NCBI GenBank assembly: GCA_038363925.1
Contig: JAQQWL010000006.1
Location: 1,964,501-2,028,500 of the forward strand
DNA: 64,000 nucleotides
Origin: Apiospora phragmitis
Taxonomy: Eukaryota > Ascomycota > Sordariomycetes > Amphisphaeriales > Apiosporaceae
Reading direction: 5' to 3'
The first letter of the stretch is position 1. Each line of letters begins with the position of its first letter. Under the pieces are notes generated by a model. The model saw only the letters and a list, made by a program, of their open reading frames with translations, ran no database searches and was not told the DNA's origin. The translations under genes were made by a program, and so were the position numbers. Positions 1-64,000 of the stretch are shown here, in pieces.

Positions 1-110
1 GGGTAAAAGATTTTATTAAGGGATATCATCGCGCGCGTAAGCTATAGTGGCGAGATATTTTAAGCGAATATTGAAAAAATCGAGCCTGTATTTATTAATA
101 AAAAGGGGTA
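1..110 (+). pseudogene. Possible gypsy integrase N-terminal remnant
   Basis: AT-rich flank of the first F1 transposon. One plus-strand frame reads DFIKGYHRARKLYSG then EIF-stop-ANIEKIEP, which resembles the zinc-binding start of a gypsy integrase (DFI..YH......G...I.KT). It is not the same subfamily as the other gypsy copies in the window, whose equivalent reads DFIKEFYEY. The single stop is a TAA at a probable Gln. The piece is cut by the window edge and by the transposon, so the call is tentative. Confidence 0.3.
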
Positions 111-1935
111 ACGTGGTTTACCACTAAGTCGGCACTCTTTTTTTCGATTTACGTAATTAAAATTTAATACGTAATATCTTTATTACTATAATATCGATTT
201 AATCGAAAAAAGATCGTATTGTTTTAATAATTTAAACGACGCGAGAAAGTCCGAATCGAATTAGTTAAAGAGTTGCTACGAAAGAGTACAATATCTTTCG
301 AACTACTTTAGGCGACCGACTCCGCGGTATCAAACCTCGACGCGAAATCCGATATTTATAATATAAATTAAATCTAGTTAAAAAAGAAGTGCTTCGTAAT
401 TATATAATTAATTTAAATACCCGAGGGGTGCTTTTTAATATTAGTATTATAGGAGATATAGTTAATTTCTTTTTAAAATCGCACGGCGGCGACCGCGTGA
501 GTAAGTACTAAGTTAAACGCTTTATCGACCGTAACCTGGACTTTAAGACTCGAATAAACCGTCGATACGATTACTAAAGGGCTTTTTATAAAAATATAGG
601 TGTTATCTTCGGCTAGTCCGCGCTAGTCGTAAATACTAAAACTAAATACGACATTTTAAATAAAAACATATATAATTTTAACGAGACTAGCTTTATAATA
701 GGTATAATCGGGTTAATACTTATTATAATGCACGCCGATTATATAAAAAAGCGAAATCGGTTTAGGTTAATAATTAAGAATAATTAATAACTATTAAATA
801 TATTAAATTAAAAGGCTAATATTACTTCGTAAACTAGTTTTACGGATATATTTTATTAATATAATTTATTATATAATTAAATAATTAAACTAACTTTTAA
901 CGGTTAAACTAATAACGAAACGAGCTTAAACTAAATTTAATATTTCGATAAATATATTAAAACGTGGACGAAAAGCCCTTATTATTATTTAATTTTAAAC
1001 GATTATAAAAGTTATATTTTATAGGAATTTAAAGAATATTATAAAAATAACTACATTATTACGCTTAATATACTTCTTTATTTTTCTTACTTATTTTAAC
1101 CTTTAAATATAGTATTCTATTCGCCGTTAAAGTATATTTATTTAAAAGAAATCGATTTATTTATAAAAGCGTTAATAAATTATATTATAAAGTAAAAGTT
1201 CTTTATCGTTTTTAAAGCCGCGTATTTTATTATTTTTATAAAGAATTATATTAAATTTAAATTTAGTGTATTTAGTTCAATATTTTACTACCTGGATAAA
1301 ATAATAAATAAACTAGATATACGTTTTCGAACGCCTATACTTAACCCGTCGCGATTAGGAATAATTAATACTTATAACCTTTAAACGTTATTTAACCTTT
1401 ATTAAACGATTAAATATTATATTTTTATTAAAAATAAGTTTTTTATTTATTAAAAAAAGCTCTTTAAAATTAATTTTTAATATTATAAACTAAGTAACGA
1501 GAAATATATATATAATAATATATAAAATAACCCTTATAAAAATTAAATACATACTTTATAAGAGGTTAATTTAATACTTTTTAAACGTTAGAAAGCTAAA
1601 AAATTACGCGTTTAATTTAAAAAAGCCCTTATTATATAAGAATCTTAAAAGCTATAAAACGAGAAGGTAAAAAGGAAGCGTGTAACGATTAATAAATACG
1701 GAACAAGGGGTCCGTTAAAGCGGAGGGCGACCAGTAAAAGGCGCTATAATATTTATTACGAAATAAGTTATAATACGCGAATATATAAAAAGGATATAAA
1801 ATTAAGTAACGAATTAAATAAAGAATAATTTTAATTAATTTAAAGTATTAAAATTAAATTAAATTATATAAAAATTGTTAGATATAAAAAAAGTGGCCGA
1901 CTTAATAATATAGCCGACTTAGTAATAAATTACGA
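111..1935 (+). mobile_element. F1-A: RIP-mutated Fot1/pogo-type DNA transposon
   Basis: A copy of the family here called F1. Its left end starts ACGTGGTTTACC at 111 after TA (109-110); its right end is the decayed inverse repeat ending near 1935, followed by TA. Length is about 1.83 kb. The plus strand holds a broken DDE transposase: a block reading NF-N-ETGFIIG near 670-710 (the family has NFDETGF), then AKS and NREW-like words near 750-790, and the LLILDGHESH-type block near 980-1020 with Asp changed to Asn. The left terminal repeat carries only one of the two subterminal AAGTCGG motifs present in F1-B and F1-D. Non-autonomous as it stands. Confidence 0.85.
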
Positions 1936-1937
1936 TA

Positions 1938-2690
1938 CCTTTTAAATAATCTTTAAATTAAACGAGGGGCCTTCTTTTAAAATAACTTTTATATTAAAGC
2001 CGGTTAAAGGGTCTATATTATAATAGCCTTTGAGCTAATTTTTTCGATACTTATTATTATTATAATTTCGTTTTTTAAAATTTCGTTAAAGAGGTCTAAG
2101 TTATAAAATAATTAAAAGAATAAAAATAACGAAAAGCTTTATAAATTCTTATACTTTTAAATATTTTAATTTAATTTACTTTCTAATAACTATAGTTTTA
2201 TATAGCGAGTTTTAAATTCATTTATATACATATATAATAAGCGTTAAAAAACTTTAATAAATTAAATAAATAATAAATATATTAATTAAAAGTAACTTAT
2301 TATATTTAAATTTATATAAATAAAAAATAGTACTATTTATAATTTATAAGAAGTTAGAAATTTTAAATATATTAAAAATAAATTAAAAAATTATATTTTA
2401 TTATATATTATGATTCTTTTTAAAAATAATTATTTATTTATTAATAATAAAAATAACGTTTTATTATATTACCCTTTAATTTTTAACTTTTATTATTTTT
2501 ATAAAGCTTTATAAGTTTTTAATTATCTTAATATAAGCTTTATTAAAGTTTTTTTATTAAGTTTTCTTAATACTTTTTTAAGCTATTAAAGTTATTTAAT
2601 TCGAAACTTTTTAATATTTTCTTATTATTTTAATACGTTAATAAATCTTTTATAATTATTTAATGTTTTGATATTTCATTTTATATTTTA
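1938..2690. other. AT-rich RIP-mutated DNA, no recognisable gene
   Basis: Very AT-rich with stops in all frames. The GC-richer start (about 1960-2030) has a plus-strand run near FKLNEGPSFKITFILKP that I cannot assign. Probably older transposon debris. Confidence 0.6.
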
Positions 2691-3060
2691 ATAAAAAATT
2701 AAACTTATATAATAATTATTAAAATCTAAATAACGTTTAAAGGTTATAAGTATTAGCCGCTTTTAAGTATAACGAGCTAAATATAAACGTTTAAAAATAT
2801 ATATTATATTTATTAATTATCTCGTTTAAATAGTAAAGTATTAAATTAACTTTATTAAATTTAAATTTAATATTAGCTTTTTATAAAAATAATAAAATAC
2901 GCCGGTTTAAAAGTAAGAACAATTTTTAACTTCATAATATAATTTATTAACGCTTTAATAAATAGCCCGACTTTCTTAAAATAAATATGATTTAATAATA
3001 AATAAAGTGTTATATTTAAAGATTAAAATAAAATAAAAAAGTAAGGAAATATACTCTTTT
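2690..3060 (-). mobile_element. F1 fragment (3' half of transposase region)
   Basis: The stretch around 2715-2760 (CGTTTAAAGGTTATAAGTAT) is the reverse complement of the segment at about 1360-1400 of F1-A, and homology continues leftward and rightward through the part downstream of the catalytic core. The same segment recurs in minus orientation at 22040-22340. No terminal repeat is visible at either edge, so the piece is truncated on both sides. Confidence 0.65.
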
Positions 3061-3149
3061 AAATCTTTTAAATTTTAAATTTCGGGTTTATTTTATTTAT
3101 ACGTAATTTATCCCTTATTTAATCATGTTTAATAAATATACCCGTATTA

Positions 3150-3325
3150 TGAATTTTACGCTATCCGCTAAGTATTAAGCCGAGGTAGCTATATTTAGTT
3201 ATTAATTATTATCGTGGTGTTATAATTAAGGTTAAGTCACGTTTAAGATTTCGTAAACACCTCGGGTTATTTTAATACCGTTTCGAGGGTAAGTCTTAAC
3301 CGTATAATTAAGCTAAGTTATAATA
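3150..3325 (-). repeat. Gypsy LTR fragment (type B-like)
   Basis: Matches the outer end of the minus-strand LTRs at 53150-53789 and 54259-54759, including the words CGTAAACACCTCGGG and GTATAATTAAGCTAAGTTATAATA, which ends at 3325. It is followed abruptly by gag sequence in plus orientation, so it is a broken junction rather than the 5' LTR of the next element. Confidence 0.6.
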
Positions 3326-3337
3326 TTAATAATAACG

Positions 3338-6300
3338 AATTTTCGAGAATTATTATAACTTTAAAAACACCTTTAAATTACTCTTTTAAAACCCCGATAA
3401 AAAGCGATAGGCTAAAAAAGAACTTAAAACTATTAAATGAAAAATTTAACCGCTTTTTATACAGTTAGTTATAACGTATTATAATTATAATAAATTATAT
3501 TAAAGCTATAATAATTATAATATATTATTAAAATGAAAAGAAAAAATTAAAAATTAATTTAACTAGTTTAAAACATTTTTTATTTATTTAAAGCTTAATA
3601 TTAAAGTCGATACGCGCTTATATAAATACCGCCGTAAAATATAAAACGGCTAATAATAATAAACGAATTAAATTTAAACTAATTTAAAACGCTTATATTA
3701 ATATATAATTAAAAATAATTATTATACCGAGCTTATTAATTTCGATATTAGTAAATATAATAAAAAAGAATATTATTTATTATAATTATTAAAAATAAAG
3801 ATATTACGTTTAAAAATATTAATCTTTAAAAAAAACCTTTAAAAAGTCTTTAAAAAATAATATATTAACGCTACTTAAAATTAAAACAGCCTTATAATAA
3901 CTATTAAAAAAATAAGGCTAGAATTAAATACGGCAGCTTATTTTAAATAGCGTATTATAATAATAAGTATATTACGTATTTAATAAATAAAAAAAGAACC
4001 GGATAATTCCTTAAGGCCTTTAAATTTAAAAGAAGTTATAATTTAAGCGGTGTAATAACGTAAAAAAAATTTACCTCGACGTATAACGATTTTAGTAATA
4101 ATATAAATACGATTAATTAATAAATTTAACTCGTAAATTACTAAGCTTTAAAACTTAAAAATTAATAAGTAATTAATTATCCTCGATATTTCTTACTTAA
4201 ATTCGAAATATCTAGGCTAAGTATTTATTATAATAAGATTTAATTAAAGGGTAAATAAAAGCTACGCCGTAAATAATTTCTTTAACGAATTAATAAATAA
4301 ATAATTATATACTTATACTTTAGTAATATTTTTAAAAAGGTTTAAACACTTATTTTAAATATATAACGAGCGTATTTATTTATATAAAAAACTTATGGTA
4401 ATTATAATAATATTGCTGAAAAACGAGATTGAAAGGAATATATTAAAGATTAATATTTTAAATACACTTAAAAAAACGCGAGCTTATAAATATTTAAAAG
4501 AAAGCGCGTAATATTATTAAAATAAATAATTATATACTTAATAAAAAAACCCTTATTATAATTAAAGATTTATAAAATAGTTATAAACTTTAAAAGTTTA
4601 ATAAACTTTTAAACTATTTAATAAACTCGAATCTTAAATATGAAAGCTAATACTTTATACGAGGAGGGGTATATAAACACTTTTACCGACGCATTAAATA
4701 GTACCTTATTAAGAAAAAAAGGAAAAATAGTAACGATATAACGTTTGATCGTACGAGTTGATTACTTATTTAAAAAAATATCGGTAAAAAAACGAACGCC
4801 GTTAAATATAAAAAATAAGACTAAGAGAACTTAAAAAAGTCCTTATATTAAATAATAAATAATCGAAATATTTATAAATATAAATAAAGATTATATTAAA
4901 ATATTACTTAGTAATAAAATGTAAAGAAACTATATTTTATTTTAAATTATTAATTTACTCAAGCTTAAATAAGAAAAAACTAACGCCTTATACTAATTTA
5001 AAAACGTTATTAAAAGATTTATAACTTATAAAACGAATAAAATATAAAAAACGTAATAAACCTTATAATTAATATCGAAAAACGTTATAAATAAATTACG
5101 CATAATATTATAAACGTTATAAAATACGATATAGTTTTTTAAAATACTTTAATTATAAGTAAATAATTTTAAAATTAATTAAAACATAAATTAATACTAA
5201 TAAAATATATTTAAAAATATACCGGTAATTTAAGCTCTTTTTAAAAAAGAATTAAAACCCGGCTTCTCTTTTTATATATAATAAAATTATAAATTCTTTA
5301 ATAATAAAAAAACCTCCCTTTATATTAATTTATAAATTTAATTAAGAGTATAAATAAGCTTTAAGAGAATAAATTATTAAAAACCTCGAAATAAAAGTTA
5401 TATAACCTTTTTTATTATTAATAAGCTTCTTTATTTTTTTAACTTAAAAAAAAAGTAAAGATAAGAAACTTAAATAGTATATATATATTAATTATGAAAA
5501 GCTTAATAAAATTATATTAAAAACTAATACCTTTTATTTTTTATTAATTATTTTCGAAATAAATTATTATATATTAATTTTTTTTTAATATTTAACCTCT
5601 TTAATATATATAATTTAATTTATATTAAAATAAAAAAATGAAAAGCTATATATTATAATAAATATTAAGTTATACCGTTTAATTTAATTACTTTCTAAGC
5701 TATAATTAATAAATCTATTATAATATACTTTAATAATATATTAATATATTATAAAAATAAAAAGTAAACTAAAAAATATATAAAAGTAATACTTTAAAAA
5801 CTATAGAATATTAATTAATTTAAAAAGCGAGTTTTATAATCGATTAATTATATTCGTGAAATAAGTAAAATCTCTCGAAAAGATTTAAATAAAACCTTCG
5901 AAATTTTTAAGAATTAAAGAGTAACTTATGCTTATAAACATTATAAAGGTTAAATTTTTAAAAACTAGTTAATTATTACCGGATTTTTATCCCTAGATTT
6001 AATAAAATAACGATATTATTAAAGAACTTAATAAAAAGAATAAAGTATTTTAATAATAAAAAAAGCAGGGGCCTTTTATAATATAAAAAAGCGAATCTTT
6101 AATAAATTAATACTTCGCGTAATAAACTATATTAAATTATTTAAAATCGAAACTAACGCCTCGAATTATATAATTAAAAATTAATTAAATTAATAAAATA
6201 ATAATATAAAAAATCGCAATTAATTAAATTCTTTTTTTAAAAAATTCAATAAATTAAAACTTAATTATTAAATTTATTATAAAGAGTTAATAATTTTTAT

Positions 6301-7398
6301 TAAAACTTATAAAAAATAAAGATATTATTTAACGGAATAATAAAATTAATAAGAGTTTTTATCGATTATAAAAACTTAGTAACGTTTATAATTATTAAAA
6401 AGTTAAATAAATAATAAATATAATAAATTTCTTTTTAAGACTTAACTTTATAATTATTTATTAAAAGAGTAATAAAAATAATTAAGTTAATGTATTAAGC
6501 TAACGACTCGATTATTAAGAGGAAGTTTTATTCGAAATTAAAATTATTTTAATATAGAATTAAAACGGAAACTTAATATTATTATAATATATTTAAGTAA
6601 CGTATTAAATATGATTTTATAAAAAACGAATTTAAAAGTTTTAAGAAATAAATAATGGCCTGAATTTTTTTAATTAAATATAAAACTACTTATATAAAAA
6701 AACGGCTTTATTTATTAATATTATAAGATTAATATCTTTAAATAATATCGAGGTGAATTTATTAAAGAATTTAAAAATATCTCGCGTATAAATATTAAAG
6801 TATATTTAAAACTTAAAACCGAATTATTAAGTAATTTAATAACGAAAGTTTTAAAATAATTATAAATAAAGCGATTAATTAGTATAACTTTTATATTAGA
6901 ATTAAAACCGTTAAATATTAATTATATAGAGAATAATATTTAATTTTATTATTAAGTTATTTTTATTTAAAGAATTATAAATTTAAATTAATTATAATAT
7001 TATTTTAATAATTATAAATAAATTCATAAAGTGTACTTACTTTTTTAATATATAAAACATTTAATAATATTAACGATTTAATTTATATATTTTTTCGTTT
7101 TATTACTAATTAATATAAGTTATTAAAAGAATTATTTTTAATTAAGATAAATTATTTATTATTAATTACTTTTAAATAAACGAATGAATTGAATAAATAA
7201 ATAAAACCTTAAAGTAATACTTATATTATAATATTATATATATATATATAAGATAATTAAGATTTATTATTACTTATAACGTAGTTTATTTAAAATAATA
7301 TAAATAATAAACCTGTACGTATTTTCTTATTTTAATTAAATTATAACTATAACTTTAAAATTATTAAAAAGCTTTTAAAAAAGAATTAATATTAATCA
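3338..7398 (+). mobile_element. G1: decayed Ty3/gypsy element, gag to integrase
   Basis: Heavily RIP-mutated, collinear with the better preserved G0. Gag homology starts near 3340 (the DPDKK block, FKTPIKSDRLKK-like, at 3390-3420), then the protease region about 4880-5100, reverse transcriptase about 5400-5800, RNase H about 6130-6400, and integrase about 6750-7398. The 5' LTR and gag start are missing; the left edge abuts an LTR fragment of the opposite strand. Stops are too many for any product. It is interrupted at 7399 by the intact Fot-type transposon and resumes at 9323. Confidence 0.75.
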
Positions 7399-7400
7399 TA

Positions 7401-7443
7401 AGCCAGCTGACGGTGCTACGGTCACCCCATGCAACGGCGACCC
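7401..7443 (+). repeat. Left terminal inverted repeat (43 bp)
   Basis: Begins AGCCAGCTGACGG directly after the TA target copy. It is the exact reverse complement of 9278-9320; the match breaks after position 43, where the left end has one extra C. This is the expected transposase binding and cleavage site. Confidence 0.97.
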
Positions 7444-7473
7444 CTAAATTTAGATAGCCCCTGACAGCACCAC

Positions 7474-7559
7474 ATATAAATCAGTATATAAACCAGTCAG
7501 CTTTTGATTTATAGTCAATTGAATAATACCATCGTTTTCCTTTTCTTTTCCTCTTTCCG
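7474..7559 (+). promoter_or_regulatory. Candidate transposase promoter and 5' leader
   Basis: The 116 bp between the left repeat and the ATG hold two TATA-like words (ATATAAATC at 7474 and TATATAAACC at 7486) and, just before the start codon, a pyrimidine-rich tract (about 7531-7557), a common core-promoter feature of filamentous fungal genes. No intron is needed for the frame. The transcription start is not visible from sequence. Confidence 0.45.
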
Positions 7560-9197
7560 ATGGGCCGTAAACTTGACGAGTCAGCACTGCAACGCGCGAT
7601 TCAGGATGTTATAAATGGCTCGTCAATGAAACAAGCCGCCGAGAAGCACAATGTCCCTGGAACAACTCTGAGGGCTCGGATTCACGGCCGCAAGACTATA
7701 AAACAACGGAATGAGTCCTTCCAGGCCTTGACAACAGCGGAAGAGTCTCAGATCGTGACTTGGTGCCTTGTACAGTATGATCTAGGCTGCTCACCGGCGC
7801 ACGTTATCTTCCGGATGTTCGCCCAACGGATCCTTCAAGCCAACGGGATCAATATAATCCTCGGCAAGCACTGGGTTGAAAGATTTATTGCTCGCCATCC
7901 ATCTATCGGTGCTGCTCTTTCCAAGAGGATGGATTTCCTAAGGCTCAACGCAACTTCCGCAGAGAAAATCATCGAGTTTTTCGAGCGGCTCAACAATCCT
8001 ATTCTAGAATCGATCCCTCCAGAGTTTCGGTTCAACGTCGACGAGATCGGTAACCAGCTCGGCTGTGGAACGAATATGATGGTTATTGGACCTGCTGGAA
8101 TGAAGAGAATACTAGTTGCAGACTCCCCTAACCGAGAATGGGCTTCTGCGGTCGAATGCAACAACGCTTTGGGCCGAGCCTTGCCTCCTCTCATCATATT
8201 CAAGGGTCAATGGGTCCAGCAGCAATGGTTTCCGGAGGAGGAGGACTCGCTAACGGATGCCATGGAGGATTGGGTCTTTGCGGCATCCCCTAAAGGCTGG
8301 ACCAACAAGGAGCTGGCCCTGGTGTGGCTAAATGAGGTCTTCATCCCTCATACAAAGCCTGAAAACGAGGACCAGTGGCGGCTCATCATCCTGGATGGTC
8401 ACGCCAGCCACGCAAGCGAAGACTTCATCATGACGTGCTTAAAGCACAAGATATGGCTTCTCTTCCTTCCGGCACACTCGTCGCACCTATTGCAACCCCT
8501 GGATCTTGGTCCCTTCAGTGTGCTGAAGGACACCTACCACCGGAAGGTGACCCTACACTGTATGGGGCTCAACAACATGAATATGAGCAAGAGGGACTTC
8601 CTCCGGTGCTACGAGCCAGCTAGAAGGTTTGCCTTTCGGCCGCATATAATAACTGGCGGCTGGGCCGCAACTGGTATATTCCCTCGCGATATCAACAAGC
8701 CCCTCAATAGCCGGAACCGGAGGATGGAAGACCAGGCAGAGGCAGGACCATCTGAGCCTCCCCCCGACGTTTCCGATGAACAATTCTCCTCCACAGCGTT
8801 GCCAACACCTACGACCAGCCGCCAGATTAAAGAGTTAGCGGATACGCTTGGTGGTGATGATGCTATTTTCGATGGCGCGACGCGCCGGGTTTTGTTCCGG
8901 AAGCTCCAGAAGAGTCTGGATACTTTGAACGGCCAGATCGGCCAACTGGAGCACGAGAAGTCAGTTTTGGAAGGTAATCTAGAGAAAGAAAGAGGTAAAA
9001 AGAGGAAAAGAGTAATGCCTAACCCCAACCAGAAGTTTGCGCGTATACGAGATGCCATGGCAGTTAAGAGGGAGATGAATGGCGTTGCACCGGAACCCCA
9101 GGCTGTTACTCCTCCATCGTCGGCGCCGGAAGCCGTTGTAATTGAATCTGACTCTGAATCTGAGATTGAGAGTGTCATAGAAGCGTTTCGGGACTGA
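7560..9197 (+). CDS. Pogo/Fot1-type transposase (545 aa), intact
   Basis: DDE transposase that would bind the terminal repeats and cut and rejoin DNA in the nucleus. Residues about 8-46 form a Psq-type helix-turn-helix; about 52-120 a CENP-B/Tc5-type DNA-binding domain ending in WVERFIARHPSIG. The DDE_1 catalytic domain spans about 150-350, with D161 (FNVDEIG), D279 (LIILDGHASH) and D315 (LLQPLDLGPF), 35 residues between the last two, as in the Fot family. Residues about 445-480 look like a coiled coil, GKKRKRV (479-485) is a likely nuclear signal, and the acidic tail EAVVIESDSESE (524-535) resembles a SUMO-interacting motif. Length is normal for the family. The first ATG lies just after a pyrimidine tract and is the natural start. 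Codon use is balanced, unlike all neighbours. No catalytic residue is missing. Confidence 0.96.
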   Translation: MGRKLDESALQRAIQDVINGSSMKQAAEKHNVPGTTLRARIHGRKTIKQRNESFQALTTAEESQIVTWCLVQYDLGCSPAHVIFRMFAQRILQANGINIILGKHWVERFIARHPSIGAALSKRMDFLRLNATSAEKIIEFFERLNNPILESIPPEFRFNVDEIGNQLGCGTNMMVIGPAGMKRILVADSPNREWASAVECNNALGRALPPLIIFKGQWVQQQWFPEEEDSLTDAMEDWVFAASPKGWTNKELALVWLNEVFIPHTKPENEDQWRLIILDGHASHASEDFIMTCLKHKIWLLFLPAHSSHLLQPLDLGPFSVLKDTYHRKVTLHCMGLNNMNMSKRDFLRCYEPARRFAFRPHIITGGWAATGIFPRDINKPLNSRNRRMEDQAEAGPSEPPPDVSDEQFSSTALPTPTTSRQIKELADTLGGDDAIFDGATRRVLFRKLQKSLDTLNGQIGQLEHEKSVLEGNLEKERGKKRKRVMPNPNQKFARIRDAMAVKREMNGVAPEPQAVTPPSSAPEAVVIESDSESEIESVIEAFRD

Positions 9198-9277
9198 AAT
9201 GGTGTTTTTAGGATTTTGTATTGATTTTTAATTAAATTATTCGTATTATTGTTGTGTAGTATTATTGTTAGTTTTTA

Positions 9278-9320
9278 GGGTCGCCGTTGCATGGGGTGAC
9301 CGTAGCACCGTCAGCTGGCT
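9278..9320 (-). repeat. Right terminal inverted repeat (43 bp)
   Basis: Exact inverse of 7401-7443, followed by TA at 9321-9322. The 80 bp between the stop codon and this repeat carry no other feature I can name. Confidence 0.97.
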
Positions 9321-9322
9321 TA

Positions 9323-10371
9323 ACTATATAGATAAAAAATTAAGAAATTTAAAATTACTTTATAATAAGACCTTTATATTTTTAAAAACAAATAAAGAAA
9401 TATATTAATTATATAAAATTAAAAGAATTAATTATTAAAAAAATAAAAAAACATACCTTTTATAACGAAATATTAAAATTAAATAGCTAAATAAAAAACT
9501 AAACTTTAAAAAACTTGAATAAATTGTTTAAAATTGCGGATATTATTTTAAAAATCAATTATTAGCTAATATTACTTAAACTAATATAAATATATCTTAT
9601 AGCTTATATTTTATTATTTAAACTAGCGGTTAAAAGTACTTCATTAATACGTAATTAAAAATCGAAATAAATTAATATAAATATAAAATTAAAAAGATTA
9701 CTAATAAGCGAAAAGTAGAGCGAAACCTTTAATATATTATTAAATAAAAAGGCTACTTATTAAAAAATATTTAAAAAACGCCGGCGAAGCCCTTTAAACG
9801 TTTAAAACATAATAACTAACAGCTTAAAGAGAACCGAGAAAAAAGAAAAGTTCGTAACGTTTTAATCTATTATATTAAAGACCTCGTTAATTTAAACGGC
9901 TATAGCGGCCTTAAACTCTTAACGCTCTTACGTTTTTAATTCGTTTAAAGAATAAAAACTATATTATATTAACTTTAAGTTTTAAAAACGAGCTATCTAT
10001 TTTTAATTTTATAAGTAAATCTAACGAGTAGTAGCCTCGCTTATCTCTTTTTAATAACGTTTTTATAACTTAAAAAACCGCTCTTTAATTAACGCCTTTT
10101 TACGCTTTAAGCGGCGATACTCTTTTTAAATTCGTTATAAAAAAAAAGAAAGAATTTATTAGCTTATCGTAAAATTAACCGGCACGAATAAATTCTTAGC
10201 ACTTTATAACGCTCTTTATTATTACGTAATTTTACGCTTTTAAAATATAACGAGAATATAGTATACCTTCGAAATTAAAATTATTTAAATTATTAAAAAG
10301 TGAAAAAATCGAAACGACAGGCCGTAAAACTTTTAATTTTAAGCCGGGATTATTTAATATAATTAATTATT
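9323..10371 (+). mobile_element. G1 continued: integrase C-terminus, chromodomain, downstream region
   Basis: Resumes G1 exactly where the intact transposon interrupted it; the block CCTTTTATAACGAAATATTA near 9458 matches 18128 of G0 and minus-strand copies near 26400 and 60810. A decayed chromodomain lies at about 9640-9790. The remainder holds the opposite-strand ORF described separately and the approach to the 3' LTR. Confidence 0.75.
9959..10360 (-). pseudogene. aORF-1: antisense Zn2Cys6-like ORF of gypsy G1
   Basis: Copy of the antisense gene found between chromodomain and 3' LTR. Minus-strand frame from about 10360: Y-S-R-Y-x6-Y-x8-C-x2-F-x6-Y-D, identical in spacing to the G0 copy, with Tyr (TAT/TAC) where RIP would have changed Cys (TGT/TGC). 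Stops before the last TAG are all TAA at places expected to be Gln. Downstream, NLKRVSPLKAQKG matches YLKRVSFFKAQKS of the copy at 53923. The C-terminal part may be frameshifted, so the left boundary is approximate. Confidence 0.6.
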
Positions 10372-10787
10372 ATAATAATATAATATATTTAAATATAATT
10401 TAATATAAAATAAGTAATATAAGATAAATAATATAAAATAAATAATATAAAATAAATAAATAAAGTTAAATATTTAATAAAAGAGTTATATAATAATAAT
10501 ATAAAGCGTAATTTAATAAATTAATATTAAATAACTAAATATTAATTATATTTAATTAAAGTTAAATAATAAATATTTCTTATATATTTTATATAAATCT
10601 TGTTTATTTTAATAATTAATTTAAATATTAATTTAATTTATTAATAAAATAAATAGCTTTAATAACTTTATTATATAAATACTTTTAATTAACCACTTTT
10701 AATATTATACTATAAACTAAATATAATTACTTATTATATTAATAAAGAGTTTTCTTTATCGCATATTAAAATACTTTTTTTATATTA
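10372..10787 (+). repeat. G1 3' LTR, left part (split by F2)
   Basis: AT-rich LTR remnant. The segment from about 10580 (TTTTATATAAATCTTGTTTATTT) matches the R/U5 half of the G0 LTRs at 12505 and 19553. It stops at TA (10786-10787), where element F2 starts; the LTR resumes at 20411 with TATTAATATAAACTTAAGTAGG. A short AT tandem array with a roughly 14-bp unit lies at about 10410-10455. The left boundary is approximate. Confidence 0.65.
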
Positions 10788-12057
10788 ACGTATCTTATAA
10801 GCGAATATCTTATATAAGCGAATATCTTATTTTTTTACACCCTTTTTAATAAAATATAAATTAATTTTATTATAACATATTTAATATATTAAAATTAATC
10901 GAAATCCTTATCTCTAGATATTTCTATATTATTTTAATAAGTACGCGTATTATGCCCGGGCTCTCCGTAGATTTTATAGCGCTGTAAGCGTGTTTTAAAC
11001 GTTTTTATACGACCACTCCTCCGACGCGATTCGTTTTATAACTGTTTATTAATATTTTTTTAAGACTATAAGACTTTTTTAGCTTATATACGAAATAATC
11101 CTCTATTTTATAGCCGTTTCTTTTTCGTACGGCGGCGCCGGCTAAATATTTTATTTATTTTTCGAAGTGTCGCGTTCTTACTTTTTAAAAGAGTAACTTA
11201 ATATATAATATACGTTATAGCTTTTACAATTTAGTTAAAACTAGCTAAAATAAACGTCGGAAAGCTATTTTAATGTTATATAATACGGTTTCGAACATAT
11301 TCGGTTCAAGATTAAACCTTAATCGAGTTGTTTAAAGTTTTTAATTTTTAAGGAATAAGTAGGCCCAAAAACGTCCCTAGAGGTGTTAAAATATGTAGCT
11401 TTATATCTAATTATAAAATAATATATTCCGGATTGTACGGGACGAGCCCTATTTTTCGAAAGCCTTTTTATATATTCGAAACGGTGAAAATCGCCTGAAA
11501 CGCTTTTAAAAACGCTAGTAGGAAGTCTTCCTTTAAGATGTGAATAATATGCGCCCGTATAAGATATTTAATTTCTTTCCCGTACGCCTTTTTTAATGTA
11601 CGAAAATAGCCGATATTAAGAGGCTGGAGCTTATAAAACGAATGAGAAGGTATATAGAGTATAATAATCGAGTTCTTTTTATAATAGAGCTCGAAAGCTG
11701 TCAAGTAGTAGCTCTTATAGCCGTTAAGGATTAATAAGCGGTAAATACTTTTTATACGAGACTTTATATATTTATTAAAGTATTAAATCTAGTTTTAGCC
11801 TTTTTTATTCGTAGTTTAATTATTTTTAATAATTATAATTACTTAGTCTTTTAATAATAGGCTGTTTTTATACTAAGAAGAGAGGTGCGTTTTCCCGGTA
11901 AAGATAATATACGAAAGGATAGCGTAACCGTGTAATTTAACGCCCTAAATAATTATAACCTATTCCCGGTTTCCTTACTATATTACCTTAAGCTTTCCGT
12001 ATCGATCGGAAGTGGTTACGATTATTTCAAACGAGATTTAGCCTATAAAAAGCTGGT
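10788..12057 (-). mobile_element. F2: RIP-mutated Fot-type transposon, distal part
   Basis: Second family of Fot-type element, on the minus strand, split by gypsy G0. The terminal repeat starts ACGTATCTTATAAGCGAA at 10788 and pairs with the other end at 20410; TA flanks both ends. Each end holds two direct copies of an AAGCGAATATCTTA-like word. Without the G0 insert the element is about 1.86 kb. The transposase C-terminal half lies here. Confidence 0.8.
11468..11704 (-). pseudogene. F2 transposase fragment (DDE_1 core, third Asp region)
   Basis: The longest open piece (78 codons) of the F2 transposase. FELYYKKNSIIILYIPSH and KLQPLNIGYFRTLKKAYGKE correspond to the HSSHLLQPLD.G.F..LK.AY block of pogo/Fot transposases; the catalytic Asp of LQPLD is Asn here, a G-to-A change expected from RIP. 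The tail KEDFLLAFLKAFQA is also found at 51180-51225 in the plus-strand relative. It is a remnant, not a gene. Confidence 0.8.
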
Positions 12058-12336
12058 TGTTACAACCCGACCTAACCATGCGACTAAAAGACCCCATTTA
12101 CCGGCACGGGGATACGATAACCCGGTCCGGCTACGATACTATAGCCAGCAATCGTACCGCTAGCTATATTAATATGTACGTAGCTACACTTTAACAGTGT
12201 ACGATAAAACAAGCACCCCTAGCCCGTGTAGCGATAGAACGAATAAAAGTAGATATAATAATAAGGTACGATAAGTTACGTAACGGACCCTAGAGCAATA
12301 AAAGGCACGACGCCTAAAGCGAGCTAACCAAGGCTG

Positions 12337-12443
12337 GATCACCGTAATCCGAAGGGGATCACTATAAGCCAGCAACGAGATCACTGTAAGCTAATAACGA
12401 GATCATCGTAAGCTAATAACGAGATTACCGTAAGGCTATAAGT
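12337..12443 (+). repeat. Tandem 22-bp units in 5' LTR U3 (five units)
   Basis: Units begin GATCACYGTAAGC and end TAACGA; the first and last are slightly shorter. The array lies just upstream of the TATA-like element at 12476, the position of enhancer repeats in many LTRs. A regulatory role is inference. Confidence 0.85.
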
Positions 12444-12475
12444 GATCTAAGGGATTAGGGAGGAAGGAGATTAGA

Positions 12476-12483
12476 TATATAAA
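12476..12483 (+). promoter_or_regulatory. TATA-like element of G0 5' LTR
   Basis: TATATAAA, about 35 bp after the tandem array, in the expected place for the start of the retroelement transcript. The same word occurs at the matching place of the 3' LTR (about 19526). Confidence 0.5.
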
Positions 12484-12819
12484 CGACGAACGCTCTTTAC
12501 GTATTTTATATAAATATTTTTTATTTTAATAATTAATTTAAGTATTAATCTTAACTTATTAATAAAATAAATAGCTTTAATAAAACTATTATAAATATTT
12601 TTAAATTAACGCCCCTTAATTACTTTTTATTTTTTATAAGCTATTACTTATTATATTAATAAAAACGGACTTTTATTACACGTTTAAATACTTTTTTATA
12701 TTATTAATATAAACTTTAATACATCTTACTAAGTTTTTTTTAAAACTTAAATAACGTTCGTTATATTTTAATTACTTTTATTCTTACGAATTATTACTTA
12801 AACCTTCGAGTAATAATAT

Positions 12820-15110
12820 TATAAGAACTATATCTACGCCTGGCCCTAGTAACACTGTCCGATAAAGAAAGATCCCTATCGTCACCCCTGGCACCTCTTA
12901 GCGAGACCCTGCTATAGAGGTCGATAGCGACGATAGCGACGACGAGCCTACCCGGTAAGCGCTGGCTAAACGAATTAAGGAGTTCGAATAGGAAAGCGCT
13001 AATTACTAATACTATTACGCACGGCTTAAAAAAGAGCATAATAAGCTCCGGGCCAAGGACGCCCTAGAATAAACACCCTATAATATTAATAAGTTACGCG
13101 AAGAAATACGTCTCTTTTATATAGCTATTAATATTATTTAAACCCCTATTATACTTTAAAAAGGGTATAAAGATTAATATTTTAATACTATTTAACGGGA
13201 TAAGCGGGAACCTTCGAAGCTTCTTTATTTAGGTCAAGGCTTATTAATAATTTTACGAAGGGACATTCCAGGACGCCACTTAGCGAGTCGTCCATACTGC
13301 CTCGTTTTTTAAAAGCAAGGCGCTCGCTTAGTTCGAACCCTATTTAGATAAACTCGTAAAAAACGACTAGCAAATTAAGCTATACCGCACAAAAGTATAA
13401 CGAATCTTTAAAAACTATAATAACTTCGAGCAAGCCTTTAAATCATTTTTCTAAGACCCCGATAAAAAACGATAAGCGGAGAGGGAACTCGAAACCCTTA
13501 AACAAAAGGGATTAACCGCCTCTTATATAGCCGAATTCTAATGTACTATAGCTCGATTAAATTATACCGAAGCTATAAAAATTATAATATATTATTAAGG
13601 CTTAAAAAAAAAACGTTAAAAACGAACTTAGCCGGCTAAATACCCTTAATAATTTCTTTTTATATATAGAACTTATTATTAAAATCAATACTCACATATA
13701 TAAATAACGTTATAAAAAATAAGGCGGACTATTACGATAAACTAATCAGATCTAGGCCAATACCGGATAACTACGCTAATATAATAATATACCGCCTAGG
13801 AAAATTATAACGTATAGCCACCATTATAAACCTATAAATCTCGACGTTACTAGGCATAATAACCTAGATAAGAAGTAGCGTATTACCTGCTATAACTATT
13901 AAAAATAAAGATATTACGCTCGAAAATATCGAGCGTTAAAAAAGAACTTCCGACAAGTACCAAACGAACAACACATTAACGCCACCAAAGCAGAGGGCAC
14001 CTTAATAGCAGCTATTAAAAATAGTAGCGCTACCACCGAACACGGCAGCCTATCCTGGACAGCCTGCTACGATAATAGATACGCCTCACACTTGGCGGAT
14101 AAAGAAGGTACTGGATAGTTTCCAAAACCCCCAAGGGTAGAAACCATAACCGAAGCGTTGCGATACTACGGAGGGAGCAACACCTCCCACACAACAACAA
14201 CAGCGACTCTATGGACGATACCACAAGTTAACCAGCGCAATTACCAAACCACGAATAATTAGTTAATATATTAATAAAAGAACTAATAAACGAGATCGTA
14301 AAATATAGAAACCTAAAGACCGATAGATAGTTAGCCATCCCTAGTATTCTTTACCCCGACTTAAAATACCTACGCTAAATACTTATCACGGCTGGATTTA
14401 ATTAAAGAATCTACGGTAACTATGCGGTAAAAAATAATACCCGAATCTCCCCTATATACGAAAAACATTTTATACTCTTATAAATCTTATATATACACGA
14501 TACCTATATAAAACACCTCGCGAAAAAACTTGAACACGAATAATTTCCTCGAAAAATTAATAAATAACCTATTACGTAATTATACCTTAACTATATTATT
14601 AAAAAAATCTAAACGTTAATCCCCGACGAATAACGCGTATACCTATTAATATAAAAAAACCTATAGTAACTATAATAATATTACTTAGGAGAACGAAATT
14701 AAAAAAAGTGCTTTAAAAATTAATACCTCGAATACGCCTAGGAAAAATCGCGAGCTTATAAACGTTTAAAAAAAAGCACTTAACGCCTTTAAAATATATA
14801 AGTTTAAACCCGATAAAAAAAACCCCTTAACTTATTAAAAAACCTATAAAACGCTTATAAACTATCGCGAACTTAACAAACTTTCGAATCGCTTAAAAAA
14901 CCCGAGTCTTAAATATTAAGGATAATACGTCGTATAGGGAAAAGTATAAAAACACCCCCACCAGCATACCAAAAAGCGCCCTATAAAGAACGAAGGAAAT
15001 AATAGCGATAACACGAGGATCGATCGTAAGAAAATATTAACTACCTATAAGAGTAACGTTTAAAAAATAGACGCCGCCTATTATAAAAAAATAATAATAA
15101 GCGGACCAGG
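12820..15110 (+). pseudogene. G0 gag (broken by RIP stops)
   Basis: Capsid polyprotein remnant. The acidic start reads VDSDDSDDEPTR near 12918, followed by KRIKEFE and NYQYYYARLKKEH-like coiled sequence (stops at Gln codons). The retroviral-gag-like domain at about 13400-13600 reads NNFEQAFKSFF then DPDKKR and AERELETLKQKG. A Cys-rich block near 14065 (CYDNRYASHLADKEGTG) is a fungal gypsy gag hallmark from memory. The C-terminal helical part (EKSRAYKRLKKS near 14750) follows. Most stops are TAA or TAG at probable Gln. Confidence 0.8.
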
Positions 15111-15169
15111 ACAGGTCCCTATGCTAAACAACGGATAATCGAGCCATCTATAAGCATATTATACTAATA

Positions 15170-18100
15170 ATAAGTGTAAAAAGAGTCTATATTAAAGCGT
15201 TACTCGATAGCGGAGTATAAAGAAACTATATTTCACTACGAATCGTTAATTACCTTAAACTCGAATAATAATAAAAAAACGCCTTATACCGACTTAAAAC
15301 CGTTAATAAAGGATTTATAACTTACGACAATAAAGAAGTACGAAAAGAAGTCGCGAACTTTTTAATCGATATTAAAAAACGTTACAAACGAATTACATAT
15401 AATATTACGGACGTCGTAAAATACGATATAATTTTAAAAATACCTTAATTACGGGTAAATAATTTTAAAATTAATTAAAAAATAGGCTAATTTTAATAAA
15501 ATATATTAAAAAAAGGTTTAATCGATAAATAGCGGTCTAAAAAACAACCCCTGAATAAACTTAAAATCTTTAAAATATATATTATTATTAAAAAACCTAA
15601 GCCGAACGTTATAATAATTATATTAAAAGAGTACCGGTAATTCGAAGCTCTCTTTAATAAAAAACTAAAAACAGGCTTACCGCTTTATATACGGTAAAAT
15701 TATAAAATACCCTTTAAAAATAAGAAAGAACCCTTATTTATACCTATATATAAACTTAACCAAAAGTATAAACAAGCCCTAAAAAAGTATATTACGGAAA
15801 ACCTCGAGAAAAGAGTTATACAACTATCCACGTCGTCAACAGGCTTCCCTATCCTCTTTATTCCGAAAAAGAGTAAAGACGAGAAACTTAAGTAGCGTAT
15901 ATATATTAATTACTATAAACTTAACGAAATTATTATTAAGAACCGGTACCCCTTACCTCTGATTAGCAACTTATAAAATAAATTATTAAACGTTAAAATC
16001 TTTATAACACTCGATCTCTTTAATATATATAACCTAATCCGAATTAAAAAAAAAGGAATAAAAAACCGCGTTCCGAACTAAATATAAATATTTTAAATAT
16101 TAAGCTATACTATTTAATTTAATTAATATACCAGCTAGCTTTTAATCTATAATTAACTATATCCTACAGGAATACCTCGATAAGTTTATTGTAATATATC
16201 TCGACGATATCCTCATTTACTCCGAGAACAACGAGCAGTACCGAGAATACGTAAAGCTAGTACTCCGGAAGCTACAGGACGTCAACCTACTAATTAACCT
16301 AAAAAGAGCGAATTCTACCGACGATCCGTCACATTCGTAAAATACGTAATATTCCCTAGAAAAATCCGGATAGAACCCTCTAAAATTTCGGCAATTAAAG
16401 AGTAGCCCACGCCTATAAGCGCTATAGAAATTAAATTTTTCTTAAGACTAGCTAATTATTACCGGATATTTATCCCCGGATTCGATAAGTTAGCGATACC
16501 TCTAACGAACTTAACGAAAAAGGACGAGCTATTCCGATAAATAAAGAAAGAAGACCAAGCCTTTTACGATATTAAAAAGCGAATCCTTAACGAATTAATA
16601 CTTCGTATAGCGGACCTTTCGAGGCCTTTTAAAGTCGAAACTAACGTATTAGATTATGCGATCGGAGGATAACTAAGCTAGCGGGACGATAACGAAAAGT
16701 CGCACCTTATCGTATTCTTTTTAAAAAAGCTGAATAAATTAGAACTTAATTATTAAATATATAATAAAGAATTAATAACTATTATTAAAGCTTATAAAAA
16801 ATAAAGATATTATTTTAACGAAATAATAAAATTAATTAAGATTTATATTAATTATAAAAACCTTATAACGTTTATTATTATTAAAAAATTAAATAAATAA
16901 TAAGTATAATAGTTTAAATTCTTTTCGAGATTTAATTTTATTATTATTTACTGGAAGGGTAGCGAGAACGGCCGCGCCGACGTATTAAGCCGACGGCTAA
17001 ATTATTAAAAAAAAGTTTCACCCGAAACATAAATTATCTTAATATATAACCGGGACAGCAACCTCGTATTATTATAATAACTAAACGCGACGAGCTAGGT
17101 TTAATATAATAATAATTAAGTTACTAAGTTTCGATAATTTAACCGAACCCTAGACCTTATTAGTTACGCTAGGGACCACCTCGAAAACCACGACGGCCTA
17201 ATTTTTTACCGAAATAAAATCTATATCCTTAAACGATATCGTAAAGACTTTATTAAGGAATTCTACGAGTACTTTATACACGGATATTAAAGAATATTTA
17301 AAACTTAGAAACGAATTATTAAATAATTTAATTATAAGAACTTCAAGCTAGTTATAGCTAAGGTTATTAATAAATGCGACTTATATAATAAGGCTAAGTC
17401 CGTAAGATATCGACCGTACAGAGAACTATAGCTAATTCTACCGCCAGACAAGGCGTAAAAAACGATCGCGCTCGACTTTATAATTAAATTACCCCTATTG
17501 AAAAAACCCTTAACTAAGGCTAACTACGATAATATCCTAGTAATTATAAATAAACTTACGAAATATACTTACTTCTTATTATATAAAAAGTTTAGCAATA
17601 CTAGCGATCTAGTTTATACCTTTTTCCGTATTATCGTTAATTAGTACGGATTATTAGAAACGATCATTTTTAATTAAAATAAGCTATTTATAATAAAATT
17701 CTAAAAGTTATTTATAATATAACTCGGTATTAAATATAAGTTATTTATAATTTATTACTTTTAAATAAACGGATAAACGAAAAGAATATACTAAATATTA
17801 AAATAATACTTACATTATTATATTAATTATAAATAAAATAATTAGGTATAATTATTACCTATAACTTAATTCGTTTATAATAGCGTAAATAACGAAACTA
17901 TACGCATATTACTATTCCGAATAAATTACGGGTATAATTTAAAAATTATTAAAAAACCCCTAGAAGGAAAGTTAATATTAATCGCGACTATATAAATCGT
18001 AAAATTAAAAGAACTTTAAATTATATTATAATAAAACCTTACTTTTCTTTAATAACGAATAAAGAGATACGCTAATTAAATAAGGTTAAAGGGATTAATT

Positions 18101-18547
18101 TTTAAAAAAGAAGAAAAAGTTTATTTTTTATAACGAAATATTAAAATAAAACGACTAAGTAATAAATTAGACTTTAAAAAAATCGAACTATTTAAAATTA
18201 TAAAAGTCGTTTTAAAAATTAATTACTAATTATCGCTACTTTAAATAATACGGATACACTTTATATTTTATATTTTATTACTCGAGCTAATAACCGAGAA
18301 AACCTTAATTAATATATAACTAAAAATCGAAATAGATTAACACGAGTACGAAATCGATAAAATTATTAATAAAAAAAAAGAACAAGGCTTTTAATACCTC
18401 GTCTAATAAAAAGGCTACCTATTAAAAAATAATACTTAAAAACCTAAAAAACACTTAACGAACGCCGCGAAAAAACTCTAAAAGTTTAAAAAAGAGCTCC
18501 CCTTATAAAAACTAACAAGCCAGGCTCTAAAAAGCCCGCTAAACTAA
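15170..18547 (+). pseudogene. G0 pol: protease, RT, RNase H, integrase, chromodomain (broken)
   Basis: Pol remnant in the gypsy order. Protease: LLDSG near 15197, then VVKYDIIL and LRVNN. Reverse transcriptase: RVIQLSTSSTGFPILFIPKK near 15810, NRYPLPLIS near 15940, and an intact YLDD at 16197-16208. RNase H: FKVETNVLDYAIGG near 16630. Integrase: FYRNKIYILKRYRKDFIKEF at 17200-17260, then KTIALDFIIKLP near 17460-17490 with the first core Asp. A chromodomain at 18344-18480 reads HEYEIDKIINKKKEQGF, YLV, KGYL; such domains steer chromovirus integration to heterochromatin marks. The frame runs on to about 18547 and overlaps the antisense ORF. Stops are mostly Gln or Trp codons changed by RIP. Confidence 0.9.
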
Positions 18548-19046
18548 AAAACAACCAATTAACGTCCTTAGAAACACTTAAAGAACGCAGGTTACCTAAA
18601 ACGAAATTCTCTTAGTCGATAATCGAGGAAGAAACTCCATCCTCCTTATCCAGCTCTTATATTCCCCGACGGAACGCTTCCGAACGTTTTTCTACCACAA
18701 CCTTCTTTATATAACAAAAACAGGCTAAACGACCCAGGGCGGTAGATAGCTGCGTCTATAGCAAAAATAAGGCCTCCTCTACGTCCGATTCCTCCGCCTC
18801 CAGCTTTTTCTACTGAGCGGCCAGCTTCGTTAAGGCCGACGTAATAAAGGTGCTATCATAAGAACGACCAACCCGAATATATTCCGAGCAACGAGACGAC
18901 CTCTCGTTTATACGACAAGCTAGGTTTTAACAAAAATAACGAGTACAGGGCATACTAATTAAATTACCCGTGGATTTTATGTTAATAATAAGAACTAAAC
19001 GCGTAATAGTTTTTTTAAACCGAGATTTTTTAACGCGACTATTTAT
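18486..19046 (-). pseudogene. aORF-0: antisense ORF with Zn(II)2Cys6-like cluster, gypsy G0
   Basis: Unrecognised gene, best preserved copy (187 codons, minus strand). It starts at an ATA that was probably ATG (19044-19046). At 18858-18947 it reads C-T-R-Y-x6-C-x8-C-S-E-Y-x6-Y-D, exactly C-x2-C-x6-C-x8-C-x2-C-x6-C once three TAT codons are read as RIP-changed TGT; this fits the fungal GAL4-type Zn2Cys6 consensus. Next comes a charged coiled-coil-like stretch (KKLEAEESDVEEALF), then EKRSEAFRRGI, and a tail with VSKDVNW and LAGFLEPG. All in-frame stops before the last are TAA/TAG at likely Gln. It converges on pol and overlaps its 3' end by about 60 bp. A nuclear DNA-binding role is inference. 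A captured host gene is an alternative. Confidence 0.75.
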
Positions 19047-19132
19047 AATAAATAAATATTATAATAAAAAATAATAAGGAAAAAAAACCTACTATAACCC
19101 GAACATTATAAATAATTAAAGATAAAATAATT

Positions 19133-19148
19133 AAAAAAAGGAGGATAG
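19133..19148 (+). promoter_or_regulatory. Polypurine tract of G0
   Basis: AAAAAAAGGAGGATAG immediately before the 3' LTR, the usual primer site for plus-strand DNA synthesis. The inverse of a similar tract (AAAAAAGAGAGGATA) lies beside the minus-strand LTR ending at 53789. Confidence 0.8.
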
Positions 19149-19815
19149 TATTATAACTCGACTTAACTATATAACTAAAAAACCCCACTTACCGGCACAA
19201 GGATACGATAACCCGGTCCGGCTACGATACTATAACTAGCAATCGCACCGCCAGCTATATTAATATGTACGCAGCTATACTTTAATAACGTGCGACAAAG
19301 ACAAGCACCCCTAGCCCGCGTAGCGATAGAATAAATAAAGGTAGACATAATAATAAGGTATAATGAGTTACGTAACGGACCCTAGAGCAATAAAAGGCAC
19401 GACGCCCAAAGCGAGCTAACTAAGGCTGGATCACCGTGAGCTAGCAACGAGATCACCGTGAGCTAATAACGAGATCACCGTGAGCCCATAAGTGATCTAA
19501 AGGATTAAAGAGGAAGGAAATTAGATATATAAACGACGAACGCTCTTTATATATTTTATATAAATACTCTCTATTTTAATAATTAATTTAAATATTAATC
19601 TTAACCTATTAATAAAATAAATAGCTTTAACGAAACTATTATAAATACCTTTAAATTAACGCCCCTTAATTACTTTTTATTTCTTACGAGCTATTACTTA
19701 TTATATTAATAAAAGCGGACTTTTATCGCACGTTTAAATACTCTCTCGTATTATTAATATAAACCCTAATACGTCTTACTAGGTTTCTTTTAAAATCTAG
19801 ATAGCGTTCGTTACA
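19149..19815 (+). repeat. G0 3' LTR (type A, 667 bp)
   Basis: Direct repeat of the 5' LTR; most differences are transitions of RIP type in either copy. Has three 22-bp units (19429-19493) where the 5' LTR has five. Confidence 0.92.
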
Positions 19816-20410
19816 CCGGTCTCGTCGAAGTTATAGATATCCTCTTTTTAGATCCCGTACTTATAAATTATATTCCGTACGAGGGTAAACTACGCGCGAT
19901 ACGCATCAGGATCTTTATAAAAGACTTTTTAATAATTAATTCTTTAATTAAAACGCGTCCGGAGGTTTAGTTATCGTTATATAAAATTAGAGGCCTAATT
20001 AACGCCGACGCGACCCGCGTCGCGTAAGTTAAATAATTAATTCGTTATATTTTTTATACTATTTAACCGGGGAAGAAACGATCGCGTATTTAAATTAATA
20101 ATATATCGAATAATCGCGTCTTTTTCGAAATTTAAAAGCTTTTAAGAATTCGTAAGTATTTCGCGTCGTATAGGTTAATTATTTCGTTTATACTATAAAG
20201 TTTTCAATAAGACGTAATAGATTAATGTAGCCTTTCGTACGCTTAAAGTTAAGTCTTCTTAGAGCGCTTAAAACGTTAGAATTATATTACTCTTTTTTTA
20301 AAGTTATTACATTTTCGGACGTAAAAGAATATAAAAAAAGGTTAAGGCTATAAAGAAATTTATAAAAGTAGGATATTCGTTTATATAAGATATTCGCTTA
20401 TAGGATACGT
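19816..20410 (-). mobile_element. F2, proximal part (5' end and transposase N-terminus)
   Basis: Continues F2 after the G0 insertion. The minus strand encodes the transposase N-terminus up to the first catalytic region (NFDETG-like, cut at the G0 target site). The terminal repeat ends at 20410 (ATAGGATACGT), followed by TA (20411-20412). The plus-strand relative at 50230 is collinear across the G0 insertion point, which confirms the split. Confidence 0.8.
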
Positions 20411-20474
20411 TATTAATATAAACTTAAGTAGGTTTTATTAAGTTTTTTTTAAAACTTAAATAGCGTTCGTTATA
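20411..20474 (+). repeat. G1 3' LTR, terminal part
   Basis: TATTAATATAAACTTAAGTAGG through AGCGTTCGTTATA, the U5 end of the LTR interrupted at 10787. It directly abuts minus-strand gypsy integrase sequence. Confidence 0.75.
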
Positions 20475-21544
20475 ATTATAAAGGCTATATTTATTAATTA
20501 CTTTAATTATAACTAGCTCAAGGCTTTTATTTATAAATTATTTAATAATCTATTTTAAAGTTTTAAACACGCTTTAATATTTATATATAAAGTGTTCGTA
20601 GAATTCCTTAATAAATTTATTTTTATATTATTCGAAATTATTAATTTTATTATAATAATAAATAAGACTATTCTTTTTATATAAGTAGTTTTATATTTAA
20701 TTAATAAAGTTAAAGCCGTTATTTATTTTTTAAAACTTTTAAATTTATTCCTTATAAAATTATATTTAATACGTAACTTAAATGTGTTATAATAATATTA
20801 AGTTTTAATTTCATTTTTATATTAAAATAGTTTTAATTTAAATAAAACTTCTTTTAATAATTAATTTATTAGCTTAATATATTAATGCGACTATTTTCGT
20901 TATACTTATAATAAATAATAATAAGGTTAAATTTTCAAAAGAATTTAAACTATTATATTTATTATTTATTTAGCTATTTAATAAAAATAAGAATTATAAA
21001 GCTTTTATAATTAATATAACCTTTATTAGTTTTATTATATTATTAAAAATAATATCTTTATTTTTTATAAGCGTTTATAATAATTATTAATTCTTTATTA
21101 TAAACCTAATAATTAAGCTTAGATTTATTTAACTTTTTATTATTATTTTATTAATTTAGCTACCTTTCGATTATATAGTTTAATACGTTAGTTTCGATTT
21201 TAAAAGATTTTATAAGGTTTATTATATAAAGATTTAATTTATAAAAGATTCGCTCTTTTATATTATAAAAGTCTTTAACTTTCTTTTTATTAAAAGTATC
21301 GCTACTTTATTAAATCTAAGAACGAAAATCCGGTAATAATTAATTAATTTTAAAAAGGATTTAACCTTTATAGCGCTTATAAGCGTAAGCTATTCTTTAA
21401 TTATTAAAATTATCGAAGGTTTTATCCGGATTTTTTCGAGGGATACTACGTATTTTATAAATATAATTAATCGTTAATAAAACTCACTTTTTAAATTAAT
21501 TAATTAATTAACGTTTTATAATTTTTAATATACTTATTTTAATA
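20475..21544 (-). mobile_element. G2: decayed gypsy, integrase N-terminus to RT
   Basis: Minus-strand gypsy, heavily RIP-mutated. Collinear with 27180-28280 and 61550-62690: integrase zinc region (about 20500-20640), RNase H (about 20800-21200) and reverse transcriptase up to just before the YLDD block, where an F1 element interrupts it. Confidence 0.7.
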
Positions 21545-22979
21545 TAGTTTATTATTTAATAGTTTATATTATTAAATTTTTTTTTATTATATTTTAATAT
21601 TTATATATAAAATAATTTAATTATAATAGTTTAAATTAATTAAAATTACTCCTTATTTAATTCGCTACTTAATTTTATATCTTTCTCGCATGTTCGCATA
21701 TTATGACCTTCTCGCCGTAAATATCGCAGCGCCTTCTACTAGTCGTCCTCTGTTTTGGCGAACCTTTATTTTCGCCTTTATTAGTCGCTAGTAGCTTCTT
21801 TTTTACTTTCTCATTTTATATTTTTTAAAACTCTTTAATATTGAGGGCTTTTTTAAGCTAGACTTGTGAGTTTTTAACTCTCCGGCGTTTTAAAAAGCTA
21901 AATTAGCTTTTTTAAAATATATATTTAAATATATATAAACGTTACTTTATAAATTATTTTATTTATAATATTTAAAATTAATATCGGGAAGTTTTTTAAT
22001 AAGTAAAGACTTTATTTTTAATAAAAAAAGAGTGTTTAATCGTTTATTAAAAGTTAAACGAGGTTTAAAGGTTATAAGTATTAACTGTTTCTAAACGTAG
22101 CGAGATAAGTGTAGGTGTTTAAAAACGTATATTTAGCTTATTAATTACCTCGTTTTAAATAATAAGGTATTAAACTAAATACGTTAAATCTCGATTTAAT
22201 ATCAGTTTTTATAAAACTAATAAAATATACGGCCTTAAAGGTAAAAAAAACTTTTAACTTTATAATATAATTAATTAAAGCTTTAATAAATAACTTAATT
22301 TCTTTTGAGCGAATAAAACATTATATTTAATAATTAAAATAAGTAAAATAAATAAAAAGATATATAAACGAAATAATAATAATATTATTATAATATACCT
22401 TAAATTACGTCGAAATATAGCTTTTATAACCGCTAAAGATTAAAAAACGATAATAACCCTTTATATAATTTAGTATACTTATTAAAATATTTAATTTAAT
22501 TTAAACTTATTTCGTAATAAGTTTAATTATTAAAGATCGGTTTAATTACTTACTCGCTTAATAAATTATATTTACGAACTTAGTTTTTAAAATAATATTA
22601 ACCTTAATTAATTAAAAACGGCGGGATATATTAGCTTTTTAAATTAGTATATTTAATAGCAGTTAATTATTCTCGATTATTAAGCTAAATCGATTTCGCT
22701 TTTTTACGCCGATCGGCGCGTATTATAACGAATATTAACTAGATTATATTTATTATAAAGCTAGTTTTATTAAAGTTATATATACTTTTATTAAAGATGT
22801 TATATTTCGATTTAATATTTATAACTAGTTTAAATTTATAAAAAATAAAGTTTAAATCTTTATAAAAAGCTTTTTAATAATTATATTAATATTATAACGT
22901 ATTAAAAGTTACTTAAAGTCGAGAAGTAATAAAGGTAAACCGCTTAATAATATAAATTATATAATAATAAACTAGGTTA
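21545..22979 (-). mobile_element. F1 copy inserted in G2 reverse transcriptase
   Basis: Minus-strand F1 with both ends recognisable: the 5' terminal repeat reads CTTAATAATATAAATTATAT... to AAACTAGGTTAT at 22979, the 3' end is near 21545. At about 1.43 kb it is shorter than F1-B or F1-D and has lost an internal segment. A GC-richer patch at 21680-21780 matches the transposase C-terminal tail at 57600-57665. Gypsy sequence continues on both sides across a TA. Confidence 0.8.
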
Positions 22980-24768
22980 TATATTTTTTATATTACTCTT
23001 TATTTTTAAAGTAAATTAAAATATTATCGAAATATATTATAATAAACTTATTAATATATTTATAAAGAATATTTAAATATTTAAAAGATATTAATATATA
23101 ATAACTTATTTCGTAAGTTATTAATTAAAAGTAAAAGGTATTAATTTTTAATAATAACTTCGTTAAGTTTTTAATAATCGATATATATACGCTACTTAAG
23201 TTTTTCGTTTTTACTTTTTTAAAAATAAAGATTTATAAAAAAATTAAGCATATATCGTTTATAAGCGAGGTATAAAAATTAATATTTACGGCGTAATTTT
23301 TCTTAACCGTTTAATTAAATCCCGCTATAATAAATATTTAATATAAGTGTTTCGTATTTAAATAAAGAATACTTAAGATAATTAATTAATTATTAATATT
23401 TAACTCTTGAGGTTTAATAAGTTCGTTTATAAGCTCGTTTATTAATATATTTACTAATTATTCGTAACTTATAAGTTATTTTTATAAGTTAATTATACTT
23501 TTATTATTATTAAAATCGTTATATATTAATATAAGCTTTTTACGAGTTATTATAACGTTTTAATTATAACTTTTTTTTAATTTAAAAGCTTTAAAAAATT
23601 ATACGATTTTTATTTTAATTATTAAATACACGGTATATTTATTATTATAATAAGCTACTTAATATAAACTGCCGTAACTAATCTTAATATTCCTTTTTTA
23701 GTAATTATTATTAAGGTATTTTCGTATTAAATAACGTTAATATATCGTTTTTTAAGAAATTTCTTAAAATCCTTCTTTAAAGATTAATATTCTCAATCGT
23801 AATACTTTTATTTTTTAATAATCATATATAATAATGTTATTTAAATATATATTAATATAAATATTTTATATTAATTTAAATTTAATTACTTTATTATTAA
23901 TAGCTAATATATTTCTCGCGGCGGCGTTTATATAAGTACTTATTAATTTTAATAGTAAGCTTTATATATAAAAAGAAATAAACAAGGGTATTAAAATAAT
24001 TAAATTCGTTTTTAGAGTTTTTAATTTTTAATAATATATTATAATTTTCGTAATGTTAATATAATTTAATCGTGTTATAATATATTAAAATTCCGTAGTA
24101 TAAAAAGCGGTTAATTTTTTTTATTTAAAAGTCTTAAACTCTTTTTTAACTTATCGCTTCTAGTTAATCTTTTAAAAAAAACTTTTAAACTCGTTTTCTA
24201 AGTTATTATAGCTTTCGAAAATTAGTTATACCTTTATTTAATATAGTTTAATTTATTAATCGTTTTATTTAAGTTTATTTAAATAAGGTTCGAATTAAGC
24301 GAGTATATTTTTTTTTAAAGAAATAAAGCGGCGTAGATAATTTATTAAATAACGTTTTAAAAAGGATTTTTATAAAACTATAAATAAGTTTTACTTTAAA
24401 CGAGGAATCTTTAAAAGTTCCCGCGCGTTTTATTAAAAAATATTAATATATTAATCTTTTTCCCTTTTTAAATTTAATAAAATTTTAAATAATATTAATT
24501 ATAATATTAAAACGATATACTTTTTCGTATAACTTATAAATATTATAAAGCGTTTATTTTAATATCTTTTTAATTAAAAGTTTATTACGTTTTTTTTTTA
24601 ACTTAATATAATAATATTAAAAAATAATATTCTTTTATTTAAAAGTTTTAATTCGTTTATTTAGTATTAATAAAATAAATCCGTCTTTATTATTATTATC
24701 GACTTTTATAACGAGGTCTCGTTAAAAAAATACTAGACGTAATATTAAGAGCTTTCTTTTTAAATAAA
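22980..24768 (-). mobile_element. G2 continued: RT start and gag, protease deleted
   Basis: Resumes reverse transcriptase at the YLDD region (inverse, about 23020-23040), runs to about 23225, then jumps to gag (23245-24740) without the protease segment. Gag is identified by collinearity with G0 14500-12900 on the opposite strand; the inverse of the 14390-14410 segment lies near 23320. It ends at the LTR beginning at 24769, its 5' LTR. Confidence 0.65.
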
Positions 24769-25404
24769 TATAATAAACATTATTTAGTTTTTAAAAGAAA
24801 CTTACTAAGATATATTTAAGTTTATATTAATAATACGAGAAAGTATTTAAATATACGATAAAGAGAACGCTTTATTAATAAAATAAATAATAATACGTAA
24901 GTTTATAATATAATACTAAAAGTAGTTTAGTAAAAGTATTTATATAGTAATGTTTTTAAGGTAGTTTATTTTATTAATAAATTAAATTAAGACTTAAACC
25001 AAGTATTAAAATAAAAAGTATTTATATAAAATATATAAAAAACGATTATTATTATATATTTAATTTAATGATTTATTTTTAATTAAGCTAGTAATTATTT
25101 AAGCTATTAATTTATTAATTTAATAACTTATTTTTATTAAGTTAATAATCCCTTAATTCGTTATATATTATAACTTTCCTTTATTTTACTTAATACTTAT
25201 ATATCACCTCTTTTTATACTATTTAATCTTTATTAACTTTTAAATATTATTTTAAAATTATTATTTAAAGCTATTATTTTAAATAAGGCTATATAGGTTA
25301 ATCGATAAGGTTAAGTTATATTTAATACTTTAAAAAAGCTTTAAATTATTATAGTCTCGTTTTAAAGGTAGGTATTAACCGTGTCGTCGAGTTAAGTCGT
25401 AATA
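24769..25404 (-). repeat. Gypsy LTR shared between G2 and G3
   Basis: Minus-strand LTR of about 636 bp ending GTCGTAATA (inverse of the TGTTACGAC-type start). G2 gag lies on its left, so it is the 5' LTR of G2; the G3 antisense ORF and chromodomain lie on its right, so it is also the 3' LTR of G3. Confidence 0.8.
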
Positions 25405-28280
25405 TTATCTCTTTTTAAATTTTTTATTTAAAGCGGGTAGTTATTATAAATCACCCGGTATTTACTTTTTTTTTTTAATTATAATATTTATTTATTATAT
25501 TAAATCGTATTAAAAAAAATTCTCGTTTATTAAAGTTAAAATAAATAAAATAATATTATAATTATATTACGCTTTTTAATATGTTTAATATTAACTTTAT
25601 ATATTATTCGTAATATTTTCTTCAAAAATAAACGTGTAAAATAATAAAAGGTTCGCGTTATTATTAAGAACACGTTCGTTTTAGCCTATTTTATAATAGT
25701 TCGAGGATGTCGGTGTCGGCCGTTCCTCGTATTATTAACGAGTCTCGACGTTTTCGCGCTACCGAGTAAGAGGCTAGCGATTCTTTTCGCTAAGCTAGTA
25801 AGGCCTTGTAGCGAGCCTACCGCGAGGCTTAAAAGGCTTTCCTTTTTAAAGCGGATTAAGGTTTAATAAAAATCTTTAATAATTCGTAATATAGAAATAA
25901 TAAAATGCGGCCTTTATTTTTTAAACGATTTAAAAACGTATAATTATATTAAGTTTAAAACCGTGGTTAACGTTTATAGCTTTAAAGGTTTCGACGTAAT
26001 TATTTAATTTAAAATAAATATAAATTTTTTCTTTTCGTTTTTTATTTAAACTCTTAAAGCTTTTTAGCGGCGTTTTTAAAATATTTATTAAATTTTTAAG
26101 TATTATCTTTTAATAGGTACTTTTTTTATTTAACGAGGTATTAAATCTTTTATTTAACTTTTTTTTAATATGTTTTTCGACTTTATATTAATATTAATTT
26201 AATTTATATTTTAATTATATATTAGTCGAGGTATTTTTAACCACGAGTTTAAGTAATAAAAAATAAGATAATAAAATATATTCGTATTATTTTTAATAAT
26301 AATAATTAATAATTAGTGTTTAAAATAATTTCTATAATTTAAAACATTTCGATATTTTTAAAGTTTAGTTTTTTACTTAATTATTTAGTTTTAATATTTC
26401 GTTATAAAAGGTAAACTCTTTTCTTTTAAATTCATTTTTTTTTAACTTTATTAAATTAGCGAATTTTTATTAGTTTTTATAAGAAGATAAGGTTTTATTA
26501 TAAAGTAACTTCAAGTTACTTTAATTTTTTAAATTTATATAGTTATAATAAATATTAATTCTCTTTTTTTAAAGCTTTTTAATAATTTCTAAATTATATT
26601 TATAATTCGTTCGAAATAATAAAATAAGTATAATTTTATTATCCGCGTTATTATAAACGAACTATTTTATAAATTATAATAAAACTAAATTATTTCATTT
26701 ATAATTAATATATTAATAGAAATATTATTTTAAAGTTTAAATTTAATCGCTTCGTCTATTTATTTATTTAAAGAAAACAAGCTATAAATAGCTTATATTT
26801 CACGCCGAGTTACGTTATAAGTAATTTTAAAAACTTAGTAATAAATAATATATTTCGATTAAAAATAATCCTTTCTAATAACCCGTAATAATTAATAATA
26901 ATATAAAGGAATATATAAGCTAAGTTATTAATGTTATTAAAGTTTTTATATTATAAAAAGTAAGTATATTTTATAAATTTATTTAATATTCTTAAAATAC
27001 TATTATAATTAATTTTAATTAAAACTTTATTTAACAAAAATAAGTATTATTAATTTTTATACTTTATTTAATAATAAAATTGATTTTAATTAAAGTTTTA
27101 TTTAATAAAAATAAATATTATTAATTTTTATACTTTATTTAATAATAAAATTAATTATAATTCTTTATATAATTAATATTTAAGGGTTTTAATTTTATTA
27201 TAAACGTTATATTTATTAATCGCTTTATTTATAATTAATTTAAAACTTTCGTAAATAAATTACTTAATAATATGTTTTTAAGTTTTTAATATACTTTAAT
27301 ACTTATAAGGGAGATTTTTATAAAACTCTTTAATAAATTTATATTAATATTTTTTAAAAACATAAATTTTATTATAATAATAAATAAGGCCGTTTTTCTA
27401 TATAAATAGTTTTATATTTAATTAATAAAATTAAGGCCGTTATTTATTTCTTAAAACTTTAAAATTCATTTTTTATAAAATTATATTTAATATGTAACTT
27501 AAATATATTATAATAATATTAATTTTCCGTTTTAATTTTATATTAGAATAATTTTAATTTAAAATAAAACTTCCATTTAATAATCGAGTCGTTAGCTTAA
27601 TATATCGACGCGACCGTTTTTATTACTATTTTAATAAATAATAATAAAGTTAAATCTTAAAAAACCTTTAAACTATTATATATATAATATATTTAACTTT
27701 TTAATAATAATAAACGTTATAAAGTTTTTATAATTAATATAAACGTTTATTAGTTTTATTATTTTATTAAAATAATATCTTTATTCTTTTTTAATTTTAA
27801 TAAAAACTATAAACTTTTTATTATAAATTTAATTATTAATCTTAAATTTATTTAATTAAAAACAATTACGATAAGGTATAACTTCTCGTTATTATCTTAT
27901 TAATTAAACTACCCTTTAACTATATAATTTATTATATTAGTTTCGATTTTAAAAGGCTTAATAAAGTCCACTACGCGAAATACTAGTTTATTAGAAATTT
28001 GTTATTTTATATTATAAAATGCCTTGTTTTCCTTTATTAAAATAATTCTTTTTTTTATAAAATTTAAAAATAAAAATCCGGTAATAATTAATTAGTTTTA
28101 AAAAAGATTTAATTATTATAACGTTTATAATCGTTAATTATTCTTTAATTATTAAAACTCTTAAAGGTCTTATTCTAGTTTTATTTTAAAAATATTATAT
28201 ATTTAATAAATATATTTAGTTATTAATAAATTAGCGTTTTATTATTTTAAAAGTATTAACTTTATATACTTTTTATATTA
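25405..28280 (-). mobile_element. G3: decayed gypsy, 3' region to RT
   Basis: Minus-strand gypsy. From left to right: 3' noncoding region with the antisense ORF, chromodomain (about 26090-26230), integrase C-terminus and core (26380-27250), RNase H (about 27560-27700), and RT to about 28280, where F1-B interrupts it. Collinear with G4 and G6. Confidence 0.75.
25497..25990 (+). pseudogene. aORF-2: antisense Zn2Cys6-like ORF of gypsy G3
   Basis: Plus-strand remnant starting at ATA (probable ATG) with LNRIKKNSR, like LNRVEKS at 44584. Cluster spacing is conserved: Y-S-stop-Y-x6-C-x8-Y-x2-H-x6-Y-N. The middle part is the GC-richest of the surroundings and reads VPRIINESRRFRATE then EASDSFR, ASKAL, RAYREA, KAFLFKAD, separated by TAA/TAG at Gln positions; it has the alternation of a coiled coil. 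The C-terminus is probably frameshifted: VVNVYSFKGFDVI, in another frame near 25965-26005, matches the tail motif of the other copies. Confidence 0.65.
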
Positions 28281-30157
28281 ATATATTTTATTACTAAACT
28301 AATTATATTACTAAGTCGGCCACTTTTTCTTTTAACTTATATCATTAAACTTTAATACGTAGTATCTCTATAACTATAATACTTATTTAATTTAAAAAGA
28401 TTGTATCGTTTTAATAATTTAAGTAACGCGAAAAGGTTCGAATCGAATTAGTTAAAGAGCTATTATACAAGTGTATAATGTTTCCCAAGCTATTATAGGC
28501 GACCCACTCCGCGGTATCGAACCTCCACGCGAAATCCGACGTTTATAATATGAATTAAATTTAATTAAAAAAAGTTACTTTATAATTATATAATTAATTT
28601 AAATACCTGAGAAATACTTTTTAATATTAATATTATAAGAGATATAATAATTCTTTTTTTAAAGTCGCGCGGCGTCGACCGTATTAATATATATTAAGTT
28701 AATCGCTTTCTCGATTATAACCTAGACTTTAAGACTTAAATAAACCGACGATATAATTATTAAGAAGTATTTTATAAAGATATAGGTATTATTTTTAATT
28801 ATTTCACGCTAATCGCGAATATTAAAATAAAATACGGTATTTTAAATAAAAATATATAGAATTTTAACGAGACCGGCTTTTTAATAAATTTAATCGAGTT
28901 AATATTTATTATAATATACGCCTATTGTTAGAAAAAAAACCGAAGTTAATTTAACTTAATAATCGAGAATAATTAACGGCTATTAAATATATTACTTTAT
29001 AAAACTAATATATTCCGCCGTTTTTAATTATTTAAAACTAATATTACTTTATAAACTAGTTTTATAAATATAACCTACCGGGCGATTAAGTAATTAACTA
29101 ACTTTTAACGATTAAATTAATAACGAAATAAGCTTAAATTAAATTCGGTATTTTAATAAATATATTAAATCGCGGACGAAAAGCCTTTATCATTTTTTAA
29201 TTTTAAACGGTTTTAAAACCTATATTTCGGCCTAATTCGAGAAATATTATAAAAATTAACGGTATTATTACGATTAATATATTTTTTTTACTTTTTTTAC
29301 TTTTTTTTACTTATTTTAAACTTTAAACATAGCATTTTATTAATTATTAAAGCGTATTTATACGAAAGAAATCGAGCTATTTATTAAAGCGTTAATAAAT
29401 TATATTATAAAGTTAAAATTCTCTATCGCTTTTAAAGGCGCGTATTTTATTATATTTATAAAAAATAATATTAAATCTAGATTTAAGGCATCTATTTTAA
29501 TATTTTATTACTCGGATAAAATAATTAATAAACTAAATATACGTTTTTAAGTATTAATACCTAGCTAGTCGCGCTTAAAAACGGCTAGTATTTATAACGT
29601 TTAAACACCGTTTAACCCTTTAATAAATAATTAAATATTTTATTTTTATTAAAAATAGAGTTTTTATTTATTAAAAAAGCTTTTTAATATTAATTTAAAA
29701 CATTTTATATTAAATAATAAAAAGTATATATATAATAATATATAAAATAACTTTTTTTAAAAGTTAAATACGTACTGTATAAAAAGTTAATTTTAGTGTT
29801 TTTAATCGTTAAAGAATTAAACAATCGAGCGTTTAACTTAAAAGAGCCCTTATTATACAAGAATCTTACGAGTTATAAAACGAGAAGGTAAAAAGGAAGC
29901 GTTTAACGATTTATAAATATAGAATAGGGGGTTTATTAAAATAGAGTATAACTAATAAAAGGCGCTATAATATTTACGGCGAAACAGGCTATAATACGCG
30001 AACATATAAAAAAGATATAAAATTAAGTACTGAATTAAATGAAAAATAGTTTTAATTAATTTAAAGTATTAAAAATTAGTTTATTTTATATAAAAATAAT
30101 AAGATAAAAAGAAACTAAACAACTTAATAATATAGCCGATTTAATAATAAACCACGT
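28281..30157 (+). mobile_element. F1-B: full-length RIP-mutated Fot-type transposon
   Basis: 1,877 bp, TA at both sides (28279-28280, 30158-30159). Both terminal repeats are visible, the left with two AAGTCGG-type motifs, the right ending AATAAACCACGT. The transposase remnant runs on the plus strand: an N-F-N-E-T-G-F block near 28865, NREN near 28965, and the DDE core near 29190-29340 with Asp codons lost. It splits G3 15 bp away from the site used by the copy in G2. Confidence 0.85.
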
Positions 30158-30650
30158 TATTCTTTATTTTTAAAATAAATTAAAATATTATTAAAATATT
30201 ATTAAAATATATTATTATAAACCTATTAAAGTATTAATATAAAATAAAATAAATTTTAATTTAAAAATAAATAAATTAAATTAAACGACATAGCTTAATA
30301 TTCGAAATATTTATATTTAATATAGAATATATGTGTCGTTTATAAATAAAATATAAAAGTTATTATTTATAATATAGTTTTAATTAACCCTTTAATCGAA
30401 TTTTTTTATAATAAGTATTTAATATAAATATTTAAAGTTTAAATAAAGAATACTCGATATAATTATTTAATTATCGATTTCTAAGTTTCGAGGCTTAATA
30501 ATTTCGGTTATAAATTAATTTATTAAAATCTTAATAAACTATGTATAATTTATAAATTATTTTTATAATTATATTTTTATTATTATTAAAATTATTATTT
30601 ATTAAAATAAATTCTTTATATATTATTATAACGCTTTTATTACAACTTAA
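30158..30650 (-). mobile_element. G3 continued: RT end and gag fragment
   Basis: Resumes the RT just after the F1-B site (inverse YLDD region near 30180-30210). RT homology ends near 30325 and gag-like sequence (same as 23262-23565) follows to about 30640; protease and much of gag are deleted. Confidence 0.6.
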
Positions 30651-31231
30651 TAAAATAAATTTAAGTTTATATTAATAATATAAAAAAGTATTTAAATAAA
30701 TAATAAATAAAACATATTATTAATATAATAAGTAATAATCTTTTATTTATAAAATAATAATAAAAGTAATTAAGTAAAAATATTTATATATTAAAGTTAT
30801 TAAAACTATTTATATAAAATATATAAAAAACGTTTATTATTATATATATTTCTTTTTTATTAATTTCTTTTATTATTTAAATTTAATTAATTGTAATTAA
30901 TATTAAGTTATTTAATATTATTTCGTTAAACTACGCTTTATTTTATTATATTAAAATCTTGTTATTAATTATTTAACTTAATTTAATTATTTAATATTAT
31001 TAATTTTATATTATTTATTTTATATTAAGTAATTTTTAAATATAGTTAATTATTATAATATTAGTTATTATATTAATAACGGTACGATATAAAAAAGCTT
31101 ATTATTATAAATAAATTTATAAGTATTATTCCGCGGGGCAGTTCTTTATACTAGGCTTTATACGCGCTTTAAGACATCGTAAGGCTATATTAAAGGTGAG
31201 TCTAGCCGCATGATTAAATTAAGTCGTAATA
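30651..31231 (-). repeat. Gypsy LTR (5' LTR of G3, left edge truncated)
   Basis: AT-rich minus-strand LTR ending AAGTCGTAATA at 31231, with a GC-richer outer part (31130-31210, CCGCGGGGCAG, GAGTCTAGCCGCATG). The U5 end is missing. Confidence 0.7.
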
Positions 31232-32318
31232 ATAATAAAGCTAAAGCCGTTAAATACTAGTTATATAAAGAATTATAACACGTTTTATTATTAAATAAAG
31301 CGTATAAAATAATAGTAATTAATTTTATTATTAAACTACCTTTAATTTAAATTAATTATAATAATATTAAGCTTAATAATTATAAATAAACTTATAAAAT
31401 ATATTTAGTTTTTATTATATATAAAATTAAATAATACTTGTAATTTAATTTAAATATACCTTTTATATTATTATTAATTAATATAAGTTATTAAAAGTAT
31501 TATTTCTAATTAAAATAAATTATTAATTTTTAATTTTTAAAAGTCGCTAATAATATAACTCGGCGTTAAATATTAATTATTTATAGCTTATTATACTTTA
31601 ATAAATAAATTAAACTTTAAAATAATACTTATATTATTATATTAATTATAAATAAAATAATTAAGTTTTATAATTTTTTATAATATAATTCGCTTATAAT
31701 AATATAAATAATAAAGCTATTCGTATTTTATTAATTTAAATAAAGCACGAGTATAATTTAAAAATAATTAAAAAACGATTAAAAAATATTAGTATTAATC
31801 GTAACTATATAAGTTAAAAAATAAAAAGAACTTTAAATAACTTTATAATAAAACTTAATTTTATATTAAAAACTTAATAAAAAGTATATTAATTAAATAA
31901 ACTTAAAATAATTAACCTTTAAAGAAGTTAAAAAAGGAAAAAAAAGTTTACCTTTTATAATGAAATATTAGAATTTAATGATTAAGCGAAAAATTAAACG
32001 TTAAAAATTTAAATTATTTAAAACTATAAAAGTTATTTTAAAAACTAATTATTAATCATTATTTTAAATAATATATATATAATTAATATTTTATACTTTA
32101 TTATATAAAGTAATAGCCGAAACTACCTCGTTTAATATATAATTAAAAATCGAAATAAATTAATATAAGTATAAGATTAAAGGATTTATTAATAAATAAA
32201 AAATAAAGCGAAAAGTATTTATTAAATAATAATATTTAAAACCTTTAATAATTTAAAACATAAAACTAAAATCGATTAATAATAACAGCTTTAATAAAAT
32301 ATCCGAATATATTTAGTT
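31232..32318 (+). mobile_element. G7: gypsy fragment, integrase core to chromodomain
   Basis: Plus-strand fragment collinear with 17385-18480 of G0: starts at the KAKSVRYRPYG-type block (31240-31290) and passes the integrase core to a decayed chromodomain near 32150-32260. The 5' part is absent; it abuts an LTR of the opposite strand. Confidence 0.65.
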
Positions 32319-32585
32319 TTAATTAAATACGAAATTAGTAAGTAACATAATAGTAATCTTCGAAGTCGGCTTATTAACCGCTTTATAAGGAGCCTCTTCC
32401 TTCGCTTCCACACCCTCGACACGCTCTAATTGCTTAATAAAAAATATACCGCGATAAATCGCACGGATTATCCTACTAAACTATAATTTCTTTTATTTTT
32501 AAAGAATTCGAACTTTCGTAACCGCCTTTTTAATTACTTTTTAATACTATTTAAATTACTTTTAAAATAATAATTATTATCGCTA
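32319..32585 (-). pseudogene. aORF-6: C-terminal part of the antisense ORF, gypsy G7
   Basis: The frame reads AIYRGIFFIKQLERVEGVEA then KEEAPYKAVNKPTSK to a TAA at 32319-32321. It aligns with the C-terminal half of aORF-4 (KIARAITRGLKSIEELDKLE then RREAQEASA). An upstream KVRIL-stop-K-stop-KK matches RRARK-stop-KK. The N-terminal cluster is lost because the F1 fragment starts here. It again lies directly after the chromodomain on the opposite strand. Confidence 0.55.
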
Positions 32586-33189
32586 AACATTTTTAATAAA
32601 ATAATAATATGAAATCTAGATTTAGCGTATTTAGTTTAATACTTTACTACTCGGACGAAATAATTAATAAGCTAGATAAACGTTTTCGGACGCCTATACC
32701 TAGCTTATCGCGTCCAGGGACGGCTAGTACTTATAACCCTTAAACGCTGTTTAACCTTTATTAAATAACTAAATAATTTATTTTTATTAAAAAAAAGGTT
32801 TTTATTTATTAAAAAAGCTTCTCCACATTAATTTTAAATATTATAAACTAAATAATAAAAAGTATATATATAGTAATATATATAATAACCTTTATAAAAG
32901 ATTAGATATATATTTTATAAAAGATTAATTTAATACTTTTTAAACGTTAGAGAGCTAAAAGATTACGCGTTTAACTTAGAAGAGCCCTTATTATATTATA
33001 ATATTTACGGCGAAATAAGTTATAATACGTGAATATATATAAAAAATATAAAATTAAATAACGAATTAAATAAAGAGTAATTTTAATTCAATTAAAATAT
33101 TAAGGTTAAATTAATTTATATAAAAGTAATAAAATATAAAAAGAGTAGTTAATTTAAAAATATAGTTAATTTAATAATAAACTAATTCG
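32586..33189 (+). mobile_element. F1-E: 3' third of an F1 transposon
   Basis: Starts close to the segment AAATCTAGATTTAGCGTA (as 57170 of F1-D) and runs to the decayed right terminal repeat ending near 33189. The 5' two thirds are absent. The left edge is approximate. Confidence 0.7.
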
Positions 33190-35349
33190 TATAGTTTTAA
33201 TTAGTTTTTTTAAAAAACGCTTATAAAATTATAATTAAAAAGAATTAAAGATTAATAATAATTAATACTTTTTAAGTATTTTAATTTAAAAAACCTTAAA
33301 TAATTTATAAATATAATTATTAATAATCTTATATTATTAATTTATAATATATATTTTTTATAATTTTTATTTTAAAAACATAATTTATAAATATAGCTAG
33401 AAATTTTTAAAGAAAAAATAAACTATTTACGAAATTAAAGTCTTTATTATTTAAATACGCGTTTTTAGAAATATTTTTAAATTTTTAACTTAACGGTTTA
33501 CTTTTTAAATAATAAAGATTTTTAAAAAAAATAAAGAGCGAGATATTTCTGTTTATAATATGAGTTTAACTTTAAAGCTAGAAATTCTTATTATTATTAA
33601 AGTTTAAAAATTATTTTATTACTTTCGCTTTTTTTATATTAAAATTATTCTATTACTTTCGCTTTTTTTATATTAAAATAATTCGGTTACGATTATATTA
33701 TATGGTTTTAATTTATAAAATAATATTAAATAAAATACTTTATTTAATAGATTTCTTAATAATTAAAATACTACTTTATTTTATATTATTTAAATACGTA
33801 ATAATTAATAATTATTATAAACGATTTAATTTATTAAAAATTATTTAACTCTACTCGTTAATATTATAAACCGCGAATAATAATAAATAAGTTATTATTA
33901 TAAATTAAATAATAAAACTTTAAGCTTTAAAAATACTATTATTATAGTTTTATTAATAAAAAAGAATATTAAGAATAATAAGATTTAAATTATTAATCTT
34001 TAATATTATTTATTAATAAAGTATTTATATTTTAAGTAATTTTATTTTCTTTATTATATAAAAGATTTTATAATATTATTATCTTATAATTTATTTTTAC
34101 CTTTAATTTTTTTTTATTTTTATAAAATAATTCTTTTTTAAAAAAAACTAATATATATTTTTAAATAGCCGCTATTTATTATAACGATATATTATAAAAG
34201 TAATTATACTTTAAATTCTTTAACGTAATATTTTATAATAGTTTATAAATTTATGAAATTATAACTTATTAAAAATTTAATAAAAATCTATATATATTTT
34301 AAACACTATTTCTTTTATTATATAATAAATTACCTTTTACTTTTTTATTTAAAAATCGTATTTAAAAGTTTCTTTTTTTAAATAAACTTATTTATTTCAT
34401 ATAATACTATAATAATTACTTAATAAAAATTATTTAATTTTATACTTTAATAAAACTTTTTTATAATTATTAATAATATTTAATTTAATTTCAAATTAAA
34501 TAATAACGGTTAAAAAAGCTTTATTATTTATAATAAAAGAGAGGTTTTTAATTTATATAATTTATTATTTAAGCGTTATAAAATATATAATAAATATTTT
34601 AAATTATTATATAATAAAGTTTTAATTAACGCGACTTTAAATAGTTTAGTTTTAAAATCTTTTACCTTTTAATAAACTTAAACTTATATAAGCTTACCCT
34701 TTTTTTCTTTAATAATCTTATTTTACTTAAATTAAAACATATTTTTCTTTAATATCGATATTATTAAGCAGCTTTAAATATAGAAAAGTAAAGTAAAAAA
34801 AGCATTATTAATTTAATTATAATAAGCGTGCATAAATATATATTTATTTAATAAATTTTTAGCTAGTATTATAATACTTTATACTTTTCTTTTAAAAAAG
34901 AAATCTAATTCTTAATTTAATAATATATTATATTATATTAGCTTATACTTTATAATTAATATAATAATAAATTAATAATAATAAAGGTAATAATATAAGG
35001 AAAAAAGCGTATATTTAATTATATTAAACTTTTATTTTATAAATTAATAATTATTTTTAATATAATTCCTTTATTTATTTACTAGGTTATTTTATTTTTT
35101 ATTATGTTTTATAATAAAGGTTTTATATATATATTTTATGTTAAAGAATTAGTCTTTATAAATAAACGCTCGCTAATATTTTTATTTATACTTAGTTTTT
35201 ATAAATTTAACCGAGCTCGTTTACTTTTTATTTTCTTCTTTTATTATTAAGTTTTAAAAGCTTTCTTTTAACGTTATTATTTATTAAATTAAGCTTTAAA
35301 TATTTTTAAATAGTTTCTTTTTAATTAATTAATTAAACCTTTTATACTT
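33190..35349. other. Very AT-rich DNA, no recognisable gene
   Basis: Almost pure A/T with isolated CG, no readable frame of useful length. A perfect-but-one 34-bp tandem duplication lies at 33617-33684. The minus strand near 35040-35260 has a Lys-rich run with Gln-type stops (KENKK, TSSVKFIKTKYK) that may be a transposon protein tail, but I cannot name it. Confidence 0.5.
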
Positions 35350-36208
35350 AATTAAATTAGTTTTTTTATTATTAGTCTAGTTATTAAAAATCGATTTAAT
35401 TACTTAATCGCTTAATAAATCGTATTCGCGAAACTAATTTACGAGGTAATATTAGTTTTAAATAATAAAGAATAGCGGAATTTATTAGATTTACGAATTA
35501 ATATATTTAATAACCGTTAATTATTCTCGATTATTAAGCTAGTCTGACTTCGCTTTTTTATAACGATCGGCGCGTATTATAACGAATAATACCCTAATTA
35601 TACTTATAATAAGTACGGTTTTATTAAAAGTCTATATATTTTTATTTAAAATATCGTATTTAGTTTTAATATTTATGATTAATACGAACTAGCCGGAAAT
35701 AATACTTATATTTTTATAAAAAGCTTTCTAATAATCGTATCGACGGTTTATTCGAGTTTTAAAGTCTAGGTTACGGTCGATAAAGTAATTAACCTAGTAC
35801 TTATCGACGCGGTCGCCGCCGCGCGACTTTAAAAAAAATTAACTATATTTTTAATATTAATATTAAGAAATATTCCTTTAATATTTAGATTAAGTATATA
35901 ATTATAAAGCACCTTTTTTTTAACTAGATTTAATTTATATTATAAATATCGGATTTCGCGTTAAGGTTCGATACCGCGGAGTCGGTCGCTTAAAGTAGCT
36001 CGAGGGACGTTGTATACTTTTATAGCAGCTCTTTAACTAACTCGATTCGGACCTTTACTCCTCGCTTAAATTATTAAAATAACACGATCTTTTTTTAATT
36101 AAATTAATATTATAGTTATAGAGATATTATGTATTAATATTTAATTATATAAGTCGGAAAAAAGAGTGACCGATTTAATAATATAATTAATTTAGTAATA
36201 AACTACGT
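35350..36208 (-). mobile_element. F1 fragment, 5' half
   Basis: Minus-strand F1 from the intact 5' terminal repeat (ends AACTACGT at 36208, followed by TA) back to the middle of the transposase. The inverse of the N-F-D-E-T-G-F region lies near 35620-35650. The GC-richer patch 35800-35830 matches GCGGCGACCGCG at 485 of F1-A. The left edge is a truncation. Confidence 0.75.
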
Positions 36209-36210
36209 TA

Positions 36211-39200
36211 TAAATTATAAGTTATTTTTTATTATACTTATAAATTTTAATATAAATTACTTAAATATTATTTTAATTAATATTTAATTTCTTAATATAA
36301 TAATAAAATATATATAAAATAATATTTTTTTACTTATTTTATAATAAACTTATATAAAGTAAAATATTTTTAATTTAATTACTTAATAATGAAACTTTAT
36401 TTTAATTAAGGCTTTTTTATATAATTAATTAAGTATATTTTATTACTATTAATTACTTATTTTATTAAATTTTTAAATAAATAAGATATTACTACTTTAT
36501 AACTTTATTTTTTAAAAGGGTTTAGTTTAATAAATATAATCTCGTTAAAACTTTAATAAAATAATTAATTTATTTTAATTAATTTATTTAAAATTCGTTA
36601 AAGGCTTAACTCTTTTTATTTATTAGTATAAACTTAATAAAGGTTATTTATTCTTTTTATTTTTAAATATTTACCCTTTTTATAACTTTTTATTAAAAGG
36701 TTTATTTTCGCTTTTAAAAATATTAAAATATAAACCTTTATACGACTTTTAATTTCTTTATATAATGTTTTAGCTTATTAAATTTATTTAATTATTTTAA
36801 TTTTATAAAACGTTTTATTATAATCTTAATCGATAAAGTTTTATACTTTTTATTAATAAATAACTTCTTTAATAATAATATAATATTATTCTTATAAACA
36901 CTTAAAAATACCTATTATAAATAATTAAAATATTACTTAATAAGATTATTTATATAAGCTATAATAAATAAGAACTTAATTTAATTTTTAACTTTAAATT
37001 AATAACGATTTTATATTTTATTTTCTTATAAATAATTTATAAAATAATAAATATAAAATCTTTAAAAGTTACTTATCACTTTATTTAATATAAGTAGCTT
37101 ATAGTTTATAATTTCTTAATCGTTTTATTAATTATTTTTTAATCTTTAATATTAAGCAGGTATATTATGATAATAATATTTTAAATTATTAGTTTTTATT
37201 TAAATTATTAATTATTAATTACTTTCTCTTATATTATTATTTAAGTAATAATTCTATTAAATTATAATTAATTAAATTTATTATATATTATATTTAGCTT
37301 TTTAAATAAATAAAAGGTTTATTATTATAATATATACCTTTTATTTTATTTTTATAATTAATATATTTAAAAGTTTTTTTATAATTATATAAAGTTTTTT
37401 TTATTTAACTTTATTTATAGCTTTTAAATATAACTTATACTTTATTAACGATTTTAATTAAAATTACTTTTATTATAATATAAATAAAAAGTAATACGTT
37501 TTAATTATTTAATAAATTTAATATAAATAACTAAATATTAAATATATAATATAAGTTTAAAATAAATATTAATATAATTTATAATATAATAAAGTAATAA
37601 TATATATTAATAAAATAAAACGGTTTATTATATAATAAATAATTAAAGAATATTTTAAAAATTAAAATCTTTAATAAGTTATATATTATAACATAAAATA
37701 TTATACTTATAAAGAAAGATAAAAATTTAATTATCAAGTTTTTTAAATTATAAATTAATTAAGAAATTATAAAACTTTTAAAAAAACATTAATTAATTAA
37801 TAATAAATATAAATAAAATATAATAAATAAGATATATTTAATAAAGATTAAAATTATTTATTTTTATATAAAACTTTTATATTAATATATAAAATAAAGC
37901 GGTTAAAATAGAAATAAAATATTATTTAATTTAAGAATTTAGTATTTATTATATAATAAGAAATAAATAATATGAAAAAGAATTAAATCGTAATAAACTT
38001 TTAAACTTTAAATAAAACTATAATACTTAATATATATTTATTATAAAGATAAAAAAGTAATTATATTTAAATTATATAAAAAGGTATAAAATATATAATA
38101 AAATAAGATTTAAATAAAAATATTAATAAAAAATAAATAAAACTTATTTTATATCTTATAATGTTTGTTTATAATAATATTTTAAATAAGTTAATAATAA
38201 GTAAATTAAATTATAGTTTTTAAACTTAACGGTATTAAAAATTAAGAGAAATCTTTTATTATTTAAAGAATAAATAAAACGGCCGATATATATACGATAA
38301 TATAGTAAAGATAAAAAAGAAAAGTAAGAATAAAATAAGTAAATTTAAAATTTTATATTTAATATAAATAATAATATAAATATTAATAAAGTTATAATTA
38401 AATAAAGTTTTAATTGTAATTTAATTTAAGCGAGTTTATAATTAAATAATATTATTAAAGGTGATTTAAATTTAATAATAACTTTAATATCTTAATTTTA
38501 ATATTAATTATAAGTTTAATATATTTAAAAAAATATAAAGTTAATATTTAATATATAATTATAAACTATTAACGAAATTAAATATAAAAAACATTTAAGT
38601 AATAAGTAATAAAATAAGTTTAATATTAATTAATATTATAAAAGTTTTTAAATACTTAATTTATATAAAAATATAAGTAAACTTAATATAAAAAAATTTT
38701 AACTTTTAAATATATATTAAATTAAAAAATACTAATCGTTATAAAATTATAAAGTTATCTTAAAATAACTTAAGATGTTATTAATAAAATTATAAAATAT
38801 ACGAGCTTTATTTTATATAAATTAATCTCGATTTTAAATAAATTAAAATACGATTTAAATTATAATAAACCTTTTTATTTAAAAAGGTTTTTAAAATAAA
38901 ACGAGTATATATCTTAATAAATTAAAAAAGTTAATTTTTTAAAATAAGTCTATAATATTATTATAAATTTTTTTTTAAAATAAAATAAATTATAAGTATA
39001 ATATGTTTTTAATTAAAACATGTTTAATAATTTATAAATAATTATAAAATAAAAATATAATATAATTAAATTATAAAAATTATCTTAAATATTTTAAACT
39101 TAATAAAAACTAAATTTAATATTCTTAATAAATTAATAAACTAATATTTATTATTAATTAATACGAAAAGCTAAATTAAAAAATAAAAATAATAAAATAT

Positions 39201-40324
39201 AAGCGATTAATATATAAGAGATCTTTTAAGTTTTATTTAAACAGCTTTATATTTATAATAAATATAATAAAACTTTAATATAAAACTTAAAAGATATCTT
39301 ATATATTAATAGCTTATATTTTATTATATTTATTTTATTTAAGAAAATAAATATATAAATATTAATAATTATAAAAGAATTAATATATTAAGATATAAGT
39401 TAAACTTTTAAAGAAATTAAAGGTTTATTAAATAATTAAAAATATTAAATATAAATAATAAATATGATTATATAAATAAAAATCGTAATTATTATAATAT
39501 TAATAAATAAACCTTAGTTTTATTTAATAAAAACTAATAAGAAATATAAAATCGTATACTTATAAATTACTTTTATAAATTATATTTAAATATTAACCGT
39601 AATATTATTTTATAATTAAAAAATACGTAATTAAATAATAAATATAATTCTTTTTAATATATTTAACGCTAACTATTTAATCCTAATATATTTATTAAAT
39701 ATAAAGATTTTAATAATTTAAAATAAAATAAAAACTTAAGTATTCTATATTTATTTAACCTTAAAGGTATTTTAAATTAATAGAAATATATAAAAAGGTT
39801 TAAAGATTATTTTAATATAACGAATTTAAAGTTTTTTAAACATTATTTTATTATAATAAGTTATTAGTTATTTATTATATAAAAGTAATATAATTAAAGT
39901 AATAAATCATTAAAAGAATTTAAACTTATTATATTATATTAATTATATAAAATTAAGAGTATAATAATATAAAAAGTTATTAATATAAATTTAATAAAAC
40001 TTATATTTATAAGTAATAATATATTAATATAATATAATATAGAAACTAAATAAAATAATTAATAAAGATTTAATATTAATTAATATTAGATTAAATAGTT
40101 TATAAAATATAATTCTTAAAATATGTTTAAAATTAATTAAAATATATATTATTATAAAATAATTAATTTAAAAATAAATGAATTAAAATAGCCGTATTAA
40201 TTAATTATATTATAAGTTTTTTATTAATTTAAATAAATTAATTTTTAGTTTAATATAATAATATTATTAGCTTTAATAATTATATAATAATAAAAGTTTA
40301 ATTAAAGTATTAATATAATTAATA
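36211..40324. other. Extremely AT-rich 4-kb block, origin unclear
   Basis: Few G or C remain. Around 39690-39960 the plus strand has a broken frame reading YIKRFKDYFNITNLKFFKHY, reminiscent of a retrotransposon gag, so an old LTR element of another family is possible. A large imperfect palindrome sits at 39181-39335. Nothing else can be assigned. Confidence 0.4.
39181..39335. repeat. Imperfect palindrome, arms about 70-75 bp
   Basis: Left arm contains AAGCGATTAATATATAAG and CTTTTAAGTTTTA; the right arm holds the inverse TAAAACTTAAAAG and CTTATATATTAATAGCTTA. Symmetry centre is about 39258. Could fold into a long hairpin or be two facing copies of a short repeat. Confidence 0.75.
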
Positions 40325-40326
40325 TA

Positions 40327-41905
40327 ACGTGGTTTATTATTAAATTAGTTACTCTTTTTTTTAACTTATATAATTAAACTTTAATATATATTATTTCTAT
40401 AACTTTAATAGCGATTTAATCGAGAAAAGATCGTATTGTTTTAATAATTTAAGCGACGCGAAAGGGTTCGAATCGAATAAATTAATAAGCTATTACAAAA
40501 GTATACAACGTTTTTTTAACCTATTTTAAGCGATTAACTCCGCGGTATTAAACCTCGACGTAAAGTTTTATACTTAAAATATAAATTAAATCTAATTAAA
40601 AAAAATTTACTTAATAAATATATAATTAATTTAAAAATTAAAATAATACCTCTTAATCTTAATATTATACATAATATAATAAATTTTTTCTTAAAGTCGC
40701 GCGGTGGCAACCGCGTTAATAAGTATTAAGTTAAACCCTTTATTAATTATAACCTAGACTTTAAAACTTAAATAAATCGTTAATATAATTATTAAAGGGC
40801 TTTTTATAAAGATTTAAGTATTAGTTTTAATTAATTTATATTATTTATAAATATTAAGGTTAAATATAATATTATAAATAAAAATATATTAAATTTTTAT
40901 AAAACCGGCTTTATAATAGATATAATCGACTTAATATTAGTTATAATACGCGTTTATTAATATTAAAAAGCGAAATCGGTTTAATTTAATAATTAAAAAT
41001 AATTAATAGCTATTAAGTATATTAATTTATTACGTTAATATATTCCGCCGGTTATTATTATTTAAAATTATTATTACTTTATAAACTAATCTTATAAATA
41101 TAAGTTATAAAGTAATTAAATAATTAAACCCACTTTTAATACCTGAATTAATAATAAAACGAGCTTAAATTAAATCCGATATTTTCGATAAATATATTAA
41201 AGCGTAAACGAAAGGCTTTTATTACTTATTAATTTTAAGAGGTTACGAAAATTATATTTTAATCGAATTTAAAGAATATTATAAAACAAATAGTAATATA
41301 ACGCTTAATATACTTCTTTATTTTTCCTACTTATTTTAGCCTTTAAATATAATATTATATTTATTATTAAAGCGTATTTATATTAAAGAAACTAAACTAT
41401 TTATTAAAGTATTAAAAATTATATTATAAAGTTAAAATTCTTTATCGCTTTTAAAGCCGCGTATTTTATTATTTTTATAAAAAATAATATTATATTTAAA
41501 TTAATAGATTTAATTTAATATTCTATTACTTAAATAAAATAATTAATAAAATAATTATATATTTTTAAACGTTTAAATTTCACTTTTAACGCTTAAAAAT
41601 AATAAGTATTTATAAACTTTTAAACTATTTAACTTTTAATAAACGATTATATATTTTACTTTTATTAAAAATAAAGTTTTTATTTTTTAAAAAAAACTCT
41701 TCGTTATTAATTTTTAAGTATTATAAATTAAATAAAAACAATATATATATATATAATAATATATAAAATAATCCTTATAAAAAATTAAATATATACTTTA
41801 TAAAAAGTTAATTTAATATTTTTTAAATAATAAAAAGTTAAGAAATCGAGCGTTTAATTTTAAAGAGCCTTTATTATTATATAAGAATCTTAAAAACTAT
41901 AGAAA
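40327..41905 (+). mobile_element. F1-C: Fot-type transposon lacking its 3' end
   Basis: Left terminal repeat ACGTGGTTTATTATTAA starts at 40327 after TA, with a single AAGTCGG-type motif (as in F1-A). Transposase remnants follow on the plus strand through the DDE core (41215-41400). Homology stops near 41905, before the GAAGGTAAAAAGGAAGCG block and the right repeat. Confidence 0.8.
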
Positions 41906-42147
41906 TTTTTTTTAAAAAAAAGCATAATAATAATAATAAAAAGTTAATTTATTACTTAACTCGAGGCCTTAGCCTTATATAAACGTTAATATTATACTAA
42001 CTATTATAGTATATTAATACGGCGCTTTAATAACTTTATCGTTATAGCTTTAGCTTTTTATTCGCCCCTACCGCTTTAAAAATACTATATAACTTATATA
42101 TATTAATACGTTTCTTATTAACCTTATTATTTATTAATTACTATTAA
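41906..42147. other. Short spacer between two F1 copies
   Basis: Mixed composition with a GC-richer core (41960-42070). The minus strand has no long frame. Not matched to any element in the window. Confidence 0.4.
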
Positions 42148-43437
42148 TATAGTTTATTTATTAGTGGGTTACTTTTTTAATTCTTAATTTATTTAAAGTT
42201 TAATAAGTAATAGTTTTATAATTATAATATAGATTTAATTTAAAAAAGATAAAATCGTTTTAAGAATTTAAGTAGCGCGAAATTTAATAAATACTTTAAA
42301 TAAACGAGCTATTATAAAAGTATATAACGTTTTTTAAGCTATTATAAATTATCGAATTAATAGCTAAACTTAACGCGAAATACAATATTTACGATATAAA
42401 TAAAATTTAATTAAAAAAGAGGTGCTTTATAATTATATAATTAATATTTTAAATAGCGTTATATAGCGGCGACCGCGTTAATAAGTATAAAATTAAGCGT
42501 TTTATTAATTATAACCTAGACTTTAAAACTTAAATAAACTATCGATATAATTATTAAAGGGCTTCTTATAAAGATTTAAGTATTATTTTCGATTAGTTCG
42601 CTTTAATTACGAATATAAAAGCTAAATATAATATTTTAAACGAAGATATATAGAATTATAATAAGGCCGGCTTTATAATAAATATAATTAAATTAATATT
42701 AGTAATAATACGCGCCGATTAGTATAAAAAATTAAAGTTAATTTAGCTTAATAATCGAAAATAACTAATAATTATTAAATGTATTAATTTATAAAGCTAA
42801 TATATTTTATTATTTTTAATTATTTAAAATTAATATTACCTTATAAATTAATTTAGTAAAAATAACATATTAAGCGATTAATTAATTAAATTAAATTTTA
42901 AAAAGTAAACTAATAATAAAATAGGCTTAAATTAAATTCGATATTTTAATATATATATTAAAGCGGGTATAAAAGGCCTTTATTATTTCTTAATTTTAAA
43001 CGATTATAAAAGTTATATTTCGTTTAAATTTAAGGAATATTATAAGAATAATTATATTATTATATTAAATATACTTTTTTTTTATTTTATTACTTATTTT
43101 ATTTTTAAATATAGTACTTTATATTCTATTAAAGCGTATATTTTTAAAAAAAGATTAAAGTTATTTCTTTAATTTTTAATAATTTTTATTATAAAAGTAA
43201 AGGTTTTTTTTATTTTTTAAGCCGTATATTTTATTATCTTTATAAAAGAAATTTAAATTTAACGTATTTAATAACTTTTATACGCGTAAAGATTTATATT
43301 TTATAAGCGATTAATTTAATCTTTATTAAACCTTAAAGAGTTAAGATATTATAAGTTTAATTTAATAAAGCCTTTATTATTTAAAATTTTTAAGAGTTAT
43401 AAAACGAGAAGGTAAAAAACAAGCGTTTATAAAGAGT
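42148..43437 (+). mobile_element. F1-C2: second, shorter F1 copy in the same orientation
   Basis: Begins with a decayed left repeat (TAGTTTATTTATTAGTGGG near 42150) and ends just after AAAACGAGAAGGTAAAAA (43400-43420), so the right repeat is missing. An internal deletion joins the DDE region (about 43240) to the C-terminal tail. Confidence 0.75.
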
Positions 43438-43796
43438 TTTTAAAACTAATTTTCCTAGTTTAAAATTAAAATCTTATAGTTATTATTATACGCTTTAAAC
43501 TTTCGTACTTAAAAACAGTAACCTTTTTAAGCTTTAATAAGTAATAATTTTAGATTTATTTATAAACTACACTTTTTTATTAATTAATTTAACGCTATTT
43601 TATTATTTATTTAATTAATATATATTAAATTATTATTATAATAAAGGTAGCTTAATTTATAATAAGATTTAAAGCTAATAATATTAAAATAAGTATATAT
43701 ATTATAATATATATTAAAGCTATTATTAAAAAGTTATATAATTAAAAGGTTATTATAATATAAAAGCGCGCGGTAACGCGTGCGGAAATAATTAAT
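43438..43796. other. AT-rich spacer, nothing recognised
   Basis: No frame or repeat family recognised, apart from a small GC-rich word at 43766-43786 (GCGCGCGGTAACGCGTGCGG). Confidence 0.5.
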
Positions 43797-44463
43797 TATA
43801 ATAAACATTATTTAAGTTTTTTTTTAAAACTTAATAAAGCGTACTTAAATTTATATTAATAATATAACAAAATATTTAAATATATAATTTAAAAAACTCG
43901 TTCTTAATATAATAATTAATAGTATTTTAAATTATAAAGTAATAATAAAAATAATTAAATATAAGTATTTTTATAATAAAATTTCTAAAGTTATCTATTT
44001 TATTAATAAATTAAAATTAAAATTAAAATTAATATTTAAATTAATTTTTAAATTAATTATTAAGATAAAAAACGTTTATATAAAAGATATAAAAAGTATT
44101 TCGTAATTATATATTTAATTCCTTTTTTATTAATACTTTTAAAGTTATATTCTTAATAAGTACTATATTTTAAATAACGTATTTAAATTATTATAATTCC
44201 TTAAATCTTAATTTCTTTTAAATATATTATTTTTATTTTATTTTTATATAATTTAAATTAGGTATTTATTTTTAATTATATAGTTTATACTAATCGCTTA
44301 ATATTATTAATAAAAAAATTTTATAATTATTATTATATTATTAATAAATTATAAGCGTTAATTAAATAAAGCTAGTTTATATTAAATCTTATATATATTT
44401 TAAAGTATTATAAAGTTATATTAAAAGAAGGTTTAAATTATATAATTAAGCTAAGTTATAATA
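43797..44463 (-). repeat. Gypsy 3' LTR of G4 (type C)
   Basis: 667-bp minus-strand LTR between TATAATAAACATTATT (inverse of the CGTTCGTTACA-type end) and AAGTTATAATA. The outer part (44370-44450) matches the type C LTR at 59680-59777. Confidence 0.8.
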
Positions 44464-47400
44464 TTATTTCTTTTTTTTCTTTTTTAAAAGCGGTTAATTA
44501 TTATAAATATTATATATTATCGTTTTTTATTAAGTTTTATTAAGTTCCTCTTTTTTTTACTTTTGTTATAAAATTTATTTATTATATTAAATCGTGTCGA
44601 AAAATCGAAATTTATAAAAACTTATAAGCGGTCTTCTCTTTAAAAATATATTACTCTTAACGCTTATACCGTTAATATACCTTAATTTTATTATATTAAA
44701 AATAAAATAAAATATTATTAAATCGCTAAACCTTTTTTTAAATATAAGAAGTATATTAGTTATAATTAGTTTTATAATAAGCTTTTAATAGCTTTTTTAT
44801 TTATTTAAAAGTATTAGTATAATAGCGAAAGTTAAACGCGGATAAAGAAAAAACGAGTAAAAAGCTCCTATCGCTTTATTCGAAGTTAGTGAAGTTATAG
44901 TTTAATATTGAACCGAGGCGGCTAGTCGCGTATTATATAGAAAATTCGATATAAAGTAATGGAACGAGGTATCGATTTACTCGAGCGGGGGATGTAGGAG
45001 CTAGACGCCGAGGACGAGATCTTTCCTGCCTTAAACGGTTATAAGGGATGCCTGATGGACGACCTTTAGTATATAGGTGTCTCGGCTAACGTGGACTGGG
45101 CATCTTTTCGTTTAGGTAATTTCGGGGATCTCGGTGCGCTGATCGAGGATCCTTTCCTTTAAATTCCTAAAGCTTTATAGCGGTATTCCCTAGGTGTTTT
45201 TTAAGTTTTTAGATATTATCTTTTAATAAGTATCTTTCTTATTAAACGAACTATTAATGTTTTCGCTTAATTTATTTTATTAATAATCTTTTTAACCTCG
45301 TATTTATATTAATTTATTTCGGTTTTAATTACGTATCGATTAAAATATTTTTAACTTTTAATTTATATAATAAGATATAAAATATAAGTTGTACTTATCT
45401 TATTTTAAATAATAATAACTAATAATTAGTTTTTAAAAAAAGATTTATAATTTAAAATAATTTAAATTTTTTATAGTTTAGCTTATTATTTTATCGTTTA
45501 GTTTTAATATTTCGTTATAAAAAGTAAACCGTTTTTCTTTTTTTTATAATTAGTCTTTTTAATTTTATCTAATTATTATATTCATTTATTTATTAAAAAA
45601 ATAAACTTTTTATTATAAAGTAATTTATATTTATTTTAATTTTTTAATTCATATAGTCGCAATTAGTATTAATTCTCCCTTTAAAGGTTTCTTAGCGATT
45701 TTCTCATCGTACTCGTACTTCGCTTAAAATAATAAAATGCGTATAGTCTCGTTAATTACGCTTTTATAAATAAATAATATTATAAATAATAAGTAAACTT
45801 AATTACTTTATTTATAATTAATATAATAGTATAAATATTCTTTTAAAGTTTAATTTATTCGTTTCGTTCATTTATTTATTTAAAAGTAATAAAGTATAAA
45901 TAGTTTATATTTAACGCCGACTTAAACTATAATCGATTTTTAAAACTTAATAATAAATAATTTATCTCGATTAAAAATATTCGTTTTTAATAACTTATAT
46001 TAATTAATAATAATACGAAAGAATATATAAATTAAGTTATTAATATCGTTAAATTTTTTATATAATAAAAAGTAGATATATTTTATAAGTTTATTTATAA
46101 TTATTAAAACGTTATTATAATTAAGTTTAATTAAAGGTTTTTTAATAAAATTAAGTATAATTATTTATAATACTTTATTAAATTATAAACTTAATTATAG
46201 TTTTTATATAATTAATATTTTAACGGACTTAATTTTATTATAAAGGTTAGACTTATTAATTACTTTAATTATAATTAAAACGAAGTTTTTAAAATTAAAT
46301 TACTTAATAATTTATTTTAAAGTTTTAAATATACTGTAATATTTATATTTAAGGTCTTTATAATATTTCTTTAATAAATTCGGTTTAATATTATTATAAT
46401 AATAAATAAAGTTATTCTTTTTATATAAATAGTATCGTGCTTAATTAATAAAGTTAAGGATATTATTTACTTTTTAAAACTTTTAAATTTACTTTTTATA
46501 AAACTATACTTAATACGTAGCTCGGATATATCGCGACGGTATTAAGTTTTCGGCTTACTCTTTTATTAAAATAATCTTAGGTTTAAGTAAGACTCTTTTT
46601 TTAATAATCGGGTCGTCCGCTTAATATATCGACGCGACTGTTTTTATTATTATTTTAATAAATAATAATAAAGTAAAATTTCGAAAGGAATTAAAATTAT
46701 TAATTTTTTTTTTTAATTCTTTAATAATAATAAATATTATAAAGTTTTTATAATTAATATAAACCTTTATTAATATTATTATTTTAATAAAAAAATATTT
46801 TTATTTTTTATAACCTTTAATAATAGTTATTAACTTTTTATTATAGATTTAATAATTAAATTCTAGTTTATTTAATTTTTAAAAAAAATGCGACTAAGTG
46901 CGACTTTTTATTAGTATCCTATTAATTTAACTACCTTTTATTCGCGTTATCTAATACGTTAATTTTAATTTTAAAGAGTCTTAAAAAGTTTATTACGCTA
47001 AGTATTAATTCGTTAAAGATACGCTCTTTTATAGCGTAAAAGGCTTTAGCGGTTTTTATTTATTTATTAAAATAGGTTATTCTTTTTTATTTAGTTCGTT
47101 AAAAGTGTTATTAATTTATTAACCTAGGGATAAAGATTCGGTAATAGTTAGTTAATTTTAAAAAAGATTTAACTTTTATAGCGCTTATAAGCGTGGGCTA
47201 CTCTTTAATTATTAAGATTTTTAAACGTTTTATTTAAATTTCTTTAAAGGATATTATATATTTAACGAATATAACTATTTATTAATAAAATTTTCTTTTC
47301 TTTAAATTAATTAATAAATTAATATCTTATAACTTTTAAAGTATTAGTTTTATATATTTTTTATACTACTCTTTATTTTCGAAATAAATAAAAATATTAT

Positions 47401-47934
47401 TAAAGTATATTATAATAAACTTATTAAAATACTTATATAAAATATAATTATTTATAGTTTAAGAATTAATTAATAAGCTAATTTAATTAAATAATATAAC
47501 TTAATATTAAAAATATTTTTATTTAATAGAAAATATAGTTTTTATTCTTTTTTTTTTAAAAGAAATAGAGTTATATATATTAAACAAGTTAAGTATTAAA
47601 AAGATTTTAATATATAATAGCTTATTTCGTAGGTTATTAATTAAAAAAAGAGGGTACTAGTTTTTTATAATAATTTCGTTAAGCTTTTAATAATTAATAT
47701 AAATACGCTATTTAAGTTTCTCGTCTTTATTTTTTTTTAACGAAACGAATAAGAAAGCCTATTAATAATATAAATAGTTATATAACTCTGTTTTAAAGTT
47801 TTTTATATTATATTTTTTAAAGCTTATTTATATTCTTAATTAAAGTAATAAATTAATATAAAAAGAGGTACTTTTCCTTTTTTTTAAGGTATCTCGTAAT
47901 CTTAGTATATATAAAATAATAAGCTTGTTTTTAA
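44464..47934 (-). mobile_element. G4: 3' half of a gypsy element
   Basis: Minus-strand gypsy. After the LTR come the antisense ORF, chromodomain (about 45190-45340), integrase C-terminus to zinc region (45480-46400), RNase H (about 46560-46700), and RT (47100-47930; the inverse of the YLDD region is near 47390-47415). It stops in the N-terminal RT at an F1 fragment; gag and 5' LTR are absent. Confidence 0.75.
44584..45162 (+). pseudogene. aORF-3: antisense ORF of gypsy G4, near full length
   Basis: 193-codon frame from ATA (probable ATG) to TAA at 45160-45162. N-terminus LNRVEKSKFIKTYKR. Of the six cluster positions the last four keep spacing (Y-x8-Y-K-K-Y-x6-Y); the first two are diverged. 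The second half is strikingly little mutated: KIRYKVMERGIDLLERGM, then ELDAEDEIFPALNGYKG, then YIGVSANVDWASFRLGNFGD, with TAG only at Gln positions. The VDW...LGNFG tail matches VNW...LAGF of G0. Two stops together near 44905 are TAG and TGA; the TGA is not a Gln change and may be Arg or Trp lost. Confidence 0.7.
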
Positions 47935-48972
47935 TAAATAGCTCGGGTTTTTTTTAAATACATACGCTTTAATAATAAATAAACTATTATATTTAAGGCT
48001 TAAAGTAAATAAAAAGAGTAAAAAGTTATATTATGCGTAATAATATCGTTATTATTATAATACTTTTTAAATTTAGCTAAAATATAGCTTTTATAACTAT
48101 TTAAAATTGAAAAAAATAAGGCTTTTTATTCGCGCTTTAATATATATTTATTAAATTATTTAATTTATTTTAAACTTATTTCGTTATTAGTTCAATTATT
48201 GAAAGTTAGTTTAATTATTTAATTACTCGGTATATTATATTCACGATATTAATTTATAAAATTTTTTTAATTTTAAATAATTTAAAACGGCGGAATATAT
48301 TAACCTTATGAACTAATATAATTATTACTCGTTAATGATTTTTAATTATTAAATTAACTCGATTTCGTTTTTTATATTAATCGGCGCGTATTATAACGAC
48401 TATTACTTTAATTATATTTATTATAAAGTTAGTTTTATTAAATATTTATAAATCTTTATTAAAATAATTTATATTTAGCTTTTATATTTATAATTAAAAT
48501 AAACTAGCTAGAAATAATACTTGACTTTTTAAAAAAGCTTTTTAATAATTATATTAATAATTTATTTAACTTTTAATATTTAAGTTACGGTTAATAAAAT
48601 ATATAACGTAGTATTTATAAGCGTAGTCGTTGCCGCGCGACGCTATAAAGATATTAATTATATCCTTTATAATATTAATATTAATAAGTATTTTTTAAGT
48701 ATTTAAATTAATTATATAATTATAAATTATATCCTTTTTAATTAAATTGAATTTATATTATAAATATCGAATTTCGTACTATAAAGGTCGGCCGTTAACT
48801 TAATAGTTTAAAATAATTTAAAAAACGTCGTGTACTTTTATAATAACTTATTCGCTTAAAGTATTTATTAAATTTCGCGTTATTTAAAATATTAAAACGA
48901 TTTAAATTTTTTAAGTTAAATTAATATTATAATTATAAAAATATTATATATTAAAATTAAAATAGCTTTTAA
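47935..48972 (-). mobile_element. F1 fragment (DDE region to near the 5' end)
   Basis: Starts at the inverse of CCGAGCTATTTATTAAAG (AATAAATAGCTCGGG at 47934-47948), passes the core and NREW-like region (about 48330-48360) and stops just short of the 5' terminal repeat near 48972. Both ends are truncated. Confidence 0.7.
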
Positions 48973-49509
48973 ACGAATAATAATTATTAAGAAAGCTTTT
49001 TATTATAATCCTTATTTTATAAAACCTTTTTTATAACTTATATATATAATTAATATTATATTATATTATAATATATAATTTATGAAATAACTCTTATTTA
49101 ATATAATTATTATAATTATAATATATTATACTTTTAATTAATTAAAAATAGCTTTAAACTTTTATATTAATTTTTAAATTTTAATAATAATCGCTTATAT
49201 ATAATAGTATTATAAAAAGCTTAAGTTAAATTAAACCCTTTATTAACGTAACTTATTTTATAATTAAATGAGCTTAGTTTTAATAAGCTTAATATACTTT
49301 TTTAATATAGTTTTATTAAACTTTTAATACTTATAAAACTTAAACGGCTAAAGTTTATAATTTAATTAATTACATTATTAATTAAACTTAGTAAGGTTAT
49401 TTTATTAATTAAATTAAACGATTAAGCTTTTTTTATTTAAAAATATATTAACTTTATCGCTTAAATTATTACTTATTTATAAATCTCTTTTAATACTCGA
49501 TAATTAATT
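48973..49509. other. AT-rich spacer, nothing recognised
   Basis: No readable frame; no match to the element families seen elsewhere in the window. Confidence 0.5.
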
Positions 49510-49854
49510 ATAGCGAACTTACCGACGATTAAAATACTCGTATTATCGATTTAAATAATAATAGTTACCTTAGGACCACCTTATTATAATACCCTAGAGC
49601 TAGTACTATTACCTTATAACTATGCTGCCGAGGCTGCTTAACTTATAACAGCCCCTGTGATAGCCCCTGTGCTAGTACTAGTACCTCTTATTACGATAGA
49701 TTCTCCCCTTAAGATATCGTCGAGAAGGTCCGCGTTATATAATAACCATAGTAGGGGCGATAGCGAAGAGCCTTATAAGATGCCGTAGTTTTAAGTGATT
49801 TAGTCGAATTCCCCCTTTAGCAGCTTCAGCTTTATGCGGTTGTCCTTTAATTAA
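49510..49854 (+). pseudogene. Unidentified RIP-broken ORF remnant (about 115 codons)
   Basis: GC-richer island. From an ATA (probable ATG) the frame reads IANLPTIKILVLSI-stop-IIIVTLGPPYYNTLELV, then LPYNYAAEAA-stop-LITAPVIAPVLVLVPLITI, DSPLKISSRRSALYNN, HSRGDSEEPYKMP, F, VI, SNSPFSSFSFMRLSFN, ending TAA. Every internal stop is TAA or TAG and fits a Gln codon, so this frame was probably coding. I do not recognise the protein; the Pro/Val-rich and Ser-rich text could be a gag-like or ORF1-like protein. The opposite strand may carry LINE sequence here instead. Confidence 0.45.
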
Positions 49855-50210
49855 TTTATAATTTAAAGTATTATAAATATTAAAAGGCTCGGCGAGTTAA
49901 GTAATTAATAAGCTTATTATGTTTTATATTATTAAAAGCTTTTAAAGTATCGAATATAAATAATATAATTATTAAATATTCTTTTATATTTATTAAACTA
50001 TAAGTTTTATAAATAAGTTTTAATAATATATATATAATATATTTAATAAAGTTAATTTTATAATAATAAATAATATTAACGGACCCTATAAGCGAGCTAC
50101 GCACTTTTAATTAACTTTTTTATAATTAATTTTATATTAACTTTTCTCTTTTAATAAGTATAGAATTAAAAAATAAGGAAAAAAAGATTATATTTAACGC
50201 TTTAATCGTT
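49855..50210 (-). pseudogene. LINE-like reverse transcriptase fragment
   Basis: Minus-strand open frame at 49880-50104. Its end reads IILFIFDTLKAFNNIKHNKL then INYLTRRAF, matching the non-LTR RT block LFLDIKGAFDNVNHxRLIxxLRKRGI (Tad/I-type elements of fungi); the catalytic Asp equivalent (LFID) is kept as FD, the second is Asn. The upstream part (about 50030-50100) would be the DAL..L..I..A segment. Only this piece is left; F2 relative sequence starts just to the right. Confidence 0.55.
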
Positions 50211-50229
50211 TTAAAATAACCTGACATTA

Positions 50230-51925
50230 AATATATAAAAAACTATAACGATATATCATATCCTAAAGTTAACGTTACGTAGCCGACAACGCGGAATTCG
50301 ACCACGATCCGAAATCTCTATAAACTCTCAAAAGTTTTTTAATTTTAAAGAGGAATTAATTATTCGATATATTATTAATCTAAATACGGGATCGTTTTTT
50401 TCTTAATTAAATAATATAAAAGATATAGCGAATCGATTACTTAGCTTACGTAACGCGGAACGCGTCGGCGTTAATTAAGCCTCTAATTTCATACGACGAT
50501 AACTAAACCTCCGGACGCGTTTTAATTAAAGAATCGATTATTAAAAAGTTTTTTATAAAAGTTTTAACGCGTATTACTCGTAATTTATTCTTATATAAAA
50601 TATAATTAATAAATATAAAATATAAAAAGAAAAAATATATAGTTTTAATAAGACCGGGTTTTTTATAAACTAAATCTCGTTTGAAATAATTATAACTACC
50701 TCCGATTAACGCGGAGGGCTTTAAGGTAATATAATAAAAGAACTAAGAATAAGTTATAATTATTTAAGGCGTTAGATTAAACGGTTACGCTATCCCTTCG
50801 TATATTATCTTTATCGAGAAAACGCACCTCTCTTCTTAATATAAAAACAGCTTATTACCGAAGGATTAAATGATCTTAATTATTAAAAATAGCTAAACTA
50901 TAAATAAAAGAGGCGAGGACTAGATTAAATACTTTAATTAATATATTAAGTCTCGTACGAAAGATCGTTATCGCCTCTTAGTCTTAAACGGCCACGAAAG
51001 CCACCACTCGATAACTTTCGAGCTTTATTACGAAAAGAACTCGATTATTATACTCTATATACCTTCTTATTTATCGTATAAGCTCTAACCTTTTAATATC
51101 GGCTATTTTCGTACATTAAAAAAGGCGTACAGGAAAGAAATTAAAAGTTTTATATAAGCGCATATTACCCACATCTCTAAAGAGGACTTCCTACTAGCGT
51201 TTTTAAAAGCGTTCCAATCGACTTTTACCGTTTCGAATATATAAAAAAGCTTTTAAGGGATAGGACTCGTCCCGTATAATCCGGAATATATTATTTCATA
51301 ATTAAATATAAAGCTACATACTTTAACACCTCTAGGGACGTCTTCCGGCCTACTTATCCCTTAAAAATTAAAAACTTTAAATAACTCGATTAAGGCTTAG
51401 TCTTAAACTTAATACGTTTAAAACCGTATCGTATAATATTAAAATAACTCTCCGATATCTATTTTAATTAGTTTTAACTAGATCGTAAAGGCTATAACGT
51501 AGGTTATATACCGAGTTACTCTTTTAAAAAATAAGTACGCGATACTTCGAAAGGTAAATAAGATACTTAGCCGGCGCCGCCGTAAGAAAAAGAAACGGCT
51601 ATAAGATGGAGAATTACTTCGTATATAAGCTAGAGAAGACTTGTAGTTTTAAAGGGATATTAATAGATAGTTATAAAACGAATCGCGTCGGAGGAATAGT
51701 TATATAAAGACGTTTAAGATACGCTTATAACGCTATAAAATTTACGGAGCCCGGGCATAATACGCGTACTTATTAAAATAATATAAAAACCTTTAAAAAT
51801 AATAATTATTACTATATTTAACTAATTTTAAACGTTATAATTAAATTAATTTATAACTTATAAAGCTTAATAATAAAAAATACGCAGCTCGCTTATATAC
51901 GTAGCTCGTTTATAAGGTATATTAA
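50230..51925 (+). mobile_element. F2b: Fot-type transposon related to F2
   Basis: Plus-strand relative of the element split at 12057/19816. Shared blocks: CTAAACCTCCGGACGCGTTTTAATT (50500-50525, which includes words of 20 or fewer common to both), the first-Asp region YSFNKTGFFI near 50640, LVLNGHESHHSI near 50985, and LKAFQSTFTVSNI near 51210. All three catalytic positions are Asn. The right end carries two direct copies of a CGTAGCTCG..TATA word and stops near 51925. The left end is unclear, so the 5' boundary is approximate. Confidence 0.7.
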
Positions 51926-52775
51926 TTAATATAATAATTAATACGTTTTAAAATAATTAATTTTAAAGCTTTATTAATAAAATATTTAAAAGAGTATAAG
52001 CTTTTAAAGAGAAATTAAAATAATAAATATAATAGTAATATAAAAAAGTTAATAAAGATTTAAAAAGTATAATTAAATATTTTTAATAAATTAAAAGCTT
52101 TATATAATTTTAATTAAAAAATAACCTACTATACTTTATTATTAATAAAAACGAAATAAAGGATTTTAGTATTAAAATTTAATAAAAGAGTAAAGGTTAA
52201 TATATTAATAATTATAGAGGTTTAAAAAACGTTATATAAAGTATTTTTATTTTCCCTTTTAAAGTAGTTTATTAATTAATTATTAATATAATATTTTAAT
52301 AAATAATCTTTTAGCTTTAAGCTTTAAATATTCTTATAAAACTTTATAAGCTTTTTAATATATTTTATAAGCTTTATTTACTTGATTTTATTAAGATTTC
52401 GTTAATAATTTTAATATTAAGAAGCTTTTCTAATTATAAGCTTTTTAATATATATTTCAAGCTTTAAATAGTTTATTATATTATTAATTAGTTTATAATT
52501 AATTAATTATTTTATATTTTATTTTATATTATATTTTATTAAAAAGTTAAAGATATATTAAATAATAAAGCTTATTATTAATATTTCTTTTTATAATATT
52601 TAATAAAACTTTAATTACTATATTTCAAGTATATATTATTTATTTATTAATTCTTTTACTTTATAATTTTAATAGTTAAGTTATAAGTTTAATATGAAAT
52701 ATATTTACTAACTTTTTTTTTAAAAGCTTTTAATAATTATAATTAATAAATAATATAAATAAATTAATAATTTAA
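51926..52775. other. AT-rich spacer, nothing recognised
   Basis: Long A/T runs, no frame. AAGCTTTT/TAAGCTTTA words recur at 52300-52460 without clear periodicity. Confidence 0.5.
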
Positions 52776-53149
52776 TATTATAACCTAGCTTAACCATGCG
52801 ACCTAGACTTACTTCTAGTATAGTTTTATATTATTTTAAAGTATATACGAAACCTAGTATAAACTAGTCTCACCTAGTTAGCGCTTACGACCTATTAATA
52901 ATAACGGACCTATTTATTAAAAATACGATAACGTTTATTAAGGAAAGAATACGAGATAGCGTAACAACGATAGTATTAAGTAAATAAAACGGATTAAACA
53001 GCTAAGTCTAGATAATTAGAATTAAATAAGCTAGGACCGCGCTATTAGACGAATGATTAATTTAGGTCACGTGATGAATCGTTAGATTAAAGAATAGGAA
53101 GTTATAATCCCGCGAGTTAACGAATTATAGATCGCGAAAATAAGAATAT
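52776..53149 (+). repeat. G5 5' LTR (type C), left part
   Basis: Starts TATTATAACC (decayed TGTTATAACC), then TAGCTTAACCATGCGACC. Collinear with the inverse of 59385-59777. At 53149 it is broken by the insertion of the type B element and resumes at 54760 with AATAAATAATCTACGATTT, as the uninterrupted minus-strand LTR at 59375 shows. Confidence 0.8.
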
Positions 53150-54759
53150 TATAACGAACGCTATCTAGGTTTTAAGAGAAACCTAGTAAAACGTACTAGG
53201 GTTTATATTAATAATACGAGAGAGTATTTAGACGTCCGGTAGAAGTAACGCTCCTACCGATATAATATGTAATAGCTGGGTCGTAACGTGATATTAAAGG
53301 GTCGAGTGAAGGTATTTATATAATAAAATTATTAAGGCTATTTATTTTATTAATAAGTTAAGATTAATATTTAAATTAATTATTAAAGTAGAAAGTTTTT
53401 ATATAAAATATATAAGGAATCGTTTATTATTATATATTTAGTCTCTTTTTTATTAATTCTTTTATTACTTAGTTTTATTTAACCGTGATTAATACTACTC
53501 GGTTAAGTATTATTAAACTATTTAATATACTCTTATAAAATTACGTTTTATTTTATTATTATATAATTTATTTTTAGTTATTTATATTATTTTATTTATT
53601 TTTACTTATTTATAACTAGGTAGCTTTATCGTATTATCGTTATAATATTATAAGTTTTATTATTATAAACGGGTTCGTTAATATTAATCGATAGGGTAAT
53701 TCTTAATACTAGTTTTCGTAAACGCCTCGGGGTATAGTATCGCCGTGCCGAAAGTGGGTTTAGCTGTATAATTAAGTTAGGTCGTAATATTATCCTCTCT
53801 TTTTTATTTATTTTATTTTTAAAGTAATTAGTTATTATAAATATTCCGTATTTTTTTTCGTTATGTCGGTATTTCGTAAATTCTTTTATTTTTTACTTTT
53901 ATTATAATATATACTTATTATAATATTAAGTCGAGTTAAAAAATCACGGTCTAAGTTTAAAGGTTTCATCGCTCGTTATTACAATTTTATTACTTTTTTT
54001 AAAGACATCGGTTTTAAAATTATACCGTATTCTCGTTATTTTTTTAAAAAGTAAAAATATATAATAATAAAGGGTATTAAGAAATATCGTGAATATATTC
54101 GTTCGTTGTTTTTTTATAATAGTACCGGGGTTTTTTATTTATTTATTATAACGTATTTAAAAAGAGTATCGTTTTTTAAAGCGTAAAAAAGTTATTAGGA
54201 AGAGATAAACGAGGCCGTTACTCGCTCGATTCGTTTTCGGAAATAGAAAAAAATAGCTCGTATAATAAAATTATTAAGGCTATTTACCTTATTAATAAGT
54301 TAAGATTAATACTTAAATTAATTATTAAAGTAAAAAGTATTTATATAAAATATATAAAGAATCGTTTATCGTTATATATTTAATCTTATTTAGCCGTAAT
54401 TAATATTACTCGATTAAATATTATTAAGCTATTTAATATTACTTAATTAAATATTACTAAGCTGCTTAGTATAGTTTTATTAAGTTACGTCTTACTTTAT
54501 TATTACGTGACTTATTTCTTGCTATCTATATTATTTTATCTATTCCTGCTTATTCATAGCTAGGTAGCCTTATCGTGCTATCGTTGTGGTATTAGTTATC
54601 GTAGTGTTGTGGCGGTGCTATAGGGTTTATTATTATAGGCGGGTTCGTTAATACTGATAGTTGGGGTAATTCTTAGTGCTGGTTTTCGTAAGCGCCTTAA
54701 GGTATAGTATCGCCGTGCCGAAGGTGGGTCTAGCCGCATAATTAGGTCAGGTCGTAATA
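53150..54759 (-). mobile_element. Type B gypsy remnant inserted in the G5 5' LTR
   Basis: Minus-strand element reduced to its ends: 3' LTR (53150-53789, 640 bp), the downstream region with the antisense ORF, then a large deletion and most of the 5' LTR (54259-54759). The LTR ends read TATAACGAACGCT and GTCGTAATA; flanking copies AATAT and AATAA are a plausible 5-bp target duplication. Both LTRs are less mutated than the older ones, the right copy least. Confidence 0.8.
53923..54255 (+). pseudogene. aORF-5: N-terminal part of the antisense ORF, type B element
   Basis: Starts ATA (probable ATG), LSRVKKSRSKFKGFIARYYN. The cluster reads Y-S-R-Y-x6-Y-x8-Y-R-E-Y-x6-Y-N: all six cysteine positions are TAT and the spacing is exactly that of the G0 copy. 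Downstream, YLKRVSFFKA and the E-E-I-N-E-A-V-T-R-S-I stretch match other copies. In-frame stops are TAA/TAG only, at Gln positions. The frame runs into the deletion junction at about 54256. Confidence 0.7.
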
Positions 54760-55096
54760 AATAAATAATCTACGATTTAACCGGAATTAATAAAGAAGAA
54801 ACGAAATATATAATAATAAACGATTCTTTATATATTTTATATAAATATTCTTTAAATTAATAATTAATTTAAGTATTAACTTAATTTATTAATAAAGTAA
54901 ATAGTTTTAACGACTTTATTATACGAATTCTTTTATTAAATTACTTTTATTATTAATCTACGAACTAAGTATTATTATTTATTAGATTAATAAGGCGTTT
55001 TTATTATTATATGTTTAAATACTTTCTTATATTATTAATATAAATTTAAATATATTTTATTAGGTTTCTTTTAAAACTTAAATAGCGCTCGTTATA
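54760..55096 (+). repeat. G5 5' LTR (type C), right part
   Basis: Continues the LTR to GCGCTCGTTATA at 55096. From about 54830 (TTTATATATTTTATATAAATATTC) it is nearly the same as types A and B. Confidence 0.8.
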
Positions 55097-55991
55097 TTTT
55101 AGTTACTTTTATTTTTATAAGTTATTATTTAAACCTTTAAATAATAGCTTTATAAAAAATATATCTATATTAAAACCTAGTTACCCTACCCGATAAAAAA
55201 AGATTCCTATTACCACCCCGGCGCCGCTTAACGAAATATCGTTATAAAGGTCTATAGCGACGATAACGACAGCGGCCTTGCTTAATAAGAGCTAGTTAAA
55301 CGTATTAAATACTTCGAGTAAAAGAACGCTAATTATTAATACTATTACGCGAGACTTTAATAAGAGCGTAACGAGCTTTTAATTAAATAAATATTAAAAT
55401 AAATATCTCACGATATTAATAAGTTACGCGAGGAGGTACGCCTTTTTTATATTATTATTAATATTATTTAAACCCTTATTATACTTAAAAGAGGAATAAA
55501 AATTAATACGCTAACACCTTTTTAACGAGATAAGCGGGAATTTCCGAGGATTCCTCGTTTAAGTTAAAGTCTAATAACGATTTTAAAAAGGAATATTCTA
55601 AAACGCTACGTAACGAGTTATCTACGCCGCCTTATTTTTAAAAAGGAAAGTGCTCGCTTAATTCGAACCGTACTTAAATAAATTCGTAAAAAACGATTGA
55701 TAAGTTAAGCTATACCGAGTAAAGGTAAACCGGATTTTTAAAAATTACGACTGCGTCGAGGACGCTTTTAAATCGCTTTTTAAAAACCCCGATAAAAAAT
55801 AATAAGCCGAGAAAGAACTAAGAACCTTTAAATAAAAGAGGTTAGCCGCCTTTTATAACGTTAAATTCCGACGTATTATAGCTTGATTAAATTATATAAA
55901 AGTTATAAAAATTATAATATATTATTAAAGGTTAAAAGAAAAAGTTAAGAACGAGTTTAGCCGGTTTAATACCTTTAAATTTTCTTATATA
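55097..55991 (+). mobile_element. G5: gypsy leader and gag
   Basis: Collinear with 12766-13660 of G0: leader, acidic gag start (about 55240-55290) and the DPDKK block (55785-55800, reading NPDKK). Stops are at Gln and Trp positions. Interrupted at TA (55990-55991) by F1-D. Confidence 0.75.
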
Positions 55992-57823
55992 ACGTGGTTT
56001 ACTACTTAGTCGATTATATTACTAAGTCTGCCACTTTTTTTAGCCTATAAAATTAAATTCTAATATATAGTATATCTATAATTATAATACCGATTTAATT
56101 AAAAAAAGATCGTATGGTTTTAATAATTTAAGCGATATAAAAAGGTTCGAATCGAATTAGTTAAAGAGCTGCTACGAAAGTATTCGACGTCCCCCGAACT
56201 ATTTTAAGTAACCGACTCCGCGATACCGAACCTCGACGCGAAATCCGATATTTATAATATAAATTAAATCTAATTAAAAAAGAGGTACTTCGTAATTATA
56301 AAATTAATTTAAATACTTAAAAAATACCTCCTAATATTAATATTATAAGAGATATAGCGAACCTCTTTTTAAAATCGCGCGGCGGCGACTACGTTAATAA
56401 GTATTAAATTAAACGCTTTATCGATTATAACTTAAACTTTAACACTCGAATAATCCGTCGATACGATTATTAAAAAGCTTTTTATAAAGATATAAATATT
56501 ATTTCCGGCTAGTTTATATTAATCGCGAATATTAAAACTAAATATAATATTTTAAATATAAATATATAGACTTTTAATAAAACCGGCTTTATAATAAGCA
56601 TAATTAAGTTAATACTTATCGTAATACGCGCCGATTATTATAAAAAAGCGAAATCGGTTTAGCTTAATAATCGGGAATAATTAACGGTTATTAAATATAT
56701 TAATTCGTAAAGCTAATATATTCCGCTATTCTTAATTATTTAAAACTAATATTACCTCGTAGATTAATTTCGTAAATACGATTTATTAAGCGATTAAGTA
56801 ATTAAATCGATTTTTAATAACTAAACTAATAACGAAACGGGTTTAAACTAGGTTCGATAGCTCGATAAATATATTAAAACGCGGACGAAAAGCTTTTATT
56901 ACTTTTCAATTTTAAGCGGTTACGAAAGCTATATTTCGGCCGAATTCGAAGAATATTATAAAAGTAACGGCATTATTATATTTAGTATACCTTTTTACTT
57001 TTTTTATTTACTTTAACCTTTAAATATAGTATTTTATTCGCCGTTAAAGCGTATTTATTCGAAAGAAACCGAGCTATTTATTAAAGCGTTAATAAATTAT
57101 ATTATAAAGCTAGAGTTCTTTATCGTTCTTAAGGCCGCGTATTTTATTATTTTATAAAGAATAACATTAGATCTAGATTTAACCCATCTAGTTTAATACT
57201 TTACTACTTAAACGAGATAATTAACAAGCTAGATATACGTTTTTAAACGTTAATACCTAGCCCGTCGCGTTTAAAAACAGCTAGTACTTATAACCCCTAA
57301 ACGCTATCTATTTTTATTAAAAGTAAGGTTATTATTTATTAAAACAGCTCCTCGACCTTAATTTTAAATATTATAAACTAAATAACGAAAGGTATATATA
57401 TAATAATATATAAAATAACTTTTATAAAGGATTAGATACGTACTTAATAAAAGGTTAATTTAATACTTTTTAATTATTAAAAAGTTAAAAAATTACGCGT
57501 TTAACTTAAAGAGCCCTTATTATATAGGAATCTTAAGAGCTATAAAACTAAAAGATAAAAGGGAAGCGTTTAATAATTAATAAATACGGAACGAGAGGTT
57601 CGTCAAAACGAAGGGCGACCGGTAGAAGGCGCTATGACATCTACGGCGAAATAAGTTATAATACGCGAATATATAAAAAGGATATAAAATTAAGTAATTA
57701 ATTAAATAAAGAATAGTTTGAATTAATTTAGAGCGGTAAAATTAAATTAATCTATATAAAAGTGGTAAGTTATAAAAAGAGTGGCCGACTTAATAATATA
57801 GCTAACTTGGTAATAAACCACGT
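55992..57823 (+). mobile_element. F1-D: full-length RIP-mutated Fot-type transposon
   Basis: 1,832 bp between TA copies at 55990-55991 and 57824-57825. Left end ACGTGGTTTACTAC, right end inverse ACGTGGTTTATTACC; both repeats carry two AAGTCGG-type motifs over about 50 bp. The plus-strand transposase: TFN-K-TGFIISI near 56570 (first Asp is AAT), NREW-type block near 56670, ISAEFEEYYKSNGII near 56935-56975, and SPLKRIYSKETELFIKA near 57045-57090. Second and third catalytic Asp are Ser and Asn. The usual family length is about 1.85 kb, so nothing large is missing. Confidence 0.88.
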
Positions 57824-57825
57824 TA

Positions 57826-59328
57826 TATAGTTTATTATTAAAATCGATACGCGCTTATACGAACGCTAGCGCGAGAAGAAAAGCGGCTTATAATAATAAA
57901 ATAACCGAGTTAAAACTAATATAAAACGTTTACGTTAATATATTAATATATAATTTAAAAATATTATTATATATAATTATTATAACTGATTTATAAACTT
58001 GAATATTATTAAATATAATAAATAAAAGAATATTATTTATTATAATTATTAAAAATAAAGGTATTACGTTTAAAAATATCGATCTTTATAAAAAGTTTTT
58101 TAAAAAGTTTTTTAAAACCGATATATTAATATTACCTAAATTAAAAACACCTTTATAATAATTATTAAAAAAAGTAATATTATAATTAGTTATAGCAGCT
58201 TATTTTAAATAGTTTATTATAATAATAGGTATATTATATATTTAACGAATAAGGAGGGAACTAGGTAGTTCTTTTAAGCCCTCGTAATTAAGAAAAGCTG
58301 TAACCGAAGCGCTGTAATAATGCGTAAAGAACTTACCTTAACGTATAATAATTTTAATAATAATAAAGGTACGATTAATAGATGAAAATAATTTATAAAT
58401 TACGAATAATTAATAAATATATTAATAAACGAGCTTGTAAAAGAAATCGTTAAAATTTAAAACGTAAAAATCGACGGATGGCTAGCTATCCCGGTATTCT
58501 TTACCTGGACTTAAAACGCCCGCGTTAAGTACTTATTCTAAGAGGATTCGATTAAAAGTTTAACGGAAATTACGCCGTAAGTAATAATTTCCGTGTCTCG
58601 TTTATAAATAACGTATACATACGACGCTTATATTAAACACTTTACGAAAAAACTCGAGAATAAATAATTTTTTTAACGAATTAATAAATAACTTATTCTA
58701 TATTTATACCTTAATTATATTATTAAAAAGATTTAAACGTTTATACTAGATAAATAACGAGCGTATTTATTAATATAAAAAGATTTACGGTAATTATAAT
58801 AATATTACTTAAAAAAACGAGATTAAAGAGAGTATTTTAGACTAATATTTCGAATACGCCTAAGAAAAATCGCGAGCTTATAAACGTTTAAAAAGAAATG
58901 CTTAATATTTTTAAAACGTATGGTTATATACCCGACGGGAGAACCTTTTTATTATAATTAAAAACTTATAAAATAATCTCGAGCCTCGATAAATTTAATA
59001 AACCTTCAGACTTTTTAATAAACCCGGATTTTAAGTATTAAAGCTAATATTTTATATAAGAAGAGGTATAAAAACACGTCTATTAACGTATTAAATAATA
59101 CCTTATTAAAAAAGAGTAGAAGAATTATAACGATATAACGCTCGATTATAAAAGCTTATTATTTATTTAAAAAAATATCGGCCGGAAAATTAACGCCGCC
59201 GAATATAAAAAAATAACACTAAGCGGATTTAAAAAAGTTTTTATATTAAATAACGGATAATTAAAATAATTATAATTATATTATATTAATAATAAATATA
59301 AAAAGAGTTTATATTAAAGCGTTATTTA
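57826..59328 (+). mobile_element. G5 continued: gag to protease start
   Basis: Resumes gag after F1-D (57835 matches 13680 of G0) and reaches the protease LLDSG region near 59310, where it ends abruptly at an LTR of the opposite strand. RT, integrase and 3' LTR of G5 are missing. Confidence 0.7.
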
Positions 59329-59777
59329 TTATTATATATTTTATTATTTCTTTATTAATTTTAATTAAATCGTAAATTATATATTCTTATCTTTATAATC
59401 TATAATTCGTTAATTTACGAGATCGTAACTTTTTATTCTTTAATCTAACGATTTATTACGTGACCTAGGTTAGTTATCCGTTTAATAGCGCGGTCCGGGT
59501 TTATTTAACTCTAGTTATCTAAGCCTAGCTATTTAGTCTTAGTTATTTAAACTTAGTTGTCTAGTTCGTATTATTTATTTAATATTATTATTATTACGCT
59601 GTCTTATATTCTTTCTTTAATAACCGTTATCGTGTTTTTAATAAGTTTATTATTATTAATAAGTTATAAACGTTAATTAAATAGGGCTAGTTTATACTAA
59701 GTTTTATATATACTTTAAATATTATAAAGCCGCGCCGGAAATAGATCTAGGTTATATAATTAAACTAGGTTATAATA
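59329..59777 (-). repeat. Gypsy 3' LTR of G6 (type C), left part truncated
   Basis: Minus-strand LTR ending AGGTTATAATA at 59777. Its middle part (59370-59410) is uninterrupted and so documents the pre-insertion state of the G5 LTR. The U5 end is missing. Confidence 0.75.
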
Positions 59778-62700
59778 CTATCTCCCCTTTTTTATTCACT
59801 TTATTTTTAAAACGATTAGTCGTTATAAGTATTATACCTCGCCGTCTTTTTTATTAAGATTTAGTAAACTTTCCCCTTTTCTTTTTTACTTTATTATAAT
59901 ATATACTTATTATACCTAATCGTGTCGAAAAGTCTTTAAATTCGCTGTTTCGTAATAAAAAGGTATCTTAACGCTTTATTCTTACCTACGCTATTTCGTC
60001 GGGTTCTATTACGAGGATACTAGCTTATTCTCTTTATAAATATCGTAGCTCGATATATTAGGTATTAGAATTAGACTCCTCTCGTTACTAGGAGTACGTT
60101 ATTTATAATCTTATTAAATATAACGTTTTCAGCTTATCCTTTTAAGATATATAGGCCTTTATATTTTAATATTTAAAGCTTAAGGCGGATTTAAATACTT
60201 TTAAAGAGGAACGAAAGCTTTTTAATACGAAAATCCGTCGGGCGCGTAAATAGAAGAAAATGTGGCAAAAAAAGATTGCTCGTGCGATTACGCGGGGTTT
60301 AAAGAGTATAGAGGAGTTGGATAAGCTAGAACGGCGTGAAGCGCAGGAGGCCTCCGCCCTGCACCTTCTCCTTTAAGCGCCGGCTAGCCCTTCGTGCCTC
60401 TGGATTTTAACGTGTTTCCGGAGCTCTTAGCTTCGTTAACTATAGACTTCGTACTTCCTTTAAATCCTCGAACCTTTAAATCTCTTCAGCGGCATTCTCT
60501 AGGTATTTTAAGTTCTTAAGTATTATTTTTTAATAACTACCTTTTTATTAAATGAGGTATTAAAAGCCTCGTTTTACCTTTCGTTTATTAATAATCCGTT
60601 TAACCTCGTACTCGTATTAATTTATTTTAACTTTTAATCGTATATTACTTAAAGTGTTCTTAATTATTAACTCGAGTAATTAAATATAAGGTATATCCGT
60701 ATTGTTTTAAATAATAATAATTAGTAATTAGTTTTTAAAATATTTTTTACGATTTTAAATAACTCGTTTTTTAAAGTTCAACTTATCGCTTAATTATTTA
60801 ATTTTAATATTTCGTTATAAGAAAGAAACTTTTTCTCTTTTTTTAAAGGTTAATCTTTTTAACCTTATTTAATCGACGTATTTTTTATTCGTTTTTAAAG
60901 TAAAACGAGGTTTTAATATAGTATTATTTATAATTCTTTTAGTTTTTCGATTTATATAATCGTAATAAGTATTAATTCTTTTTTAAGGGTTTTTTTATAG
61001 TTTCCGGGTCGTAATTATAATTTATTTAAAATAATAAAATATATATAGTCTTATTATTTATATTATATAAACGAATTACGCTAAAAATAATAATTATACT
61101 TAATTATTCTATTTATAATTAATTTAATAACGTAAGTATTATTTTAATGTTTAATATATTCGGTCGGTTTATTAATTTATTTATAAGTAATAAGTTATAA
61201 ATAATTTATATTTAATACCGAGTTATATTATAAGCGATTTTTTATATTTAGTAATAAATAGCTTATTTTAGTTAAAGATAATTATTTCGAGCAGCTTTTA
61301 TTAATTAACGATTATTCGAATAAACGTATAAGTTAAGTCGCTAGTGTTATTAAATTCTTTACACGGTAAGAAGTAAGTATGTTTCGTAAATTTATTCGTA
61401 ATTATTAAAATATTATAATAATTAACCTTAATTAAGGGTTTTTTAAATAAAGGTAGTTTAATTATAAAATAAAATACGATTACTTTATACGCTTTATTTA
61501 GTAATAAAAAATTTTATAATTCTTTATATAATTAATATTTAACGGCTTTAACTTTATTATAAAAATTATATTCACTAATTACTTTAATTATAATTAGCTT
61601 AAGGTTTTTATAGTCGAATTACTTAATAATCCGTTTCTAGGTCTTAAACACTCCCTAGTATTCGTGTGTGGGGTATTCGTAGAATTCTTTAATAAAGTAC
61701 TTACGGTACTACTCGAGGATATAGATCTTATTTCGATAAAAGATGAGGCCTTCGCGGTCCTTAAGGTGATCCTTAGTATAGTTGATAAAATCGAGGGTCC
61801 GGTCAGGTCGTTTGAACTTAATAACCCAGTCGTTATTATACTAAACGCGGTTCGTAGCGTTTAGCTAATTTTAGCGTGACGGCGTAAGGTGACCGTTTTA
61901 ATCGTACGTTAGTATAGTCCGCGTTTTAGGTGGGACTTCCTCCTAGTGGTTTAGTCGTCGGCTCAGTGCGTCGGCGCGACCGTTCTCGCTACCTTTACGG
62001 TAAATAATAGTGAGGTTAAATCTTAATACGAATTTAAACCACTATACTTATTATTTATTTAATTCTTTAGTAGTAATAAACCGTATAAAGTTTTTATAAT
62101 TAATATAAACCTTTATTAATTTTATTATTTCGTTAAAATAATATCTCTACTTTTTATGAACTTTAATAATAGCTATTCGTTCCTTATCGTAGATTTAATA
62201 GTTAAGCTTTAATTTCTTCAACTTTTTAAAAAAGAATACGATGAGGTACGACTTTTTATTATTATTTTATTAGTTTAGTACTTTTTAATCGTATAATTTA
62301 ATATATCGGTCTCGATTTTAAAAGGTTTTATAAGGTCTATTACGTAAATTATTAGCTCGTTAAGGATACGCTTTTTTATAGCGTAAAAAGTTTCGGCTTC
62401 TTTTCTTACTTGTTAGAATAATTCGTCCTTTTTCGTTAAGTTCGTTAAAAGTGTCGCTATCTTATTAAATCCGAGAAGAAAAATCCGGTAATGCTGTAGT
62501 TATTACAGCAGTGTTATTATTATTTTAATTTTTATAGCGCTTATAAGCGTAGATCACTCTTTAATTATTAAAATTATCGAAGGTTTTATTTAGATTTTTC
62601 TAAGGAATACTACGTATTTTATTAATATAATTAATCGTTAATAAAATTCGCTTTTTTTAAATTAATTAAAAAGTTAATATCTTATAGTTTTTAAAATATT

Positions 62701-64000
62701 AACTTTATATGCTCTTTATATTACTCTTCGTTTTTAAAATAGATTAAGATATTATCGAGGTATATTATAACGAACTTATTAAGATATTCGCGAAAAATAT
62801 AGTTAATTATAGCTTAAAAACTAGTTAACACGTTAGTTAAACTAAATAATATAGCCTAGTATTCGAAATATCCGTATTTAGTGCGGAACGCGGTTTTTAA
62901 TTTTTTTTAATACGGATTGGGTTATATACGTTAAGAAGATTAAGTATTAAAAAGATTTTAACGTGTAATAGCTTCTTTTGTAAATTATTAATTAAGGGAA
63001 GAGGGTACCGGTTTTTTATAATAATTTTATTAAGCTTTTTATAATAAATATATATACGTTATTTAAGTTTTTCGTCTTTACTCTTTTTTAATATAAAGAG
63101 AATAAGTACTTATTAACGATATAAATAGTGATATAACTCTTTTCTTAAGGGTTTTTATAATATATTTTTTAAGGCTTATTTATATTCTTAATTAAATTTA
63201 TAAATTAATATAAAAAGAGGTTCTTTTCCTTCTTTTAAAGGTATTCGTAATCTTACTCTATATAAAGCGGTAAGCTTCGAATTACTAGTACTTTTTTAAT
63301 ATAATTATTATAACGTTTAGTTTAAGTTTTTTAATAATAATATATATTTTAAATACGTTTAGTTTATTAAGGGGTTACTTTTTAAACCGCTACTTATTAA
63401 TTAAACTTCTTTTTAATATATTTTATTAAAGTTAGCTTATTTTTTTAATTAATTCTAAGATTAGTTACTTATAACTCGGGTATTTTTAAAAGTATATTAT
63501 ATTTTATAACGTTCGTAATATTATACGTAATTCGTTTATAACGTTTTTAGTATCGATTAAAAAGTTCGCGACTTTCTTTTATATTCTTTATATTTATAAC
63601 TTATAAATCTTTTATTAACGGTTTTAAGTTAGTATAGGGCGTTTTTTTTTCTCTTATTCGAGCTCGAAGGAGTTAATAATTCGTAATAAAATATAGTTTT
63701 TTTAAGTTCCGTTATCGCGTAACGCTTTAATATAAACTCTTTTTATACTTCTTATTAATATAATATATTTATAAATAGTTTAATTATTCGTTATTTAATA
63801 TAAAAACCTTCTTAAATCCGCTTGATATTATCCTTTTATATTTAGCGGCGTTCGTTTCCCGGCTTATATTTTTTTTTTAAATAAGTAATAACTTTTTATA
63901 ATCGAGTATCGTATTGTCGCTAATTTTCCCTTTTTTCTCTGTGAGGTATTACTTGGTACGCCGGTAGAAGTGTTTCTATACCTTTCCTTATATAAAATAC
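59778..64000 (-). mobile_element. G6: gypsy element running off the window
   Basis: Minus strand, moderately mutated. After the LTR: antisense ORF, chromodomain (60500-60660), integrase (60780-61860), RNase H (about 61950-62200), RT (62400-63250, inverse YLDD near 62750), protease (about 63480-63720), gag C-terminus (63780-64000). The integrase N-terminal segment at 61670-61830 is nearly unmutated: LDFINYTKDHLKDREGLIFY then RNKIYILE and KYFIKEFYEY. Confidence 0.8.
59912..60480 (+). pseudogene. aORF-4: antisense ORF of gypsy G6
   Basis: Frame from ATA (probable ATG), IPNRVEKSLNSLFRNKK. Cluster: Y-S-L-Y-x6-Y-x9-Y-x2-Y-x7-Y, also within the Zn2Cys6 range though one residue longer in two loops. 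Then YLKLKADLNTFKEERKLFNT, KIRRARK, KKMWQKKIARAITRGLKSIE and ELDKLERREAQEASALHLLL: basic, then a strongly helical charged stretch typical of a coiled coil. Stops are TAA/TAG at Gln positions only, up to 60375. The tail beyond is probably in another frame (PLDFNVFPELLASL near 60390-60440). Confidence 0.7.

What the first reader, a model, noticed from the sequence alone, without database searches (positions are those of the whole stretch)
18486..19046. A Zn(II)2Cys6-type gene antisense to pol inside a gypsy retrotransposon
Seen: between the chromodomain and the 3' LTR of G0, the minus strand keeps one frame of 187 codons whose internal stops are all TAA/TAG at Gln-like positions, the RIP pattern for coding DNA. 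At 18858-18947 the spacing is C-x2-[C/Y]-x6-C-x8-C-x2-[C/Y]-x6-[C/Y], and every Tyr is TAT, one G-to-A step from TGT. Known: the GAL4-type fungal zinc cluster is C-x2-C-x6-C-x5-12-C-x2-C-x6-8-C. Inference: the element carried its own small nuclear DNA-binding protein with a coiled coil, which might regulate its LTR, host genes or the element's silencing. Antisense extra ORFs are known in some plant gypsy elements; I know of no described fungal one with a zinc cluster.
Basis: partly seen in the sequence, partly recalled or inferred. Interest (0 to 1): 0.9.

Follow-up and report, generated by a model that had tools for sequence, protein, structure and literature searches.

The report
Antisense zinc-cluster gene in fungal retrotransposon
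A decayed fungal retrotransposon carries, back to front beside its last repeat, the remains of a small zinc-cluster, coiled-coil protein gene whose open relatives occur in many fungi, so the mobile element probably brought along its own gene regulator.

Summary
The minus-strand frame 18486-19046 is a RIP-mutated gene. Searched with X at its stops it finds open homologues; 124 of the 167 held carry C-x2-C-x6-C-x8/9-C-x2-C-x6-C (one with x7 last). In the 144 that cover the six columns, 845 of 864 cells are Cys and 17 Tyr. In 40 genomic copies, 262 of 293 stops fall where homologue P0001 has Gln. The gene lies tail to tail with the chromodomain and before the 3' LTR in nearly all places examined, so it is a standing part of this Ty3/gypsy lineage.

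Two corrections. It lies beyond the chromodomain, convergent with pol, not inside it. Antisense genes at this place in fungal gypsy elements are already published (brtn of Boty elements; cited in PMC7264820, PMC8365987). My searches found no zinc cluster reported for one.

Best explanation: an element-encoded minimal transcription regulator (basic N-terminus, zinc cluster, coiled coil, acidic tail). Architecture is shown; function, promoter and targets are inferred. The cluster is atypical (below Pfam's cut-off) and may have its two halves in swapped order; tests on that disagree.

The parts
12058..12765 (+). 5' LTR of the gypsy element (aligned core 12060-12763)
   Evidence: 589 of 662 aligned bases identical to the 3' LTR; 72 transitions, 1 transversion; outer ends read by eye
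15900..16799 (+). pol piece with reverse transcriptase domain, broken by many stops
   Evidence: RVT_1 E 5.8e-9, 36.4 bits, above Pfam cut-off (stops as X)
17000..17749 (+). pol piece with integrase zinc-binding domain
   Evidence: Integrase_H2C2 E 4.2e-4, 20.8 bits, below Pfam cut-off 25.5
18347..18493 (+). chromodomain near the end of pol
   Evidence: Chromo E 4.1e-4, 20.6 bits, below Pfam cut-off 25.1, residues 200-248 of the piece 17750-18499
18486..19046 (-). antisense gene remnant (zinc-cluster coiled-coil protein), 187 codons, five internal stops; first codon aligns with a start Met of homologues
18858..18947 (-). zinc-cluster region, six Cys columns of which three read Tyr here
18642..18854 (-). 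long helix (coiled coil) after the zinc cluster
   Evidence: model of homologue P0001, helix 68-138; heptads; window span inferred by the gapless alignment
19047..19148 (.). gap between the gene's 5' end and the 3' LTR, ending in a purine-rich tract; likely place of the antisense leader
   Evidence: promoter not shown
19149..19815 (+). 3' LTR (aligned core 19151-19813)
   Evidence: flanks CTGGT and CCGGT as possible target duplication, read by eye

Best explanation
This chromodomain Ty3/gypsy lineage carries an accessory gene between pol and the 3' LTR, on the opposite strand. SHOWN: the gene existed as an open frame before RIP, and its full-length open relatives encode a protein mostly of about 180-220 residues with a basic N-terminus, six Cys in C-x2-C-x6-C-x8/9-C-x2-C-x6-C, a predicted long heptad-repeat helix and an acidic tail, often with an acidic-aromatic motif. 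INFERRED: it is transcribed from its own antisense promoter in the leader or the 3' LTR, binds two zinc ions, dimerises through the coiled coil, enters the nucleus and acts as a small DNA-binding regulator, most likely of the element's own LTR. That role would resemble the antisense-encoded nuclear proteins of some retroviruses. The window copy itself is dead.
Confidence: 0.6

Rival explanations
1. It is the same gene family as brtn of Boty elements: an already named fungal antisense accessory gene, with this lineage as another carrier.
For: Same place and orientation, antisense between pol and 3' LTR: Boty of Botrytis and Sclerotinia; Boty-like elements with gag, RT, IN and CHROMO domains plus brtn in Botrytis; a Monilinia transcript listed as chromodomain-containing and similar to BRTN.
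Against: The brtn paper (pmid 21802103) is not held; none of the source names listed (120 of 151 proteins listed in the latter) is from Botrytis, Sclerotinia or Monilinia; no passage seen mentions zinc or Cys in BRTN. Untested rather than refuted.
Confidence: 0.45
2. The antisense RNA, rather than the protein, is what matters: it pairs with the genomic RNA and feeds or buffers silencing.
For: Proposed for plant antisense ORFs in PMC7264820 (passages); small RNAs arise from Botrytis gypsy elements (PMC8365987, passages).
Against: An RNA-only role does not explain 845 of 864 Cys cells in six columns or the conserved charge and heptad pattern. Both roles can hold together.
Confidence: 0.15
3. The protein is a chromatin or integration-site tether that works with the chromodomain integrase, not a transcription regulator.
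For: It accompanies a chromodomain pol in 63 of 64 rows where the gene was found; sub-threshold coiled-coil resemblance to kinetochore proteins FTA4 and CENP-Q.
Against: The FTA4 and CENP-Q matches are below cut-off and lie mostly in the coiled coil; the acidic tail (120 of 124) suits an activator better.
Confidence: 0.2
4. A chance open frame or a recently captured host transcription-factor fragment.
For: The host genome has at least 135 Zn_clus matches over the cut-off; one homologue, P0024, shows Fungal_trans_2 below cut-off (13.7 of 21 bits).
Against: On contigs C3, C7 and C10, the only ones I compared, by eye, no Zn_clus match coincides with a place; the family is diverged (24-78% identity to P0001 in A3), and subfamilies at about 30% identity to P0001 keep the gene's place.
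Confidence: 0.04

Closest known systems
brtn, antisense gene of Boty-like Ty3/gypsy elements (Zhao et al. 2011, pmid 21802103; seen only as cited in PMC7264820, PMC8365987, PMC4227169, and named in PMC5987419)
   Same: Fungal gypsy element, antisense, between pol and 3' LTR
   Different: Protein homology and any zinc cluster in BRTN could not be tested; paper not held
Plant antisense ORFs: Retand TRP28 (PF04195), Grande gene23, RIRE2 (PMC11963269 and PMC7264820, passages)
   Same: Position and orientation; predicted DNA-binding or nuclear protein in some; proposed regulator
   Different: Different domain (TRP28, SMC and others); Retand is a non-chromovirus plant lineage; none called a zinc cluster in the passages read
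Fungal Zn(II)2Cys6 transcription factors (GAL4, LEU3, HAP1, LAC9, Pho7; PF00172)
   Same: Cys spacing, helix after the cluster, weak fold match
   Different: Below Pfam cut-off; no C3-C4 Pro in 123 of 124; basic loop and trailing Asp sit in the second half, not the first; small protein
HTLV-1 HBZ, antisense-encoded nuclear bZIP protein (recalled; the HTLV antisense promoter in the 3' LTR is mentioned in PMC7264820)
   Same: Works-like model: small coiled-coil regulator from the antisense strand near the 3' LTR
   Different: No homology claimed; bZIP, not zinc cluster; retrovirus

Membership tests
Zn(II)2Cys6 (GAL4-type) domain | C-x2-C-x6-C-x5-12-C-x2-C-x6-8-C | tested here: met
   124 of 167 proteins; spacings (9,6) 84, (8,6) 39, (9,7) 1; the other 43 include truncated proteins and rows with Tyr
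Zn(II)2Cys6 (GAL4-type) domain | Score over Pfam PF00172 cut-off (21 bits) | tested here: not met
   none of 23 proteins, best 17.9 bits (P0013); 15 of 36 members at E<=1, best 0.0024, bits not shown
Zn(II)2Cys6 (GAL4-type) domain | Basic residues in the first C2-C3 loop and Pro in the C3-C4 loop (as recalled, and as in the 19 host domains) | tested here: not met
   no K/R in the C2-C3 loop in 56 of 124, one in 34; Pro in C3-C4 loop 1 of 124; K/R lie in the second loop instead
Zn(II)2Cys6 (GAL4-type) domain | Fold of the binuclear cluster | tested here: inconclusive
Zn(II)2Cys6 (GAL4-type) domain | Binds two zinc ions and DNA | not testable with these tools
   needs protein
Antisense accessory ORF of LTR retrotransposons (aORF-3R, PMC7264820) | Between pol and 3' LTR, opposite strand, in most copies of the family | tested here: met
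   gene found in 64 of 66 locus rows, chromodomain 63 of 64, LTR 63 of 64 (one on the wrong side); the rows are 65 distinct places, the window's own included, that I chose from the 150 matches
BRTN (Boty elements) | Sequence homology to BRTN | not tested
   BRTN sequence not at hand; paper not held
Ty3/gypsy chromovirus | RT, integrase, then chromodomain, between LTRs | tested here: met
   RVT_1 above cut-off; Integrase_H2C2 and Chromo below cut-off (pieces with stops as X), in that order; LTRs

The most novel reading that the evidence does not exclude
A mobile element has evolved its own minimal transcription factor whose zinc cluster is a half-swapped (circularly permuted) version of the GAL4-type domain: the half that resembles canonical half 2 comes first, and the basic loop with trailing Asp that marks canonical half 1 comes second, next to the coiled coil. 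For it: the best PDB match, LEU3, aligns the halves crosswise; without Cys columns the first half is nearer the host's canonical half 2 in 121 of 123, the second nearer half 1 in 103 of 123, and the swapped order scores better in 122 of 123; Asp follows C6 in 123 of 123 against 0 of 19 host domains, where it follows C3 in 15 of 19. Against it: those scores are about -5 bits in absolute terms; a rotated profile HMM does no better (10.3 against 10.9 bits, better in 41 of 123); several Pfam matches run in order (P0013, P0010, P0061, P0017), though two run crosswise (P0001, P0004); Pro before C1 is in only 39 of 123; half-profiles alone list no zinc cluster in the PDB.
Probability: 0.25. Interest if true: 0.8.

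Novelty: new variant of a known kind. Interest (0 to 1): 0.62.

Why it matters
If the protein regulates transcription, fungal retrotransposons would carry a dedicated regulator of the type that fungi use for their own genes. That gives a handle on how these elements time their activity, and a possible source of small zinc-cluster genes in host genomes. Automated annotation already names several relatives 'Zn(2)-C6 fungal-type' proteins, so some predicted 'transcription factors' in fungal gene lists may be mobile-element genes; the context of those relatives was not seen here. The question (does the protein bind its own LTR?) is directly testable with an open homologue.

Tried and rejected
Chance frame: rejected. 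Sense-strand gene in the same stretch: the three sense frames carry 703-1050 stops against 445 in the antisense frame. LTR target sites: CGG-N-CCG is in 7 of 63 LTRs (one search gave 4, with stretches cut slightly wrongly for reverse hits); a 22-base tandem repeat core occurs at least once in 29 of 63 (the zero count came from a wrong pattern of mine and is discarded); CGG/CCG triplets are 14.7 per LTR against 4.2 in base shuffles, not decisive because RIP mostly spares CpG (recalled). Codon-position test: too few transversions. Viral contigs: no relative with A1. Half-domain profiles against the PDB: no zinc cluster listed. PDB by sequence with the whole profile: the only zinc cluster is a weak LEU3 match, E 6; with P0001 alone none. 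Literature: searches list no title or abstract start that reports a zinc cluster in an antisense retrotransposon gene. These are listings from an open-access library, in which subscription papers are mostly missing; of the papers listed I saw search passages of six (PMC8365987, PMC7264820, PMC4227169, PMC5987419, PMC3248453, PMC11963269), none in full; pmid 21802103 was not held.

Full report
WHAT IS THERE. The window lies in a 52.67 Mb, 19-contig genome that is fungal by content: 135 Zn_clus matches over the cut-off, against none in 14 control genomes. The element is a Ty3/gypsy LTR retrotransposon. Its LTRs align at 12060-12763 and 19151-19813 with 589 of 662 bases identical; they differ by 72 transitions and 1 transversion, so RIP-like change accounts for nearly all of the difference. 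Pieces of pol, searched with X at stops, show reverse transcriptase (above Pfam's cut-off) and, below cut-off, integrase zinc-binding, Tf2-type SH3 and chromodomain; the first piece, 15002-15901, shows nothing. The chromodomain match ends at about 18493.

THE ANTISENSE FRAME. With X at stops it finds four open proteins of 148-202 residues, 55-62% identical; one of them, P0003, starts inside the cluster. Profile searches widen this to 73 proteins at E<=1 and then 151 at E<=0.01, of which 120 are listed (about 7990 candidates scored in each). Named sources include Trichoderma, Colletotrichum, Fusarium, Parathielavia, Canariomyces, Triangularia, Microdochium, Exophiala, Knufia and Capronia; several are named 'Zn(2)-C6 fungal-type' proteins by UniRef. 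The first codon of the window frame, ATA, aligns with a start Met of the homologues.

SIX CYSTEINES. Of 167 proteins held, 124 carry the zinc-cluster pattern (shuffle mean 0.0). Of 144 rows that cover all six columns, 129 have six Cys; the other 19 cells are 17 Tyr, 1 Gly, 1 Arg. In the first 73 alone it was 44 of 51 rows. The excess of Tyr is what RIP does to TGT and TGC. In the host's own 40 aligned copies every one of the 240 cells is Cys, Tyr or (once) Asn.

RIP EXPLAINS THE STOPS. In those 40 copies, 262 of 293 stops fall on P0001-Gln and 292 of 293 are TAA or TAG. Over 63 loci the gene frame has the fewest stops of all six frames, 445 against 703-1054, and the fewest or equal fewest in 58 of 63 loci. 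The loci were found by likeness to P0001, which helps that frame; the Gln pattern does not depend on it.

A STANDING PART OF THE ELEMENT. tblastn with P0001 scored 150 matches of 181 candidates in this genome. I fetched 65 stretches, 64 distinct places (5 chosen as least broken or for a closer look, one of which was fetched again; 60, mostly high-scoring and some from lower rows). In the 66 rows tested, the window's own copy included, the gene was found in 64 (not in L068 and L077); a chromodomain lay on the opposite strand beyond the gene's 3' end in 63 of these 64 (missing in L020; 714 bases away in L083), and an LTR match on the opposite strand in 63 (missing in L027; on the wrong side in L075). 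Subfamilies at about 30% identity to P0001 keep this order, so the gene is old in the lineage. It is therefore convergent with pol, meeting pol's end, not embedded in it.

HOW CANONICAL IS THE CLUSTER? Not very. Per-protein Pfam scores stay below cut-off in 23 of 23 (best 17.9 of 21 bits). The signs that mark the first canonical half (basic loop, Asp after C3) sit in the second half here: Lys/Arg mostly 2-3 in loop B and 0-1 in loop A; Asp after C6 in 123 of 123. The best PDB sequence match, LEU3 (E 0.021), aligns crosswise. A score without Cys columns, trained on 20 host domains (19 second halves; 19 of 20 and 19 of 19 placed rightly when left out), prefers the swapped order in 122 of 123 but is negative in absolute terms. 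A rotated profile HMM is not better (10.3 against 10.9 bits; better in 41 of 123). The permutation is a lead, not a result. The 123 proteins are related, so these counts are not independent.

HOW IT MOST LIKELY WORKS. Architecture and conservation are shown. Zinc and DNA binding, dimerisation, nuclear entry, an antisense promoter and action on the LTR are inferred. I rate a real protein-coding antisense gene at about 0.97, a zinc-binding nucleic-acid-binding protein at about 0.8, and transcriptional regulation as its main role at about 0.55.

WHAT WAS KNOWN. [quoted passage not shown] PMC8365987 (passages) and PMC4227169 (passages) cite brtn; PMC5987419 (passages) reports a Monilinia transcript similar to BRTN. 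The original brtn paper is not held. PMC11963269 (passages) reports antisense TRP28 ORFs in plant Retand elements with predicted DNA binding. PMC3248453, a survey of fungal LTR elements, has no occurrence of 'zinc' or 'antisense' in its main text. My searches (listings) show no report of a zinc cluster in such a gene. Whether BRTN has one remains open.

Noticed in passing
L019 (G000:C3:1102000-1111900), about 4480-5500: The antisense gene is open (208 codons) and free of RIP signature (GC about 0.5, substrate ratio 0.94-1.04) while the pol next to it is RIP-mutated; a sister copy, L084, differs by 142 transitions and 4 transversions and is heavily RIPed. Could be uneven RIP by homology or a gene kept by selection; its third Cys column is Ser.
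   Followed up: partly
L020 (G000:C3:796000-805900), about 4317-4825: A second GC-rich, RIP-poor copy of the antisense gene, split over two frames, beside RIP-mutated flanks; no chromodomain match was found next to it.
   Followed up: partly
window 12357-12434 and 19429-19485: 22-base tandem repeat (unit about GATCACCGTGAGCTAATAACGA) in both LTRs; its core occurs at least once in 29 of 63 LTRs.
   Followed up: partly
window 7527-9197: Open frame of 556 codons in a GC-rich stretch: DDE_1 (E 3.8e-33), HTH_psq and Tc5-type HTH, a pogo/Tc1-type transposase apparently spared by RIP.
   Followed up: no
window 20475-21492: Inverted-repeat arms match pol of this element at 71-77% complementarity, so a second gypsy fragment lies downstream in reverse orientation.
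   Followed up: no
homologues P0019, P0020, P0036, P0061: Extra residues at one and the same place just after the zinc cluster, perhaps an unspliced intron in the antisense gene; an antisense intron could survive retrotransposition through the sense RNA.
   Followed up: no
family coiled coil (P0001 residues about 68-138): Sub-threshold resemblance to kinetochore coiled-coil families FTA4 (7 of 36 members) and CENP-Q (2 of 36); probably coiled-coil noise.
   Followed up: no
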